Notes under the pieces: model-generated
What the model saw: only the letters and a program-made list of their open reading frames with translations
What the model was told of the DNA's origin: nothing
Database searches by the model: none
Shown here: positions 1-64,000 of the stretch, in pieces
How the letters are laid out: each line of letters opens with the position of its first letter
How positions within the stretch are numbered: the first letter of the stretch is position 1
From: Arthrobacter oryzae
GTDB lineage: Bacteria > Actinomycetota > Actinomycetes > Actinomycetales > Micrococcaceae
NCBI RefSeq assembly: GCF_030812315.1
Contig: NZ_JAUSSM010000008.1
Span: 62,001-126,000, forward strand
DNA length: 64,000 nucleotides
Direction of reading: 5' to 3'
Made by a program: the position numbers and the translations under genes

Positions 1-920
1 AGATGGTCCAGCCCCGGATCGGCGTGGTCCTGGGCATCGGAACCGCCCATGCCGGCGAATTCGGTGGAGTGGACAACATCGCCGTTGCCAAGGGGGAACT
101 GGTCGAGGCACTGCCTGAAAGCGGGACCGCGGTCATCAACCTCGACGACGGGCGTGTTGCCGGAATGACGGACAGGACTTCAGCCAGCGTGCTGGGCTTC
201 TCCGCGCAGGCCGCCGAAGACATCCCGGATGCCGGGCTTCGCGCCACGCACGTGGAAACGAACGCCAGCGGAAACCCGGAGTTTGAACTGTTCTTCCCCG
301 ATGAGGCCGCGGGGTATCAGGTCCGCAGCCGCCTCATCGGTGCACACCACGTGACCAACCTCCTGGCAGCAGCCGGAGCGGCGTATGCGGCGGGGGTCCC
401 GGCGGATCGCATTGCGGCTTCCCTCAGCGCCCAGTCGGCCGCCAGCCGCTGGCGGATGGAACGCACGGAGCGCCCGGATGGCGTAACCATCATCAATGAC
501 GCCTATAACGCCAACCCCGAATCGATGCGGGCCGCCCTGCGGACGCTTGCCGACCTCGGCCGCGGCCGACGCACCTGGGCGGTGCTCGGGGCCATGCTGG
601 AACTGGGCTCCGATTCCATCCGGGAGCATATGGCAGTGGGCACGCAGGTGGTCAGGCTCAACATTTCCCGCCTCGTCGTCGTCGGCCGCGAAGCACGCTC
701 GCTCTACGTCTCGGCCGTCAATGAAGGCTCCTGGGGAGACGAGTGCGTCTTCGCTGAATCCGCGGACGAGGCCTTTGATCTCCTCCAAAAAGAGCTTGAA
801 CCCGGCGACCTGGTCCTCTTCAAGTCCTCCAACAGTGTTGGGCTGAGGCACTTAGGGGATCGGATAGCATTACCCCCACAAACCCAACCAACCGCCAATG
901 AAGGGAGCGATTCGCTGTGA
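1..920 (+). CDS. murF: MurF, UDP-MurNAc-tripeptide--D-Ala-D-Ala ligase (5'-truncated)
   Basis: This is the C-terminal part of the Mur ligase that adds D-Ala-D-Ala to UDP-MurNAc-tripeptide, the last cytoplasmic precursor step before the lipid stage. About 305 codons are present. The reading frame is open to the left edge, so the N-terminus and the ATP P-loop lie outside the window. Visible family signatures are the [11 protein letters not shown] segment near the start, which belongs to the central Mur ligase domain, and [11 protein letters not shown] about 165 residues in. The stop codon overlaps the GTG start of mraY by 3 nt (GTGA), so the two are translationally coupled. Identity is clear from sequence and position at the head of a mur/fts cluster. 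The ATG at base 3 is an internal codon. Confidence 0.95.
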
Positions 921-2026
921 TTGCACTGCTCATCGGCGCTGGCCTGGCCCTGCTGTTTGCATTGGTGGGAACCCCGCTGTTCATCCGTCTCCTCGTCCGG
1001 AAGAGCTACGGACAGTTCATCCGCGACGACGGACCCACATCGCACCACACCAAGCGCGGCACCCCGACCATGGGTGGCACAGTCGTCGTGTTCGCGGTGC
1101 TGCTGAGCTATGCGCTGACCCACCTCATCATGTGGATGATGAACCCACGGTCAGCCGGGCCTTCCGCCTCCGCCCTACTGCTCCTGTTCCTGATGGTGGG
1201 CATGGGCCTGGTGGGATTCCTGGACGACTTCATCAAGATCTCCAAGCAGCGCAGCCTTGGCCTGGACGCCAAGGCCAAGCTAGTACTCCAGGCCGCTGTC
1301 GGCATCATTTTCGCCGTCATGGCCCTGAACTTTCCGGATGAGAACGGCCTGACGCCGGCATCCACGCAGATCTCCCTGGTGCGGGACATCCCCTGGCTGA
1401 ACCTCGCCTTCGGCGGAACCGTCCTCGGCGCCATTCTGTTCGTCCTGTGGTCCAACCTGATCGTCACCGCCGCCACCAACGGCGTGAACCTGACCGACGG
1501 GCTGGACGGGCTCGCAGCCGGAGCCTCGGTCATGGTGTTCGGCGCGTACACGCTGATGGGAATCTGGCAGAGCAACCAGGCCTGCGGTTCCCCGCGGCAG
1601 GCCGGCGGCGGCTGTTACACCGTCCGGGACCCGCTGGACCTGGCACTCCTTGCAGCCATCCTGAGCGCGGCGCTGGTGGGCTTCCTGTGGTGGAACACCT
1701 CGCCGGCCAAGATCTTCATGGGTGACACCGGTTCGCTGGCCATCGGCGGCGCGGTCGCCGGTTTCGCGATCCTGTCCCGGACCGAACTCCTGCTTGCCTT
1801 CATCGGCGGCCTCTTCGTCCTCATCACGCTTTCGGTGATCATCCAGGTGGGCTATTTCAAGATCACCAAGGGCAAGCGTTTCTTCAAAATGGCTCCGCTA
1901 CAGCACCACTTTGAACTCAAGGGCTGGGCGGAAGTCACCGTTGTGGTCCGGTTCTGGATCCTCGGCGGCCTCTTCGTCGCCGCGGGCCTTGGTATCTTCT
2001 ACGCAGAATGGGTGGTCCTGCTGTGA
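917..2026 (+). CDS. mraY: MraY, phospho-MurNAc-pentapeptide translocase
   Basis: This integral membrane enzyme transfers phospho-MurNAc-pentapeptide from UDP to undecaprenyl phosphate, giving lipid I. At 369 aa it has the usual length and about ten hydrophobic segments. Family motifs are in order: the Asp pair in [33 protein letters not shown], and a C-terminal HHFELKGW. The GTG start overlaps the murF stop and the gene ends in a GTGA overlap with murD, so it sits inside a tightly packed operon. Periplasmic loops include a [10 protein letters not shown] stretch, a mild lineage-specific insertion. No sign of damage. Confidence 0.97.
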
Positions 2027-3609
2027 GCAGCCCTATACCTTCGCCGCTGGCAACGTCACCCCGGCTCGAGAACCTGGTGAGCTGGGACTCGGACTGGGCC
2101 GGACTCCGCGTCGTCGTGACGGGAATAGGCGTGTCCGGGTTCGCCGCCGCCGACACCCTGATCGAGCTCGGCGCCCGGGTTGTGGTGGTTGACGCCGCCA
2201 CCAGCCCGATTGCCCGGGCCCAGGCGGACACCCTGAAAATCGTCGGTGCGGTGGACGTCCTCCTAGGCGAAGACGCGGTGCACTCCATGCCGAAGATCGA
2301 CGGCCAGAAGCCGGAACTGATTGTGACCTCCCCGGGTTGGCGTCCGGACCAGGCCCTGCTCGCGTTGGCTGCACGGACCCATATCCCGGTCTGGGGAGAC
2401 GTGGAACTCGCCTGGCGGGTACGGGAGCGGAAGGGCCGCAAGACCGCGGACTGGCTGACCATCACCGGAACGAACGGAAAGACCACAACCGTTGGCCTGA
2501 CCGAATCCATGCTGCAGGCCGCAGGGCTCAAAGCCATTGCCGTCGGCAACGTGGGAACGCCCATTTTGGACGCCCTGCGTGACCCGGTGGAGTATGACGT
2601 CCTGGCCGTGGAACTTTCGAGCTTCCAGCTGCACTGGAGCCACTCGCTGTCACCGGTCGCCAGCGTCTGCCTCAACGTTGCTGAGGACCACGTGGACTGG
2701 CACGGTTCCTACACTTCGTACCTGGCCGACAAGGCGAAGGTCTACGAACGGACCCAAAAGGCCTGCATCTACAACGCCGAGCAGATCGAAACGGAACGTA
2801 TGGTGGAAAATGCGGACGTCGTGGAAGGCTGCCGGGCCGTGGGTTTCACCACCGTGACGCCCGCCATCAGCATGCTCGGAGTGGTTGAGGGCCTCCTGGT
2901 GGACCGCGCCTTCATCCCCGGGCGCAAGGACAGCGCTGCCGAGCTGGCCGCCATGGCGGACCTCGGTCCGGTGGCACCGCGGCACATGGTGGCTAACGCC
3001 CTGGCCGCGGCTGCCCTGGTCCGGGCCTACGACGTGGAGCCGCAGGCCGTGCGCCAGGGACTGAAGAACTACATCCCGGGAGACCACCGCATCCAGCTCG
3101 TCGCCCGCCACAACAACGTGCTGTGGATCAACGACTCCAAAGCCACGAACCCGCACGCCGCGGCGGCGTCGATCTCCGCATTCAGCAACGTCATCTGGAT
3201 AGCCGGAGGCCTCTCCAAGGGCGTGAGCTATGACCAGCTTGTCCAGGAACAGGCCCCGCGGCTCAAGGCCGTGGTCCTGATCGGAGCGGACACCGCCGCC
3301 CTCTCCGAGGCACTCAAGCGACACGCACCCGATGTCCCGGTCATCGGACGCACCAAGGGCGACACTGAAAATGTGCAGTCTGCCGAAACGGGCGATGCCG
3401 GCGCAGTACCCTCGCCGATCTACGGGGAAACTGTGATGGCCCAGGCCGTTGCCGCAGCGGCGCAGCTGGCCTCTCCGGGGGACACTGTGCTCATGGCCCC
3501 GGCGGCTGCTTCCATGGATCAGTTCTCTTCCTACGCTCACCGTGGGGACGCCTTCATTGAAGCTGTCCGCGGGCTCGTGGAAGGGCAGGCTCAGACCGGC
3601 GAGGAGTAA
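2023..3609 (+). CDS. murD: MurD, UDP-MurNAc-L-alanine--D-glutamate ligase
   Basis: This cytoplasmic Mur ligase adds D-glutamate to UDP-MurNAc-L-Ala using ATP. It has a Rossmann-like N-terminus ([17 protein letters not shown]), the P-loop GTNGKTTT near residue 148, and NDSKATNP in the C-terminal domain. I place the start at GTG 2023, giving 528 aa and a 4-nt overlap with the mraY stop. An in-frame ATG at 2008 would add five residues inside mraY. The protein is longer than enterobacterial MurD, because of an N-terminal Ser/Pro leader and an acidic insertion (around nt 3356-3420) before the final helix. Its stop is 2 nt before ftsW. Confidence 0.95.
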
Positions 3610-3611
3610 CA

Positions 3612-4985
3612 ATGGTCAGCACGCCCACCCGTGCCCCGGCTGCCAAGCAGCGGGGTGCAACCCTGCCCCCGGCGACGTCCCGGGCCGACAAGGCAACGGG
3701 CTCCAAGCCCAAGGTGCAGGCTCCCGGGACTGCCGGGAAGGGCCATGTGCCGCCCCTGGCGAAACTCCGCGGCTGGTACCGGAGCTTCTGGGCAAAGCTG
3801 GAAGGAACCGGAAAATCACGCAACGGTTCCACGTATTACCTCATCCTCGGCTCCACCCTCGCGCTCACGGCCATCGGCATCATGATGGTGCTGTCCGCGT
3901 CCAGCGTCGAAGCCATTGCAGCCGGCGAATCACCGTACACCGCCGCGCTCAAGCAGGGCATGTTCGCGGCCATCGGCGTATTCCTGATGTTCGTGCTTTC
4001 GCGCGTCAATGTCGTCTGGCTCAAGCGGCTCGCCTGGCCGGGCATCGCCGGGGCCTATGTGCTCCTGGTCCTCGTGCTCCTGATCGGCACAAGTACGAAC
4101 GGCAACCAGAACTGGATCGAATTCGGCGGCATCACCTTCCAGCCCTCGGAGGCAGCCAAGCTGGCCCTGGCGCTCTGGATGGCCACCGTCCTGGCGGTCA
4201 AGGCCAAACTGCTCCACCGCTGGCAGCACGTGGTGGTCCCGGTCCTTCCCATCGCCGCCGGCATCATCGGGCTGGTCCTCGCCGGAAACGACCTCGGCAC
4301 CGGCATGATCATCATGATGATCATGGCCGCCGCACTGTTCTTTGCCGGTGTACCGCTGTACATGTTCGGCATCGCGGCCTTGGTTGCCGTGGCCGGAGCC
4401 GGCTTCATGGCCGTGACCAGTTCAAACCGGATGTGCCGCATTACGTCCTGGTGGACCGGAAACTCCTGTGGCGAAGGCATGGATGCCAACTACCAGTCCA
4501 CCAACGGGCTGTACGGCCTGGCCTCCGGCGGCTGGCTGGGCGTCGGCCTCGGCCAGAGCCGGCAGAAGTACAGCTGGATCCCCGAAGCCCACAACGACTT
4601 CATCTTCGCGATCATCGGCGAGGAACTCGGGCTCGTGGGCACCGTCGTCGTCCTGATCCTCTTTGCCATCCTCGGTGCCGCCATCTACCGGGTGGTCGTG
4701 GCGCAGGAGGACCTGTTCCATCGGGTCCTCGCGGGGACCATCATGGTGTGGCTCCTGGGCCAGGCCACCGTCAACATGTCCGTGGTCACCGGCCTCGTAC
4801 CCGTCATCGGCGTGCCGCTTCCGTTCATTTCCTACGGCGGTTCGGCCCTGCTGATGTCGCTGTGCGCCGTCGGCGTAGTGTTGTCGTTGGCACGTGAACA
4901 GATGGCACCAAGCGTCCAGCCCAAGCGGCTGCTCAAGTTCCGTACCAAGGGCGGACGCCCACACTCCACACGAAAGCGTAAATAG
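3612..4985 (+). CDS. ftsW: FtsW, septal peptidoglycan glycosyltransferase (SEDS family)
   Basis: This is a polytopic SEDS protein that polymerises lipid II at the septum together with a class B PBP. It is 457 aa, with a long basic Ala/Pro cytoplasmic N-terminus (about 75 residues) before the first membrane helix. It then shows about ten hydrophobic helices and the family signatures PSEAAKLALALW, GNDLGTGMI, PEAHNDFIFAIIGEELG, and VTGLVPVIGVPLPFISYGGSA. Two cysteines lie in the large extracytoplasmic loop (MCRITSWWTGNSCGEG) and could form a disulfide, which is inference. Position between murD and murG argues for FtsW rather than RodA. Confidence 0.95.
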   Translation: MVSTPTRAPAAKQRGATLPPATSRADKATGSKPKVQAPGTAGKGHVPPLAKLRGWYRSFWAKLEGTGKSRNGSTYYLILGSTLALTAIGIMMVLSASSVEAIAAGESPYTAALKQGMFAAIGVFLMFVLSRVNVVWLKRLAWPGIAGAYVLLVLVLLIGTSTNGNQNWIEFGGITFQPSEAAKLALALWMATVLAVKAKLLHRWQHVVVPVLPIAAGIIGLVLAGNDLGTGMIIMMIMAAALFFAGVPLYMFGIAALVAVAGAGFMAVTSSNRMCRITSWWTGNSCGEGMDANYQSTNGLYGLASGGWLGVGLGQSRQKYSWIPEAHNDFIFAIIGEELGLVGTVVVLILFAILGAAIYRVVVAQEDLFHRVLAGTIMVWLLGQATVNMSVVTGLVPVIGVPLPFISYGGSALLMSLCAVGVVLSLAREQMAPSVQPKRLLKFRTKGGRPHSTRKRK

Positions 4986-4991
4986 CACTTA

Positions 4992-6092
4992 ATGAATGCC
5001 GAGTCTTTGTCAGTAGTCCTCGCCGGCGGCGGAACGGCGGGGCACATCAGTCCCCTCCTGGCCATAGCGGCCGCGTTGCGGGAGGTGCGCCCGGAGGTGC
5101 GCCTCCTGGCCGTGGGAACGCCGAGCGGGATGGAGACCAGGCTCGTTCCCGCAGCCGGCCTTGAACTGGCCACCATCAGCCGTGTGCCGTTTCCGCGCAA
5201 GCCGTCACTGGACCTGCTGCGGCTTCCGGGGCGGCTGGCCGGCGCGGTCAAGCAGGCTGGAAGAATCCTCGACGACGCCGAAGCGGACGTCCTGGTAGGC
5301 GTCGGCGGCTACGTGTGCACACCGCTGTACCTTGCCGCCTGGCGACGCAGGATCCCCATCGTTATCCACGAAGCCAACACCCGGGCCGGCCTGGCCAACA
5401 AGGTGGGCGCACGCTTCAGCCGCCACGTCGCCGTCGCCTTCGCGGGCACGAAACTCCGCGGGGCCAGGCACGTCGGCATGCCGATGCGCAGGGAAGTCTC
5501 CGGGCTGGACCGCGCCGGCGCCCGGCATGCGGCGCGTGAGCTGCTGGGGCTGGACCAGGGCAAACCTGCGCTCATTGTCACCGGCGGCTCATCCGGTGCA
5601 CAGAGCATCAACCGGACGATCGCGGCGTCCGTGGAGGCACTGGCCGCGGCCGGGGTCCAGACCCTCCACATCACCGGAAAAGGCAAGGCAGTCCTCGACG
5701 CCGATGGCAAGCCCCTCGCCGCGGACGGCTACCGCCAGGTTGAGTATGTCGACGGCATGGAGAACATCTACGCGGCGGCCGACCTGCTGCTGGGGCGTGC
5801 GGGTGCGGCCACGGTCTGCGAAACCGCGGCCGTGGGTGTTCCGGCGGTATTCGTTCCGCTCCCGATCGGCAACGGCGAGCAGGCCCTGAACGCCGAAGGC
5901 CCCGTGGCAGCGGGAGGGGCGCTGATCGTGGACGACGGATCGTTCACACCCGAATGGGTCAGCAAGAAGATCATCCCCCTGCTGTCCGATCCTGCCCGGC
6001 TGGCCACCATGGCGTCGAAGTCCGAAGCGCTGGGTATCCGAAACGCCGATCGCCAAATGGCTGAACTTGTCCTGGAAGCAGTAAGCAAATGA
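4992..6092 (+). CDS. murG: MurG, lipid II synthase (GT28)
   Basis: This peripheral membrane glycosyltransferase adds GlcNAc from UDP-GlcNAc to lipid I, making lipid II. It is 366 aa, the typical length. It shows the glycine-rich loop [10 protein letters not shown] at residues 12-21, an acceptor-domain motif [15 protein letters not shown], and the second glycine-rich loop [12 protein letters not shown]. The donor-site region ([24 protein letters not shown]) matches the family. It starts 6 nt after ftsW and overlaps murC by 4 nt (ATGA). Confidence 0.97.
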
Positions 6093-7492
6093 GCACATCC
6101 ACCGCCGGTTCCGGTACGCGGAGCCAGGAATCCCTGGGCCGCGTGCATTTCATCGGCATTGGCGGCGTAGGCATGTCCGCCGTGGCCCGGATCATGGTGG
6201 CCCGTGGTGTCCCGGTAACCGGCTCCGATGCCAAGGACCTGCCCGTCATGGCAGACTTGGCTGCCGCGGGTGCGGGCATCTTCGTGGGCTATGAGGCAGG
6301 AAACCTGGGAACCGCCCAGACGGTGGTGGCCGGCTCGGCCATCCGTGCCGACAATCCCGAGCTGCAGGCCGCGCATGCCGCCGGGCTGCCTGTGCTCCAC
6401 CGCTCGGAGGCGCTGGCCGCAACCATGGCGGGCGACCGCGTGGTGACGGTAGCCGGAACACACGGCAAATCAACCACGACGTCGATGATCACGGTCCTGC
6501 TGCAGGGGGCCGGACTGGATCCCACCTTTGCTATCGGCGCCAACGTCCCCGCGCTGGGGGTCAATGCCGCCAGCGGCACGGCGGACATCTTCGTTGCCGA
6601 GGCTGACGAATCCGACGGATCGTTCCTCAACTACCGTCCGCGGATTGCGGTGGTCACCAACGTGGAACCCGACCACCTTGACTACTACGGAACCGCTGAA
6701 GCCGTGTATGCCTCGTTTGACCGCTTCACCGAACTCCTGCCGGCCGATGGTGTCCTGGTGGCCTGCGCCGATGATTCCGGCGCCCGTGCCCTCGCTGAGC
6801 GAACCAAGGCCCGCGGCAACACCAGGGTGGTCCTCTACGGCACCGCGGAAGATTCCCAGCTGCGGCTGCACGACGGCGGACCCGGCGACGTGTGGGTGTC
6901 CACTCCTGCGGGGAAGTTTGCGCTGGAACTCCAGGTCCCCGGCCGGCACAATGCGCTCAATGCCGCGGCAGCGTTCGCTGTGGCGCTGGAACTCGGCGTC
7001 GCTACCGAAACGGCATCGGCCGCGCTGGCGCGTTTTTCCGGCGCGTCCCGCCGTTTTGAGTTCAAGGGTGCGGGGCGGGGCGTGCGCGTGTACGACGACT
7101 ACGCCCACCACCCCACGGAGGTCCGGGCGGCGCTGGCCGCAGCACGGTCCGTGGCCGGCGACCACAAAGTGCACGTGCTGTTCCAGCCGCACTTGTTTTC
7201 CCGAACCCGCGAGTTCGCGGCCGAATTTGCCGACGCGCTCAACGCCGCAGACACCGCCCTGGTCCTGGACATCTATCCGGCCCGGGAAGACCCGATTCCG
7301 GGAGTCAGCAGCCAACTGATTGGGGACCGGCTTTCCGACGGTGGGCGGCTTGTCTCCGCTGACGACGCGGTCAGGGCCGTTGTGGCGGACGCGGCACCCG
7401 GCGATATCGTGCTCACGGCCGGTGCCGGTGACGTCACGGCGTATGGGCCCCTGATTGTGGAGGCCCTGCAGGCAGAGGCACCCGGTGGCTAG
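6089..7492 (+). CDS. murC: MurC, UDP-MurNAc--L-alanine ligase
   Basis: This is the first Mur ligase, adding L-alanine to UDP-MurNAc with ATP. It is 467 aa. It carries the N-terminal UDP-binding [14 protein letters not shown], the P-loop GTHGKSTTT around residue 123, EADESDGSF, and the C-terminal [11 protein letters not shown] typical of MurC. The ATG start overlaps the murG stop by 4 nt and its stop overlaps the ftsQ start, so it is embedded in the operon. Confidence 0.97.
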
Positions 7493-8348
7493 CACCCGGC
7501 GGCCAAGCTACAGGACCGGCGGCCCGGCCCCGAAAGGCAAAGCAGATCCGGGCAGCGGACGCACGGACGTGATTTCCGCGTCCAAGGCCGCGCCTGCGGC
7601 CGAACCCGCGGCTCCCACCGGTCCCGACAACGTGCTGTCCTTTCCGGAACCCAAAGGCAAACGGATCCGGCGCAACATCATCCTGGCTGCGTGCATCGTA
7701 GCGGCGCTGGTGGCCGGCCTGCTCGCGGCAGCCGTCTACTCGCCCGTGTTTGCCGTTCAGACCGTCTCGGTGGTCGGTACCAGGATGCTGACGCCCGAGC
7801 AGGTGCAGGGAGCGCTGGAACCGCTGCACGGCAAGCCGCTGCCCCAGGTGAACGATGACGAAGTGAGGCAGCTGCTGCAGCCCTTGGTCCAGGTCAAGGA
7901 GGTGACGACGGAGGCTCGGCCGCCGTCGGTACTGGTGGTCCACATCCACGAACGCACGCCGGTCGCCCTGGTGAAGCAGGGGGAAGTCTTCCAGCTGGTT
8001 GACGTCGACGGGGTGCAGCTTGGCACCACCCAGGATCCCGCCAGCATCCAGCTGCCGGTGATCGACGGCGGGGCTGGAGTCATTGGCAAGGATCTGTTCA
8101 AAGCCATCACCGCGGTGCTTGCCGCGCTGCCCGCGGATGTGCTGGCCAAGCTGTCCGATGCCTCCGCGAAGTCCGCTGACGCCGTCGAACTCAAACTGGT
8201 GGACGGACAGACAATTGTCTGGGGCAACGCGGGGGAGAGGGAGCTCAAGGCGAAGGTGCTCGAAGCCCTGCTCAAGGCGCCCGCGGATCCGAAAAACCCC
8301 GTGCAGGTCTACGATGTCAGCGTGCCGCGGCATCCCGTGACACGATAG
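7485..8348 (+). CDS. ftsQ: FtsQ/DivIB cell division protein
   Basis: This bitopic divisome protein links early and late division proteins. I chose GTG 7485 (287 aa), which overlaps the murC stop and follows a GGCAGAGG Shine-Dalgarno-like stretch; an upstream start would lie deeper inside murC. The product has about 60 basic, Ala/Pro-rich cytoplasmic residues, one membrane helix (about residues 63-85, ILAACIVAALVAGLLAAAVY), a POTRA region beginning with VQTVSVVGTRMLTPEQV, and the FtsQ domain. It is the last gene of the mur operon. The next gene, ftsZ, has its own leader. Confidence 0.92.
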   Translation: MASTRRPSYRTGGPAPKGKADPGSGRTDVISASKAAPAAEPAAPTGPDNVLSFPEPKGKRIRRNIILAACIVAALVAGLLAAAVYSPVFAVQTVSVVGTRMLTPEQVQGALEPLHGKPLPQVNDDEVRQLLQPLVQVKEVTTEARPPSVLVVHIHERTPVALVKQGEVFQLVDVDGVQLGTTQDPASIQLPVIDGGAGVIGKDLFKAITAVLAALPADVLAKLSDASAKSADAVELKLVDGQTIVWGNAGERELKAKVLEALLKAPADPKNPVQVYDVSVPRHPVTR

Positions 8349-8623
8349 TGGACGACATCCCGGGAATGGCACCGGGACGGGCATTCAGGTGCGCTGTGCA
8401 ACCAACCGACCCGTGGCCGTCTTCCAAGGCGATATCCGCTCTATTTAGCGGGTATTCCTACGACACGCGGTGCCGGTCATTGAATGTCTCAGGCATAGGA
8501 AATAGCGTCACAGACATGAGTTACTTGACATAACTATAACCCTCAAGTCGAAGGTTAAGGTTAGAACTTTCAAGCACGACTCCATCAGTTTTCGCAATAG
8601 AACACGAACAAGGGACACGTAAC
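8349..8623 (+). promoter_or_regulatory. ftsQ-ftsZ intergenic leader with candidate ftsZ promoter
   Basis: This 275-nt non-coding stretch is clearly more AT-rich than its flanks. It contains TTGACA at 8525-8530, a plausible -35, followed by AT-rich sequence, but no well-matched -10 at normal spacing. AAGGGA about 7 nt before the GTG of ftsZ is the ribosome binding site. A 61-codon open frame starting at 8348 crosses it but looks non-coding. Independent ftsZ promoters here are common in Actinomycetota; the exact element is uncertain. Confidence 0.45.
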
Positions 8624-9847
8624 GTGGCAGCTCCGCAGAATTACTTGGCCGTCATCAAGGTCGTCGGCATCGGCGGCGGTGGCGTGAACGCAGTCAACCG
8701 CATGATCGAGGTCGGTCTTCGCGGTGTCGAATTCATCGCAATCAACACCGATGCCCAGGCTCTTCTGATGAGTGACGCAGACGTCAAACTTGACGTCGGA
8801 CGCGAGCTGACCCGGGGTCTTGGTGCAGGCGCTAACCCTGAAGTGGGCAAGCAGGCGGCAGAAGACCACGCTGACGAGATCGAAGAGGTCATTCGCGGCG
8901 CGGACATGGTGTTCGTGACGGCCGGAGAGGGTGGCGGCACCGGCACTGGCGGCGCCCCTGTGGTTGCCCGCATTGCACGCTCCCTCGGCGCCCTCACCAT
9001 CGGTGTTGTCACCCGCCCGTTCACCTTCGAGGGCCGCCGTCGTGCCGGCTCCGCCGAGGCGGGCATCGACGCCCTCCGTGACGAAGTCGACACCCTGATC
9101 GTGATCCCCAACGACCGCCTGCTGTCCATCAGCGACCGCAACGTCTCTGTCCTGGATGCATTCCGCTCCGCTGACCAGGTCCTGCTGTCCGGTGTCCAGG
9201 GCATCACCGACCTGATCACCACCCCGGGCCTGATCAACCTCGACTTCGCGGACGTCAAGTCCGTGATGCAGGGTGCCGGCTCCGCACTGATGGGCATCGG
9301 CTCGGCGCGGGGAGAGGACCGGGCAGTCAAGGCCGCGGAACTCGCCATCGCGTCACCCCTCCTTGAAGCATCGATCGACGGCGCCCACGGCGTCCTCCTG
9401 TCCATCCAGGGCGGCTCGGACCTCGGCCTCTTCGAGATCAACGAGGCGGCCCGCCTGGTCCAGGAAGTTGCCCACCCGGAGGCCAACATCATCTTCGGCG
9501 CCGTCATCGACGACGCCCTTGGCGACGAAGCCCGCGTGACCGTGATTGCAGCGGGTTTCGACGACGTCAAGGCGACGTCACCGTCCATGGACCAGTCATT
9601 GCCGCAGGCCGCCCCCCAGCGTCCCGCCGCGCCCGCTTCCGCTCCTGCCCCCGCACAGGCGCCTGCACAGCACGTCCAGCCCGTGCACGCCGGCATCGGG
9701 GCGTCAGGCCTGAGCAACTGGGGCCAGCAGCGTCCCTCTGCCGTCCCCGCCGACTCGGGATTCGACGTGGACCTTCCGTCCGTCGTGGAGCCGGACCTGT
9801 CCGGCAGCCGCTCGGATGACCTGGATGTCCCCGACTTCCTGAAGTAA
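8624..9847 (+). CDS. ftsZ: FtsZ, tubulin-like division GTPase
   Basis: FtsZ polymerises with GTP into the Z-ring that scaffolds the septum. It is 407 aa. It shows [15 protein letters not shown] at the N-terminus, the tubulin signature [10 protein letters not shown], and the T7-loop region [11 protein letters not shown]. An Ala/Pro/Gln-rich disordered linker (from about residue 320) is followed by the conserved C-terminal peptide [10 protein letters not shown], which binds partners such as SepF. The start is GTG with AAGGGA upstream. Codon use strongly favours C in the third position, consistent with high expression. Confidence 0.98.
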
Positions 9848-9893
9848 GGATCGGCTCGACGCTTTGTCGGCTAGTCAGTTAGCGGTGTTTTGA

Positions 9894-10631
9894 TTGTTTT
9901 GGTGGCGAACCGAGGTCCGGCCGGGCGTGTGGGTGGCATTCACTGACGCCGGGGCCGGAAACCTCGCCCTCCATGTGGGGGACGACCCGGCTGACGTGCG
10001 TCGCCGGCGGGAACTCCTGGAAGCCGAAGTTGGCCTGGCGGCCGGCAGCTTCCAGTACATGAACCAGGTCCACGGCAATGCCGTGGCCTACATTGGCGAC
10101 GCAACGGACAGCACTGCGGCAGACAGCATTGCCGCAGGCAGCCCAACGGCAGGCGGGCCCACAGCGGACGCGATGGTGTCCGCCGGGCGGCCGCTGGCTG
10201 TGATGGTGGCGGACTGCGTCCCAGTGGTCCTGGCCGGGGCAACATCCGGGGGACAGCCGGTCCTGGGCGTTGCCCACGCGGGCCGGCCCGGGGTTGCCAG
10301 CGGCGTCATCCCCGCAACCCTGGCGCGCATGCGTGCCGAGGGCGCTGAAGACATTCGGGCCTGGATCGGTCCGTCGATCTGCGGATCCTGCTACGAGGTT
10401 CCGGAAGGCATGCGAGCGGACGTGGCGGCGGCCGTCCCGGCAACCTGGGCCACAACATCGTGGGGCACTCCCGGCCTGGACCTCCCGGCAGGTGCGCGCA
10501 GCCAGTTGGAAGCCAACGGCGTCACCGTGGAGTACTCCGGGCCGTGCACTCTCGAAAACGAGGACCTGTTCTCCTATCGCGGCAACCCGGACACGGGCCG
10601 GTTCGCCGGACTGGTGTGGACCGATGAGTGA
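9894..10631 (+). CDS. pgeF: YfiH/PgeF-family multicopper polyphenol oxidase-like protein (peptidoglycan editing factor)
   Basis: This is a member of the DUF152/YfiH 'laccase domain' family. In E. coli the homologue removes mis-incorporated amino acids from UDP-MurNAc-peptides. The product is 245 aa. Visible family features are the MNQVHGNAV segment, ADAMVSAGRPLAVMVADCVPV with its metal-ligand Cys, VAHAGRPGVASGVI, and GPSICGSCYEVPEGM. The best available start is TTG 9894; no strong Shine-Dalgarno is visible, so the N-terminus is uncertain. It lies directly after ftsZ and overlaps the next gene by 8 nt, a conserved ftsZ-pgeF-yggS-sepF order. Confidence 0.88.
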   Translation: MFWWRTEVRPGVWVAFTDAGAGNLALHVGDDPADVRRRRELLEAEVGLAAGSFQYMNQVHGNAVAYIGDATDSTAADSIAAGSPTAGGPTADAMVSAGRPLAVMVADCVPVVLAGATSGGQPVLGVAHAGRPGVASGVIPATLARMRAEGAEDIRAWIGPSICGSCYEVPEGMRADVAAAVPATWATTSWGTPGLDLPAGARSQLEANGVTVEYSGPCTLENEDLFSYRGNPDTGRFAGLVWTDE

Positions 10632-11370
10632 GCACCGCGACGTGACGGCGGCAGACGACCCGCGCCTGATCGAACTCCAAGAGCGCCTGGCTGCAGTCCG
10701 GGCCAGGATTGCCGCCGCCACGGAAGCCGCCGGCCGGCACGGCAACCCGCCGGAGCTGATCGTGGTGACCAAGTTCCACCCTGCCGATGATGTGCGGCGG
10801 CTGGCTGCCCTGGGTGTTGGCGATGTGGGGGAGAACAGGGACCAGGAAGCCTCGGACAAGGCTGCACGGCTCAGCGCCCTTGGGCTCCGCTGGCATTTTG
10901 TGGGCCAGCTGCAGAGTAACAAGGCCAAATCCGTGGTGCGCTATGCACACTCCATCCATTCAGTGGACCGGCCGCAGCTGGCAGCTGCCCTCGCCCGTTC
11001 CATCGCCACGGAGCAGGAAAGGACCGGCCGGGGACCGCTCGAATGCTTCATCCAGGTGAGCCTGGATGAAGACGCCGGCAGCCACCGGGGAGGCGCCAGC
11101 CGCCTGGACGTTCCGGCGCTGGCGGACCAGCTGGCCGGATCGCCGGGGCTGGTGCTGGCCGGCCTGATGGCGGTGGCTCCGCTCGGTTCCGATCCGGATG
11201 CGGCTTTCGGCAGATTGGCCGAAATTTCGGCGCAGCTGCTGACGGACCACCCCTCGGCGACAGGGATTTCCGCGGGCATGAGCCAGGACCTTGAATCCGC
11301 TGTCAGGGCAGGTGCGACACACCTGAGAATTGGCTCGGATATATTGGGTTCGCGTCCTGCGTTGCGGTAG
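10624..11370 (+). CDS. YggS/YBL036C-family PLP homeostasis protein
   Basis: This 248-aa protein is of the alanine-racemase-fold family that binds pyridoxal phosphate and supports vitamin B6 and amino-acid homeostasis, without a known robust catalytic activity. The PLP lysine is likely K50 in LIVVTKFHPADDVRRL. Other family blocks are GENRDQEASDKA, WHFVGQLQSNKAKSVV and LRIGSDILGSR. The start is the ATG at 10624, inside the end of pgeF; open frame further upstream in the same phase is only antiphase reading through pgeF. Conserved position before sepF. Confidence 0.92.
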   Translation: MSEHRDVTAADDPRLIELQERLAAVRARIAAATEAAGRHGNPPELIVVTKFHPADDVRRLAALGVGDVGENRDQEASDKAARLSALGLRWHFVGQLQSNKAKSVVRYAHSIHSVDRPQLAAALARSIATEQERTGRGPLECFIQVSLDEDAGSHRGGASRLDVPALADQLAGSPGLVLAGLMAVAPLGSDPDAAFGRLAEISAQLLTDHPSATGISAGMSQDLESAVRAGATHLRIGSDILGSRPALR

Positions 11371-11376
11371 CGTCAA

Positions 11377-11410
11377 AGCATTGGAAGAGAATGGCGGGGA
11401 TTCCAATGCT
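11377..11410. repeat. Inverted repeat between yggS and sepF
   Basis: AGCATTGGAA (11377-11386) and TTCCAATGCT (11401-11410) form a perfect 10-bp stem with a 14-nt loop. It starts 7 nt after the yggS stop. No T-run follows, so it may be a weak terminator or a regulatory hairpin ahead of sepF. Confidence 0.45.
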
Positions 11411-11458
11411 GTCAAGTCAACTCAGCGGCCCGCTTACGGACACGATTAGGAGTCGACC

Positions 11459-11995
11459 ATGGCTGGCGCTCTGCGCAAGACAATGATCTATCTTGGGCTC
11501 GCCGATGGCGATGAACACTACGAGTCTGAGCACCACACACCGCATAGGGACGAGGACAATTCAATGGAGCATGACCGCGAGGAACGCCGGGCACCGGCGC
11601 CCGTCCGCGAGGTCGCCCGGGATACTCCGACTCCACACGCCGCCGAAGAGGAATATCGCGCACCTGTGACACCTATCAAGCGCGCGGCCTCGAGCCGCGA
11701 AGAGACCACCGGACTCCGCCAGATCACCACGATCCACCCGCGGTCCTACAACGACGCCAAGCTGATCGGCGAAAGTTTCCGTGACGGCATCCCCGTCATT
11801 ATGAACGTCACGGACATGGGAGAAGCCGACGCCAAGCGTCTGGTCGATTTCTCGGCCGGACTGGTGTTCGGCCTTCGCGGTAGCATCGAACGGGTCACCA
11901 ACAAGGTGTTCCTGCTGTCGCCGTCGTACGTAGAGGTCATCGGTGACGACAAGAAGGTCAGCGAGACCCAGGCCAGTTTCTTTAACCAGAGCTAG
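11459..11995 (+). CDS. sepF: SepF, Z-ring membrane anchor
   Basis: SepF binds the FtsZ C-terminal peptide and tethers the Z-ring to the membrane. It is the main anchor in Actinomycetota, which lack FtsA. The product is 178 aa. It has an N-terminal amphipathic segment ([14 protein letters not shown]), an acidic, Arg-rich disordered linker, and the core domain beginning near [18 protein letters not shown] with [18 protein letters not shown]. The ATG is preceded by TTAGGAG. Its partner ftsZ lies 1.6 kb upstream. Confidence 0.95.
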
Positions 11996-12010
11996 CATCG
12001 GACTCTCGCG

Positions 12011-12039
12011 GATGCCAGGCAGGACACCTGTCTGGCATC
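12011..12039 (+). terminator. Hairpin after sepF
   Basis: GATGCCAGGCAGG pairs with CCTGTCTGGCATC around an ACA loop, 13 pairs with one G-U wobble. It lies 15 nt downstream of the sepF stop. Only a short T-poor tail follows, so termination strength is uncertain. Confidence 0.55.
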
Positions 12040-12112
12040 TGTGCTGAAATAGATTAGAACGTCAACAGGACACTGCGGTATCCGGAATGAACACGGAGAT
12101 ATGAGTTAAGTC

Positions 12113-12400
12113 ATGGGAATTGTTTTCGGACTTGTCTATATCGCGTTGTTATTCGTATTTGTGGCATTGATCATCCGTTTGGTCTTCGACTGGGTGCAGA
12201 TGTTTGCACGGGAGTGGAGGCCGCGGGGTGCCGCCCTGGTGGCTGCCCACACTGTCTACTCCGTCACAGATCCTCCCCTGAAGGTGCTGAGGCGCCTGAT
12301 TCCGCCCTTGCGTCTGGGCGGCATTTCGCTGGATCTCGGGTTTTTGCTTTTGTTCATCGCGATCTCCGTGGCTATGGCAATTGTGAAGTCTTTCGCGTAA
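12113..12400 (+). CDS. YggT-family small membrane protein
   Basis: This 95-aa protein has two hydrophobic segments, one at the N-terminus (VFGLVYIALLFVFVALIIRLV) and one at the C-terminus (LGFLLLFIAISVAMAIVKSF). They flank a DWVQMFAREWRP/LRRLIPPLRLG core typical of the YggT family. Members sit next to sepF and divIVA in many Gram-positive bacteria and are thought to assist envelope or division functions; the molecular role is unknown. The start ATG is preceded by GGAGATATGAG. Confidence 0.9.
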   Translation: MGIVFGLVYIALLFVFVALIIRLVFDWVQMFAREWRPRGAALVAAHTVYSVTDPPLKVLRRLIPPLRLGGISLDLGFLLLFIAISVAMAIVKSFA

Positions 12401-12574
12401 TTTTCATAACAGCTTGCGGCGCAGTAACAGGGCGGGAAACCGTCATCCACAGCATCGCGTAGAAACTCCGGTTTGACACCTCAGTGTTGAATTAGAGGAA
12501 CCAGACCATATTTAGGTACCGTAGTTTTGACGGCCGGAAGGCCTACTGACTAACTAGACCAACGAGGTGACCAG

Positions 12575-13273
12575 ATGGCTTTGACGCCAGAAGACGTTGT
12601 CAACAAGCGCTTTCAGCCGACCAAGTTCCGCGAAGGCTACGACCAGGACGAAGTTGACGACTTCCTGGACGAAATCGTCGTCGAACTGCGCCGCCTGAAC
12701 CAGGAGAACGATGAGCTTCGCAAGAAGCTTGCCGAGAGTGGCTCCGGCACGCCTGCCAGCTCCGCAGCAGCGGCGCCGGTAGTGGAAAAGGTCCCCGCGC
12801 CGGTCAAGGCTGAAAAGGACGAGTCCCGGGCCAAGGCGGAAGCCGAGGCCAAGGCCGCTGAAGCCAAGAAGAAGGCCCCGGAGCCGGCAGCTGCCCTTGC
12901 ACCGGTTCCCGCACCGGCCACCTCATCAGCGGTCAATCCGACCGCCGAGTCGGCTGCCGGCCTGCTGGCTATGGCACAGCAGATGCACGACAAGCACGTC
13001 GCCGACGGCCAGCAGCAGAAGGACAAGATCATCGCCGAGGCGCAGATCGAAGCCAGCAGCCTTGTCAACGACGCGCAGGAGAAGTCCCGCAAGATCCTTG
13101 GTGCCCTGGAACAGCAGCGGTCCGTCCTGGAGCGCAAGGTGGAGCAGCTGCGCGGCTTCGAACGCGACTACCGCTCACGCCTGAAGGCCTACATCGAAGG
13201 CCAGCTGCGCGACCTGGATGCCCGCGGCTCCGTGGCAGCCCCTGAGGTTGGCGACGGCAGCCCCGCCGTTTAG
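12575..13273 (+). CDS. wag31: Wag31/DivIVA polar growth and septum-site protein
   Basis: This coiled-coil protein marks curved membrane at poles and septa and organises apical cell-wall growth in Actinomycetota. It is 232 aa. It has the DivIVA N-terminal membrane-binding domain (LTPEDVVNKRFQPTKFREGYDQDEVDDFLDE, residues 3-33), a first coiled coil, an Ala/Pro/Lys-rich linker (about residues 55-125), and a second coiled coil (QQMHDKHVADGQQQKDKII onward). GAGGTGA precedes the ATG. The 174-nt upstream region contains TTGACA at 12473-12478 and may hold its own promoter. Confidence 0.95.
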   Translation: MALTPEDVVNKRFQPTKFREGYDQDEVDDFLDEIVVELRRLNQENDELRKKLAESGSGTPASSAAAAPVVEKVPAPVKAEKDESRAKAEAEAKAAEAKKKAPEPAAALAPVPAPATSSAVNPTAESAAGLLAMAQQMHDKHVADGQQQKDKIIAEAQIEASSLVNDAQEKSRKILGALEQQRSVLERKVEQLRGFERDYRSRLKAYIEGQLRDLDARGSVAAPEVGDGSPAV

Positions 13274-13284
13274 CAAGTATTCTG

Positions 13285-13322
13285 AAAGCCGGTGGCTGAG
13301 GATTCCTCGGCCGCCGGCTTTT
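13285..13322 (+). terminator. Rho-independent terminator of wag31
   Basis: A 17-pair stem (13285-13301 with 13305-13321, two G-U wobbles) with an ATT loop runs into TTTT. It lies 11 nt after the wag31 stop. It also rules out long upstream start codons for lspA, which would have to be read through it. Confidence 0.85.
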
Positions 13323-13406
13323 GCCATTAACCGCCACCGGTGCGACCACCGGCCGGCACGAGCACCTTCCTCCCGGTCCCCGGACTGGCTCCTGAATGAA
13401 AGCTTT

Positions 13407-13973
13407 ATGACAGACGAAACAGCACCTGCCGCAGCGCAGCCAACACCGACGCAAGCCCGGCCCCGAAAGGCGGTCCTGCTCACGCTCTTCGCCGGCTTCG
13501 CTGTTTTCGCCTACGTCTTCGATCAGCTCACCAAACTGTGGGTCACAAGCACCATGGTGGAGGGGGAACGGACACCGGTGCTTCCCCCGCTGCTGCACTG
13601 GTACTACATCCGGAACTCGGGTGCTGCGTTTTCCATCGGCGAGAACGTGACCTGGGTATTTACCATCATCATGGCCGCCGTTTCGATCGCCATTCTCTTC
13701 CAGCTGCGAAAACTCGGATCCGCCTGGTGGGCCCTGGCGCTTGGACTGCTCCTCGGCGGCGCGCTGGGAAACCTCACGGACCGGCTGTTCCGGGAACCGT
13801 CGTTCGCCATGGGCCATGTGGTGGACTTCATCCAGCTGCCCAATTTTGCGATCTTCAACATCGCCGATTCGGCTGTAGTCTCCGCCGTCGTGATCATCTG
13901 CCTGCTGACGCTCCGCGGCATTTCCCTTGACGGTTCACGGCTCCAGAAGCCGGCGGAGGACCACAATGCCTGA
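13407..13973 (+). CDS. lspA: LspA, prolipoprotein signal peptidase II
   Basis: This membrane aspartyl peptidase cleaves signal peptides from diacylglyceryl-prolipoproteins. It is 188 aa from ATG 13407, chosen because any upstream start would overlap the wag31 terminator. It has four hydrophobic helices, DQLTKLW near the first, [10 protein letters not shown], and the two catalytic-Asp blocks [11 protein letters not shown] and FNIADSAVV. The N-terminus carries an extra ~25-residue Ala/Pro/Thr leader. The stop overlaps rluD by 8 nt. Confidence 0.95.
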
Positions 13974-14892
13974 AAGACTCACCGTTCCTGACGACCTGGC
14001 CGGTACGCGCGTCGATGCCGGGCTCGCCCGGCTGATGGGCATATCCCGCTCGCAGGCCGCAACACTGATCGCCGAAGGCAACGTCAGCTCCGGCGGCAAG
14101 GCCGTGGGCAAGTCCCTGAAGCTCGCCCCGGGCACCGTGCTGGAAGTCGTTGTTCCCGAACGGCGGGACCCCCTGGAAGTCGTGGAGGAAGTTGTGGAAG
14201 GCCTTAAGGTACTGCTGGACGACGAAGACTTCGTGGTCATCGATAAGCCAGTGGGTGTGGCCGCGCATCCGTCCCCGGGCTGGGTGGGACCCACTGTCGT
14301 GGGCGGCCTCGCCGGGCTGGGCTACCGGATCTCGACGTCGGGTGCCCCCGAACGTGCGGGCATTGTGCACCGCCTCGACGTCGGCACCTCAGGGGTCATG
14401 GTGGTGGCCAAGTCGGAACAGGCATACACGGCGCTCAAACGCGCCTTCAAGGAACGCACGGTGGACAAGGTGTACCACGCAGTGGTCCAGGGACTCCCGG
14501 ATCCCCTGGCCGGCACCATCGATGCACCCATCGGCCGTCACCCCGGCCATGACTGGCGCTTCGCCGTCCTCGAAGACGGCCGCGATTCCGTGACCCACTA
14601 CGAGGTTCTGGAGGCCTTCGGCAAGGCCACGCTCGTGGAAGTGCACCTGGAAACCGGCCGGACCCACCAGATCCGCGTTCACTTCTCCGCCCTGCGGCAC
14701 CCGTGTGCAGGAGACCTGACGTACGGCGCGGACCCGCGCCTGGCTGCCACGCTTGGCCTGACCCGGCAATGGCTGCACGCCAGGCAGCTCGGCTTCGACA
14801 ATCCCCGGACCGGGGAACGGGTGACCGTGACCAGCGAATACCCGCAGGACCTGGCCTACGCACTGGAGATTCTTTCCTCCGGGCAGGCCTGA
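13966..14892 (+). CDS. rluD: RluA/RluD-family 23S rRNA pseudouridine synthase
   Basis: This enzyme isomerises uridines to pseudouridine, most likely in 23S rRNA. It is 308 aa from ATG 13966 (GGCGGAGGA upstream). It has an N-terminal S4 RNA-binding domain ([22 protein letters not shown], residues about 12-60) and the catalytic domain with the HRLDVGTSG motif whose Asp is the nucleophile. It also carries the C-terminal block [12 protein letters not shown]. The lspA-rluD pairing is widespread. The exact target uridines cannot be told from sequence. Confidence 0.92.
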
Positions 14893-14916
14893 GCCAGAAC
14901 TGTCGCCGGTCGGCAC

Positions 14917-14922
14917 TAGAAT
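14917..14922 (+). promoter_or_regulatory. -10 element for a leaderless dnaE transcript
   Basis: TAGAAT lies exactly 6 nt before the GTG of dnaE, and no Shine-Dalgarno is present. This is the TANNNT-N6-start arrangement of leaderless actinobacterial mRNAs. The string from the hexamer to the start is nearly the same at hisD. Confidence 0.65.
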
Positions 14923-14928
14923 GGTCCG

Positions 14929-17900
14929 GTGACTTCCAGCAACGACTCGTTTGTCCATCTCCACAACCACACCGAGTACTCGATGCTGGACGGTGCCGCC
15001 CGGCTCGGAGAGCTTTTCGACGAAACCGAGCGGCTCGGCATGCCCGCCCTGGCCACAACAGACCACGGCTATCTGTTCGGCGCCTTCGATTTCTGGAAGC
15101 GGGCCACCGACAAGGGCATCAGACCGATCATCGGCGTCGAAGCCTATGTGACTCCCGGAACCGCCCGCGGTGACAAGAGCCGTGTCCGCTGGGGCGAGGA
15201 AAGCCAGCGCAAGGACGACGTCTCCGGCGGTGGTTCCTACACCCACATGACCCTGCTGAGCTACAACAACGTGGGCATGCGGAACCTGTTCCGTACCTCT
15301 TCGATCGCTTCATTGGACTCGGTTTTCGGCAAATGGCCCCGGCTGGACCGGGAGCTGCTGAACACCTACTCGGAAGGGCTCATCGCCACCACCGGCTGCC
15401 CGTCCGGTGAGGTCCAGACCCGGCTGCGGCTCGGCCAGTACCGCGAGGCGCGGGAGGCTGCTGCAGAGTTCCGCGACATCTTCGGCGCGGAGAACTACTT
15501 CTGCGAACTGATGGACCACGGCCTGGATATTGAGCGGCGCGTCACCGGCGACCTGCTGCGCCTGGCCAAGGACCTCAACCTGCCGCTGGTGGCCACCAAC
15601 GACCTGCACTACACGCACGAGCACGACGCGAAGGCGCACGAGGCCCTGCTGGCCATCCAGTCGGGCTCCACCCTCCTGGAGCCGACCTACGACAACGGCG
15701 GTTCGCGCTTTGCCTTTTCCGGCAGCGGCTACTACCTGAAGTCACCGCAGGAAATGCGTGAACTCTTCCGCGACCACCCGGAGGCGTGCGACAACACCCT
15801 CCTGATCGCGGAGCGCTGCGAAGTTTCGTTCAACACCGGCGCCAACTACATGCCCCGGTTCCCTTGCCCGGAGGGGGAAGACGAAACGTCCTGGCTGGTC
15901 AAGGAAGTCGACAAAGGACTCCACTACCGCTATCCCCAGGGCATCCCGGACAAGGTCCGCAAGCAGGCCGACTATGAGCTGGAAGTCATCACCTCCATGG
16001 GCTTCCCGGGCTACTTCCTCGTGGTTGCCGACTTCATCAACTGGGCCAAGAACAACGGCATCCGGGTTGGTCCCGGACGTGGTTCAGGTGCAGGCTCCAT
16101 GGTGGCGTACGCCATGCGCATCACCGACCTTGATCCGCTGCACCACGGCCTGATCTTCGAGCGCTTCCTCAACCCGGACCGCGTCTCCATGCCTGACTTC
16201 GACGTCGACTTCGATGACCGGCGCCGCTCCGAAGTGATTGACTACGTCACGCGCAAATACGGCGACGAACGCGTAGCGATGATCGTCACCTACGGCACCA
16301 TCAAGACCAAGCAGGCCCTCAAGGACTCCTCTCGCGTGCTGGGCTACCCGTTCAGCATGGGCGAGCAGCTGACCAAGGCGCTGCCGCCGGCCGTGATGGC
16401 CAAGGACATTCCGCTGGCCGACATTCAGAACAAGGAAGCCAAGCGCTACAGCGAAGCCGGCGACTTCCGCCAGCTGATCAGCACAGACCCTGAGGCCGCC
16501 AAGGTTTTCGAGACGGCACTGGGCATCGAGGGCCTGAAGCGGCAATGGGGCGTGCACGCCGCCGGCGTCATCATGTCTTCGGACCCCATCATCGACGTGA
16601 TTCCGATCATGCGCCGCTTCCAGGACGGCCAGGTCATCACGCAGTTCGACTATCCGACCTCCGAGGGCCTCGGCCTGATCAAGATGGACTTCCTCGGGCT
16701 CCGAAACCTGACGATCATTTCGGATGCCCTGGAAAACATCAAAATGAACCGCGGCATCGATCTCGACCTCGAAACCCTGGAACTTGACGACACCGCCTCC
16801 TACGAGCTGCTGGCCAGGGGAGACACCCTGGGCGTGTTCCAGCTCGACGGCGGCCCCATGCGCTCCTTGCTCAAGCTCATGAAGCCGGACAACTTCGAAG
16901 ACATCTCCGCGGTGCTGGCCCTCTACCGGCCTGGTCCCATGGGCGCCAACGCGCACACCGACTATGCGCTGCGAAAGAACAAGATCCAGGAGGTCATCCC
17001 GATCCACCCGGAGCTTGAGGAGCCGCTCTCCGAGATCCTGGGTGGCACCTACGGGCTGATCGTGTACCAGGAGCAGGTCATGGCCGTGGCACAGAAACTC
17101 GCCGGCTATACGCTCGGCCAGGCCGACATCCTGCGCCGCGCCATGGGCAAGAAAAAGAAATCCGAGCTGGACAAACAGTTCGCCGGCTTCTCGCAGGGCA
17201 TGCAGGACAACGGCTACTCCATGGCCGCAGTCAAGACCCTCTGGGATATCCTGCTGCCGTTCTCCGACTACGCCTTCAACAAGGCGCACTCGGCCGCCTA
17301 CGGCGTGATCTCCTACTGGACCGCGTACCTGAAGGCGCACTACGCGCCGGAGTACATGGCGGCCCTGCTGACGTCGGTGGGCGACGACAAGGACAAGTCA
17401 GCCATTTACCTCAACGAATGCCGGCGGATGGGCATCACGGTGCTGCCGCCCGACGTCAACGAGTCAGCGCTCAACTTCACCCCGGTCGGCAACGACATCC
17501 GCTTCGGCATGGGTGCCATCCGCAACGTCGGTGTGAACGCCGTGGAAGCAATGGTGGCGGCGCGCGAAAAGGAAGGCGCCTACACGTCCTTCAAGGACTA
17601 CCTGATGAAGGTCCCGGCGGTGGTCTGCAACAAGCGCACCATTGAATCCCTGATCAAGGCAGGCGCATTCGACTCCCTGAACCACCACCGGCGAGCCCTG
17701 GCCATGATCCATGAAGAGGCCATCGACTCCGTGATCACGCTCAAGCGCAACGAGGCGATCGGGCAGTTCGACCTCTTTGCCGGCTTCGAAGAAGCCGAGT
17801 CCGAGGCGTCCCTGAGCATCGAAATCCCCGACCTCCCGGAGTGGGAGAAGAAGGACAAGCTCTCGTTCGAACGCGACATGCTCGGGCTCTATGTCTCGGA

Positions 17901-18486
17901 CCACCCGCTGCAGGGGCTCGAAGGGCTCCTAAGCCAGCATGCCGACCAGTCCATCACCTCGATCATTGCGGAGGACGGCCCGCAGGACGGCGCCGTCATC
18001 ACCATTGCGGGCATGATCACCTCACTGAGCCGACGGATTGCGAAAGCCAGCGGCAACGCCTATGCCCGGGCGGAAATCGAAGACCTGGGCGGCTCCATGG
18101 AGGTCATGTTCTTCGGGCAGGTGTACGGTCCGATCGCGTCCGTGCTGGCCGAAGACCTGATCGTGGTGGTCAAGGGCCGGCTGCAGCGCCGCGACGACGG
18201 CGCCATCGCGCTGAACTGCATGGAACTGTCCGTGCCGGACCTCAGCGAAGGCCTGAACGGCCCCGTGGTCATCACCATGCAAACGCACAAGGCCACCGAA
18301 GCGGTGGTGACGGAGCTCGGCGACGTGCTGCGGACACACCGCGGCAATTCGGAGGTCAGGCTGCACCTGCAGGGCGACACCCGGGTGGAAGTCATGGGCC
18401 TGCCGGTGCACCTGAGGGTCAACCCCAGCCCGTCACTTTTCGGCGACCTGAAGGTGCTGCTCGGGCCGACCTGCCTGGACAGCTGA
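14929..18486 (+). CDS. dnaE: DNA polymerase III alpha subunit
   Basis: This is the replicative DNA polymerase of the Pol III holoenzyme. It is 1185 aa. Domains in order: an N-terminal PHP domain (HLHNHTEYSMLDGAARLGELF from residue 6); palm with catalytic Asp residues in PDFDVDFDD (residues 422-430); thumb/fingers with GPGRGSGAGSMVAYAM and FNKAHSAAYGVISYWTAYLKAHYAPEYMAALL; a helix-hairpin-helix region; and an OB-fold (ITIAGMITSLSRRI) near the C-terminus. The domain order fits DnaE1, not the ImuB-linked DnaE2. The GTG start is supported by a leaderless -10. Confidence 0.97.
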   Translation: MTSSNDSFVHLHNHTEYSMLDGAARLGELFDETERLGMPALATTDHGYLFGAFDFWKRATDKGIRPIIGVEAYVTPGTARGDKSRVRWGEESQRKDDVSGGGSYTHMTLLSYNNVGMRNLFRTSSIASLDSVFGKWPRLDRELLNTYSEGLIATTGCPSGEVQTRLRLGQYREAREAAAEFRDIFGAENYFCELMDHGLDIERRVTGDLLRLAKDLNLPLVATNDLHYTHEHDAKAHEALLAIQSGSTLLEPTYDNGGSRFAFSGSGYYLKSPQEMRELFRDHPEACDNTLLIAERCEVSFNTGANYMPRFPCPEGEDETSWLVKEVDKGLHYRYPQGIPDKVRKQADYELEVITSMGFPGYFLVVADFINWAKNNGIRVGPGRGSGAGSMVAYAMRITDLDPLHHGLIFERFLNPDRVSMPDFDVDFDDRRRSEVIDYVTRKYGDERVAMIVTYGTIKTKQALKDSSRVLGYPFSMGEQLTKALPPAVMAKDIPLADIQNKEAKRYSEAGDFRQLISTDPEAAKVFETALGIEGLKRQWGVHAAGVIMSSDPIIDVIPIMRRFQDGQVITQFDYPTSEGLGLIKMDFLGLRNLTIISDALENIKMNRGIDLDLETLELDDTASYELLARGDTLGVFQLDGGPMRSLLKLMKPDNFEDISAVLALYRPGPMGANAHTDYALRKNKIQEVIPIHPELEEPLSEILGGTYGLIVYQEQVMAVAQKLAGYTLGQADILRRAMGKKKKSELDKQFAGFSQGMQDNGYSMAAVKTLWDILLPFSDYAFNKAHSAAYGVISYWTAYLKAHYAPEYMAALLTSVGDDKDKSAIYLNECRRMGITVLPPDVNESALNFTPVGNDIRFGMGAIRNVGVNAVEAMVAAREKEGAYTSFKDYLMKVPAVVCNKRTIESLIKAGAFDSLNHHRRALAMIHEEAIDSVITLKRNEAIGQFDLFAGFEEAESEASLSIEIPDLPEWEKKDKLSFERDMLGLYVSDHPLQGLEGLLSQHADQSITSIIAEDGPQDGAVITIAGMITSLSRRIAKASGNAYARAEIEDLGGSMEVMFFGQVYGPIASVLAEDLIVVVKGRLQRRDDGAIALNCMELSVPDLSEGLNGPVVITMQTHKATEAVVTELGDVLRTHRGNSEVRLHLQGDTRVEVMGLPVHLRVNPSPSLFGDLKVLLGPTCLDS

Positions 18487-18498
18487 GGCCGCCGGGCC

Positions 18499-18999
18499 TT
18501 AGATTTCGTAGTCGAGCGGGACGGGCTGGCTGTAGGAGCCGGAGTGGTAGAGCAGCGGCGAGCCGTCCTCGCCAACCTGGCCTTCGACGACCTCCACCAC
18601 TACAACGGCGTTGTTCTCAAAGGAGAGGCGCATCTGGATCTTGCCGATCAGCCAGCCGGCCACGTCTTTGAGGATAGGCACTTCGTGCGGCCCGAGCTCC
18701 CAGTGGTCGCCCTCGAACCGGTTCCTGGTACGGGCGAAGCGGTCGGCGAGTTCCTGGTTCTCCAGTCCGAGCATATGGACGCCGATGTGCGTGGTGTTGG
18801 CCACTGCCGGCCAGGAACTGGAGCTGCGGGCCATGTTGAAGGTGAAGCGTGGCGGCTGCGCGGACAGCGATGCCACGGAGGTGGCCGTGAATCCGTACGG
18901 GACGCCGTTGTAGTTCACCGTGATAATTGCCACGCCGGCCGCGTGCCGGCGGAACATCTCCTTGAACGTGCCTTCGAAGGCTGCGTTGTCTGAGGTCAC
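18499..18999 (-). CDS. Flavin reductase-like FMN-binding protein
   Basis: This 166-aa protein is of the flavin reductase / split-barrel FMN-binding family, which typically reduces FMN or FAD with NAD(P)H for a partner monooxygenase. Signatures are FKEMFRRHAAGVAIITV, YGFTATSVASLSAQPPRFTFNM, a central SSSWPAVANTTHIGVHML, and a C-terminal PLLYHSGSY. The GTG start is preceded by AGGGAG. It is convergent with dnaE, 12 nt away. No monooxygenase gene is adjacent, so its partner is unknown. Confidence 0.85.
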   Translation of the reverse strand: MTSDNAAFEGTFKEMFRRHAAGVAIITVNYNGVPYGFTATSVASLSAQPPRFTFNMARSSSSWPAVANTTHIGVHMLGLENQELADRFARTRNRFEGDHWELGPHEVPILKDVAGWLIGKIQMRLSFENNAVVVVEVVEGQVGEDGSPLLYHSGSYSQPVPLDYEI

Positions 19000-19080
19000 T
19001 GTGATCTAACTCCCTGCTGAAAACTGTTCTGGTTGCGTCCTGCATGCCAGCGTATGGGCGCGCCTTGGTGTGGCCGTCAC

Positions 19081-19138
19081 TTGTTTACCCGCCGCGTCAA
19101 TTGTTTAACTGCGGTGAACGTTTGTTAATGTTTGTTTC
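19081..19138 (+). promoter_or_regulatory. Promoter with TTGTTTA direct repeats, leaderless start
   Basis: TTGTTTA occurs at 19081-19087 and 19101-19107, TTGTTAA at 19122-19128 and TTGTTTC at 19132-19138. The first three are 20-21 bp apart, about two helical turns. TAATGT at 19126-19131 lies 7 nt before the ATG, and no Shine-Dalgarno is present, which fits a leaderless transcript. The repeats could also be regulator sites; that is inference. Confidence 0.5.
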
Positions 19139-19783
19139 ATGACACAGCCATCAGGCAACGGCCCGGTTCCGCAGAATCCGAGCAATTTCGGGAATGCCGG
19201 CAGCCCACCCGCCTATGGTGAACTTTACCGCGCTGAAGGGGATACGGATTCCGGGAGGGGGAGACGTGCGGCCCGGTCCGGCGGGGAATCCGACCCCGGA
19301 GACGGGGAACCGGCGGCATGGCGGCGCCCCGCAATCATTGCCGCTGGCGGAATTCCGGTGGGACTTCTGTGGTGGCTGCTGGCGCCGGGCGGCCTGAACC
19401 TATTGACCGGCGACCCCGCCCTGGCGACCGGCACGAATGCCGAAGGGTGGCTCCCGCGGGACCTGGTGCTGGCTGGCCTGTTCCTGCTGGCCGGATGCCT
19501 GACGGGATTCCTCCTCAACGGGAAGCGGACCGGCGCTCCGGCACCCGGAACCGTCGTTCTCGCAGTGATCGGCGGGGCGGTTGGCGCCGTTATCGCCTGG
19601 CAGGCCGGCGTGCTGGCGGGGCAATGGTGGGGTCCGGCCGAGGATACTGCGCCGAACGCCAGTATTGCCTTCTCACTCCGTTCTTTCGCCGTGCTGGCAG
19701 TCTGGCCGGCGGCCGTGGCCATCTCAGTGTTTGTGGTCAACCTGCTCAGCCTCATGGGCAAACCGCCGGTGCAGGACAGCTAG
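19139..19783 (+). CDS. Four-helix membrane protein of unknown function
   Basis: This is a 214-aa protein I do not recognise as a named family. The first ~65 residues are Pro/Gly/Ser/Arg-rich and look disordered and cytoplasmic. Four hydrophobic segments follow: about residues 63-85 (IIAAGGIPVGLLWWLLAPG), 105-122 (LVLAGLFLLAGCLTGFLL), 135-160 (VVLAVIGGAVGAVIAWQAG) and 178-203 (FAVLAVWPAAVAISVFVVN). A strongly hydrophobic, Gly-rich character suggests an integral membrane protein rather than a secreted one. It lies just upstream of hisD in the same direction but with a separate promoter. Confidence 0.8.
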   Translation: MTQPSGNGPVPQNPSNFGNAGSPPAYGELYRAEGDTDSGRGRRAARSGGESDPGDGEPAAWRRPAIIAAGGIPVGLLWWLLAPGGLNLLTGDPALATGTNAEGWLPRDLVLAGLFLLAGCLTGFLLNGKRTGAPAPGTVVLAVIGGAVGAVIAWQAGVLAGQWWGPAEDTAPNASIAFSLRSFAVLAVWPAAVAISVFVVNLLSLMGKPPVQDS

Positions 19784-19865
19784 GTCCGCTGGTAGCGGGG
19801 CGGGCCGCCTGCCGGAGCCTGACCTGCCCGGACTTAACACTGACCAATGCGCTCCCGGCGGCACG

Positions 19866-19871
19866 TAAAAT
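19866..19871 (+). promoter_or_regulatory. -10 element for a leaderless hisD transcript
   Basis: TAAAAT lies exactly 6 nt before the hisD GTG with no Shine-Dalgarno between. The same string, differing at two positions, precedes dnaE at 14917. Confidence 0.65.
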
Positions 19872-19877
19872 GGTCGG

Positions 19878-21254
19878 GTGACCATTTTTCCGGACCGCCC
19901 CGCACAGACCACCACGCCGGCCATCAGCTACCGCACCATCGATTTGCGCGGCCGGCGGCTCTCCTTGGCCGGGCTTCGCGCGGCTGTTCCGCGCGCGCGG
20001 CACCAGACCATGGCTGACGCCGAGCAGAAGGTCACGGACATCATCACGGCGGTCCGTTCCCGCGGCTTCGCTGCTCTGAGCGAGCTCGCGAAGACGTTCG
20101 ACGGCGTCGAGCAGGAACACCCGCGGGTTCCCGCCGCGGCGCTGCGCGCGGCACTGGAGAACTTGGACCCCGCGGTGCGGGCTGCCTTGGAAGAATCCAT
20201 CAACCGCGCCAGAAGGTTCGCCGACAGCCAGCGGCCGGCAGACATCGACGTCGAACTGGGCGAAGGCGCCGTCGTCAGCCAGAACTGGGTCCCCGTGGGC
20301 CGCGTGGGGCTGTATGTCCCGGGCGGACTCGCCGTCTACCCGTCCTCTGTCATCATGAATGTCGTCCCCGCACTGGCCGCCGGCGTTGCGTCCATTGCCC
20401 TGGCGTCGCCTCCGCAGAAGGACTTTGGCGGGCTACCGCACCCCACAATCCTGGCCGCCGCGGCCCTGCTCGGCATCGATGAGGTGTACGCCATCGGCGG
20501 AGCCCAGGCCATCGCCGCCTTCGCCTACGGTGTTCCCGCGGAGGACTCGGCGGCAGCCCTTGACCCGGTGGATGTGGTCACCGGGCCCGGCAACATTTTC
20601 GTGGCCACCGCGAAGCGGCTCGTCAAAGGTGTGGTCGGTATCGATTCCGAGGCAGGCACCACGGAAATTGCCATCCTCGCGGACAGCGGGGCCCGCCCGT
20701 CGCTGGTTGCGGCCGACCTCATCAGCCAGGCTGAGCACGATCCGAAGGCGGCGTCGGTCCTCATCACCGATTCCGAAGCCCTCGCCGGGGCCGTCCGCGC
20801 GGAACTTGAGGTGCAGGCGGGACTGACCAAGCACTCGGACCGGGTGCGGGAGGCTTTGTCGGGGCCGCAGTCGGGCGTGGTGCTGGTGGACGACCTGGAG
20901 CAGGGAATCGCGGCCTGCGATGCCTACGCCGCGGAGCACCTGGAGATCATGACGGCGGATGCACCCGCGGTCGCTGCCCGCATCCGCAATGCGGGAGCGA
21001 TCTTCGTGGGGGACTACAGCCCCGTGAGCCTGGGGGATTACTGCGCCGGCTCCAACCACGTGCTGCCCACCAGCGGGACGGCCGCTTTCTCCTCCGGCCT
21101 GAATGTCACGACGTTCCTCCGCGCCATCCAGGTGGTCAACTACAGCAAGTCGGCTCTCGAAAAAGTCAGCGGGCACATCGTCAGCCTTTCCGGGGCAGAG
21201 GACTTGCCGGCACACGGCGAGGCCGTGACGGCACGGTTCACCGACGGGGACTAA
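19878..21254 (+). CDS. hisD: Histidinol dehydrogenase
   Basis: This zinc enzyme catalyses the last two steps of histidine biosynthesis, histidinol to histidine with two NAD+. It is 458 aa, slightly longer than average because of ~25 N-terminal residues. Conserved blocks are [63 protein letters not shown], and the C-terminal EHLEIM and [12 protein letters not shown] with [13 protein letters not shown]. The remaining his genes are not downstream here; nrdR follows instead. Confidence 0.95.
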
Positions 21255-21256
21255 AC

Positions 21257-21304
21257 CACTACATGTAGTAATTACAGGCTTGTTATTCAGCTACATCTAG
21301 TCGT
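21257..21304 (+). promoter_or_regulatory. Two tandem NrdR boxes upstream of nrdR
   Basis: Box 1 is centred at 21263/21264 and contains the perfect palindrome ACTACATGTAGT (21258-21269). Box 2, GCTACATCTAGT (21290-21301), is centred 32 bp downstream. Both match the NrdR consensus pattern (C-T/A-A-N-AT-N-T-A/T-G-T core). The 32-bp spacing, about three helical turns, matches the paired-box arrangement known for NrdR. Box 2 lies between a -35-like TTGTTA (21280-21285) and a -10-like TAAACT (21304-21309), so binding would block the promoter. Confidence 0.75.
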
Positions 21305-21394
21305 AAACTGAGATTGGAAGAATGTATTCCGGCCATTCGAAGTTCGGCTTAGCGAAGTTCGGCCAGCGAATTCCGGCCAGGGGAAGGAAATAAC

Positions 21395-21892
21395 GTGTAT
21401 TGCCCGTTTTGCCGCAACCCTGATTCCCGAGTCGTGGACAGCCGGATGGCCGACGACGGTTCAGCCATTCGTCGCCGCCGGCAGTGCCCGGAATGCGGCC
21501 GCCGGTTCACCACAGTGGAAACCACCAGCCTCTCGGTCATCAAGCGGTCCGGCGTCGGCGAACCGTTTAGCCGGAGCAAAGTGATCAACGGCGTGCGGAA
21601 AGCCTGCCAGGGCCGGCCCGTGACCGAAGACGACCTTGCCATGCTGGCGCAGGAGGTCGAAGAAACCATCCGGGCATCCGGCGCGGCGGAAATCGACGCC
21701 CACGAGGTTGGCCTTGCCATCCTCAGCCCGCTCCAGAAACTGGACGAGGTCGCCTACCTCCGCTTTGCGAGTGTGTATCAGGCATTCGAATCCCTGGAGG
21801 ACTTTGAGACTGCCATCTCCATCCTTCGCCATGAAGCGGAAGTTGAAGCGAAGGCAGCCAAGGGCCAGGGTTCCGAGAAGAGCCCGCTTTAG
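21395..21892 (+). CDS. nrdR: NrdR, ribonucleotide reductase transcriptional repressor
   Basis: NrdR senses ATP/dATP through its ATP-cone and represses ribonucleotide reductase genes. It is 165 aa from GTG 21395 (GGGAAGGAAA upstream). It has a zinc ribbon with C3, C6, C31 and C34 (MYCPFC...QCPECGRRF), followed by the ATP-cone starting SVIKRSG and running through [12 protein letters not shown]. Two NrdR boxes upstream indicate autoregulation. No nrd structural gene is adjacent in the window. The C-terminal tail is Ala/Lys-rich; immediately after the stop the +2 phase keeps coding-like composition for about 90 nt (see findings). Confidence 0.95.
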
Positions 21893-21961
21893 ACTCCGGT
21901 GGTGGCAACGGAGGGGAAGCCGACGCCACCACCGGCACCAACCCCGGGGAAACGGATGCGG

Positions 21962-22720
21962 TTAACGGCCGCCGGCGACAGGTAGAACGGCTCCGGTAAC
22001 GTAGCCGGCTTCACCTGACAACAGCCACATCACCGCAGCCGCCACTTCGTCGGGTTCGGCGCCACGGCCCATGGGGATCGTCGGATTCAGTCGCTCCACC
22101 CTGTCAGGCATGCCCGCCGCCGCGTGCAGCCCGGTGTTGGTGCTGCCGGGCGCGACGCAGTTGACGCGGATTCCCTGTGACGCGACTTCCGAGGCCAGGC
22201 CAACGGTCAGCACATCAACGGCTCCCTTGGACGCGGCGTAGTGCGCCCAGGTGCCCGGGGATCCGGCCTTCGTGGCAGTGGACGAGATGTTCACGATGGA
22301 CCCGCCGGGCCCGCCCGTGCCCGTGCCGAGTCTGCGCACGGCTTCCTGGCAGACGTAGATGACGCCGGAGACGTTGACGTCCACGACGCGGCGGACGGTG
22401 TCCGGCGGCACGTCCACGAGATTCCCGATCAGGTTGCCCGTGATGCCGGCATTGTTAATGACGGCGGTGACGGGGCCCAGGGTTGCGGCCTGGTCAAACA
22501 TAGGTCCAACGGCGGTGGGATCGCTGACATCTGCCTGGTGGGCCAGGGCATCCCCGCCGCCCTCACGGATTTCCTGCACCACCGACGCCGCACCGGCGGC
22601 ATCGGCGGAGTAGTTGACCAGCACGGCGTACCCGTCCTCCGCCGCCCGCAGGGCGATGGCAGCGCCGATTCCCCGGCTTGCGCCGGTCACAATGGCAACG
22701 CCCCTGCCGTCGGCAGCCAC
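21962..22720 (-). CDS. Short-chain dehydrogenase/reductase (SDR), classical type
   Basis: This is an NAD(P)-dependent oxidoreductase of the classical SDR family. The Rossmann motif TGASRGIGAAIALRA lies near the N-terminus, NNAG follows the central strand, and the catalytic Ser (VNISSTA) and YAASKGA (YxxxK) are present. The C-terminus GYVTGAVLPVAGG is typical of 3-oxoacyl-ACP reductase-like and sugar dehydrogenases. I chose GTG 22720 (252 aa) because AGGCAGGA lies 10 nt upstream; a TTG at 22747 would extend it into the end of ppgK. Substrate cannot be told from sequence. Likely co-transcribed with ppgK. Confidence 0.88.
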   Translation of the reverse strand: MAADGRGVAIVTGASRGIGAAIALRAAEDGYAVLVNYSADAAGAASVVQEIREGGGDALAHQADVSDPTAVGPMFDQAATLGPVTAVINNAGITGNLIGNLVDVPPDTVRRVVDVNVSGVIYVCQEAVRRLGTGTGGPGGSIVNISSTATKAGSPGTWAHYAASKGAVDVLTVGLASEVASQGIRVNCVAPGSTNTGLHAAAGMPDRVERLNPTIPMGRGAEPDEVAAAVMWLLSGEAGYVTGAVLPVAGGR

Positions 22721-22736
22721 GGTGTCGGCGTCCTGC

Positions 22737-23540
22737 CTATTTGGCAAGTTTGTGCGTCAGCGCGACCTCGATCGCGGCACCCACAATACCGGCGTCGTTC
22801 TTGAGTTCGGCCGGGACAATCGGCGTACGCAGCTTCATGTGCGGCAGGTACTCGTCCGCGCGCTTGGAGATCCCGCCGCCGACGATGAACAGTTCGGGGG
22901 AGAAGAGGAACTCAACGTGGGAGAAGTAGCGCTGCAGGAGCACGCTGTATTCGGTCCAGCTCAGGCCGTCCCGCTCACGGGCCACGGCGGAAGCCTTGCT
23001 TTCAGCGTCAAAACCGTCTATCTCGAGGTGTCCGAGTTCGGCGTTCGGCACCAGCTTGCCGTTGAAGATGAAGGCCGATCCGATGCCTGTCCCGAGCGTA
23101 ATCACGAGGACGGTTCCCGAGACACCTTCACCGGCGCCGTAGCGCGCTTCGGCAAGGCCGGCCGCGTCGGCGTCGTTGATGACCTCGACCGGGCGGCCCA
23201 GGCGCTTGGTCAGCAGGGCGTCAATGTCCGTGTTGAGCCATGACTTGTCGACGTTGGCTGCAGAGTGCACCACCCCGTGCTGGATGATGCCCGGGAAGGT
23301 AACACCGATGGGGGAGTCCAGGGCAGGAGCGTCCGGCCGTGTGTTGAGCTCCTCGACTACCGCGGCCACCGTTTCGGCAACCGACTCCGGCGTGGCCGGC
23401 TGCGGGGTGGGGACACGGAAGCGGTCGCCCACGAGCTTGCCCTTCTTGAGGTCGACAATGCCGCCCTTGATTCCAGTGCCGCCGATGTCAATCCCGATCA
23501 GCGGGGCGTTCTTGGTTGACTTGTCGTCCTTCTTGGCCAA
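22737..23540 (-). CDS. ppgK: Polyphosphate glucokinase
   Basis: This ROK-family kinase phosphorylates glucose with polyphosphate (and often ATP), a trait typical of Actinomycetota. It is 267 aa. It has the ROK phosphate-binding motif GIDIGGTGIKGGIV near residue 16, the GVTFPGII substrate segment, NDADAAGLAEARYG, and LGTGIGSAFIFNGKLVPNAELGH. The start is TTG (LAKKDDKSTKN frame). It is encoded downstream of map on the same strand, 72 nt away. Assignment to PpgK rather than a plain ROK glucokinase rests on its length and actinobacterial context. Confidence 0.9.
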   Translation of the reverse strand: MAKKDDKSTKNAPLIGIDIGGTGIKGGIVDLKKGKLVGDRFRVPTPQPATPESVAETVAAVVEELNTRPDAPALDSPIGVTFPGIIQHGVVHSAANVDKSWLNTDIDALLTKRLGRPVEVINDADAAGLAEARYGAGEGVSGTVLVITLGTGIGSAFIFNGKLVPNAELGHLEIDGFDAESKASAVARERDGLSWTEYSVLLQRYFSHVEFLFSPELFIVGGGISKRADEYLPHMKLRTPIVPAELKNDAGIVGAAIEVALTHKLAK

Positions 23541-23612
23541 TGTGATTCCGTTCGTGGCTGGTGTCGGGCAATGGGCGTAGCGGGTAAAGAAGCCGGCGGG
23601 CCGGTTGTTAAA

Positions 23613-24491
23613 TCAAGGCAGGGTGAGGATTTCAGCGCCCGACTCGGTGACGAGCAGGGTGTGCTCGAACTGGGCCGTGCGCTTGCGGTCCTTGGTTACC
23701 ACGGTCCAGTCGTCGGCCCACATGTCCCACTCGACCGTACCCAGCGTCAGCATCGGTTCTATGGTGAACACCATGCCCGTTTCCATGACCGTGTTGTAAG
23801 CGGGAGCGGCGTCGTAATGCGGAATGATCAGGCCGGTGTGAAAGGCCTCGCCAACACCGTGGCCGGTGAAATCCCGGACAACACCGTAGCCGAAACGCTT
23901 GGCGTAGGACTGGATGGCGCGGCCGATGACATTTATTTCGCGCCCGGGGGCAACGGCCTTGATGGCGCGGTTGAGCGATTCCTTGGTGCGCTCCACCAGG
24001 AGCCGTGACTCTTCGTCGACGTCGCCCACCAGGAACGTGAAGTTGGTGTCCCCATGGACTCCGCCGATGAAGGCGGTGATGTCGATGTTCAGGATGTCGC
24101 CGTCCTGGACCACCGTGGTGTCAGGTATGCCGTGGCAGATCACTTCGTTCAGTGAGGAGCACAGCGATTTTGGGAAGCCCCGGTAGCCCAGGGTGGAGGG
24201 ATAAGCGTTGTGGTCGAGCAGGAACTCGTGGCCGATCTTGTCGAGCTGGTCCGTCGTGACGCCGGGCTGGATGTGTTTGCCGACCTCGACGATGGCCTGT
24301 GCCGCGATCCGGCTGGCGATCCTGATCTTCTCGATGGTCTCGACGGACTTAACTTCCGAGCCGGTGAATTTCTCCGGACCGGGCTTACCTACGTACTCGG
24401 GGCGGGGAATTGCTGCCGGGACCGGCAATTGCGGGCTGACGGTTCCTGGGACCAGCGTGCCGGTGGGTGCAGTCGAGGCAAGAGAAGGCAT
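23613..24491 (-). CDS. map: Methionine aminopeptidase, type I
   Basis: This metalloenzyme removes the initiator methionine from nascent proteins. It is 292 aa, with an N-terminal Pro-rich extension of about 45 residues, common for one actinobacterial MetAP. The pita-bread M24 fold shows metal ligands in [20 protein letters not shown] (two Asp), [11 protein letters not shown] (His), FTIEPML (Glu) and TAQFEHTLL (Glu). ATG 24491 is supported by TATGAT exactly 6 nt upstream (24498-24503), a leaderless -10. An ATG 33 nt further upstream would be read through that element. Confidence 0.95.
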
Positions 24492-24614
24492 AGATTGATC
24501 ATATAAGGCGGCATGGAAGCCCATGTAACGGAAAGCCCCTTCGGAACCCGTTGGAGCACTACGTTACGTGGATCACTCTCAGCAGCCAGGGCCTGCAGAA
24601 TGCGAGGAGCAGCG

Positions 24615-24779
24615 ATGACCGAGTACTGGTACAACGTCAAAACCCACGAGGTCGAAGAAGATGCCATGTCCGACTGGACCCAGCTGATCGGGCCGTACAA
24701 GACGCGCGCAGAAGCCGAGCACGCGCTGGAGAAGGTCAAAGCACGCAATGAAGCCTGGGAAAAGGGCGACGAGGACTAG
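24615..24779 (+). CDS. Small SPOR-like protein (54 aa)
   Basis: This short protein runs from ATG 24615 with GAGGAG upstream: MTEYWYNVKTHEVEE, then DWTQLIGPYKTRAEAEHALEKVKARNEAWE. The phrase IGPYKTRAEAEHALE resembles the end of SPOR peptidoglycan-binding repeats, where 'GPY.t.aeAe.al' is typical. Small proteins of this kind occur in Actinomycetota next to map/panB. Whether it binds glycan is unknown; it has no signal peptide. It is divergent from map and convergent with panB, 5 nt away. Confidence 0.8.
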   Translation: MTEYWYNVKTHEVEEDAMSDWTQLIGPYKTRAEAEHALEKVKARNEAWEKGDED

Positions 24780-24784
24780 GCCGG

Positions 24785-25690
24785 CTAGAAGGAGTGTTCG
24801 GGGCCGGGGAACTGGCCCGTCCGGACGTCGTCGCCGTAGGCCTTTGCAGCGTTGCTGAGCGAGGTGCGCAGATCGGCGTACTGTTTGACGAACTTGGCCA
24901 TCTTGCCGCCCCGCAGCCCGGCCATGTCCTGCCAGACCAGAACCTGTCCGGTGGTGGTGTTGCCGGCACCGATGCCGACCGTGGGAACGGAAATGGCGGC
25001 GTCGACGGCCGCAGCAGTGTCGGCCGGGACCATCTCCATCAGGACGCTGAAGGCGCCTGCCTCAGCTAGGGCCACGGCGTCGTCGATGAGGCGCTGCGCG
25101 TCATCGCCGCGGCCCTGGACGCGGTAACCGCCCAAGGAATGCTCGCTCTGGGGCGTGAAACCGATATGCGCCATGACCGGAATGCCGGCCTGGACCATGG
25201 CCCGGACGGTGTCCGCGTAAAACTTGCCGCCCTCAATCTTGACGGCGTGCGCGAGGCCTTCCTTCAGGAAACGGACGCCGGTGGCCACTGCCTGCTCGGC
25301 TGAAACCTCGTAGCTGCCAAAGGGAAGGTCCGCGACCACGAGGGCCCGCTTGGCCGACCGTGCCACGGCCCGGCACAGGGGAAGCAGTTCGTCCACGGTG
25401 ACCGGGAGGCTGGTTTCGTTCCCGAAGACGTTATTGGAGGCGGAGTCGCCGACCAGAAGTACCTCGATGCCCGCCTCGTCGAAGATCTCGGCCGTGTACT
25501 GCTCGTAAGCCGTGAGCATCGCAAAGTGCTCACCGTTTGCCTTGGCCTGCTGCAGGTGGTGGGTCCGGATCCGTGCCACCGGTTTCCTTGCGGTCTCCGG
25601 CGCTGCTGCGGCCTGCTGGGCGGGACCGATGCCGTAGGGAGCAGGTACTTCAGCGGACATGCTGGAATCGGAACTGTTGCTTGTGGCCAT
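24785..25690 (-). CDS. panB: 3-methyl-2-oxobutanoate hydroxymethyltransferase
   Basis: PanB makes ketopantoate from 2-oxoisovalerate and methylene-tetrahydrofolate, the first committed step of pantothenate and CoA synthesis. It is 301 aa with an extra ~40-residue Ala-rich N-terminus. Family blocks are [49 protein letters not shown] (metal-binding Asp), [29 protein letters not shown] and [15 protein letters not shown] at 25697-25702, 6 nt before the ATG, indicates a leaderless transcript. The block with glnA2/glnE nearby matches other actinobacteria. Confidence 0.95.
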
Positions 25691-25775
25691 GGCAAGAGCG
25701 TAATGCGGTACCGTGCGTCCTAGCTACCGGGCGGCGTTCCCCGGCCGGTGAATCGCGTCACAAAACGGCGTCCTG

Positions 25776-25829
25776 ACGGCGTCCCGAGGGGCGGCCCCGG
25801 GGCAATTGCCCGCCCCAACGGGACGCCGT
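25776..25829. repeat. Long composite hairpin between panB and glnA2
   Basis: ACGGCGTCCCG (25776-25786) pairs perfectly with CGGGACGCCGT (25819-25829), and GGGGCGG (25788-25794) pairs with CCGCCCC (25810-25816) inside it. A second copy of ACGGCGTCC lies just outside at 25765-25773. The structure sits in the 278-nt divergent promoter region, about 75 nt from the panB -10 and 140 nt from the glnA2 start. It has no T-tract and is not at a gene end, so it could be regulatory. No function is assigned. Confidence 0.6.
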
Positions 25830-25968
25830 GCGTGTTAACGCTGTGTTACGCGGACCTCCGGCTCCAACATTCAGCGGGAATGCTTAGTAAAGTGAATCGT
25901 GAGCTGCCGCCGGCTCTAAGCAATAGGGACCCGGGGCATCAACATGTTGATCCGGAGAAGAGGCCATA

Positions 25969-27309
25969 ATGGACCGCCAGCAAGAGTTTGTCCTGCGGAC
26001 GATCGAAGAGCGCGACGTGCGGTTCGTGCGTCTTTGGTTCACGGATGTCGTGGGTTCACTCAAGTCTGTTGCGCTTGCCCCTGCCGAAGTCGAAGGCGCC
26101 TTCGAAGAGGGCCTTGGCTTCGACGGCTCCGCGATCGAGGGCCTGGCCCGCGTGTTCGAATCGGACATGCTGGCGCAGCCGGATCCCTCGACGTTCCAGA
26201 TCCTGCCATGGCGCGGCGAAACGGAACAGACCTCGCGCATGTACTGCGACATTCTGACGCCCGACGGCGAGCCTTCCGCGGCCGACCCCCGCAACGTGCT
26301 CAAGCGCACCCTTGCCAAAGCCGCAGACATGGGCTTCACCTGCTACACCCATCCCGAGATCGAGTTCTACCTGCTGAAGTCGCAGGAGCCGGGCCCGGAC
26401 GGTTCGCCCATCCCCGTCGACGAGGGCGGCTACTTCGACCACGTCCCGGGCGGCGTCGCGCAGGATTTCCGGCGCACCGCTGTGACCATGCTTGAGTCCG
26501 TAGGCATCTCCGTCGAGTTCAGCCACCACGAAGCCGGTCCCGGCCAGAACGAGATCGACCTCCGTTACGCCGACGCCCTGCAGACCGCGGACAACATCAT
26601 GACGTTCCGCACCGTCATCAAGGAAGTGGCCCTGCAGCAGGGCACGTACGCCACCTTCATGCCCAAGCCGTTCACCGCGCACCCGGGCTCCGGCATGCAC
26701 ACGCACTTCTCGCTCTTCGAAGGCGACACCAACGCCTTCTACGAAGCCGGTGCGGAATTCCAGCTGTCCAAGACGGCCAAGCAGTTCATCGCGGGCATCC
26801 TCAAGCACGCCCCCGAGTTCACGGCCGTGACCAACCAGTTCGTGAACTCCTACAAGCGGCTCTGGGGCGGCGGCGAAGCGCCCAGCTACCTGAGCTGGGG
26901 CCACAACAACCGCTCTGCATTGGTGCGCGTCCCGCTGTACAAGCCGGGCAAGGGCCAGTCCGCCCGCATCGAGTACCGCGGCATCGACTCCGCCGCCAAC
27001 CCCTACCTCGCCTACGCCGTGCTGCTGGGCGCCGGTCTGAAAGGCATCGAAGAAGGCTACGAGATTCCCGCCGCGGCCGAGGACGACATCTGGTCGCTGA
27101 GCTCGGCCGAGCGCCGTGCCATGGGCCACGATCCGCTGCCCGCCAGCCTGCACGACGCCATCAGGGCCATGGAGGATTCCGAGCTCATGCCGCAGATCCT
27201 CGGTGAGCAGGTCTTCGAGTACTTCCTGCGCAACAAGCGCGCCGAATGGCAGGACTACCGTCTCCAGGTGACGCCCTACGAGCTGCAACGCAATCTCGGC
27301 ATCCTCTAG
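25969..27309 (+). CDS. glnA2: Type I glutamine synthetase, GlnA2-like
   Basis: This is a glutamine synthetase-fold ligase of the class encoded next to glnE in Actinomycetota. It is 446 aa. It begins MDRQQEFVLRTIEERDVRFVRLWFTDVVG and has the ATP/metal blocks HPEIEFYLL, GSGMHTHFSLFEG and NPYLAYAVLLGAG. The segment matching the adenylylation loop reads AEDDIWSLSSAERR and lacks the target tyrosine, so GlnE should not modify it. GAGAAGAGG precedes the ATG. It is 9 nt from glnE and likely co-transcribed. Homologues may act on glutamate or on other amines, so the substrate is not certain. Confidence 0.92.
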   Translation: MDRQQEFVLRTIEERDVRFVRLWFTDVVGSLKSVALAPAEVEGAFEEGLGFDGSAIEGLARVFESDMLAQPDPSTFQILPWRGETEQTSRMYCDILTPDGEPSAADPRNVLKRTLAKAADMGFTCYTHPEIEFYLLKSQEPGPDGSPIPVDEGGYFDHVPGGVAQDFRRTAVTMLESVGISVEFSHHEAGPGQNEIDLRYADALQTADNIMTFRTVIKEVALQQGTYATFMPKPFTAHPGSGMHTHFSLFEGDTNAFYEAGAEFQLSKTAKQFIAGILKHAPEFTAVTNQFVNSYKRLWGGGEAPSYLSWGHNNRSALVRVPLYKPGKGQSARIEYRGIDSAANPYLAYAVLLGAGLKGIEEGYEIPAAAEDDIWSLSSAERRAMGHDPLPASLHDAIRAMEDSELMPQILGEQVFEYFLRNKRAEWQDYRLQVTPYELQRNLGIL

Positions 27310-27318
27310 GGGGCGGCG

Positions 27319-30300
27319 GTGAGCCTTGCCCGTCGCCTGATCTCCGCCGGTTTCAGTGACCTGGACAAGGGGGAGCGGTTCCTCGCTGCCCCTGAACTGG
27401 AAGGGATTGACCAGGAGGCCCTGTTCGCGGGCTTCCATCTTGCCGCCAGCCCGGATACCGCGTTGCAGTCGCTGGTACGGCTGATCGAAAAGCATCCCGA
27501 CCTCCGGAAACTCGCAGCAGCTGACATCGATACGAGCGAGCCGCTGTACCGGGTGCTGGGGGCCTCGGAGGCCCTGGGTGAATTCCTGATCCGACATCCG
27601 GAGCACCTTGACGCCTTCGACGTGGTGGCCAGCCCGGAGCCGGTTCCCGCCGACGCCGGGGAACTCCGTGCCCACCTCCTGCGGTCCGTGCAGGCCGACC
27701 CGAAGGCTCGCAGGCCGGTGGCGGGACTGTCCGGCCCGGAGGCCTACGTTGCGCTGCGGACCGCGTACCGGCGCGGTGTGGTGGACCTGGCCGTCAAGGA
27801 CCTGTGTGCCGCTGATCCCCTGGATTTCATGCCCGCGGCCGGTGCCGAACTGGCCGACCTCGCCGGAGCGGCGATCGAGGCGGCGCTGGCCGTCTCCCGG
27901 GCTGAAGCGGCCGAGCAGTTCTCGGCGTCGGAAGTCGCCGACGTCGGCCTTGCCGTCATCGGCATGGGCAAGTGCGGTGCCCGCGAACTCAATTACATTT
28001 CCGACGTCGACGTCATCTATGTCATCGAAGCGGACGAGCTGGATGACGCACGCGCCAGCACCATCGGGACAGCCCTCGCCACCGGCATTTCCAGGGCCAT
28101 CATGTCTATCGGCCGGGAACCCGGCCTGTGGGAAGTGGATGCAAACCTGCGGCCCGAAGGCAAGTCCGGACCACTGGTGCGGACGCTGGCGTCCCATCAG
28201 AGCTACTACGCGCGGTGGGCCGAAAGCTGGGAGTTCCAGGCACTCCTGAAGGCCCGGACCATCGCCGGCGACGGAGAGCTGGGCGCCCGGTACGAGGCCG
28301 CCGTCCTGCCCCTGATCTGGGGTTCGGCGAACCGGGAAGGATTCGTGGAATCGGTGCAGGCCATGCGCCGCCGGGTCACGGACAACATCCCCGCCGATGA
28401 GGAACAGCGCCAGATCAAACTGGGCCGCGGGGGCCTGCGGGACATCGAATTCACCGTCCAGCTGTTGCAGCTGGTGCACGGAAAGGCCGACGAATCCCTA
28501 CGCCACCGGGACACCACCTCGGCGATTGCCGCGCTCTCGGCCGGCGGCTACATCGGACGGACGGACGCCGCTGAATTCGACCACGCCTACCGATACCTGC
28601 GGCTCCTGGAGCACAGGATCCAGCTTTTCCAGCTGCGGCGCACGCACCTCATGCCGGCCAGGGAAGAGGCCCTTCGTGCCCTCGCAAAGGCCGTGCTGGG
28701 CCCGTTCGCGCGTGAACGGCCGCACCCCGATGCGCTGCTGGCTGCCTGGCAGAAGACTAAGCGGTCCGTTCGGGAACTGCACGAGCGCATCTTCTACCGG
28801 CCGCTCCTGAACACCGCCGCCAAGCTGAGCAGCGAAGACGCGCGGCTGACGCCGGAGGCTGCCCAGGGACGCCTGGCCGCGCTGGGCTACCTGGACCCGC
28901 AGGGGGCAATGCGGCACATCGAGGCGCTCACCGCCGGAGTGAGCCGGCGCGCGGCGCTCCAGCGCCAGCTGCTTCCCATCCTGCTCGGGTGGCTCGCCGA
29001 CGGCGTAGATCCCGACGCCGGGCTGCTGGGTTTCCGCCGCGTCAGCGAGGCGCTGGGAACAACGCACTGGTACCTGGGAATGCTGCGCGACTCGACGGCG
29101 GCCGCCGAGCGGCTGTGCCACGTGCTCTCCAACTCCCGGCTGATCGCCGACCTCCTTGAGGTCTCACCGGAATCCGTGGCCTGGCTGGGGACCGACAAGG
29201 AACTGGCCCCGCTGGAATTCGAGGCGCAGTGGCTGGAAATCACCTCGAAAATGTCGCGGCACGAGAACCCGGAAAGCGCCATGCGGCTCATCCGGCTGAT
29301 CCGGCGCCGGGAAATCCTCAGGGTCGCCATTGCTGACAGCGCCGGCCTGCTGGAGCAGGACCAGGTAGGAGCTGCCCTCGCGGACACGGACCGGGCGGCC
29401 ATCCTGGGCGCACTGCGGGTGGCCGAAGGAATCGTGGCCGCATCGGGCCCGATTAAGACACGCGTCCTGGTGGTTGCCATGGGCCGCCAAGGCGGCCGCG
29501 AGATCGGCTACGGCTCGGACGCGGACGTGATGTACGTTTACCGCGGCCTGCCCGGTGTTCCCGAGGAAGAGGCGCAGAACCAGGCCGCCCAGATCGTGGG
29601 CCACATTTCGAACCTGCTGACCCAGCCGTTGAAGCCGGCCATCCTCGCCGAGCGCGTGCTGATGGTGGACGCTGATTTGCGGCCCGAAGGCAAGAGCGGC
29701 GCCATGGTGCGTTCCCTGGATTCGTACGCGGAATATTACCGCCGGTGGTCGCTCGTCTGGGAAGCGCAGGCTCTGCTGCGTGCACTGCCCGTCGCGGGGG
29801 ACGACGACCTCGCTGCCGACTTTGTGGAGCTGATCGATCCGATCCGATATCCGGCGGAACTGTCGGAGAAGGACGTGCGGGAAATCCGGCGCGTCAAAGC
29901 CAGGGTTGAATCCGAGCGGCTGCCGCGGGGTGCGGATCCCGCGCGGCACCTGAAACTGGGCCGGGGCGGCCTGAGCGACGTCGAATGGCTCGTCCAGCTG
30001 CTGCAGCTGCAGCATGCGGGAAAGCACCCGGAACTGCGGACCACCTCCACCGTGCCGGCGCTGGAAGCCGCCGCCTCCCTGGGGTTCCTGGAGCCGGACG
30101 AGGCGGCGCTACTGGTTCAGGCCTGGCGGCTGGCGAGCCGCATCAGGTCGGCCAATGTGATCTGGACGGGCCGCGCCTCAGACCTCCTGCCGTCCTCGCG
30201 CCGGGACCTGGAAGCCGTGGCGCGCTGGTGCGGCTACCAGCCGGGCAACGCGGCAGCACTCGAAGAGGACTATCTGAGGCTCAGCAGGCGGGCGCGCGCG

Positions 30301-30330
30301 GTTTTCGATCGGGTGTTTTACGGCCAGTAG
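27319..30330 (+). CDS. glnE: GlnE, glutamine synthetase adenylyltransferase/deadenylylase
   Basis: GlnE adds AMP to and removes it from the regulatory tyrosine of GlnA according to nitrogen status. It is 1003 aa with two nucleotidyltransferase domains. The N-terminal deadenylylase half has IGMGKCGARELNYISDVDVIYV (about residue 215), and the C-terminal adenylylase half has VAMGRQGGREIGYGSDADVMYV (about residue 717). Both carry their own helical GlnD-type regions (IKLGRGGLRDIEFTVQLLQL and LKLGRGGLSDVEWLVQLLQL). GTG start with GGGGGCGG nearby. Its target glnA is 1.3 kb downstream on the other strand. Confidence 0.97.
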   Translation: MSLARRLISAGFSDLDKGERFLAAPELEGIDQEALFAGFHLAASPDTALQSLVRLIEKHPDLRKLAAADIDTSEPLYRVLGASEALGEFLIRHPEHLDAFDVVASPEPVPADAGELRAHLLRSVQADPKARRPVAGLSGPEAYVALRTAYRRGVVDLAVKDLCAADPLDFMPAAGAELADLAGAAIEAALAVSRAEAAEQFSASEVADVGLAVIGMGKCGARELNYISDVDVIYVIEADELDDARASTIGTALATGISRAIMSIGREPGLWEVDANLRPEGKSGPLVRTLASHQSYYARWAESWEFQALLKARTIAGDGELGARYEAAVLPLIWGSANREGFVESVQAMRRRVTDNIPADEEQRQIKLGRGGLRDIEFTVQLLQLVHGKADESLRHRDTTSAIAALSAGGYIGRTDAAEFDHAYRYLRLLEHRIQLFQLRRTHLMPAREEALRALAKAVLGPFARERPHPDALLAAWQKTKRSVRELHERIFYRPLLNTAAKLSSEDARLTPEAAQGRLAALGYLDPQGAMRHIEALTAGVSRRAALQRQLLPILLGWLADGVDPDAGLLGFRRVSEALGTTHWYLGMLRDSTAAAERLCHVLSNSRLIADLLEVSPESVAWLGTDKELAPLEFEAQWLEITSKMSRHENPESAMRLIRLIRRREILRVAIADSAGLLEQDQVGAALADTDRAAILGALRVAEGIVAASGPIKTRVLVVAMGRQGGREIGYGSDADVMYVYRGLPGVPEEEAQNQAAQIVGHISNLLTQPLKPAILAERVLMVDADLRPEGKSGAMVRSLDSYAEYYRRWSLVWEAQALLRALPVAGDDDLAADFVELIDPIRYPAELSEKDVREIRRVKARVESERLPRGADPARHLKLGRGGLSDVEWLVQLLQLQHAGKHPELRTTSTVPALEAAASLGFLEPDEAALLVQAWRLASRIRSANVIWTGRASDLLPSSRRDLEAVARWCGYQPGNAAALEEDYLRLSRRARAVFDRVFYGQ

Positions 30331-30402
30331 CCGGGTTCGACGCGGCCGCGGGGCAGATTGGGCGGAGGCACCCGGGGGCTGACACGTGCCCGCGGCCGGT
30401 GC

Positions 30403-30408
30403 TAGTTT
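30403..30408 (+). promoter_or_regulatory. -10 element for a leaderless VOC gene
   Basis: TAGTTT lies 6 nt before the ATG at 30415. No Shine-Dalgarno is present. Confidence 0.55.
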
Positions 30409-30414
30409 GAGCGG

Positions 30415-30834
30415 ATGGCCACGCAACTCTTTCTGAATCTTCCCGTCAAAGACCTTAACCGGTCGGTCGAGTTCTTCACCGCGCTCGGCTTTTCCTTCAA
30501 TCCCGACTTCACCGATGAGAATGCCACCTGCATGATCGTTAATGACGGCGCTTACGTCATGCTGCTGGTGGAAGGCTATTTCAAGACGTTCATTTCCAAG
30601 GGCATAGCGGACACCGGCAGCGCCGCCGAGGCGATCGTGGCATTTTCCGTTGACAGCCGTGATGCCGTTGACGACACCATGCGCAAGGCCCTGGCCGCGG
30701 GCGGCACCCCTTCGCAGGAAGCGCAGGACTACGGGTTTATGTACAACCACAGCTTCCAGGACCCGGACGGCCATCTTTGGGAGGTCTTCTGGATGGACCC
30801 TGCCGGGCCTCCTGCTGAGGCTTCGGCGCCGTAG
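30415..30834 (+). CDS. VOC-fold (glyoxalase/bleomycin resistance-like) protein
   Basis: This 139-aa protein has two βαβββ halves of the vicinal-oxygen-chelate superfamily. It begins ATQLFLNLPVKDLNRSVEFFTALGFSFNP and ends with YNHSFQDPDGHLWEVFWMDP, the glyoxalase-like metal/substrate block containing His and Glu. The YGFMYNHSFQDPDGH pattern fits the lactoylglutathione-lyase-like small VOC proteins. The substrate is unknown. It is a single-gene unit with a leaderless start and a strong terminator. Confidence 0.85.
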   Translation: MATQLFLNLPVKDLNRSVEFFTALGFSFNPDFTDENATCMIVNDGAYVMLLVEGYFKTFISKGIADTGSAAEAIVAFSVDSRDAVDDTMRKALAAGGTPSQEAQDYGFMYNHSFQDPDGHLWEVFWMDPAGPPAEASAP

Positions 30835-30870
30835 CCCCTTCCCCGCCAACCGCCGCGTACTGAACCAGAC

Positions 30871-30914
30871 AACGACGCCGGCCGTCACCTCGACAGGTGG
30901 CGGCCGGCGTCGTT
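30871..30914 (+). terminator. Terminator after the VOC gene
   Basis: A 20-pair stem (30871-30890 with 30895-30914, one G-U wobble) with a CGAC loop, followed by GTTTCT. It lies 36 nt after the stop codon. Confidence 0.8.
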
Positions 30915-30935
30915 GTTTCTGGGTAGGCTCGGTCC

Positions 30936-31451
30936 ATGCCTGATTCCGTGTGGCTCATCGCCCTGAAAGACCTTGACGACGACGCACGGGCCATCAAGCT
31001 CGGCGAAGTCGCAGAACTGGCGCTTGCGGAGGGACAGCAGGACTTCGCGGGGGATCCGCTGCGCATGATGCTCGTGGCGCTGGAAGAGGATTCACGGTAC
31101 CCATATGTGGTGGACGCCGTCGGTGAAGCCGTCGGTGTGTTCACGCTCCAACGCGGGGCGGCTTCGCTGGCCGGCTGGGCTGACGACGACACAGTGTGGC
31201 TCCTACGGGGATTCCTTATCGACCGCGTCCGCCAGGGCCAGGGATTGGGCACCCTGGCAGCTGCTGCCGCCGTCCGGGAGGCGGCAAAACTGACGGCCAG
31301 GCTGGGCGGGGGAGAGACCGGCGTCGTACTTTCCGTCAACGAACGCAACCCCGCCGGGCAGGCGGCATACCGCAAAGCCGGATTTGAAGACCGGGGGCAA
31401 TACCTCGGCGGCAACGCCGGGCCGCAACGTACCATGTACCGGGCGTTCTGA
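30936..31451 (+). CDS. GNAT-family N-acetyltransferase
   Basis: This 171-aa protein has the GNAT acetyl-CoA motif in FLIDRVRQGQGLGTLAAAAAVREAA (R-x-x-G-x-G at about residues 97-107) and a C-terminal NPAGQAAYRKAGFEDRGQYLGG, typical of the family. The N-terminus MPDSVWLIALKDLDDDARAIKLG is not diagnostic. TAGGCT 6 nt before the ATG (30924-30929) suggests a leaderless transcript. The acetyl acceptor is unknown. It is convergent with glnA. Confidence 0.87.
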   Translation: MPDSVWLIALKDLDDDARAIKLGEVAELALAEGQQDFAGDPLRMMLVALEEDSRYPYVVDAVGEAVGVFTLQRGAASLAGWADDDTVWLLRGFLIDRVRQGQGLGTLAAAAAVREAAKLTARLGGGETGVVLSVNERNPAGQAAYRKAGFEDRGQYLGGNAGPQRTMYRAF

Positions 31452-31549
31452 GCCGGCCCGCACGCAGCCGAGGGCGGCCGAGGGCGGCCGCGGCGTCCCG
31501 CTTGATCCCGGCGGAGAGGCGATGCGGTGTATTACCTGCGTTTGGGTAC

Positions 31550-31592
31550 AAAAAAGCCCGCATATGCTGCCGAAGCAGCACATGCGGGCTTT
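31550..31592 (-). terminator. Rho-independent terminator of glnA
   Basis: Read on the minus strand, GCCCGCATGTGCTGC and GCAGCATATGCGGGC form a 15-pair stem (one wobble) with a TTCG tetraloop, followed by TTTTTTG. It lies about 40 nt downstream of the glnA stop. The complementary A-run makes it potentially bidirectional for the GNAT gene. Confidence 0.9.
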
Positions 31593-31629
31593 CTGCGGAC
31601 TACTAAACGCTGTTAGGCCCGCGGTGTGA

Positions 31630-33054
31630 CTAGACGCCGTAGTAGAGCTCGAACTCGTACGGGTTCGGGCGCAGCGACAGCGGACGGATCTCGTTCTCGT
31701 ACTTGTACTCGATCCAGGTGTCGATCAGGTCCTGGGTGAACACGCCGCCGGCCTGGAGGAACTCGTTGTCCTCGGCCAGTGCGTCCAGGGCTTCCTCAAG
31801 GGTGCCCGGAGCCTTGGGGATGTCCTTGGCTTCTTCGGCCGGAAGCTCGTAGAGGTCCTTGTCGATGGGAGCCGGCGGTTCGATGCGGTTGCGGATGCCG
31901 TCAATGCCGGCCATCAGCTGGGCAGCGAATGCCAGGTACGGGTTCGAGGAGGGGTCCGGAGCGCGGAATTCGATGCGCTTGGCCTTCGGGTTGGAACCCG
32001 TGATGGGGATGCGGATACCGGCGGAGCGGTTGCCCTGCGAGTAAACCATGTTGACCGGAGCTTCGAAGCCCTTGACCAGGCGGCGGTAGGAGTTAACCGT
32101 CGGGTTGGTGAAGGCGAGGACAGCGGAGGAGTGCTTCAGCAGGCCGCCGATGTACCAGCGGGCCATGTCGGACAGGCCGGCGTAACCCTTCTCGTCGTAG
32201 AACAGCGGCTCGCCGCCGTTCCACAGCGACTGGTGGCAGTGCATGCCTGAGCCGTTGTCGCCGAAGACCGGCTTGGGCATGAAGGTGACCGACTTGCCCC
32301 AGGCGTCAGCGGTGTTCTTGACGACGTACTTGAACTTCTGCAGGTCATCAGCCGCGTGGGTCAGCGTCGTGAACTTGTAGTTGATCTCAGCCTGGCCGGC
32401 GGAGCCGACCTCGTGGTGGCTGCGCTCGACCTCAAGGCCGGCCTCGTCCAGGGCGACACACATGGCGTCGCGCAGGTCGGCCTGCTTGTCGGTGGGGGAA
32501 ACCGGGAAGTAGCCGCCCTTGACGGGGGTCTTGTAGCCGAGGTTTCCGCCTTCTTCTTCGCGGCCGGTGTTCCAGTGGGCTTCTTCGGAGTCGATCTTGT
32601 AGAAGCTGCCCTGCGGGGAGGACTGGTACTGGACGTTGTCGAACACGAAGAACTCGGCTTCGGGAGCGAAGAATGCGGTGTCCGCAATGCCGGTGGACGC
32701 GAGGTAGGCTTCAGCCTTCTCGGCCACGCCGCGGGGGTCGCGGTGGTACGGGTCGCCGGTGCGGGGGTTCACGATGGAGAAGTTCAGCGCGAGGGTCTTC
32801 TCCATGCGGAACGTGTCCAGGAACGCCGTGGTGACGTCTGGGATGAGCTGCATGTCGGACTCAGCGATGCCCTGGAAACCGCGGATGGACGAACCGTCAA
32901 AGAGCTGGCCATTGATGAAGAAGTCTGCATCAACGCTCTTGGCCGGCACGTTGAAGTGCTGCTGCACGCCAGGAAGATCGGTGAAGCGGATATCGACGAA
33001 TTTAATATCTTCGTCCTTGATGAACTTGAGGACTTCGTCCGCAGTCTTGAACAT
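31630..33054 (-). CDS. glnA: Glutamine synthetase, type I (adenylylatable)
   Basis: This is the main ammonium-assimilating glutamine synthetase. It is 474 aa, full length for GSI-beta. It begins [33 protein letters not shown] and has [34 protein letters not shown] and [13 protein letters not shown]. The C-terminal loop KDLYELP places the adenylylation tyrosine at Y402, the GlnE target. A four-part GlnR-like operator lies 130-170 nt upstream. Third-position GC is very strong, as in highly expressed genes. It is divergent from the RDD gene. Confidence 0.98.
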
Positions 33055-33184
33055 CTATGCTCCTTACGCATAAGTAATAACTGGCTGTAAAGCCATATGG
33101 TCCAGCGCAATCCGACGGCGCGAAAACACAAAAGTGCCCCCGCTCCCAGCTCGCTAGCAACTGTTACCACCCTAGGGACACGGG

Positions 33185-33222
33185 GTTTCCCGTCCGTGTC
33201 CGCTTTGTTTCCGGCAGGTTAC
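33185..33222 (-). promoter_or_regulatory. GlnR-like operator upstream of glnA
   Basis: On the minus strand (33222 to 33185) the sequence reads GTAAC-N6-GAAAC-N6-GACAC-N6-GAAAC. The actinobacterial GlnR consensus is GTNAC-N6-GAAAC repeated with an N6 spacer. Three of the four pentamers match exactly and the third differs at one base. The spacing is exact throughout. The distal end is 168 nt from the glnA start, a place suited to activation. Confidence 0.75.
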
Positions 33223-33327
33223 ATAACCGCCTGATATGTAAACGCTATACGGTGTCCACACTGTGGTCCATCCGCATCCATACTGTGAACTTCGCCGGGC
33301 ACTTTTCAGAGGACTTCCTGCAGCGGA

Positions 33328-33333
33328 TAGTCT
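33328..33333 (+). promoter_or_regulatory. -10 element for a leaderless RDD gene
   Basis: TAGTCT lies 6 nt before the GTG at 33340. No Shine-Dalgarno is present. Confidence 0.55.
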
Positions 33334-33339
33334 TGATCT

Positions 33340-33777
33340 GTGGTTGATCGCAAAGACATAGGCTCGTGGCTCAGTGGTCCGGACACGTCCGGCATTTCCA
33401 AATACCCCGGCGAACGGCTCGGCCTGCCCGAGACGGGACCTGGCTCGATGGCCCGGGCGGGGCGCCGGATCCTTGCCATCTGCGTCGACTGGGGCCTGGC
33501 GCTCCTGATCAGCAACTTCGCCTTCGGCGGCGACCCGTGGGCAACGCTGGCCGTGTTCGCGGCCGAGCAGGCCCTCCTCATCGGAACCCTGGGCTACAGC
33601 ATCGGCCACCGCCTCGTCGGAATCCACGTTGTGCGCCTGGGCGGCGCTCCGGCTGGGCCGCTGGCCGCACTGGTCCGCACCGTACTCCTGTGCCTGGTCA
33701 TCCCGGCGGTCATCTTTGACCCGGATCACCGGGGCCTGCACGACAAGGCAATGAACACCATCCTCGTCCGGATGTAA
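33340..33777 (+). CDS. RDD-family membrane protein
   Basis: This 145-aa protein has the RDD domain: MARAGRRILAICVDWGLALLI carries the Arg and Asp of the name, followed by hydrophobic segments AVFAAEQALLIGTLGYSI and LAALVRTVLLCLVIPAVIF. The C-terminal FDPDHRGLHDKAMNTILVRM is a typical ending ('HDK...T.vv'). The first ~35 residues (DIGSWLSGPDTSGISKYPGERLGLP) are a conserved actinobacterial leader. Homologues sit between glnA and the lipoate genes in related bacteria. Function is unknown; transport is suggested for the family. Confidence 0.88.
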   Translation: MVDRKDIGSWLSGPDTSGISKYPGERLGLPETGPGSMARAGRRILAICVDWGLALLISNFAFGGDPWATLAVFAAEQALLIGTLGYSIGHRLVGIHVVRLGGAPAGPLAALVRTVLLCLVIPAVIFDPDHRGLHDKAMNTILVRM

Positions 33778-33815
33778 CCCGGCCGGACCGGCCGCTGCAG
33801 GGTTGGCCGTTACCG

Positions 33816-33885
33816 GGCGCCGGTTGCAGCCAAGGATCCGGTCAGACCCCGGCGCCGGTTGCAGCCAAGGATCCGGTCAGACCCC
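33816..33885. repeat. Perfect 35-bp tandem duplication
   Basis: Two identical 35-bp units abut at 33816-33850 and 33851-33885, each from GGCGC to ACCCC, followed by another GGCGC. The second unit contains the stop codon of the DUF3817 gene (minus strand, 33877-33879), so the gene end was copied. It looks recent because the copies are identical. Confidence 0.9.
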
Positions 33886-34239
33886 GGCGCTCTCGCGCTC
33901 CCGGGCAACGGACTGTCCGCTGGCGGCCGGGGTCAGGTAACCGCGCTTGCCCGCCCAGCGTTCGAACAGGATCGTGGCGAACGGAAACACCGCGGAGAGC
34001 CCGGCGAAGAACGCCACCAGGAACGGCCACCGCTGCAACCGCCACAGGGCCAGCGCCGCTACGCCGTATCCGATGAACAGGGCACCGTGAACCGGGCCGG
34101 CGATCTCCACACCCAACTCCGACGTCCTGGCCACCCACTTGAAGTACATTCCGGTCAGGAGGGCCGCCCAGCTGAACGCTTCGGCAATGGCGAGTATCCG
34201 GAAGAGACGGATGACGGCGGATTTCGAGGGCAGTTTCAC
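33877..34239 (-). CDS. DUF3817 family membrane protein
   Basis: This 120-aa protein starts at GTG 34239, which has CGGAGAA upstream; an earlier ATG-type start would add a His-rich stretch with no ribosome binding site. It has three hydrophobic segments and the family blocks FRILAIAEAFSWAALLTGMYFKW and GPVHGALFIGYGVAALA, matching YdzA/DUF3817 proteins of unknown function. The C-terminus GYLTPAASGQS is hydrophilic. The stop codon falls in the 35-bp tandem duplication. Convergent with the RDD gene. Confidence 0.87.
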   Translation of the reverse strand: MKLPSKSAVIRLFRILAIAEAFSWAALLTGMYFKWVARTSELGVEIAGPVHGALFIGYGVAALALWRLQRWPFLVAFFAGLSAVFPFATILFERWAGKRGYLTPAASGQSVARERESAGV

Positions 34240-34292
34240 GGTTCTCCGTTTTCGCTCGTGATAGTGGTGCTGGTGGTGGTTGTCCCAAAGCA

Positions 34293-34334
34293 AACGCCCC
34301 GGTTGCCGGCCGGATGGCCGGACGCCGGGGCGTT
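34293..34334 (-). terminator. Hairpin downstream of the DUF4191 gene
   Basis: AACGCCCCGG (34293-34302) pairs with CCGGGGCGTT (34325-34334), with an inner GGCCGG/CCGGCC pairing. It lies 11 nt beyond the stop of the DUF4191 gene on the minus strand. The T-tract is interrupted. Confidence 0.65.
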
Positions 34335-34344
34335 AACGGTGCTG

Positions 34345-35109
34345 CTAGCGGCCGCGGGCGGCTTTGCGATCCGGCCGGGCTTTGTAGGGGTCGATTCCCT
34401 TGGGGATGGGGAGGCGGTTTCCCAGCGAGGAAATGCGCTTGGACACCGCGCTCACTTCAAGCTTGGTGAGTTCCTTGTCCAGCTTGTTCATCTTCTTGGC
34501 GACCTGGCTGATGGGAGTCTGGCCTTCGCCGCGGCCTGTCTCGATCACGTGCACGGTGACGTTGGGCAGGATGCGCGCCAGGCGCTTGCGTTCCGCATCG
34601 ACGAGCGGCCTGACACGGTGCGTGGGGCCCTCACTGACGAGGACGACGCCGGGGCGGCCGATGGCGCGGAATACGGCGTCCTGGGTGCGGGGGTTGACGG
34701 CGACGGGCTGGTCTTCGGTGATCCAGCCGCGCTTCAGCGTGCCGAGGGCGGCGCCGGAGGCACCGGGCTGGTTCTCGATCTGGGCGAAGGCGGCCCGCTC
34801 AGCGCGGCGGGAGAGGATAAGCGTGGCGGCAAGAAGACCAAGCGGGATGCCGATGATCAGGCCCGTGATCCAGTTTTCGAGCAGGTAGCCCACCAGGAAG
34901 CTGACAGCTACGACGCCCAGGAAGGACAGCAGCATGAGCCAGACCACCATGGGATCATGGCGGCGCGTCATCTGGAAGACTTCGTTGATCTGCTTCAGCC
35001 TGCTGGGCTTCTTGACCTTGGCTTCCTTCGGCTTGCGAGAGAAGAGGCCACGCTTCGGAGCGTCGGAGGCTGCCGGAGTCGGTTTGCTGGAATCAGGGGA
35101 ATTCGCCAT
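34345..35109 (-). CDS. DUF4191 membrane protein
   Basis: This 254-aa protein has a basic N-terminus (GLFSRKPKEAKVKKPSRLKQINEVFQMTRRHDP), two membrane helices at about residues 55-100 (VVWLMLLSFLGVVAVSFLVGYLL and ITGLIIGIPLGLLAATLIL), and a soluble C-terminal domain (GWITEDQPVAVNPRTQDAVFRAIGRPGVVLVSEG). This matches the actinobacterial DUF4191 family, encoded beside lipA as in mycobacteria. Function is unknown; the linkage to lipoate and glutamine synthetase genes is conserved. Confidence 0.88.
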   Translation of the reverse strand: MANSPDSSKPTPAASDAPKRGLFSRKPKEAKVKKPSRLKQINEVFQMTRRHDPMVVWLMLLSFLGVVAVSFLVGYLLENWITGLIIGIPLGLLAATLILSRRAERAAFAQIENQPGASGAALGTLKRGWITEDQPVAVNPRTQDAVFRAIGRPGVVLVSEGPTHRVRPLVDAERKRLARILPNVTVHVIETGRGEGQTPISQVAKKMNKLDKELTKLEVSAVSKRISSLGNRLPIPKGIDPYKARPDRKAARGR

Positions 35110-35133
35110 AGTGCCTTAATTCTACGTGATTTA

Positions 35134-35180
35134 TGCCTGAGGGCCGGACGCCGGAGTGCTCCGGTTCCGGCCCTCAGGCA
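35134..35180 (-). terminator. Composite hairpin downstream of lipA
   Basis: TGCCTGAGGGCCGGA (35134-35148) pairs perfectly with TCCGGCCCTCAGGCA (35166-35180), and CCGGAG/CTCCGG forms an inner stem. It lies 19 nt beyond the lipA stop. The tail on the minus strand is weak. Confidence 0.7.
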
Positions 35181-35198
35181 CGTTTGTTACGAAAGACC

Positions 35199-36206
35199 CT
35201 AGGAGTGTGCTGCGATTAGGGAGCTTGCTTCCTGGCGGGTGCTGCCGGAGCTTTCGATGTGGGCGAGTTCTGCGGGGATTTCCCAGCCCTTTTTGCGCAT
35301 TGCGGTGGCCCAGAGCCGGCCGGCGCGGTAGGAGGACCGGACCAGCGGGCCGCTCATGACGCCCAGGAAGCCGATTTCCTCGGCCTCGGTGGCGAGGTCG
35401 ACGAATTCCTGCGGCTTGACCCAGCGGTCCACCGGGAGGTGCCGCTCGGACGGGCGCAGGTACTGGGTGATGGTGATCAGGTCGCAGCCGGCGTCGTGCA
35501 GGTCCTGCAGGGCTTCGGAGATTTCCTCGCGGGTTTCGCCCATGCCCAGGATCAGGTTGGACTTGGTGACCATGCCCAACTTGCGGCCCTGGGTGATGAC
35601 GTCAAGGGAGCGGTCGTAGCGGAACGCCGGGCGGATGCGCTTGAAGATCCTGGGCACGGTTTCGACGTTGTGGGCGAAGACCTCGGGCTTGGAATCGCAG
35701 ATCGCCTCGATGTGTTCGGGCTTGCCGGAGAAGTCCGGGATCAACAGTTCGACGCCGGTGCCGGGGTTCAGTTCGTGGATCTTGCGGACCGTTTCGGCGT
35801 AGAGCCAGACGCCCTCGTCGGCGAGGTCGTCGCGGGCCACGCCGGTGACCGTGGCGTAGCGCAGCTGCATGGCCTGCACAGAGCGGGCCACCTTGGTGGG
35901 TTCGAACATGTCCACCGGGGAGGGCTTGCCGGTGTCGATCTGGCAGAAATCACAGCGCCGGGTGCACTCGGAGCCGCCGATCAGGAAGGTGGCTTCCTTG
36001 TCTTCCCAGCACTCGAAGATGTTCGGGCAGCCGGCCTCCTCACACACGGTGTGGAGGCCTTCCTTCTTGACCAGGTTCTTGAGCTGGACGAACTCCGGGC
36101 CCATCTGGACCTTGGCCTTAATCCAATCCGGCTTACGTTCCACCGGAGTGGCCGCATTTCGCTGCTCAATGCGCAGCATCTTCCGGCCTTCTGGTGCCAG
36201 TGTCAC
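35199..36206 (-). CDS. lipA: Lipoyl synthase
   Basis: This radical-SAM enzyme inserts two sulfurs into protein-bound octanoyl groups to make lipoyl cofactors. It is 335 aa. The auxiliary cluster cysteines are in [16 protein letters not shown], the radical-SAM CxxxCxxC is in [11 protein letters not shown], and RSSYRAG near the C-terminus carries the conserved Ser ligand. The GTG start overlaps the lipB stop, so the two are an operon. Its product modifies the E2 subunit encoded at 44930-46681. Confidence 0.97.
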
Positions 36207-36871
36207 AGTAGAGCTCCTTCGGGGCTTGAAACGAGTGCTTCTTCGTGCTTGCGGAATTCTTCCACGATCCGGTCCGCGATATCGCCGGGGCTGATGTCCC
36301 TGCCGGCTTCGATCGACATCGTGGTGACGCCGGCGTCGGTGATGCCGCAGGCGATGATCTGGGCATACGGTGCCAGATCATTGTTGCAGTTGATGGCGAT
36401 ACCGTGCATTGTGACCCCGTCCAGCACCCGGATGCCGATCGCGGCAATCTTGCGGTCCGGCCCCTTGCTGTCCGCCTTGATCCACACGCCGGCGCGTCCC
36501 TTGATGCGCTCGGCGTTGATGCCGTAGTCGGCCATGACCGCGATCATGACGGCTTCGAGCCGCTCCACGTAATCGCGGATGCCGGACCGGTTCCTAAGCT
36601 TGAGGATCGGGTACGCGATCAGCTGGCCGGGTCCGTGCCAGGTCAGTTTGCCGCCGCGGTCGACGGCTACGACGGGTGTCCCATCGAACGGCCGTTCGTG
36701 GTCTTCAGTGAGCTTGCCGGCCGTGTAGACGGCGGCATGCTCGAGGAGCAGGACTGTGCTGGGCGTCTCAGCTGCGACGACTTTGTCATGGAGTTCGCGC
36801 TGGATATCCCAGCCCTTCATGTAATCAACGAAATCCGGAGCAAGACCCAGCGTGGAAAACTCAAGAGTCAT
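36203..36871 (-). CDS. lipB: Octanoyl-ACP:protein N-octanoyltransferase
   Basis: LipB transfers octanoate from acyl-carrier protein to the lipoyl lysine of E2/GcvH, before LipA acts. It is 222 aa. It shows [35 protein letters not shown] with catalytic-site residues, and [23 protein letters not shown] with the catalytic Cys. TAAGCT lies 7 nt before the ATG (36879-36884), suggesting a leaderless start. Overlaps lipA by 4 nt and is divergent from the kinase gene. Confidence 0.96.
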
Positions 36872-37002
36872 GGCATCCAGCTTAGACCCCGTCCGCCGTG
36901 GTACCCGATTCTGTGTTTAACCTCTCACCGGCGGCCGCCGGAGGGCGCCGGTGCCTGTGGATAACTTCTGCGGAATCCTGCCGTTTCCGCTATTCCTTGG
37001 GT

Positions 37003-38664
37003 ATGGAGAAATTCGAGCACGACGGCGGCGCTTACGACGGTGATGCGGCACCGGCTGATGCGGTGGTGGCACCCCGCGATGCGGTCGGCGGCCAGCCTCC
37101 GGGAGCGGCCCCCGAAGTTCCGGGGTATGTCGTGGGGCGTGAACTCGGCCGGGGCGGAAGCGCCAGCGTGTGGCTTGTCCGCGAGGAACGGACCCTCCGC
37201 GAGTTTGCGGTGAAGTGCTTCGACGCACCCGTGGCCGACGCCGGTGTTCCCGGCACGGGGCGGGACGGGGAGGACAACGTACGCCGTGAACTGAGGATTC
37301 TCTCCGTACTGGATCATGACCACCTGGTGAAGGCGCACGATGTGGTCCGGCTCCGCGGTGCAGCCGACGGCAGCCTGGGGCTGGTCATGGACTACGCGGC
37401 AGGCGGATCCTTGGCCCAGCTCGTCACCTGCCGCGGTGCGCTGAGCGTAGGCGAGGCCGTAACGGTCCTGACGCCCATCGCCCAGGCCCTGGGCTACCTG
37501 CACGGAAAGGGCTTCATGCATTCTGATGTTGCGCCCGCCAACGTGCTGTTCACCGCTCACGGCAAGCCCCTGCTGGCGGACCTCGGCATCACGCGCATGG
37601 TCGGTGACGCGTCGGTCCCGTTCCCTGCCGGCACTGATGGGTTCCTGGACCCGGCGCCGGTGGACGCGCTGAGAGCGGGGCTGCAGCCCGAGCGGGATGT
37701 GTACTCAGCCGCAGCCGTCGGCTGGTACTGCCTCACAGGGAAGGCGCCGGAGCCCGGCCTGAGCCGTCCGCCGCTGTCCCTTCTGGTCCCTGGTGTCCCT
37801 GCCGCCCTCGCTTCCGCTTTGGAAGCAGGCCTGAAGGAGGACCGTCGCCAACGTCCGACGGCCTTGGAATTTGCGGCTGCCATCTACCGCAGCGCGGACG
37901 CTGCCCCGGTGGACCTTGCCGGCGCAGTCCACCCCACGGTGCTGCCCCAATTGCTGACGCGCCGCAACGTTCCGCCGTCCCGAATCGCCCGCCGCGCGGC
38001 GAAACTCCGCGCCTGGCGGCGCCGTCTGGGCTCCCCGGGCGGCCCCGCCCGACGGAGGGTCCGCGCCCCGGGCAGGCATGCCGGCGGAAGACGGCGGTGG
38101 CTCCGCGCTGCGGTGGCAGCGCTTGCCTGCGCGGGACTCGCGTCTGCGTGGATCCTGACAGCGCCACAGCAGGCAGCCGCCCCGGAGTCGGCGCGTGCGC
38201 CGTCAGTGCTGGCACAAGATGTCCTGCCGGGGACCTCAGGCGACCCGGTTTCCGCGGCGGCCAGGCAGCTGGCGCTTTCGCCAAAGCCCGAAGAGGCGGC
38301 CCGGGGACTGGCGCAGGTTAGGTCTGCTGCCTTCAGCTCAGGAAAGCTCGAGCTCCTGGACGAGGTCAATCTCGAGAATTCCCCGGCCGCCGTGGCCGAC
38401 GCCAGGATCAGCGGTAGGCTCCGTGATTCAGGGCATGTCCTGGCCGGCTTCGGCACCACCTTGACGCGTGCCGAGGCAGAGCCTGGCGGCTCGGGTTCGC
38501 GGGCCGTCGTCGCAATCACAGCGGTAACCTCTGCGTACCGGGAGACAGACGCCGGCGGAAATGTCGTGGCAGTGGAAGCCGCCGGTCCGGAGCAGCGGCT
38601 CCGCCTGGTCCTGGTCAGATCCGGCGGGCGCTGGCGGATCCAGGAGATCCTGCCTGCGGCCTAG
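37003..38664 (+). CDS. Atypical transmembrane Ser/Thr protein kinase
   Basis: The protein is 553 aa from ATG 37003. The N-terminal kinase domain (about residues 41-320) has a P-loop ELGRGGSASVWLV, Lys71, Glu96, HSDVAPAN with Asp175 and Asn180, and DLG (193-195) in place of DFG. The usual HRD Arg is Ser174, so it is a non-RD kinase. The activation segment GTDGFLDP replaces GTPxYMAPE. An Arg-rich stretch and one membrane helix (about 367-387) are followed by an extracytoplasmic domain of ~165 residues that is not PASTA. Catalytic residues are kept, so activity is plausible. Ligand and substrate are unknown. Confidence 0.85.
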   Translation: MEKFEHDGGAYDGDAAPADAVVAPRDAVGGQPPGAAPEVPGYVVGRELGRGGSASVWLVREERTLREFAVKCFDAPVADAGVPGTGRDGEDNVRRELRILSVLDHDHLVKAHDVVRLRGAADGSLGLVMDYAAGGSLAQLVTCRGALSVGEAVTVLTPIAQALGYLHGKGFMHSDVAPANVLFTAHGKPLLADLGITRMVGDASVPFPAGTDGFLDPAPVDALRAGLQPERDVYSAAAVGWYCLTGKAPEPGLSRPPLSLLVPGVPAALASALEAGLKEDRRQRPTALEFAAAIYRSADAAPVDLAGAVHPTVLPQLLTRRNVPPSRIARRAAKLRAWRRRLGSPGGPARRRVRAPGRHAGGRRRWLRAAVAALACAGLASAWILTAPQQAAAPESARAPSVLAQDVLPGTSGDPVSAAARQLALSPKPEEAARGLAQVRSAAFSSGKLELLDEVNLENSPAAVADARISGRLRDSGHVLAGFGTTLTRAEAEPGGSGSRAVVAITAVTSAYRETDAGGNVVAVEAAGPEQRLRLVLVRSGGRWRIQEILPAA

Positions 38665-38670
38665 CTGCCA

Positions 38671-39570
38671 CTACGTCTGATCCCTGCCGGTGGCCCAGGC
38701 CGCTGCCTGGGCCAGGGAAGGATGCTGCCACTCGAATCCGGCGTCGGCCAGCAACGCAGGCTCCATGCGCTGACTTCCCAGCAGGAGTTCATCGGCCAGT
38801 TTTCCCATGACCAGCCGCAGCACCGGTGCGGGAACCCGGAAAAGGGCCGGCCGGTGGAGTGCGCCGGCAAGCCGGGCAACCAGGGTATTGACGTCCGCGG
38901 TTTCCGGGGCGCAAAGGTTGACCGGGCCGGCCAACGGGGCCGCCAGCAGGAAACCGAACGCGGAGGACACGTCAGGCAGTGTCAGCCACGGCCAGCATTG
39001 CCGGCCGTTTCCCAGCGGGCCGCCGACACCCAGCCGGAGCAACGGCAGCAGCCGTCCGAGCGCCCCTCCGGACCTGCTGAGGACCACCCCCGTCCGGGGC
39101 GTGACAACACGGACGCCAGCCGGCGCCCCGTGTGCGGCTGCTTCCCACTCGTTGCAGATCCGTGCCATGATGCCGCTGCCGTTGGGCGAGTTCTCGCGCA
39201 GCACGGCAGTACCGCGGTCACCGTAATAGTTCGAGCCTGACTGGCTGATGAAGACCTGCGGCGGCTGCTCCAGCTTCGCCATCGCCGCGGCCAGGGTGCG
39301 CGTGGGGTCCAGCCGCGAGTGGAACAGCTCATCAATTCGGCGCCGGGTCCACGGACGGTCTCCGATCCCGGCACCGGCCAGGTTGATGACGGCGTCGGCG
39401 CCCTCAAGTCGGGCGGGATCAAGCTGCCCGGCCGCAGGATCCCATCGGAATTCGTCGGCCGTTGCCGGTGCCCTGCGCACCAGCCGGATGACCTCATGGC
39501 CGCCCGAACGCAAATGGGCGGACAAGTCGCTTCCGATGAGGCCTGAGGCGCCGGCCATGATGATTCGCAT
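38671..39570 (-). CDS. TIGR01777 family epimerase (SDR-like)
   Basis: This 299-aa protein starts at ATG 39570, giving RIIMAGASGLIGSDLSAHL, the extended-SDR Rossmann motif. Other blocks are VRRAPATADEFRWDPAAGQLDPARLEGADAVINLAGAGI, FISQSGSNYYGDRG (the Tyr region), and a C-terminal DUF1731-like segment (FRVPAPVLRLVMGKLADELLLGSQRMEP). This family includes the SulA-like/YfcH proteins and the mycobacterial homologue next to lipB. Function is unknown; the N-terminal NAD(P) site is intact. It is convergent with the kinase gene, 6 nt away. Confidence 0.88.
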   Translation of the reverse strand: MRIIMAGASGLIGSDLSAHLRSGGHEVIRLVRRAPATADEFRWDPAAGQLDPARLEGADAVINLAGAGIGDRPWTRRRIDELFHSRLDPTRTLAAAMAKLEQPPQVFISQSGSNYYGDRGTAVLRENSPNGSGIMARICNEWEAAAHGAPAGVRVVTPRTGVVLSRSGGALGRLLPLLRLGVGGPLGNGRQCWPWLTLPDVSSAFGFLLAAPLAGPVNLCAPETADVNTLVARLAGALHRPALFRVPAPVLRLVMGKLADELLLGSQRMEPALLADAGFEWQHPSLAQAAAWATGRDQT

Positions 39571-39631
39571 GATCCATCTCACCATGCCCGGCACGGCCGC
39601 AGCACCTCCCGAGCGGTCCGCCGACTTTGAC

Positions 39632-39637
39632 TATGAT
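39632..39637 (+). promoter_or_regulatory. -10 element for a leaderless protease gene
   Basis: TATGAT lies 6 nt before the ATG at 39644. No Shine-Dalgarno is present. Confidence 0.55.
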
Positions 39638-39643
39638 CGAACG

Positions 39644-42600
39644 ATGACCTCTTCGAGCTACCTTCGTTTCCCGCATCTGCACGGCGATCTGGTCACCTTT
39701 GTGGCCGAGGACGACGTCTGGATTGCACCCCTGGATGGAGGCCGCGCCTGGCGCGTATCCTCCCTTCAGCTCCCCGCCCGTAACCCCCGCTTCACGCCCG
39801 ATGGCAAGCGGCTGGTATGGACCGTGGTGCAGGGGACGGCCCCGGAAGTTGTCACCGCGGAAGTCGACGGCGGCGGGTACCGGCAGCTGACGTACTTCGG
39901 CCACAGCTCCACCAGGGTGAAGGGCTTCACCGCGGCCGGCGACGTACTCGTCACCAGCGCGTTCCGGCAGGCCGAAAGCCGCCACACCCATGCATACAGC
40001 GTCCCGCTGGAAGGCGGCTGGTCGCAGGAGCTGGCCTACGGACCCGTCGAATCGGTTGCCTTCGGCCCTGAGATCGGCGATGAGCGCCCCGTGGTGGTGG
40101 CCAGTGTGCTCTCCCGCGAGCCCGCCTGGTGGAAGCGCTACCGGGGCGGAACCGCCGGAAAGCTCTGGATCGATGCCGACGGCAACGGCGAGTTCGAACG
40201 GCTCGTGCCGGAACTGGACGGCAACCTCGCGGACCCCATGTGGGTTGACGGACGGGTGGCCTTCCTTTCCGACCACGAAGGCTACGGCAACCTGTACTCG
40301 GTGCTCCCCAACGGCACCGGACTGCGCCGCCACACCGACCACGAAGACTTCTATGTACGCCATGCCGCCACGGACGGCAAGCGCGTGGTGTTCGAATCCG
40401 CCGGCGAGCTCTGGCTGGTTCCTGACCTTGGTTCCGACGCCGTCAAGCTCGACATTTCGCTGGGATCGGCCTCCCAGGGGCGCAGGCCTGCACTCCTGAA
40501 GACCGCCGGCCACCTCGGCGCTGTGATTCCGGACCACACGGGTTCCTCCAGCGCAGTGGAGGCGCACGGCACCATCCACTGGCTCCGCCACAAGGACGGA
40601 CCCTCGCGGGTTGTGGAGGCCACGCCGGGCGTCCGGGCCCGCCTGCCAAGGCCGCTGAGCGAAGGCCGCATTGCCTACGTCGCCGACCACGACGGCGTGG
40701 AGGCCCTGTACATCAACGAAATCGCTCCACAAGTGGCGAGTGCGCAGGCAGCACCGGCCGCGCGGCCCCAGCAGGCAGCCGGGCAGGAACCGGGAACGCC
40801 GCTGCCAAAGCCCGTCCCGGCCTCGGGGATGAACCGCTCGGGCGTCGAGTCGCCCGCAGGGGATGACTCTGCGACGGACTCCCTTCCCCTCGCCGGCGGA
40901 ACCAAAGGCGGCGGAACCACCGCCGGCGAGAACACCGCAGACCGGAACACCGCAGCAGCACCGGGTGCTGAAGGCGCTGGTGACGTCGCGGGCGGAGCGC
41001 CGGCTGATGCGGCCCTCCCCGGACGTGGCGCCGGGGCCGCGCGCCTCAAAAAGATCGATTTCCCTAAATCAACCCGGGCGAGTGCCATGGAGGCCAGCCC
41101 GGACGGCCGCACGCTTGCTGTGGGCACGTCCTTTGGCGACGTCTACCTGGCCGACACCCGGACCGGGACCATTAAGCTCGTCACCAGCATCGGCGAGGGC
41201 ACGATCGACGGGCTGTGCTGGTCGCCGGACTCGGCCTGGCTCGGATGGTCCGAGCCGGTCACGTCCTTTGGCTCACGGAGCCGGCTTCGGATCGTCCGGG
41301 TGGACGATCCGGAATTCCGGATCGTGGACGTCACGGACGGGCGCTTCCGCGACGCCTCGCCGTCCTTCACCCCGGACGGCAGGTTCATCGCGTTCCTCTC
41401 GAACCGGAGTTTTGACCCTGTCTACGACGGACACTCCTTTGATTTGTCCTTCCCCAGCCCCATCAAGCCCTACCTGGTGGCGCTCGCAGCCGACACGCCG
41501 TCGCCGTTTGGCCCCTCGGTAGACCTCGTGGACGGGCCGGACGTCGAAACCGCTACGGATGCCGGCGAAGACGGATTCCGCGTGCCTGCCGTCCGGGTGG
41601 ATGCTGAAGGACTGGCCCACCGGGTGATCGGAGTCCCGGTGCCGCAGGGCAACTATTCGGCCCTCGAAGCTACGCCGGGCGCTTTGCTCTGGCTGGACAA
41701 CGCACTCGCCGGCGTCACGGGCGACGGCCGGGCCACGACTGACGACAAGGACGCCGCACCCGAACTGGTGCGTTTTGACATGGCCAAGCGCAAGACGGCC
41801 ACCCTCGTGGAGGCCCTGGACAGCTACCGTGTGTCCGGTGACGGCACGAAAGTGGTTTTCCTGCAGGACAAGCAGATCCGGGTGGTGCCCGCAGACGCCA
41901 AGGCCGACGAGGACTCCGGCCAGCTGGTGAAGGTGGATGTCAGCCGCATCCGCGTGCTCATGCATCCGCTGAGCGTGTGGGGCCAGGCGTTTGACGAAGC
42001 CTGGCGGCTCCAGCGTGACTTCTTCTGGACCGAGGACATGGCCGGACAGGACTGGGAATCAGTGCACAGCCGGTACCGCCCCATCGTGGACCGGCTGGGT
42101 TCGCATGATGACCTCGTGGACCTGTTGTGGGAGCTGCACGGTGAACTCGGGACATCCCACGCCTACGTGCGTCCGGTTGCAGTCACCGAAAACGGCAGCA
42201 ACGGACAGGGCCGCCTGGGCGCGGACCTGGCTTTCACCGGAGCGGGCTGGGAAATCATCCGCATCCTGGCGGGGGAATCCTCGGACCCGCTCGCAACCTC
42301 CCCGTTGACCAGGCCGGGAGCGGACGCCAAGCCCGGGGACATCCTGCTCGCCATCGACGGGGTGGAGCTGTCTGAATCACTGACTCCTGCCATGCAGCTC
42401 GTCGGTGCGGCGGGACGGGCCGTGGAGCTGACCCTTCGCAACGGCGCTGCCCACGGCGACGCGGCAGGCGATCAGCGCCGCATTGCCGTGGTGCCGGTCA
42501 AGGACGAGGAGCGCCTCCGCTACCAGGAGTGGGTTGCCGGCAACCGGCGGACGGTCCGTGAAGCGTCCGGCGGAACGTACGGCTACCTCCATATCCCGGA

Positions 42601-43213
42601 CATGATGGCGAACGGCTGGGCGCAGCTGCACCGCGACCTTGACACCGAGACAGCATTGGACGGACTTATCGTGGATGTCCGCCGCAACCGCGGCGGCCAC
42701 ACGTCCCAGCTTGTTGCCGAGCTCATCGGCCGCAAGGTGACGGGATGGAGCATGCCCCGCGGCGAAAAGCCCCGGACCTACCCCCATCACGCGCCGCGCG
42801 GGCCGGTGGTGATCTTGACGGATGAGTTTGCCGGTTCGGACGGGGACATCATCACACAGGTGTCCAAGCTCCGCGGCATCGGTCCGGTCATCGGCACCCG
42901 TACCTGGGGCGGCGTGGTGGGCATCGATAACCGCTTCTCCCTCGCGGACGGAACCGGGGTGACGCAGCCGCGCTACGCCACCTGGTTCAGCGGGGGAGTG
43001 GGCTGGGGTGTCGAGAACTTCGGCGTGACCCCGGACATCGAGGTGACGTTCCCGCCGCATGCCTACGCCGCAGGCAGGGACCCCCAGCTGGAGTACGGCA
43101 TCGGTGCCCTGAAGGAAATGATCCAGGAACTTCCCACGGACCGGCCGCCACTCCGGGAAGGCTACCGGCGGCTGCTTCCGGGCCCCTTGCCTGCCCGCAG
43201 CAGCAAGGACTGA
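39644..43213 (+). CDS. Tricorn-like S41 peptidase with PDZ domain
   Basis: This is a large cytoplasmic peptidase, 1189 aa. The N-terminal half holds WD/β-propeller repeats (SPDSAWLGWSEP, TPDGRFIAFLSNRS). Then come the C1 region (LGTSHAY with His839), a PDZ domain (about 855-905, PGDILLAIDGVEL), and the S41 core with Ser1065 in DEFAGSDGDI. This His/Ser arrangement matches tricorn protease, which trims proteasome products. A ~105-residue Ala/Pro/Gly-rich insertion (about 362-467, nt 40729-41046) interrupts the propeller region. The start is ATG 39644; open frame further upstream crosses the divergent epimerase gene. Confidence 0.9.
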   Translation: MTSSSYLRFPHLHGDLVTFVAEDDVWIAPLDGGRAWRVSSLQLPARNPRFTPDGKRLVWTVVQGTAPEVVTAEVDGGGYRQLTYFGHSSTRVKGFTAAGDVLVTSAFRQAESRHTHAYSVPLEGGWSQELAYGPVESVAFGPEIGDERPVVVASVLSREPAWWKRYRGGTAGKLWIDADGNGEFERLVPELDGNLADPMWVDGRVAFLSDHEGYGNLYSVLPNGTGLRRHTDHEDFYVRHAATDGKRVVFESAGELWLVPDLGSDAVKLDISLGSASQGRRPALLKTAGHLGAVIPDHTGSSSAVEAHGTIHWLRHKDGPSRVVEATPGVRARLPRPLSEGRIAYVADHDGVEALYINEIAPQVASAQAAPAARPQQAAGQEPGTPLPKPVPASGMNRSGVESPAGDDSATDSLPLAGGTKGGGTTAGENTADRNTAAAPGAEGAGDVAGGAPADAALPGRGAGAARLKKIDFPKSTRASAMEASPDGRTLAVGTSFGDVYLADTRTGTIKLVTSIGEGTIDGLCWSPDSAWLGWSEPVTSFGSRSRLRIVRVDDPEFRIVDVTDGRFRDASPSFTPDGRFIAFLSNRSFDPVYDGHSFDLSFPSPIKPYLVALAADTPSPFGPSVDLVDGPDVETATDAGEDGFRVPAVRVDAEGLAHRVIGVPVPQGNYSALEATPGALLWLDNALAGVTGDGRATTDDKDAAPELVRFDMAKRKTATLVEALDSYRVSGDGTKVVFLQDKQIRVVPADAKADEDSGQLVKVDVSRIRVLMHPLSVWGQAFDEAWRLQRDFFWTEDMAGQDWESVHSRYRPIVDRLGSHDDLVDLLWELHGELGTSHAYVRPVAVTENGSNGQGRLGADLAFTGAGWEIIRILAGESSDPLATSPLTRPGADAKPGDILLAIDGVELSESLTPAMQLVGAAGRAVELTLRNGAAHGDAAGDQRRIAVVPVKDEERLRYQEWVAGNRRTVREASGGTYGYLHIPDMMANGWAQLHRDLDTETALDGLIVDVRRNRGGHTSQLVAELIGRKVTGWSMPRGEKPRTYPHHAPRGPVVILTDEFAGSDGDIITQVSKLRGIGPVIGTRTWGGVVGIDNRFSLADGTGVTQPRYATWFSGGVGWGVENFGVTPDIEVTFPPHAYAAGRDPQLEYGIGALKEMIQELPTDRPPLREGYRRLLPGPLPARSSKD

Positions 43214-43236
43214 GCCAGCCTGCTGCCTGGACACAT

Positions 43237-43285
43237 AAAGGCCCCGTTTCCTGCCCTGATCGTCAGGGCAGGAAACGGGGCCTTT
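43237..43285. terminator. Bidirectional terminator between the tricorn-like gene and OsmC gene
   Basis: A perfect 23-bp stem (43237-43259 with 43263-43285, arms beginning AAAGGCCCCG and ending CGGGGCCTTT) with a TCG loop. AAA and TTT ends provide short U-tracts in both directions between convergent genes. Confidence 0.9.
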
Positions 43286-43334
43286 GCCGTGCGGTAATGC
43301 GGCTTTCCCTAGGGATGCGCCGCGCCGCGCAGGC

Positions 43335-43766
43335 CTAGGAAGCCGCGAGTGTGGCGTCCAGGGTGATGTCAATGCTGGCCAGGGCGCCGGAGACAGGGCA
43401 GCCGACCTTGGCTTCCGCTGCGATCTTTTGGAATTCCTCTTCCGAAATGCCCGGGATCCTGGCGCTGACGGTCAGGTGGCTGCCGGTGATGCCGGTGCCC
43501 GGCTTGAAGGTGACATCGGCCTTGGTGTGCACCTCTTCCGGCGTGTGCCCGGCCTGCGCCAGCATGTTGCTGAAGGCCATGGAGAAGCAGGCTGAGTGCG
43601 CTGCGGCAATCAGTTCCTCGGGGCTGGTCTTGCCTTCGGCCTGCTCGGTACGGGCCTTCCACGTGACGGCGTAGGTGCCCAGGCCGGAGCTGTCCAGCGT
43701 GGTGTTGCCGGACCCCTCGATCAGGTCGCCGTTCCATACGGTGTGCGCGGTGCGTGTTGCTGCCAT
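43335..43766 (-). CDS. OsmC/Ohr-family peroxiredoxin-like protein
   Basis: This 143-aa protein is of the OsmC family, thiol-dependent hydroperoxide reductases. Two redox-type cysteines are present, C60 in AHSACFSMAFSNML and C123 in KVGCPVSGALASIDITLDATL. I chose ATG 43766, which has GAGGAG 5 nt upstream; a GTG six bases earlier is weaker. SSGLGTYAVTWKARTEQAEGKTSPEEL identifies the OsmC subgroup rather than Ohr. Likely role: detoxifying organic peroxides; the substrate is inferred from family. Confidence 0.92.
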   Translation of the reverse strand: MAATRTAHTVWNGDLIEGSGNTTLDSSGLGTYAVTWKARTEQAEGKTSPEELIAAAHSACFSMAFSNMLAQAGHTPEEVHTKADVTFKPGTGITGSHLTVSARIPGISEEEFQKIAAEAKVGCPVSGALASIDITLDATLAAS

Positions 43767-43886
43767 GTCCACTCCTCAGCTTAGATTCGATCCGGTTCGG
43801 GCTTCCGCCCAAACCTTCCGGATCAATCCTATGGATTCAGGACCCGCGGCGCACGGGCTGTCCGCTGTCAGAGGATTATGACCGTC

Positions 43887-43892
43887 TACACT
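43887..43892 (+). promoter_or_regulatory. -10 element for a leaderless VOC gene
   Basis: TACACT lies 6 nt before ATG 43899. It favours that start over the ATG at 43878. Confidence 0.5.
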
Positions 43893-43898
43893 GGCGCC

Positions 43899-44288
43899 AT
43901 GGGAACCCAACGCCGCAGGAACCAGGCCGCCGAGATTTCACCGCAGGCGCGGATCGCCGCCATCATGGTCAACGCGGCGAACGCCGAAGAGCTGTCGGGA
44001 TTCTGGGCGGCGCTGCTCGGCACTTCCGTTTCCGCACGCTTTGACCAGTTTGTCTGGCTGAAGCCGGCATCGCCCGGGGCGCCGCAGTTGGCCTTCCAGG
44101 AAGTCCCTGATGCCACTCCGGGACGGCGTCGGCTGCACCTTGATGTCCACGGCCCCGATCCGGACGGCCTGCGCGCCCATGCTGAATCGCTGGGGGCTGT
44201 GTTTGTGGAAGGACATGACATCGGCGATTTCCACTGGGACGTCATGCATGACCCCGAAGGCAACGAATTCTGCATCGCCCGGGACTGA
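43899..44288 (+). CDS. Glyoxalase-like VOC protein
   Basis: This 129-aa protein has one VOC-type domain: RIAAIMVNAANAEELSGFWAALLG, PQLAFQEVPDATPGRRRLHLDV and DFHWDVMHDPEGNEFCIARD. This is the pattern of the 'glyoxalase-like domain' (DUF1338-unrelated, PF18029-type) small proteins abundant in Actinomycetota. Residues EELSGFWAALLG and DPEGNEFC are the family hallmarks. An upstream in-frame ATG at 43878 has AGAGG only 3 nt away. Substrate is unknown. Confidence 0.85.
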   Translation: MGTQRRRNQAAEISPQARIAAIMVNAANAEELSGFWAALLGTSVSARFDQFVWLKPASPGAPQLAFQEVPDATPGRRRLHLDVHGPDPDGLRAHAESLGAVFVEGHDIGDFHWDVMHDPEGNEFCIARD

Positions 44289-44355
44289 CCGGCCGGGGAC
44301 TGGGGCGCCTGCGACTTTCCCGCCTGTTTCAGGCCCGCAGATTCAGGTGTGAACG

Positions 44356-44395
44356 ACGACGGCGACGCTCCCCGGCCGGGGAGCGTCGCCGTCGT
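44356..44395. terminator. Perfect palindromic terminator between convergent genes
   Basis: ACGACGGCGACGCTCCCCGG (44356-44375) is followed directly by its reverse complement (44376-44395). The loop must open by a few bases. It separates the VOC gene (+) from the small membrane protein gene (-) and can serve both. Confidence 0.8.
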
Positions 44396-44420
44396 TGTGG
44401 TGCCGAGGTTGTTGAAGCAG

Positions 44421-44771
44421 TTACTGCCAGAGGGTGGCGATGGCAACGTTCAGCAGCGCCAGGCCGCCCACGCTGTGGGCCAGGCCCTTGCTGATCGGCT
44501 CGTCCTTCTTGTACTTGCGGCGGCCGATGAAGGCCAGCACGGCGACAGCCAGCGCGATGGCGAACTTGATGCCGAGCTTGAAATAGTTGGCGTCCATGTC
44601 CAGTGCGGGGATGAGCCCCATCATCACGATGCCGGTGATGAGCTGCAGGGCAGCACCGTCGAACTGGCGGGGGTGCACCGTGGGCTTTTTCATGTTGCCG
44701 ATCCAGATGCCGACAATCATCGCTGCGCCGACGATGTGGAGGAAGACCATGATGTTATAAACGATGTCCAT
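44421..44771 (-). CDS. Small four-helix membrane protein, conserved hypothetical
   Basis: This 116-aa protein has four hydrophobic helices: IVYNIMVFLHIVGAAMIVGIWIG, ALQLITGIVMMGLIPAL, LGIKFAIALAVAVLAFIG and SVGGLALLNVAIATLW. A His in the first helix (FLHIVGAA) and the His-Pro in the following loop recall small actinobacterial membrane proteins related to the CopD/DUF2269-like fold; I cannot assign a function. TAGACT lies 6 nt before the ATG (44778-44783), indicating a leaderless transcript. Confidence 0.8.
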   Translation of the reverse strand: MDIVYNIMVFLHIVGAAMIVGIWIGNMKKPTVHPRQFDGAALQLITGIVMMGLIPALDMDANYFKLGIKFAIALAVAVLAFIGRRKYKKDEPISKGLAHSVGGLALLNVAIATLWQ

Positions 44772-44846
44772 GGGGCCAGTCTAGCCAGAGGGTTCTACGC
44801 TTCGTAGTAAGCCCCGCGGGACGGCAAGGCGACGATTTGGTAACCA

Positions 44847-44903
44847 AACGGCGGCGGCGCAGGCACCGGTGGTTTGTCCACCGGGTCCTGCGCCGCCGCC
44901 GTT
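44847..44903 (-). terminator. Terminator downstream of sucB
   Basis: AACGGCGGCGGCGCAGG (44847-44863) pairs perfectly with CCTGCGCCGCCGCCGTT (44887-44903), and CCGGTGG/CCACCGG forms an inner stem. It lies 26 nt beyond the sucB stop on the minus strand. Confidence 0.8.
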
Positions 44904-44929
44904 ATTTGAAGCTGGTTGCCCTGCTGGGC

Positions 44930-46681
44930 TTAGAGCCCCAGGTCGGCCTCGAAGGCGCCGGCCTCAAGGCGGGCCTTGAGGGTCTGCAGGAAGCGTCCTG
45001 CATCGGCGCCGTCCACCAAACGGTGGTCGTACGTGAGGGAGAGGTACATCATGGAGCGGATGGCGATCGAGTCGTCGCCGTTTTCATCGGTGACCACCAC
45101 GGGGCGCTTGACGATCGCACCGGTGCCCAGGATTCCCACCTGCGGCTGGTTGATGATCGGGGTGTCGAACAGTGCGCCGACAGAACCGATGTTGGTGATG
45201 CTGAACGTTCCGCCGGACAACTCATCCGGGCCGATCTTGCCGTCGCGGGTGCGGCTTGCGACATCGGCGATCTTGCCGGCCAGGCCGGCGAGGTTCAGGC
45301 TGCCCGCATCGGAGATGACCGGAACCAGGAGGCCCTTGTCCGTGTCCACGGCGATGGCCAGGTGCTCGGCGTTGTGGTAGGTGATTTCCTGCTTGTCTTC
45401 GTCGTAGGCAGCGTTCACCTTCGGGTGCTGCTTCAGCGCTTCTGCCACTGCCTTGGCGATGAACGGCAGGAAGGTCAGCTTCACGCCGTTCTGGGCCTGG
45501 AAGGAGTTCTTTGCCTTGAGGCGCAGCTTGGCGATCTTGGTCATGTCCACTTCGTGGACCTGTGTCAACTGAGTGGAGACGTCAAGGGACTCGCGCATGC
45601 GGCGGGCAATGACCTGGCGGATGCGCGGTGCCTTCTGCACCGTGCCGCGCAGGGACGAGGCCGCGGCTTCCTGCTTGGACCCGGCCGATGCCGGTGCCGC
45701 GGCGGCGGGAGCCGGAGCTGCCTTCGCCTCGGCGGCAGCAATCACGTCCTGCTTGCGGATGCGGCCGCCAACTCCGGTGCCGGTGAGGGAGGAAATGTCC
45801 ACGCCCTGCTGGTTGGCGAGTTTGCGCACCAGGGGAGTGACGTAGCCGGACTCGGCCGATGCTGCTTCAGCGGCCGGAGCAGCTGCGGCTGCCGGTGCCG
45901 GAGCTGCCGGGGCTTCCTGCTTGGGTGCTGCGGGTGCTTCGGCCTTGGCCTCGGCGGCCGGAGCCTCCTGCTTCGGAGCTTCGGCTGCGGGAGCCTCCTG
46001 CTTCGGAGCCGGTGCGGCCGGTGCAGCAGCAGGTGCGGCTGCACCGGAGCCGATAACGGCAAGAACGGACCCAACCTCGGCGGTCTCGTCCTCGTTGACA
46101 CGGATTTCCTGCAGGGTGCCGGCAACCGGAGACGGGATCTCCGTGTCCACCTTGTCCGTGGATACCTCGAGGAGGGGTTCGTCGACCTCGACGGAGTCGC
46201 CGACGGCCTTGAGCCAGCGGGTCACGGTGCCTTCGGTGACGGATTCGCCGAGGGCAGGAAGGGTAACTTCGTGGCCCTCGCCGGAGGCGGCCGGAGCTGC
46301 TTCCGCGGCCGGGGCCTCAGCCGGTGCCGGCGCCTCGGTGGAGGGAGCTTCTTCAGCTGCGGGTGCTTCTTCAGCGGCGGGTGCTTCTTCGGCCGGCGCC
46401 TGCTCTGCGGGAGCTGCTTCTTCGGAAGCACCGGCCGAACCAGAGCCGTCACCAATGCGGACGAGCGGGGCGCCGACTTCGGCGGTCTCATCTTCGGCGA
46501 CGAGGATTTCCTCAATCACGCCAGCAATCGGAGAGGGGATTTCGGTGTCTACTTTGTCGGTGGAAACCTCGAGCAGCGGCTCGTCCACCTCTACCCGGTC
46601 ACCTACCTGCTTGAGCCAGCGGGTGACGGTTCCTTCGGTGACACTCTCACCGAGGGCGGGCAAGTTAACGGATTCAGACAT
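44930..46681 (-). CDS. sucB: Dihydrolipoamide acyltransferase (E2), two lipoyl domains
   Basis: This is the E2 core of 2-oxoacid dehydrogenase complexes, equivalent to mycobacterial DlaT; it is usually annotated as the 2-oxoglutarate E2. It is 583 aa. Two almost identical lipoyl domains begin at residue 1 and about residue 133, each with [11 protein letters not shown] (first lipoyl Lys43). Ala/Pro/Glu linkers separate them. A peripheral-subunit-binding domain ([22 protein letters not shown], about 275-305) precedes the catalytic domain ending in [24 protein letters not shown] precedes the ATG. In Actinomycetota this E2 may serve pyruvate dehydrogenase too. Confidence 0.95.
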
Positions 46682-46734
46682 GTCGTCCCCGTTCTCCTTA
46701 TTGATCTTTAGTGCGGATGATTGCTGCCTTGTTC

Positions 46735-46777
46735 GAGCTTAGTGCACCCTGCTGATCATGCCGGGTGCACTAAGCTC
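46735..46777 (-). terminator. Hairpin between lpdA and sucB
   Basis: GAGCTTAGTGCACCC (46735-46749) pairs perfectly with GGGTGCACTAAGCTC (46763-46777). It lies 32 nt past the lpdA stop and 54 nt before the sucB start. No T-tract follows, so it may act as an attenuator or processing site rather than a full terminator. Confidence 0.55.
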
Positions 46778-46808
46778 AGTGTTCTTGCGGTGGTGCGGGG
46801 CGGAATTA

Positions 46809-48191
46809 CTACCCGTGGAGGGCTTTGCCCGCGAGGGCAAGGTGGGCCTCGCCGAGGGCCTCGTTCTGGGTCGGGTGCGCGTGCAGCAGCTGTGCCACGT
46901 CCTCCGGGTAAGCTTCCCAGTTCACGATCAGCTGGGCTTCGCCGATCTGCTCACCCATACGGGAGCCGATCATGTGGACGCCCACCACGGGGCCGTCCTT
47001 CTGGCGGACCAGCTTGACCAGGCCGCCGGTGCCGAGGATGGAGCTCTTGCCGTTGCCGGCAAGGTTGTACTCCTGGATTTCCACCTGGTCGTCACCGAAC
47101 TTTTCCTTGGCGCCCTTCTCCGTGTAGCCCACAGTGGCGATTTCGGGCTCGGAGTAGGTGACCTTGGGGATGTTGACGTCCTCAACGATGACGGGCTTCA
47201 GGCCGGCGATTTCCTCGGCCACGAAAATGCCCTGCTGGTAGCCGCGGTGGGCCAGCTGGACGCCCGGGACGATGTCGCCCACGGCGTAGACGTTGCCGAC
47301 GCCGGTGTGCAGGCGCTCGTTGGTGATGACGAAGCCGCGGTCAATGGTGATGCCGGCGTCTTCGTAGCCAAGGTTGGCGGTAACCGGTCCGCGGCCGACG
47401 GCCACGAGGAGCAGTTCGGCTTCGAAGGTCTTGCCGTCAACCAGGGTGACCTTGACGCCGTCGTTGTTCTGCTCAACGCCCTGGAAGAAGACGCCGGTGG
47501 AGAATTTGATGCCGCGCTTCTTGAACGCGCGCTCAAAGTTCTTGACGATCGCGGCGTCCTCGTTCGGGACCAGCGACGGCAGGCCTTCAACGATGGTGAC
47601 GTCCACGCCGAAGGACTTCCACACCGAGGCGAACTCGACGCCGATGACGCCGCCGCCCAGGATGATCGCGCTCTTGGGGATGTAGTCCATGGTCAGTGCT
47701 TCGTCGGAGGTGATGACCTTGCCGCCGATTTCCAGCCCCGGCAACGTACGGGAGTACGAGCCCGTGGCCAGGACGATGTTCTTGCCCTTGTAGGCCGTGC
47801 CGTTCACGACAACGGTGTCGGTGCCCTGCAGCTTGCCTTCACCTTCGATGACGGTGATGCCCTTGGACTTGATTAGGCCCTGCAGGCCCTTGAACTTGCC
47901 GGCGACGATGCCGTCTTTGTAAGCGTTGACAGCGCTCATGTCGATGCTGTCCAGTGTGACGTTGACGCCGTACTTCGCGGAGTCGCGGGCGTGGTCGGCG
48001 AGCTCAGCGGAGTGCAGGAGTGCCTTGGTGGGGATGCAGCCGTTGTGCAGGCAGGTGCCCCCGAGTTTCCCCTTCTCCACGAGGCCTACAGTGAGGCCAA
48101 GCTGAACAGCGCGGAGGGCTGTGGCGTAACCGCCGCTGCCACCGCCGAGTACCAGGATGTCGAATTCTTGCGCAGTTGCCTGATCGGCCAC
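46809..48191 (-). CDS. lpdA: Dihydrolipoyl dehydrogenase (E3)
   Basis: This flavoenzyme reoxidises the lipoyl group of E2 and passes electrons to NAD+. It is 460 aa. It has the FAD motif LGGGSGGYATALRA, the redox pair C47 and C52 in GGTCLHNGCIPTKALL, the NAD motif LGGGVIGVEFASVWKSFG, and the C-terminal HAHPTQNEALGEAHLALAG with the catalytic His-Glu. GAGGGAG precedes the GTG start. It lies just upstream of sucB on the same strand, 127 nt apart, and works in the same complex. Confidence 0.97.
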   Translation of the reverse strand: MADQATAQEFDILVLGGGSGGYATALRAVQLGLTVGLVEKGKLGGTCLHNGCIPTKALLHSAELADHARDSAKYGVNVTLDSIDMSAVNAYKDGIVAGKFKGLQGLIKSKGITVIEGEGKLQGTDTVVVNGTAYKGKNIVLATGSYSRTLPGLEIGGKVITSDEALTMDYIPKSAIILGGGVIGVEFASVWKSFGVDVTIVEGLPSLVPNEDAAIVKNFERAFKKRGIKFSTGVFFQGVEQNNDGVKVTLVDGKTFEAELLLVAVGRGPVTANLGYEDAGITIDRGFVITNERLHTGVGNVYAVGDIVPGVQLAHRGYQQGIFVAEEIAGLKPVIVEDVNIPKVTYSEPEIATVGYTEKGAKEKFGDDQVEIQEYNLAGNGKSSILGTGGLVKLVRQKDGPVVGVHMIGSRMGEQIGEAQLIVNWEAYPEDVAQLLHAHPTQNEALGEAHLALAGKALHG

Positions 48192-48378
48192 TTAGACGCT
48201 CCCTCGCGTGAACGATGACACGAGAGTACGCATCATCTGGTCTTGGAACTTGCTCTGCCGTGATTATGCCAGCAGGCCGGTTCTCTTGCATTTGTGACTA
48301 CCGCAGTTCACCTTAGCGAACCACTTATCCATGCTCCACCTTGTCACGGCGTTTGTGGAGCGCTTGTGTCGAGTGTCA

Positions 48379-48424
48379 CGCGGCTTTGTGGCCGACGGAT
48401 CATGGACTCCGCCACAAAGCCGCG
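48379..48424 (-). terminator. Hairpin downstream of pepA
   Basis: CGCGGCTTTGTGGC (48379-48392) pairs perfectly with GCCACAAAGCCGCG (48411-48424), with GAGT/ACTC further out. It lies 18 nt past the pepA stop, between pepA and lpdA. No strong T-tract. Confidence 0.65.
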
Positions 48425-48442
48425 TATGACTCGTGCGGACGC

Positions 48443-49969
48443 TTAGGCAGAGGCCGCCAGGACGTCTTCTACATACGCCACGAGCGTGCGGACCGTGCAG
48501 CCCGTGCCCTGCTTCGGGGTGTAGCCGTAGGGGCTGCCGTTGTTAAAGGACGGGCCCGCGATGTCGATGTGGGCCCACGGAATCTGCTCGCCGTCCTTGC
48601 CCTTGCCGACGAATTCACGCAGGAACACTGCAGCGGTCATCATGCCGCCGTGGCGCTCACCAATGTTGGCCAGGTCCGCCACCTCGGAGTCGAGGCTGGC
48701 GCGGAGTTCGTCCGGCAGGGGCATCGGCCACACCAGCTCGCCGGCGCGGTCGGCCGCGGTCTTCAGCGGGCCGGTGACGCTGTCCGAGCCCATGACGCCG
48801 GCGGTCCGGTTGCCCAGTGCGATCAGCTGGGCGCCGGTCAGGGTCGCGACGTCGATGATGGCGTCCGGGTACTCCTGGCTGGCGGCCACGATGCCGTCCG
48901 CCATGACCAGGCGGCCTTCGGCATCCGTATTAAGGACCTCGACAGTCTTGCCGCCGAACATGGTGAGGACGTCCGCCGGACGCTGCGCGGCGCCCGACGG
49001 CATGTTTTCGGCAATGCACAGCCACGCGGTGGCCTTAACGGGCAGGCCGAGGCCTGCGATCGCCAGCACGGTGTTAAGCACGACGGCGGCGCCCGCCATA
49101 TCGCTCTTCATGTCGCCCATGCCGAGGGCGGGCTTAATGGAGATGCCGCCGGTGTCAAAGGTGATGCCCTTGCCCACGAGGGCGATCTTGGCGGTGGCCT
49201 TGGACGGCGCGTACTCCACCTTGACCAGGCGCGGCTGCCGGGTGGATCCCTTGCCGACGCCCATGATTCCGCCGAAGCCCTCCTTTTCGAGGCGCTTCTC
49301 GTCCCACACGGTGACCTTGACCGGCAAGCCCTTGGAGAGTTCCTTGGCGGCATCGGCAAAGGACTCAGGGAACAGGTGGCTGGGCGGCTGGTTCACCAGC
49401 GAGCGCGTGGCATTGACGGCCTTCCCGATCAGGGCGGCACGGTTCAGCAGCGGCTGCAGGTCCTTGTTACCGGCGAAGTCTGTGGAAATCACCACGTTCT
49501 GCACCGGATCCTTGCGGCCGTTAGCGGCTGAGCGGTACTCGGTGAACGAGTAGGAACCCATGGCGGCGCCTTCGGCGATGGCCGCTACGTCGGCGAGTGA
49601 CGCCGTCGGAAGCGCCAGCGTGACGGTGCTGAGGCCGGCAAGCTGGCGGACAGCGGAGCCTGCCGCGCGGCGCAGGGCCTCCTCCGTGAGTTTGCTTCCG
49701 GCCCCCGGCTTGCCGACCCCGGCCAGTACCAGGACAGCCGCGCCGGCTTCGGGAAGGCCGGGGAGCCTGTGGACCTGGTCGGCCGCGCCGGTCAGGCCAA
49801 GAACCTTCAGGGACTCCGCGATGGCCTCGGCGGACTTGGCCGTCAGCGGGTTGTCCAGCAGCACGGGACCGTCGGGCCCCTGCGCCACTCCAATGACCAG
49901 AGCATCCGTGGGCGACTTCTTAACGTCACGCGCAATGACGCTAAGTTTGATTTCAGTATTCTTGACCAC
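48443..49969 (-). CDS. pepA: Leucyl aminopeptidase (M17)
   Basis: This hexameric two-metal exopeptidase releases N-terminal amino acids from peptides. It is 508 aa. Family landmarks are VGKGITFDTGGISIKP (metal/active-site Lys, Asp), MKSDMAGAAVVL, and the signature NTDAEGRLVMADGI, with GERHGGMMTAAVFLREFVG near the C-terminus. The GTG start has GAGGA about 11 nt upstream, inside a small GAGGA-N4-TCCTC inverted repeat. It can act downstream of tricorn or proteasome peptide products, as an inference. It is transcribed away from the PAC2 gene. Confidence 0.95.
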   Translation of the reverse strand: MVKNTEIKLSVIARDVKKSPTDALVIGVAQGPDGPVLLDNPLTAKSAEAIAESLKVLGLTGAADQVHRLPGLPEAGAAVLVLAGVGKPGAGSKLTEEALRRAAGSAVRQLAGLSTVTLALPTASLADVAAIAEGAAMGSYSFTEYRSAANGRKDPVQNVVISTDFAGNKDLQPLLNRAALIGKAVNATRSLVNQPPSHLFPESFADAAKELSKGLPVKVTVWDEKRLEKEGFGGIMGVGKGSTRQPRLVKVEYAPSKATAKIALVGKGITFDTGGISIKPALGMGDMKSDMAGAAVVLNTVLAIAGLGLPVKATAWLCIAENMPSGAAQRPADVLTMFGGKTVEVLNTDAEGRLVMADGIVAASQEYPDAIIDVATLTGAQLIALGNRTAGVMGSDSVTGPLKTAADRAGELVWPMPLPDELRASLDSEVADLANIGERHGGMMTAAVFLREFVGKGKDGEQIPWAHIDIAGPSFNNGSPYGYTPKQGTGCTVRTLVAYVEDVLAASA

Positions 49970-50328
49970 GAGGATCAGTCCTCAATTCTCTGTGATTTTC
50001 GGCAGGAAGCGCATGTTGGGCGCCCCGCCATGGGAAACCGGCCATCGTCGGCTTGAGACGCAACCCGGTGTCTGCAAGGCCGTCCGTAGGGCCAGTTCCG
50101 ATCGTAGTCTCTCCGCCTGGGGACCGCTGAATCCCATGAGACCTGCAACACACCGCCGGTGGAACGGTTCGGGTGCGGAATGCTTCGGGCGACCGGTGCG
50201 TTGTAAGAAATATCCGGCGGATCTGCGCGGATTCCTTGGCGCACGTGCCACTGAACCTGCCCATTGGGTTGCCGCCCCTAAGGTGCTGACGCACCCCGCC
50301 TCCGCCGCCACTTCGAAAGGAACATGCC
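49970..50328. other. Divergent intergenic region pepA / PAC2 gene
   Basis: A 359-nt region without a credible gene. It holds the small GAGGATCAGTCCTC inverted repeat at 49970-49983 beside the pepA start, and AAAGGA 8 nt before the PAC2 GTG as its ribosome binding site. I see no clear -35/-10 pair, riboswitch fold or repeat. Short open frames on both strands have no ribosome binding site or family resemblance. Confidence 0.6.
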
Positions 50329-51267
50329 GTGCTTGAACGGATTTCCGGCTCCCTGCTGGACCCCGACGCTCTCTATGTGAGCAACGCCGAGCTGTTCGAC
50401 AGCCCGTCACTCCGCGGGCTCAATCTGGTGATGGGCTTTACGGGATTCGCCGACGCCGGCCACGTGGTCAAGCAGATCACCGCCGAACTGCTGGACACCC
50501 TCGATTCGGAGCCGGTTGCCGTCTTCGATGCCGACCAGCTGATTGACTACCGTTCGCGCCGTCCGCACGTCACCTTCGTCGAGGATCACCTCCAGGACTA
50601 CCAGGCCCCGAAGCTGGCCCTCTACCGGCTGGTCGACGGGCTGGGGAATCCGTACCTCTTCCTGGCCGGCTTCGAGCCCGACCTCCAGTGGGAACGGTTC
50701 GCGCGCGCCGTCGTCCGGATCGTCGAGCACCTCGACGTGAACCTGGTGACGTGGATCCACTCCATCCCGATGCCCGTTCCCCACACCCGGCCGGTTGGCG
50801 TGACCGTCCACGGCAACCGCCCTGAGCTCATCGAGGGAATCTCCGTCTGGAAGCCCACGGTGGAAGTTCCCGCGGCTGTGGGTCACATCCTTGAACTGCG
50901 CCTCACGGAGGCCGGCCGCAACATTGCCGGCTACGTCATCCACGTCCCGCACTACCTCGCCGAAGCCGAATACCCCAACGCCGCCGTTGCCGGCCTTGAA
51001 TACCTGGGTGCGGCCACATCATTGATGTTGCCATCCGACCGCCTGCGTGAGGCTGGACGTGAAGTGGGGCGGCAGATCGCCGAACAGCTTGAGGCATCCG
51101 AGGAAGTGCAGCAGGTGGTGTCCCGCCTGGAGACCCGCTACGACGAAAAGGCGGAGGGGACGGTCCGCCGCTCACTGCTGGCAGACGAAAACGATGAACT
51201 TCCCAACGCTGACGCGCTCGGTGCAGCCGTGGAAGCCTACCTCGCCCGTAAAGAACCCGGACAATAA
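50329..51267 (+). CDS. PAC2-family protein (proteasome assembly chaperone-like)
   Basis: This 312-aa protein is of the PAC2/DUF75 family, named after eukaryotic proteasome assembly chaperone 2. The blocks are LNLVMGFTGFADAGHVVKQI, YRSRRPHVTFVEDHL, YLFLAGFEPDLQWERFA, VTWIHSIPMPVPHTRPVGVTVHGNR and GYVIHVPHYLAEAEYPNAAVAGLEYL. Actinomycetota that make 20S proteasomes carry PAC2 proteins, but the role in bacteria is not settled. The GTG start has AAAGGA upstream. Confidence 0.9.
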   Translation: MLERISGSLLDPDALYVSNAELFDSPSLRGLNLVMGFTGFADAGHVVKQITAELLDTLDSEPVAVFDADQLIDYRSRRPHVTFVEDHLQDYQAPKLALYRLVDGLGNPYLFLAGFEPDLQWERFARAVVRIVEHLDVNLVTWIHSIPMPVPHTRPVGVTVHGNRPELIEGISVWKPTVEVPAAVGHILELRLTEAGRNIAGYVIHVPHYLAEAEYPNAAVAGLEYLGAATSLMLPSDRLREAGREVGRQIAEQLEASEEVQQVVSRLETRYDEKAEGTVRRSLLADENDELPNADALGAAVEAYLARKEPGQ

Positions 51268-51288
51268 ATCCTATTTTCCTGCCGCAGG

Positions 51289-51294
51289 CATAAT
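51289..51294 (+). promoter_or_regulatory. -10 element for the MFS gene
   Basis: CATAAT lies 6 nt before the GTG at 51301, one base off TATAAT. The gene directly follows the PAC2 stop by 33 nt. A leaderless start is likely but less certain. Confidence 0.4.
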
Positions 51295-51300
51295 AGGTAG

Positions 51301-52632
51301 GTGACTGCACCCCGCGCCTGGCTCATCTGGACCGTCGGGATTTTCGCGTACCTCGTGGCCGTCAGCCAGCGCACGTCCTTTGGGGTCGTTGGCCTCGAGG
51401 CGACGGAACGGTTCCACGCCACCGCAGCTGAGATCTCCTTCTTCACGGTGTTGCAGCTCCTGGTCTACGCCGGCCTGCAGATCCCGGTAGGGGTCCTGGT
51501 TGACCGCCTGGGATCACGGACCATGATCGCCGGGGGAGCCGTCCTGATGGGGCTTGGCCAGCTTCAGCTGGCCTTTGCGGACAATATTCCCGGCGGGGTG
51601 CTTGGCCGCGTCCTGGTGGGTGCCGGAGACGCCATGACGTTCATTTCAGTGATCCGGCTGATACCCCTGTGGTTCGCCCCGGCCAGGGTTCCGCTCATCA
51701 CACAGCTGACCGGAATGTCCGGCCAGCTCGGGCAGCTCTTCAGCGTGGTCCCGTTCGCCATGATCCTTCATTCGGCCGGATGGACCCCCGCATTCCTGAC
51801 CCTCGCGGCGATGTCCGCGCTCGCCGTCGTTCTGGTACTGGCTGCCCTGAAGGACCAGCCGCCCGGCCACCCGCGCCCTGAACCCGGCCAGGGACTGAAG
51901 GCCACCGGCATATCCCTGTCCAGCGCCTGGCGGCAACCCGGCACCCGGCTGGGGTTGTGGAGCCACTTCACCATCCAGTTCAGCGGGACGGTGTTTGCCA
52001 TGACCTGGGGCTACCCCTTCCTGATCTCCGCACAGGGCCTTGACACCGGCACCGTGTCCGGACTGATGGCCGTATACGTCGCCGCGGCCATCGCGGCGGG
52101 ACCGCTGATTGGCAGGTTCGTCTCCCGGCATCCGCTGCGGCGCTCCACCATGGTGCTCCTGATCGCAGCCACCACCGCTGCGGCCTGGGCCGCTGTGCTG
52201 CTTATGCCGGGCCGATCACCCCTTTGGATGCTCGCCGGGCTCGTGGTCGTGCTGGCCATCGGCGGGCCAGGCTCCATGATCGGCTTCGACTTCGCCCGCA
52301 CCTTCAATCCGGCCCACCGGATCGGAACCGCCACCGGGATCGTCAACGTGGGCGGATTCATTGCCGCGCTGGTGGCTATTTACCTCGTCGGCGTCGTGCT
52401 TGACGTCCTCCACGCCAGCGGCTTCTCCAGGGGCGAGCTGTACGGCCTCGATCCGTTCCGGATTGCCCTGAGCGTCCAGTTCGTGCTGATCGGCATCGGC
52501 GCGGGCGCGATCATCATCACCCGACGGAAGGTCCGGCGCCAGATGGCCGCCCAGGGCGTCGTGGTGCCGCCCCTGCTCAAAGCCCTCGCGCAGCAGCGCC
52601 GGCGAAACCTGGAACGCCGCCGCGCCGAGTAG
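51301..52632 (+). CDS. Major facilitator superfamily transporter
   Basis: This 443-aa protein has twelve predicted hydrophobic helices. The MFS signature loop between helices 2 and 3 reads GVLVDRLGSRTMI. Helix 1 begins PRAWLIWTVGIFAYLVAVSQRTSFGVVGLEATERF, reminiscent of nitrate/nitrite- or sugar-type MFS carriers of unknown substrate. A central loop (KDQPPGHPRPEPGQG) divides the halves, and the C-terminus is basic (LKALAQQRRRNLERRR). Substrate cannot be told from sequence. Confidence 0.88.
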   Translation: MTAPRAWLIWTVGIFAYLVAVSQRTSFGVVGLEATERFHATAAEISFFTVLQLLVYAGLQIPVGVLVDRLGSRTMIAGGAVLMGLGQLQLAFADNIPGGVLGRVLVGAGDAMTFISVIRLIPLWFAPARVPLITQLTGMSGQLGQLFSVVPFAMILHSAGWTPAFLTLAAMSALAVVLVLAALKDQPPGHPRPEPGQGLKATGISLSSAWRQPGTRLGLWSHFTIQFSGTVFAMTWGYPFLISAQGLDTGTVSGLMAVYVAAAIAAGPLIGRFVSRHPLRRSTMVLLIAATTAAAWAAVLLMPGRSPLWMLAGLVVVLAIGGPGSMIGFDFARTFNPAHRIGTATGIVNVGGFIAALVAIYLVGVVLDVLHASGFSRGELYGLDPFRIALSVQFVLIGIGAGAIIITRRKVRRQMAAQGVVVPPLLKALAQQRRRNLERRRAE

Positions 52633-52707
52633 GGCACTGAAAACCGGTTTTCCACATACGCGAAGCGACCCCTGCCAGCGGGCCGCCGGCCGCTCCAGTC
52701 TGGATGC

Positions 52708-53997
52708 ATGACACCTCCAGAACGACTGATCATCACCGGACCCGAGGACATCCTGGGCTTCATTCCCCATTCACTTGGCTACTGGCCGGCCAACAGCCTG
52801 GTGGCCATGACCATGCAGGGTAAGCGCCTTGGCGCCACCCTTCGCGTGGACTTGCCGGACCTTGACTCGGGTTCGGGGCTGCTTCGGTTTGCGCGCACGG
52901 TCAGGGACTACCTGGAAGCGGATCACGACGCCGACGGCGCCCTCCTGGTGCTCTTCAGCAACGACGGGTGGTTTGCCTGCGTGGACACTGCCCCCGGCAG
53001 CGTCCCTGCCGGGGCCCCGGTGGAGGGGACGCTGGCGTGGCTGCTGGCAGCCCTCGAGGTCGAACTGGAATTATCCGGGCTCCCCGTCCGCGACGCCTGG
53101 TACGTCGGCGAGGCTTTCTGGCGGAACGCGTACTGCTTCGATCCCTCCTGCTGTCCGTTCCCCGGCCGCTCCGTGGATGAAATCAGGGACAGCAGGCTGA
53201 ATGCAGAGATGGTGTTCCGCGGAAGCAGCGTGGGGGAGGATCCTGTCCGCGCAGCCTGTGCCCGGTTCGAGGGAGCTGGCGCCGACCTGTCCGTGATGGA
53301 ATCCGAAGAAAGTTGGGCCGGGAAGTTTGTTGAGCGCCGGGGTAGCCGTTCCCAGTTCGCGACCATTCTGGATGCCTGGGAGTGTGTGCTGGCCGCGGAC
53401 GCGGGAGCACACCTTCCGGCCGAGCTGGCAGGGTACCTGCGGGCTACGCTGTGCGTCCCCCATTGGCGGGATGCGGTGCTGGTGATGAGTGCGGCCGGCC
53501 GGCAAGCAGCGGAGCAGGGAGCCGAGGACTTCGGGATCTTCGATCCCGACACCGGGTTGCAGGCAGTCCTGCCGCCGGTCGAAGGGCAGCCGGTTGAAGG
53601 ACAGCAGGTTGGCGGGCTGCCGCGTGGGGCGCGCCCGCCAGCCTGCCCTGCGGACGATGCAGCCCATGCCGTTCCCGGGTACGGGGATGTACTGCTGGGG
53701 CTGGCGCCGGCGTCACCCCGGTGGGACCGGATGCGGACGCTGGAGGCCGTGTTGGTGCAGCTGGGTGCGGCCGGCGGGGGAGAGAGCGGCGCGGCCTCGC
53801 TGACGGCACGGGGGTGGATCGAGTGGTGCCGCGGCCGGGGCTCGTTCGCGCACGCACTGCTGGACCAGGCGGTCATGGCCCAGCCCGGGTACCGACTGGC
53901 GGAACTCCTCTCGGAGCTGGTCGGCCGGGGAACGCTGTGCGGCTGGGCAGGGCGCCGTGATGCGGCATGGCAGAAGTTCGAACCGGACGCGGCCTAG
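52708..53997 (+). CDS. DUF4192 family protein
   Basis: This 429-aa protein begins MTPPERLIITGPEDILGFIPHSLGYWPANSLVAMTMQGKRLGATLRVDLPD, the hallmark of DUF4192, a family confined largely to Actinomycetota. A Cys-containing YCFDPSCCPFPGRSVDEIRDSRLNAEMVFRGS follows and is also family-typical. A Gln/Gly-rich low-complexity stretch (nt ~53570-53640) precedes a helical C-terminal half. No signal peptide or membrane segment. Function is unknown. CAGTCT 6 nt before the ATG is a near-consensus leaderless -10. Confidence 0.85.
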   Translation: MTPPERLIITGPEDILGFIPHSLGYWPANSLVAMTMQGKRLGATLRVDLPDLDSGSGLLRFARTVRDYLEADHDADGALLVLFSNDGWFACVDTAPGSVPAGAPVEGTLAWLLAALEVELELSGLPVRDAWYVGEAFWRNAYCFDPSCCPFPGRSVDEIRDSRLNAEMVFRGSSVGEDPVRAACARFEGAGADLSVMESEESWAGKFVERRGSRSQFATILDAWECVLAADAGAHLPAELAGYLRATLCVPHWRDAVLVMSAAGRQAAEQGAEDFGIFDPDTGLQAVLPPVEGQPVEGQQVGGLPRGARPPACPADDAAHAVPGYGDVLLGLAPASPRWDRMRTLEAVLVQLGAAGGGESGAASLTARGWIEWCRGRGSFAHALLDQAVMAQPGYRLAELLSELVGRGTLCGWAGRRDAAWQKFEPDAA

Positions 53998-54306
53998 TGC
54001 CCCGGCCGCCGCCGGTGCGTGGCCAGGCTGCAAGGCGGGCCGTCCGGCCGAAACATTCCGCCCGGAGGCCTGCCCTGAGGCGGCGATTGGGAAAATCGTG
54101 AGACAATGGATGCCGAGACCCGGTTGGGTCCGTGAATCAAGTGCATGTAGTGGTGCCCGGAAACGGGAACATTACGGCCGCTCCGGCAGTTCTACTTAAT
54201 GGCTCTGCTGGCCGCGATCGCACCTGATGTGAATCACGGACTTGACAGGGTCATAGTGGTGTTGCCCGTATGGTGATTCCACAGACCGCCGCTAGAAAGG
54301 TTTTCT
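53998..54306 (+). promoter_or_regulatory. sigA upstream region with candidate promoter
   Basis: A 309-nt region with no credible gene. TTGACA at 54242-54247 is a good -35, with TATGGT at 54269-54274 as the nearest -10-like hexamer, but the 21-bp spacing is long. AGAAAGG lies ahead of the GTG start. An 80-codon frame through 54199 looks non-coding. Confidence 0.4.
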
Positions 54307-55626
54307 GTGACCCCGTCTTCCGCGAAGAAGGAACCCGCCGACCAGGCCGAATTGTCCCCTGAGGAGAAGAAGGCGGCGACGAGCGCCAAGCGTGCCGCCA
54401 CGCGAGCAGCCAATAAGGCTGTCAAAGATGCTACTTCCGCCGACGGCGGCTCCCCGGCAAAGCCCGAGCCGAAGAAGCGCGGACCCAAGCCGGGTGCCAA
54501 GGCTGCAGCCGAAGCTGCCGGCAAGTCCAGCACGTCGGACGACGACGAGGACGTTGAGCTGGATGAAGATCTCGACGACGTAACTCCGGATCCGTCCGAG
54601 CTGACCGAGGAGGAGGCCGCCAGCAAGACCGGCGCCGCAGCCACTGGCTCGGGCTTCGTGTACTCCGACGCCGATGACGACGACGCCCCGGTCCAGCAGG
54701 TCATGTCGGCCGGCGCCACGGCCGACCCCGTCAAGGACTACCTGAAGCAGATCGGCAAGGTTGCCCTGCTGAACGCAGAGCAGGAAGTGGACCTTGCCCT
54801 CCGCATCGAGGCCGGCCTGTTCGCCGAGGAGAAGATCGCGGCGGACGACGGCTCCATGGATCCGAAGCTCAAGCGCGAGCTCGAATTCGTCATCCATGAC
54901 GGAAAGCGAGCCAAGAACCACCTGCTGGAGGCCAACCTCCGTCTCGTCGTTTCGCTGGCCAAGCGCTACACCGGCCGCGGCATGTTGTTCCTTGACCTGA
55001 TCCAGGAAGGCAACCTGGGCCTCATCCGTGCGGTCGAGAAGTTCGACTACACCAAGGGCTTCAAGTTCTCCACGTACGCCACATGGTGGATCCGCCAGGC
55101 CATCACCCGCGCCATGGCCGACCAGGCCCGCACCATCCGTATCCCGGTGCACATGGTGGAAGTCATCAACAAGCTGGCACGCGTCCAGCGCCAGATGCTG
55201 CAGGACCTGGGGCGCGAACCTACGCCTGAGGAACTGGCGCTCGAACTGGACATGACCCCTGAAAAGGTCGTTGAAGTCCAGAAGTACGGCCGCGAGCCCA
55301 TCTCGCTGCACACGCCCCTTGGTGAGGACGGCGATTCCGAGTTCGGTGACCTCATCGAGGACTCCGAAGCCGTAGTTCCCGCCGACGCGGTGAGCTTCAC
55401 CTTGCTGCAGGAGCAATTGCACTCGGTGCTGGACACCCTGTCCGAGCGCGAAGCCGGCGTCGTCGCCATGCGGTTCGGCCTCACCGACGGGCAGCCGAAG
55501 ACTTTAGACGAAATCGGCAAGGTCTACGGAGTGACGCGCGAGCGTATCCGGCAGATCGAATCGAAGACGATGTCCAAGCTGCGGCACCCGTCCCGGTCCC
55601 AGGTCCTGCGCGACTACCTGGACTAG
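54307..55626 (+). CDS. sigA: Primary sigma factor SigA (RpoD family)
   Basis: SigA directs RNA polymerase to housekeeping promoters. It is 439 aa. A ~140-residue Lys/Ala/Asp-rich N-terminus precedes region 1.2 ([25 protein letters not shown]). Region 2 has [37 protein letters not shown], region 3 follows ([21 protein letters not shown]), and region 4.2 has [30 protein letters not shown]. The GTG start has AGAAAGG upstream. Its neighbour parE is also near the primary sigma gene in related actinobacteria. Confidence 0.97.
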
Positions 55627-55663
55627 GAAGGGCCGGCCTTGACTGGCCGTTCCGGTTGACTCA

Positions 55664-55700
55664 ATGGGAAAGGCCCCGCCTGTGGCGGGGCCTTTCCCAT
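55664..55700. terminator. Strong terminator after sigA
   Basis: A perfect 17-bp stem (55664-55680 with 55684-55700) around TGT, arms ATGGGAAAGGCCCCGCC and its complement. It lies 37 nt after the sigA stop. CCTTTCCC gives only a short T-run. Confidence 0.85.
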
Positions 55701-55733
55701 GTGTAGAGCGCCGGCAAACATCCCGGACATGCA

Positions 55734-55765
55734 AACAGGGCCCCTCCAAGCGGAGGAGCCCTGTT
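55734..55765 (-). terminator. Terminator of the small zinc-binding-type gene
   Basis: AACAGGGCcCCTCC (55734-55747) pairs with GGAGGaGCCCTGTT (55752-55765), one mismatch, loop AAGC. It lies 15 nt past the stop of the minus-strand gene at 55781. Confidence 0.7.
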
Positions 55766-55780
55766 GGATAAGGGAGCTGG

Positions 55781-56002
55781 CTAGTCCACGGAAACCGGCG
55801 GCTTCTCGTGAAGACGGCCCGTCTCGTCGTGCCAGCCGGAGCTAAGCGGTTTGAGCGTCGCTTCGACTGCCCGCGCGTGGTGGCCGCAGAAGAGCAGCTC
55901 CCCGCCGGAGGACTCGAGAACAACCCGGACATATGCCTGTGCTCCGCAACGATCGCACCGGTCCAGTGCGTTGAGTGTGCGGTCCGCAACTGCTGTTGTC
56001 AT
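55781..56002 (-). CDS. Small conserved protein with Cys/His zinc-type motif (DUF7455-like)
   Basis: This 73-aa protein begins TTAVADRTLNALDRCDRCGAQAYV and continues VVLESSGGELLFCGHHARAVEATL. CDRC (C16, C19) and CGHH (C39 and two His) make a likely zinc site. A perfect AAGGAGG lies 6 nt before the ATG, and the 5' region is AT-rich (TATATAGATATAC), suggesting a strong promoter. Small proteins like this accompany sigA in many Actinomycetota. Function is unknown; it might bind RNA polymerase, which is speculation. Confidence 0.85.
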   Translation of the reverse strand: MTTAVADRTLNALDRCDRCGAQAYVRVVLESSGGELLFCGHHARAVEATLKPLSSGWHDETGRLHEKPPVSVD

Positions 56003-56224
56003 ATCGGCCTCCTTAGTAGATCTGTATATCTATATAACCAGCATTCGTAGCAAAACCATGACAAGGATGGATCACTTTCGCTGTCCGCGTATCACCGTTC
56101 CGTAACGGGTGCGGCCGGATGATGCCCCTGCTGTGTTGGCTGGCAGGTGTAGCGCTGCAGGCCGACTAACCTAGGAAGAGCGTCAAAAGCCTTAGCGTTC
56201 CGTCACTGAAGGAGTTCACAACCC

Positions 56225-58333
56225 GTGGCACCAAGTTCTGATTACACCGCCCGGCACCTGTCTGTACTGGAGGGCCTGGAGGCCGTCCGCAAGCGCCCGG
56301 GCATGTACATCGGTTCCACCGACTCCCGCGGCCTGATGCACTGCCTCTGGGAGATCATCGACAACTCCGTCGACGAGGCCCTGGCCGGTTACGGCCACGA
56401 CATCAAGATCATCCTGCACGCCGACAACTCCGTGGAGATCCACGACGACGGCCGCGGCATCCCCGTTGACGTCGAGCCCAAGACCGGACTATCCGGCGTC
56501 GAGGTCGTCTTCACCAAACTGCACGCAGGCGGAAAATTCGGCGGCGGTTCCTACACGGCGTCCGGCGGCCTGCACGGTGTCGGCGCTTCAGTGGTCAACG
56601 CGCTCTCCTCGCGGCTGGACGTGGAAGTGGACCGCGGCGGGAAGACGTACAAGATGTCCTTCCGGCGCGGCGAGCCCGGAAGGTTCAAAGACCCGGGGAC
56701 CAAGTCCGATCCGGCTGCGACATTCGAACCGTTCGTTGAGGACTCCGTCCTTGACATCGTGGGCAAGGCCAAACGCGGCGTCACCGGAACCCGGATCCGC
56801 TACTGGGCGGACCGCCAGATTTTCACCCCGGACGCCAAATTCTCCTACGACGAACTGGCTTCACGGGCCCGGCAGACCTCTTTCCTCGTGCCGGGGCTGA
56901 AGCTCACCGTCCGCGATGAGCGCAAGCTTCCCGGTACGCCCGGCGAACTCGGCGGCCACGAAGAAATCTTCCACCACGACGGCGGGATCTCCGAGTTCGT
57001 GGACTACCTCGCGGCTGACCCCGCAGTCACGGACACGTGGCGGCTGCACGGCTCCGGCAAGTTCAAGGAAACCGTTCCGGTGCTGGACGAGCGGGGCCAC
57101 AGCCAGTTGGCCGAAGTGGAGCGCGACTGCGAAGTGGACGTGGCCCTCCGCTGGGGCATCGGCTACGACAGCACCGTGCGCAGCTTCGTCAACATCATCT
57201 CCACTCCCAAGGGCGGAACACACCAGTCCGGCTTTGAGCAGGCCCTGGTCAAGACCTTCCGCAAGGCCGTCGAAACCAACGCCCGCAAGCTCAAGGCCGG
57301 CAACGACAAAATCGAAAAGGATGACATCTTCGCGGGGCTCACAGCCGTGCTGACGGTGCGCCTGGCCGAGCCGCAGTTCGAAGGACAGACCAAGGAGATC
57401 CTTGGCACGTCCGCGGTCCGGGCCATCGTGGCTCGCGTGGTGGAGAAGGAGATCAACGCCAAGCTGAACTCCGCCAACCGCAATGACAAGGCCCAGTCGG
57501 CACTGCTGCTTGAAAAGATCGTCAGCGAGATGAAGTCCCGCATTTCGGCGCGGGTGCACAAGGAGACACAGCGCAGGAAGAACGCGCTGGAGACGTCCTC
57601 CATGCCCACTAAACTCGCCGACTGCCGCACCGACGACGTGGCCCGCTCCGAACTGTTCATCGTGGAGGGCGATTCGGCGCTGGGCACCGCCAAGCTCGCG
57701 CGCTCCTCGGATTTCCAGGCACTGCTGCCGATCCGCGGAAAGATCCTCAATGTCCAGAAGGCCTCGGTGGGGGACATGCTGTCCAACGCCGAATGCGCGG
57801 CGCTCATCCAGGTGGTGGGCGCGGGGTCCGGCCGCAGCTTCGACATCGCCGCGGCACGCTACGGCAAAGTGATCCTCATGACGGATGCCGACGTCGACGG
57901 CGCGCACATCCGCACGCTGCTGCTCACGCTCTTCTTCCGCTACATGCGCCCCATGATCGATGAGGGCCGCGTGTTCGCCGCCGTGCCTCCGCTGCACCGC
58001 GTGGAGGTCATCAACGCGGGCCAGAAGGCCAACGAAATGATCTACACCTACTCCGAGGCCGAACTCCACGTCCTCCTGGCCCGGCTGGCCAAGGAGGGCA
58101 AGCGATACAAGGAGCCCATCCAGCGCTACAAGGGCCTCGGCGAGATGGACGCCGAGCAGCTGGCTGAGACCACCATGGACCCGCGTCACCGGACGCTGCG
58201 CAAGGTGGGCATCGAAAACGCCAAGCACGCAGAGGAAACCTTCGACCTCCTGATGGGTTCCGACGTCGCACCGCGCAAGGACTTCATCATCGCGGGCGCG
58301 GCGAGCCTGGACCGGGAGCGGATCGACGCCTGA
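56225..58333 (+). CDS. parE: Topoisomerase IV subunit B (GyrB/ParE family)
   Basis: This is the ATPase subunit of a type IIA topoisomerase, 702 aa. GHKL ATPase motifs are EIIDNSVDEAL, DDGRGIPV and GGLHGVGASVVNALS. The TOPRIM metal sites are EGDSALG and TDADVDGAHIRTLLLT, with RYKGLGEMDAEQLAETTMDP near the C-terminus. The location beside sigA rather than dnaN/recF favours ParE over the replication-origin GyrB; this is inferred from context. GTG start with AAGGAG 9-10 nt upstream. A partner parC is not in the window. Confidence 0.9.
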   Translation: MAPSSDYTARHLSVLEGLEAVRKRPGMYIGSTDSRGLMHCLWEIIDNSVDEALAGYGHDIKIILHADNSVEIHDDGRGIPVDVEPKTGLSGVEVVFTKLHAGGKFGGGSYTASGGLHGVGASVVNALSSRLDVEVDRGGKTYKMSFRRGEPGRFKDPGTKSDPAATFEPFVEDSVLDIVGKAKRGVTGTRIRYWADRQIFTPDAKFSYDELASRARQTSFLVPGLKLTVRDERKLPGTPGELGGHEEIFHHDGGISEFVDYLAADPAVTDTWRLHGSGKFKETVPVLDERGHSQLAEVERDCEVDVALRWGIGYDSTVRSFVNIISTPKGGTHQSGFEQALVKTFRKAVETNARKLKAGNDKIEKDDIFAGLTAVLTVRLAEPQFEGQTKEILGTSAVRAIVARVVEKEINAKLNSANRNDKAQSALLLEKIVSEMKSRISARVHKETQRRKNALETSSMPTKLADCRTDDVARSELFIVEGDSALGTAKLARSSDFQALLPIRGKILNVQKASVGDMLSNAECAALIQVVGAGSGRSFDIAAARYGKVILMTDADVDGAHIRTLLLTLFFRYMRPMIDEGRVFAAVPPLHRVEVINAGQKANEMIYTYSEAELHVLLARLAKEGKRYKEPIQRYKGLGEMDAEQLAETTMDPRHRTLRKVGIENAKHAEETFDLLMGSDVAPRKDFIIAGAASLDRERIDA

Positions 58334-58405
58334 GGCGCCGCCCCCCTGGCGCCCCGACGGGCACCGGGCGGCACCCGGCTGTCCGGCACCCGGCCGCAAA
58401 GCTTG

Positions 58406-59422
58406 CTAGCCGAGCAGCCCCGGGACAATCAGGAGGGCGGTGGGCACGGCCAGCAGCAGCAGGCAACCGGCCAGGACCAGGGCCCGCAGCGACGCCGAAA
58501 GAGGTTCCTTGGGGGACAGGAGCCGGCTGACCCTCGACGCCGTGGTCCGGGCCGAACCCGCGCCGCCGGACGCGCCTGAGACGCCGTCCGCTAGCCCGTC
58601 TGCGGCAAGTCCGTCTGCCACCAAGGGAAGCTGCCCGCCGTCGAACACCGCGCGACTGCCCGCCACCCCGGACGGTCCGCTGGCAACAATGGCAATGGCC
58701 TTGATCAGCGTGGCCTTGCTTTCCGTCTTCAGGGCGACGTCATCGGCCAGCATCTCGATGAGTGAGCTGACCGCTTCCTGTGCGAGGCGCGTCGTCGGAA
58801 GCCAGGGGAGGGCCTGCCGCCAGGCCGCGAAAGCCCACAGCAGGAGGTGGTGGCGCTGGCTCAAATGGGCGTTTTCGTGGATGAGGACAGCCCGCAGTTC
58901 CGCCGGCTCCAGGGCGGCCATCAGCCCGTCGCTCAGTACCGTTACTGACCGTGCCCCGCCGGGCAGGCAATAGGCCACGGGGGAATCATGGTTGATGACC
59001 ACCGTGCCCGGCCCGTCATTCGACGGTGACGCCAGGAGGGCCAGGAGTTCCCGGTGGCGCCTGCGCTGCCGTTCGATCCGGTAGTAGGTCAGCAGCAGGG
59101 TAAAAACGAGGTGCGCGGTCAGGAGCGCCGCGGCGGACAGCGCGAAAAGGTGCCAGAACCCCAGCGCTGTGGTGGGGGCGTTGAACAGGACCATCCCGGC
59201 CAGTCCGCGGAGTCCGGCCAGCAGGTTGTCGCCGATCGGTTCGAGTCCGTAGACCAGCATGGCGCCGATCATGGACAGGCCGCCGGCGAGGGCGATTGCC
59301 TGCCACAGCAGCATTGCCGTGAACGGTGACCGTGCCGGCCACTGTGCACGCGAAAGGAGGATAGGCACCGGCCACGCCAGGACTATCGCCAGGACCGCCA
59401 GAAAATATGAGGTCCAGAACAT
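58406..59422 (-). CDS. M56-family membrane metallopeptidase (BlaR1-like)
   Basis: This 338-aa protein has four N-terminal membrane helices, then a cytoplasmic zinc-peptidase domain with the HExxH motif HENAH (residues 182-186) and a third-ligand region EMLADDVALKTE. A final hydrophobic helix (LRALVLAGCLLLLAVPTALLIV) follows a Gly/Ala-rich stretch. There is no extracellular penicillin-binding sensor domain, unlike BlaR1. In this family the peptidase inactivates the BlaI partner on signal; here the signal is unknown. It lies 6 nt after blaI and is co-transcribed. Confidence 0.9.
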   Translation of the reverse strand: MFWTSYFLAVLAIVLAWPVPILLSRAQWPARSPFTAMLLWQAIALAGGLSMIGAMLVYGLEPIGDNLLAGLRGLAGMVLFNAPTTALGFWHLFALSAAALLTAHLVFTLLLTYYRIERQRRRHRELLALLASPSNDGPGTVVINHDSPVAYCLPGGARSVTVLSDGLMAALEPAELRAVLIHENAHLSQRHHLLLWAFAAWRQALPWLPTTRLAQEAVSSLIEMLADDVALKTESKATLIKAIAIVASGPSGVAGSRAVFDGGQLPLVADGLAADGLADGVSGASGGAGSARTTASRVSRLLSPKEPLSASLRALVLAGCLLLLAVPTALLIVPGLLG

Positions 59423-59428
59423 GCGCTG

Positions 59429-59815
59429 TTAGCTGTGGCCAAGCAGTTTGCGCAGCGTTTCGGCTTCACTTTCGGTGACGGAGCCAATAAAGCGGGCGAG
59501 CACGGCTTCGCGGTCAGGCGCAGAGCCCAGCACTTCATGCATGAGTTCCGCTGTGTGGTCCGCCCGGCTGGACACCGCTTGGTACCGGTGCGGGCGGGTG
59601 CCGCGTTCGCGTTCCACGAGCCCCTTCTTCTCCAGGCGTGAAAGCACGGTCAGGACGGTGGTCACCGCGAGGTCCTTGCCCTCGTGGCCGGCCGTGTCGC
59701 CCTGGGCCTGCGTGCTCAGCGCCAGGAGGTCCCTGAGCGTGTTGGCGGTGGCCGCTTCCTGGCCTGCCCAGAGCAAGTCCATCACTGCCCGTTCCAGTTC
59801 ACCAAGACTTGCCAT
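59429..59815 (-). CDS. BlaI/MecI/CopY-family transcriptional repressor
   Basis: This 128-aa protein starts at ATG 59815, which has AAGAAGG 9 nt upstream; an ATG 9 nt earlier touches that site. It has a winged helix-turn-helix (LGELERAVMDLLWAG, then VTTVLTVLSRLEKKGLVERERGTRPHRYQ) and a C-terminal dimerisation helix. It forms an operon with the M56 peptidase gene. One TTCTAC-N5-GTAGAA palindrome lies in its upstream region and two in front of cydA, so it probably represses itself and cydABD. Confidence 0.92.
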   Translation of the reverse strand: MASLGELERAVMDLLWAGQEAATANTLRDLLALSTQAQGDTAGHEGKDLAVTTVLTVLSRLEKKGLVERERGTRPHRYQAVSSRADHTAELMHEVLGSAPDREAVLARFIGSVTESEAETLRKLLGHS

Positions 59816-59918
59816 GCCGTACATCCTTCTTAAAGTTCCGATCCGCGCGACCGGAACGGCCGTCGCGGAACGTTGATCGAATTCTTAAGTTCTAAATTTA
59901 CCTCTTTTTTGACTTTCT

Positions 59919-59935
59919 TTCTACATGAGGTAGAA
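59919..59935. promoter_or_regulatory. Candidate BlaI operator 1 (blaI side)
   Basis: TTCTACATGAGGTAGAA, a TTCTAC-N5-GTAGAA palindrome. It lies 104 nt before the blaI start and overlaps a -35 position for a TAAATT -10-like hexamer (59895-59900, minus strand). Confidence 0.7.
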
Positions 59936-60007
59936 CAGTCGGCGCGTCGCGCCCTTGCCTCCGGCTCCGGCCGGTGGAACTGTTGTTTACACTGCACGCC
60001 GAAAGTG

Positions 60008-60024
60008 TTCTACACTCTGTAGAA
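60008..60024. promoter_or_regulatory. Candidate BlaI operator 2 (cydA side)
   Basis: TTCTACACTCTGTAGAA has seven-base perfect arms (TTCTACA/TGTAGAA). Its core resembles the TACA/TGTA dyad bound by BlaI-type repressors. It lies 66 nt before cydA. Confidence 0.75.
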
Positions 60025-60031
60025 GTTGATG

Positions 60032-60048
60032 TTCTACATTGCGTAGAA
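60032..60048. promoter_or_regulatory. Candidate BlaI operator 3 (cydA side)
   Basis: TTCTACATTGCGTAGAA, spaced 24 bp centre to centre from operator 2, so two dimers could bind in tandem. It lies 42 nt before the cydA TTG. Confidence 0.7.
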
Positions 60049-60089
60049 GACTTGGACTGTTGAGAGCCTAGCCAAAAGTAGGGACTGCC

Positions 60090-61691
60090 TTGGACGCTTT
60101 GGAAATCGCACGCTGGCAATTCGGAATCACCACTGTCTACCACTTCATGATGGTGCCCCTGACCATCGGGCTGGGCCTCGTGGTGGCAGTCATCCAGACA
60201 GTCTGGTACCGCACCGGCAAGCCGGAATACCTGCGCATGACCAAGTTCTGGGGGAAACTGTTCCTGATCAACTTCATCATGGGCGTCGCCACCGGCATTG
60301 TGCAGGAGTTCCAGTTCGGAATGGCCTGGAGCGAGTACAGCCGCTTCGTCGGCGACGTGTTCGGGGCGCCGCTGGCGCTCGAGGCACTCCTGGCCTTCTT
60401 CGTGGAGTCCACGTTCCTGGGCCTGTGGATCTTCGGCTGGAAACAGCTGAAGCAGGGCGTCCACCTGGCCTGCCTCTGGATTGCCGTGATCGGCTCCGTG
60501 TTCTCCGCCTACTTCATCATCGTGGCCAACAGCTGGATGCAGCATCCCGTCGGTGTGGAAATGATCAACGGGCGGCCGGTGATGACCGATGCCTGGGCCG
60601 TATTCACCAACAACACCGCCCTCGTGGCTGTGCCGCACACCCTCTTCGGCGCCCTGGCAGTAGCCGGCGGCTTCCTGCTGGGCATTGCCTGGTACCACCT
60701 GTGGCGCCGCCGTCATGACGGCATCGACACCGTGGGACCCGACGGCAAGGTCATTCCCGGCGAGGCGGACATCCCCGGCCGGGACAAGGCCGACTACAAA
60801 GTCTGGATCGCCTCGCTCAGGATCGGCGCCGTCGTCGCCATGATTTCCTTCGCCGGCACCGCACTGACCGGCGACCTGCAGGGCAAACTCATGTTCGAAC
60901 AGCAGCCCATGAAGATGGCGGCCGCGGAGGCAGCGTGCCACGACGGCACCGGCTTCTCCGTCCTCAGCGTCGGCAACGTCGGGTCGAAGAACTGCGACGA
61001 CATCGTGGCGGTCATCGAAGTGCCCGGGATACTGTCCTTCCTCGCCAAGGGCGACTTCACCACTGAAGTGAAGGGTGTCAACAGCCTGCTGGACCAGTAC
61101 AAGGCCGACTACGGTACCCACCTCCCGGACAACCCGATCTACGGCGACCGTGCCGGACAGGAAATCGAGTACGTTCCGGTCATGGAAGTGACCTACTGGG
61201 GCTTCCGGATGATGATCGGCTTCGGCGGCCTCGCGGCCCTCGCGGCCCTCGTGGCACTCTGGGCAACACGCAAGGGCACCGTACCGGCGTCCCGCGGCCT
61301 GATGCGGCTCGCCGTCGTCGGCATCATGGCCCCGTTCGGCGCCAACGCCGCAGGCTGGATCTTCACCGAAATGGGCCGCCAGCCGTTCGTCGTGGCGCCC
61401 AACCCGGACCCCAGCGGCATCGACCAGGTGTTTATGTTCACCGCTGCCGCAGTCTCGCCCGGTGTCTCCGCAGGAGAACTGCTCACGTCCCTGGTGGTGC
61501 TGACAGGGGTGTATGCCGTGCTGCTGGTGGTCGAGGTCCGGCTGCTGGTGAAATACATCCGCGGAGGCGTGGTTTCCGCCATGCCGGAACTGGCCCACGC
61601 CCCGGTTGATGAAAACGAAGACGCCACACCGGGTCCGGACGGCACCGGCAAACCCGGCGACGCCGACGACGTCCTGGCTTTCGCCTACTAA
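60090..61691 (+). CDS. cydA: Cytochrome bd ubiquinol/menaquinol oxidase subunit I
   Basis: CydA carries hemes b558, b595 and d and reduces O2 at high affinity without pumping protons. It is 533 aa. It begins MDALEIARWQFGITTVYHFMMVPLTIGLG, where a His near residue 18 is the heme b595 ligand. Other marks are AMAWSEYSRFVGDVFGAPLALEALLAFFVESTFLGLW, NSWMQHPVGVEM, a Q-loop with a Cys pair (CHDGTGF and KNCDD), and GWIFTEMGRQPFVV. The TTG start has TAGGGA upstream. It is first in the cydABD operon. Length indicates a longer Q-loop variant. Confidence 0.96.
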   Translation: MDALEIARWQFGITTVYHFMMVPLTIGLGLVVAVIQTVWYRTGKPEYLRMTKFWGKLFLINFIMGVATGIVQEFQFGMAWSEYSRFVGDVFGAPLALEALLAFFVESTFLGLWIFGWKQLKQGVHLACLWIAVIGSVFSAYFIIVANSWMQHPVGVEMINGRPVMTDAWAVFTNNTALVAVPHTLFGALAVAGGFLLGIAWYHLWRRRHDGIDTVGPDGKVIPGEADIPGRDKADYKVWIASLRIGAVVAMISFAGTALTGDLQGKLMFEQQPMKMAAAEAACHDGTGFSVLSVGNVGSKNCDDIVAVIEVPGILSFLAKGDFTTEVKGVNSLLDQYKADYGTHLPDNPIYGDRAGQEIEYVPVMEVTYWGFRMMIGFGGLAALAALVALWATRKGTVPASRGLMRLAVVGIMAPFGANAAGWIFTEMGRQPFVVAPNPDPSGIDQVFMFTAAAVSPGVSAGELLTSLVVLTGVYAVLLVVEVRLLVKYIRGGVVSAMPELAHAPVDENEDATPGPDGTGKPGDADDVLAFAY

Positions 61692-61711
61692 GAGCAGAGG
61701 AAATTCGACAC

Positions 61712-62761
61712 ATGGAACTGCTGCCCACCATCTGGTTCATCGCCATCGCGGTGTTGTGGACGGGATACCTTTTCCTCGAAGGCTTCGACCTCGGCGTCGG
61801 CATGCTGATGAAGCTTTTTGCCCGCAACAACACCGAACGCCGCGTCCTGCTCAACACCATCGGTCCCGTCTGGGACGGCAACGAGGTCTGGCTGCTGACC
61901 GCAGGCGGCGCCACGTTCGCTGCCTTCCCGCTCTGGTATGCCTCGCTGTTCTCCGCCCTGTACCTTCCCTTGCTGCTGGTCCTCGTGGCGCTTATCTTCC
62001 GCGCCGTGGCCTTCGAATACCGCGGCAAAGTGGATACGGACCGCTGGCGGGCGGTGTGGGACTGGGCCATTGCAGCCGGCTCCCTGGTGGCCGCCTTCGG
62101 CGTCGGAGCAGCGCTTGCCCTGACCACCACAGGGCTTCCGCTCAACGCCAACGGTGACCGGGAGGGCGGGCCGTTTGCCTGGTTCAGCGGTTACGCCGTC
62201 CTGGGCGGATTCGCCGTCGTGTGCTTCTCGCTGCTGCATGCGCTGGCGTTCCTTGCGCTGAAAACCGACGGCGACGTCCGGCACCGTGCCCGCCGCTGGT
62301 TTGTCCGGCTCCTGCCCGTGCTGGTGCTCCCCATCGCCGGCTGGGCCATCAGCGTCCAACTCCTGAGCGGCGAGGCCTGGACCATGGCGGCCGTAGCCGC
62401 GGCTGTTGTGGCAGCGGCCTTCGCCTGGCACTTCGGCCGGAACGGACTGGAGGGGAGGGCCTTCCTGTCCCTCGGAGTGTTCCTGCTCCTTGGCAGCGCC
62501 TCGATCTTCGGTGCGGCCTTCCCGGTGGTGCTTCCCTCCACCATCAACGCGGACTTCAACCTGACGATTTCCAATGCCTCATCCTCCGACTACACCCTGG
62601 GCCTCATGACCATCGTTGCCTGCGTGGGACTGCCGCTGGTCCTGGCTTACCAGGCGTGGACCTACTGGGTGTTCCGCCGCCGCGTTAGCGCAGCACACAT
62701 TCCGGAAGCCCACAGCTTCCTGCCTGCCATTGCCGCCAGGGCACTGGCCCCCAAGGACTAG
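61712..62761 (+). CDS. cydB: Cytochrome bd oxidase subunit II
   Basis: CydB is the second membrane subunit of cytochrome bd oxidase, structurally pairing with CydA. It is 349 aa with eight to nine hydrophobic helices. It has the family start MELLPTIWFIAIAVLWTGYLFLEGFDLGVGML, GPVWDGNEVWLLTAGGATFAAFP, and IFRAVAFEYRGK. AGAGGAAA lies 10 nt before the ATG. It starts 20 nt after cydA and ends 6 nt before cydD. Confidence 0.96.
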   Translation: MELLPTIWFIAIAVLWTGYLFLEGFDLGVGMLMKLFARNNTERRVLLNTIGPVWDGNEVWLLTAGGATFAAFPLWYASLFSALYLPLLLVLVALIFRAVAFEYRGKVDTDRWRAVWDWAIAAGSLVAAFGVGAALALTTTGLPLNANGDREGGPFAWFSGYAVLGGFAVVCFSLLHALAFLALKTDGDVRHRARRWFVRLLPVLVLPIAGWAISVQLLSGEAWTMAAVAAAVVAAAFAWHFGRNGLEGRAFLSLGVFLLLGSASIFGAAFPVVLPSTINADFNLTISNASSSDYTLGLMTIVACVGLPLVLAYQAWTYWVFRRRVSAAHIPEAHSFLPAIAARALAPKD

Positions 62762-62767
62762 GACCAC

Positions 62768-64000
62768 ATGAGACCCCAGTTCCCTGCCGGCCCCGCAAAC
62801 CGGTTCGCGCTCTATTGGCTGGGCCTGCTTGCCGCCCTCAAGGCCCTGTCACTGGTCCTCATGGCACAGGCAGTGGCTTCCGTCCTGGCCGGGCTGGTCT
62901 CACAGAACCCCGCCTGGGCTGAGCAGCTGGGCTGGGGACTCGCCGGCGTGATGCTGCGGTCCCTGACCGTGTGGGCCCAGGGAGTGGCTTCACGGCGTGC
63001 GGCGCTCGGGGTCAAGGAGGAACTGCGCTCGGCGCTGCTGGAGCGCGCCCTGCGGAACGGCGCGCGTGCGGCCGGTCCGTCCGACGGCGGCCTGGCCATC
63101 CTGGCCACGAGGGGCCTGGATGCCCTGGACAGCTACTACACCCAGTTCCTGCCCGCCCTCGTGAACTGTGCCGCGATCCCGCTCCTGCTGGGGGCCCGCA
63201 TCCTGTTCGCCGACTGGGTCAGCGCGGTGGTGATCGTCCTGACGGTGCCGCTGGTGCCGGTCTTTATGGTGCTGATTGGCCGCTATACAGAAGACCGGGT
63301 CCGGGCGGCGCAATCCGCCCTGGCCCGGCTCTCCGGCCACATGCTGGAACTGGCCAAGGGGCTTCCCGTGCTGGTGGGCCTCGGCCGTGCCACCGCCCAG
63401 CGCAAGGCACTCGAGGACATTTCGGAGCAATACCGGTCCCGGACCATGGACACGCTCCGGACGGCCTTCCTCTCGGCCCTCGCCCTTGAACTCATCGCGA
63501 CGATCTCCGTTGCCGTGGTGGCCGTCTTCATCGGTGTGCGCCTGGTACACGGCGACATGGCGTTGGAAGCCGGGCTGCTCGCACTGATCCTTGCGCCCGA
63601 CTGCTACCTGCCGCTGCGGGAACTGGGCACCGCCCACCACGCCAGCGACGACGGCCGCGCTGCCCTTGCCGAGGTCACCTCTGTTATGGACTCGCCGGAA
63701 GCCGTCACGCTGCAACGCCGGAACAGGCTGCAGCCGGGGGAGAGGGCGTCCGACGGCGGCGCGGACCTTCCGGCGGTGACCGTCCGTGAGCTGACGGTTG
63801 CCTACGGCGGTCGCCTGGATCCCGCCGTCGGGCCGCTCAGCTTCGATGCGCCCGCCGGGCGGATCACTGCCCTCGACGGTGCCAGCGGCGCCGGCAAGAG
63901 CACCATCCTCGGCGTCCTTGCCGGCATCGTGGGCACGGGCGGCGGTACGGCCGTCAGCGGTCGTGTTGCAGGATTTACGCCGGCGGACGTCGCCTGGGTG
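62768..64000 (+). CDS. cydD: CydD, thiol-exporting ABC transporter subunit (3'-truncated)
   Basis: This is an ABC transporter half that, with CydC, exports reductants (glutathione/cysteine in E. coli) and is needed to assemble cytochrome bd. 411 codons are inside the window and the frame is open to the right edge. The transmembrane domain (about residues 20-300) has hydrophobic helices and the coupling-type ARLSGHMLELAKGLPVLVGLGRA segment. The nucleotide domain starts near 335 (VTVRELTVAYGG), with the Walker A GASGAGKST at about 372-380. Whether CydC is fused or separate cannot be seen. Confidence 0.93.
   Translation, partial: MRPQFPAGPANRFALYWLGLLAALKALSLVLMAQAVASVLAGLVSQNPAWAEQLGWGLAGVMLRSLTVWAQGVASRRAALGVKEELRSALLERALRNGARAAGPSDGGLAILATRGLDALDSYYTQFLPALVNCAAIPLLLGARILFADWVSAVVIVLTVPLVPVFMVLIGRYTEDRVRAAQSALARLSGHMLELAKGLPVLVGLGRATAQRKALEDISEQYRSRTMDTLRTAFLSALALELIATISVAVVAVFIGVRLVHGDMALEAGLLALILAPDCYLPLRELGTAHHASDDGRAALAEVTSVMDSPEAVTLQRRNRLQPGERASDGGADLPAVTVRELTVAYGGRLDPAVGPLSFDAPAGRITALDGASGAGKSTILGVLAGIVGTGGGTAVSGRVAGFTPADVAWV

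Follow-up and report, generated by a model that had tools for sequence, protein, structure and literature searches.

BlaI and BlaR are taught as a penicillin switch. The BlaR1-BlaI pair of Staphylococcus aureus combines a protease fold and a membrane part with a PF03965 repressor, and its blaI lies next to the protease gene; these traits recur at the Arthrobacter oryzae locus described here, whereas the M56 protease at this locus has no penicillin-binding domain, and its sites precede respiratory rather than beta-lactamase genes. A respiratory connection has been reported for mycobacteria. In the available excerpts of PMC5473688 (eLife 2017), M. tuberculosis BlaI is stated, citing Sala 2009, to bind the promoters of cytochrome bd and ATP synthase, and mycobacterial BlaR is described as having no beta-lactam sensor. 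Excerpts of PMC12565901 report BlaI binding at the Rv1303-atp promoter, and according to those of PMC7058343, transposon sequencing indicated a requirement for blaR when heme or hemoglobin serves as the iron source for growth. The mycobacterial cytochrome bd genes cydAB are also controlled by Crp and SenX3-RegX3 (PMC7739888, PMC3116866, likewise in excerpt), which resemble BlaI/M56 in regulating cytochrome bd genes, but belong to unrelated protein families and form no protease-repressor pair.

The closest described relative is thus M. tuberculosis BlaI/BlaR (Rv1846c/Rv1845c), which, as far as the excerpts go, shares with the present locus a BlaI homologue, a BlaR without a sensor domain and the placing, predicted here, of BlaI at a cytochrome bd promoter. 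Unlike that system, blaI is divergent from cydA here, with three operators between them; none of the genes seen next to the sites was recognised as a beta-lactamase, and the sites reach hemQ, hmp and cytochrome c maturation genes and, in some genera, ctaC, qcrC and sdhC. The half-site here is TTCTAC, of which none was found at four loci of family f10, M. tuberculosis itself being compared by its published description. All coordinates refer to the window, the whole 64 kb stretch of DNA that was analysed (Table 1).

Table 1. Features of the blaI-cydA locus and of a further probable site in the window.
Feature	Position	Strand	Remarks
mem116, 116-aa membrane protein	44421..44771	-	no Pfam match; start 21 bp from the site at 44793
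Further probable BlaI site, one mismatch	44793..44809	.	TTCTACGCTTCGTAGTA; same site in genus relatives L268 and L269
M56 / BlaR1-type membrane zinc protease, 338 aa	58406..59422	-	without penicillin-binding sensor
blaI, repressor	59429..59824	-	PF03965, 72.4 bits (cut-off 22.6); translation probably starts at 59815
Operator 1	59919..59935	.	TTCTAC-ATGAG-GTAGAA; blaI side; 6-base arms around 5 bp
Operator 2	60008..60024	.	TTCTACA-CTC-TGTAGAA; cydA side; 7-base arms around 3 bp
Putative cydA -10 element TACACT (TANNNT type)	60011..60016	+	inside operator 2; assigned by conservation
Operator 3	60032..60048	.	TTCTAC-ATTGC-GTAGAA; cydA side; 24 bp from operator 2; 6-base arms around 5 bp
cydA, cytochrome bd subunit I	60090..61691	+	PF01654, E 2.6e-150
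cydB, cytochrome bd subunit II	61712..62761	+	PF02322, E 3.8e-102
cydD-type ABC transporter	62768..64000	+	PF00664/PF00005; cut by window end

The repressor product scores above the curated cut-off of Pfam Penicillinase_R (BlaI/MecI family) and has a homologue in PDB 2g9w (E 9.5e-16), which we take to be Rv1846c. The longest frame is probably three codons too long, with translation beginning at the later ATG, because a stop codon lies between both candidate ATGs in two relatives (L023, L027). A second PF03965 match in the same genome is weak, scoring 23.8 bits where the cut-off is 22.6 and covering 53 positions of the model.

A sequence-only reading of the window had described three matching palindromes between a divergent blaI-M56 operon and cydABD, one on the blaI side and two on the cydA side 24 bp apart, the second with seven-base perfect arms. 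All of this was recovered. An exact search for TTCTAC-N5-GTAGAA returned the three operators of Table 1 and no other match in the window, and 100 dinucleotide-preserving shuffles of the window gave no match (mean 0.00, largest 0). The 5.1 Mb genome contains seven exact sites, three of them at the blaI-cydA locus, and one match to a reversed control pattern.

Within the genus, a BlaI match was found in 60 of 61 genomes including our own, the exception being a genome that is 68% complete. All three exact sites, operator 1 among them, were present in 29 of 30 genus loci, that of the window included, and L013 had one. Operators 2 and 3 were spaced by 23, 24 or 25 bp in all 29 three-site loci, and the distance between operators 1 and 2 ranged from 85 to 815 bp. 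The largest distance belongs to L021, where an apparent insertion between blaI and cydA has replaced the spacing of about 90 bp and the three sites are retained. In an alignment of 27 intergenic sequences (the window plus those three-site loci in which fewer than 200 bp separate operators 1 and 3, among which the window's own copy recurs as L006), operator 2 forms a conserved block. Its centre contains ACT in 29/29 three-site loci; the centres of operators 1 and 3 differ in this, that of operator 3 being variable in the genus site table of 29 loci. Judged from this conservation, operator 2 would cover the cydA -10 box and operator 3 would lie over the first transcribed bases. If the mostly conserved TAAATT found 18 bp beyond it serves as the blaI -10 element, operator 1 would probably coincide with the -35 region of the blaI promoter.

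The arrangement extends through the family. In 30 other genera, represented by one locus each, at least one exact site lay upstream of blaI in 28 (all except L079 and L087), and cydA was divergent from blaI in 26, the exceptions being L063 (at a contig end), L066, L079 and L087. The search for the same palindromes in related Micrococcaceae that the sequence-only reading had suggested was also successful: among the best 80 of 578 relatives, named loci from Arthrobacter, Pseudarthrobacter, Paenarthrobacter, Sinomonas and others, 59 had three sites, 16 had two and five had one, and cydA was divergent in 76 and missing from the locus in the other four. These 80 loci are not an independent sample, because they overlap with the genus and family genome sets. 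Genes kept together with the palindromes lost, the pattern that would tell against the proposed link, did not occur in the genus, where 29/30 loci keep three sites; it was seen in part outside the family, where two (L243, L254) of 11 loci with divergent cydA had no CTAC-N5-GTAG.

Cytochrome bd is not the sole apparent target. In seven genus genomes, all 30 fetched sites away from the cyd locus, a set that leaves out two sites (G002:C1:694503, G058:C1:4307319), fall in six recurring neighbourhoods: upstream of hemQ-hemH-hemC and upstream of yceI with a ccdA-resB cluster on the other side (7/7 genomes each), between an Rrf2 gene and hmp (6/7), at the gene of a 126-aa membrane protein (mem126) beside a gene that by eye is MATE transporter-like (5/7), at a pyridoxamine-oxidase-like (PNPOx) gene (4/7) and at a second resB-like gene (1/7). 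In our own genome, the yceI site is separated from yceI by 166 bp and from ccdA by about 1.4 kb. HemQ and ferrochelatase score above NCBIfam cut-offs; the Rrf2 gene, the flavohemoprotein and YceI score below the NCBIfam equivalog cut-offs (NsrR, Hmp, YceI) and above those of Pfam. The respiratory oxidase named as the linked target in the sequence-only reading thus stands as one apparent target among several.

Ten genomes from ten other genera of the family contained 75 sites compared with one control match, 22 of them at blaI/cydA and 53 elsewhere. By a tally of neighbours summed by hand, with Pfam checks on some of them, 30 of the 53 adjoin respiratory-chain, heme, cytochrome-assembly, Fe-S/ABC or hmp genes: hemQ 7, hmp 6, ccdA/resB 3, sufR/ABC 3, hemA/hemE 2, ctaC 2, CtaG 2, and one each at a qcrC-type cytochrome c gene, sdhC, a ctaB-type UbiA gene, SURF1 and atpB. 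A further nine lie at genes whose respiratory tie is unproven (mem126 5, PNPOx 2, mem116 1, isocitrate lyase 1), and 14 are beside genes without a clear respiratory link (transporters, universal stress proteins and unrecognised genes, including L110, tallied as unrecognised despite a resB-like gene starting about 0.9 kb off). Neither a beta-lactamase nor a PBP gene was recognised next to any of the 30 genus or 53 family sites, as judged by the first residues of flanking ORFs and Pfam scans of some.

Sites with one mismatch may add to this set. Ten were fetched from our own genome outside the window; one (L260) is upstream of a qcrC-type gene, and another (L259) is intergenic, flanked by an HTH gene and by the ABC gene of a sufR/ABC-type promoter region; both places carry exact sites in other genera. 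The remaining eight were not counted, as they lie inside ORFs or beside unrelated or unclear genes, one of them (L262) about 200 bp before a succinyl-CoA-ligase-type gene. Within the window, the mem116 gene is a probable member of the regulon, judging from the one-mismatch site at its start and from a 53% identical relative in another genus (L106) that has an exact site at its start.

Several observations were made alongside these counts. The mem126 copy in our own genome (L039:3502-3882, minus strand, 126 aa) has no Pfam or NCBIfam match; relatives were found at L045, L046, L053, L092, L099, L114, L120, L132 and L155, and the gene has a site at its start in 5/7 genus genomes and 5/10 other family genomes. 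In genus g12 (G071, G101, G125, G148, G166, G197), genomes contain 3-15 exact sites each, and the regulon seems to be enlarged; G071, which has no cydA, has sites at ctaC, ctaB-type, SURF1, sdhC and CtaG genes and at a suf/ABC promoter. Universal stress protein genes, which are often tied to low oxygen, adjoin sites in two genera (L129, L150). G121 has two copies of hmp with an exact site at each (L111, L127).

The occurrence of the sites was compared with that of BlaI and cydA in a survey of 149 family genomes from 32 genera, each scored for BlaI, exact sites and cydA. Genomes with a BlaI orthologue (127) had a mean of 5.38 exact sites and 0.46 matches to the control pattern; those without BlaI (18) had 0.11 and 0.17, respectively, and four g11 genomes with a distant BlaI homologue only, counted apart, had one site each. 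The mean was 0.09 in the 11 genomes with cydA and no BlaI, and 7.3 in the seven with BlaI and no cydA (among genomes scored as lacking cydA, G092 has a weak PF01654 match below the cut-off). G149 is the one genome with a BlaI orthologue and zero sites. Within g6, two BlaI genomes had one site each and five without BlaI had none; within g14, two BlaI genomes had one and zero sites and five without BlaI had none; in g3, all eight genomes lack BlaI and two of them have one site. Exact sites therefore follow BlaI and not cydA in this family. The direction of this relationship is clear and the number of independent events behind it is limited, because few genera lack BlaI (all eight g3 genomes, 5/7 in g6 and 5/7 in g14). 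At one locus, L156, a distant CydA (42% identity) has two upstream sites 23 bp apart and no blaI in its 5 kb.

The partner protein of BlaI is related to BlaR1 in its membrane and protease portion. Pfam gave M48 39.3 bits (cut-off 20.3) and M56 22.5 bits (below the cut-off of 31), and the protein has the HExxH motif and downstream Glu of a membrane zinc protease of the BlaR1/M56 type. An AlphaFold model of the 338-aa protein (33 sequences, pLDDT 88) found S. aureus BlaR1 as its best PDB match in Foldseek (probability 1.00, E 4e-3), followed by ZMPSTE24 and other zinc proteases, with no match reaching E 0.001; aligned to BlaR1 8exs with VIA-align, it gave Z 11.2 and rmsd 6.0 over 214 residues at 15% identity. 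The model covers residues 7-293 of the 556-residue BlaR1 chain, and the protein stops after its last predicted membrane helix, so that the C-terminal extracellular penicillin-binding domain of a classical BlaR1 is missing, in agreement with the sequence-only reading. Based on the model, the protein would be the membrane/zinc-protease unit of BlaR1 minus the penicillin-binding domain. Residues H182, E183, H186, E223, D227 and D228 are invariant in 33 family sequences and in 20/20 from other families, as are A150, C152 and P154 of an AYC-x-P motif, in which Y151 is F in one of the 20. The stretch between the second and third membrane helices is short and variable, and no other sensor part was found in the alignment and the model. 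The membrane histidine H104 was considered as a heme or quinone ligand and rejected as a general sensor residue, because it is invariant in the 33 family sequences and replaced in 16/20 sequences of other families.

From the sites, their conservation, their dependence on BlaI in the family, the neighbouring genes and the modelled fold, we infer how binding, repression, cleavage and signal may be connected, and we consider it likely that BlaI represses a regulon for respiration, heme and nitric oxide, which the M56 protein relieves on a probably respiratory signal. A BlaI dimer would sit on each 17-bp palindrome; occupied operator 1 would shut the blaI-M56 promoter, and occupation of operator 2 over the cydA -10 box and of operator 3 just past the start site would repress cydABD together with blaI-M56. 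BlaI would also hold down hemQ-hemH-hemC, hmp and yceI/ccdA-resB, and probably qcrC and the sufR/ABC promoter in our own genome, while further oxidase, SDH and ATP synthase genes may be under its control in some other genera. The M56 protein, acting as a BlaR1-type membrane zinc protease, would inactivate BlaI on failure of respiration or of heme or oxidase function, such as might be caused by nitric oxide, low oxygen or an inhibited oxidase, and bd oxidase, flavohemoglobin and fresh heme could then be supplied. The bd oxidase is less sensitive to NO and cyanide than are heme-copper oxidases. The module that the sequence-only reading had seen as derepressing cytochrome bd is supported in part, by the co-occurrence of sites, BlaI and the cydA divergon across the family and partly in other families, and was drawn too narrowly, cytochrome bd being one target of a wider regulon. 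Of the envelope or redox state proposed there as the signal, redox is suggested by the target genes only, and the envelope part found no support.

Other explanations of the locus were weighed against these data. Inverted repeats upstream of cydA could be RNA hairpins or chance repeats, a reading to which we give practically no credence: it is contradicted by the comparative counts, shuffling never produced the palindrome, only one of 30 genus loci has lost any site (in the other 29 the exact search itself makes the arms identical), operator 2 retains the -10-like TACACT at its centre, and sites occur on both sides of the divergent promoter region and at unlinked genes. A hairpin or terminator was dropped because of the sites at unlinked promoters and the -10-like centre of operator 2. 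It is also conceivable that a different transcription factor binds the palindromes and that BlaI is merely a neighbour, since an Rrf2/NsrR-like gene adjoins the hmp site, the genome has the weak second PF03965 match, and the pairing of BlaI with the palindromes comes from comparison. However, where BlaI is gone the sites are gone, despite the presence of cydA in 11 genomes and also within g6 and g14, and the site upstream of blaI in 28/30 family loci is what autoregulation predicts; we therefore hold a different factor to be very improbable.

The nature of the signal allows more latitude. Staphylococcal BlaI/BlaR1 senses beta-lactams, and by the same wiring beta-lactams or cell-wall damage could be sensed here, with the cytochrome bd and heme genes as side targets of an envelope response. 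Such a connection would accord with the induction of blaR-blaI and cydAB by a beta-lactam/inhibitor combination in M. tuberculosis, reported in the excerpts of PMC5473688. The absence of a penicillin-binding domain from the M56 protein and of any recognised beta-lactamase or PBP gene beside the 30 genus or 53 family sites, whose flanking ORFs were scanned in part, argue against it, and we regard it as distinctly unlikely. Alternatively, the regulon may be real and have no dedicated signal, with BlaI setting a basal level and regulating itself while M56 turnover is constitutive or responds to general membrane stress. The short, variable stretch between membrane helices 2 and 3 and the lack of another recognised sensor part are consistent with this; the presence of the M56 gene beside blaI in 30/30 family loci, its invariant catalytic residues and its nearly invariant AYC-x-P suggest instead that its activity is regulated, and a regulon of this passive kind appears rather unlikely to us.

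Repression by BlaI with relief by M56 can be followed only in part outside the family. In a sample of 296 genomes from the class, the BlaI model was matched in 190 and an exact site was found in 45, nearly all in families f1, f4 and f22, so that the motif, or orthology, stops short of most other families; there, the operator may differ or the BlaI match may be a paralogue. Family f4 had one to two sites in 9/9 genomes with a BlaI match and none in 4/4 without, and f22 had at least one site in 28/28 genomes with a match and none in the one without. Among 20 BlaI loci of eight other actinomycete families, cydA was divergent in 11 (f4 5/5, f6 1/1, f22 2/3, f24 1/1, f29 2/2) and not beside blaI in nine, being absent from the stretch examined in f10 (0/4), f21 (0/3) and f2 (0/1). 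CydA proteins of these loci were 26 to 72% identical to our own. Each of the five f4 loci and a single f22 locus had exact sites, and one site per locus reads TACTAC-N5-GTAGTA at the two f29 loci; no CTAC-N5-GTAG site was found at the f6 and f24 loci, which have cydA beside blaI, or at the four f10 loci, which do not. Four further f4 sites adjoin hmp (an Rrf2-hmp pair with an exact site, L288), ABC transporter fusion genes (L285, L286) that may be cydDC, Pfam giving ABC domains only, and an unrecognised gene (L287). Of 15 sites in three f22 genomes, those at a blaI/cydA-like locus in two of them (L270, L281) are clearly respiratory, and one (L284) is weakly so, beside an Rrf2-like match of 33% identity; the other 12 had no recognised respiratory neighbour, and f22 was dropped as an extension of the full regulon. 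The wide regulon is therefore shown for our own family only. Together, the second, weak PF03965 match, the scarcity of exact sites across the class, the lack of sites at the f6 and f24 loci and the Foldseek E-values limit the reach of our interpretation beyond the family, and not the reading of the locus itself.

The link between BlaI and cytochrome bd proposed in the sequence-only reading is not new, having been stated for M. tuberculosis in the excerpts of PMC5473688 citing Sala 2009. Among the matches listed from the open-licence literature, we found no report of BlaI with cydA outside mycobacteria, of BlaI with heme or hmp genes, or of such a regulon; subscription journals lie mostly outside that search, and absence is not proven. 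Our findings therefore extend the respiratory link known from mycobacterial BlaI to a family in which it is built into gene order and accompanied by a wider regulon. It is possible, if somewhat doubtful, that the ancestral role of BlaI and a sensorless M56 in actinomycetes was to watch the respiratory chain. The M56 protein would then itself be the sensor, of quinol, heme, NO or a failing oxidase, and the invariant AYC-x-P cysteine might take part in this. BlaI would act as master repressor, its targets being cytochrome bd and, in certain genera, also the genes for heme, bc1-aa3, SDH and ATP synthase. On this tentative proposal beta-lactam control would be later or secondary, and mem126 and mem116 would be new respiratory factors.

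There are BlaR-type proteases that have no penicillin-binding part, and here the neighbours of the sites name the process concerned: cytochrome bd, heme synthesis, cytochrome maturation and NO detoxification. The question of what a sensorless BlaR responds to can thereby become a direct experiment in harmless soil bacteria, for which the candidate signals are few. Mycobacterial BlaI, which has been linked in print to cytochrome bd and ATP synthase, gains an evolutionary context, and small membrane proteins without an assigned function become candidate respiratory factors.
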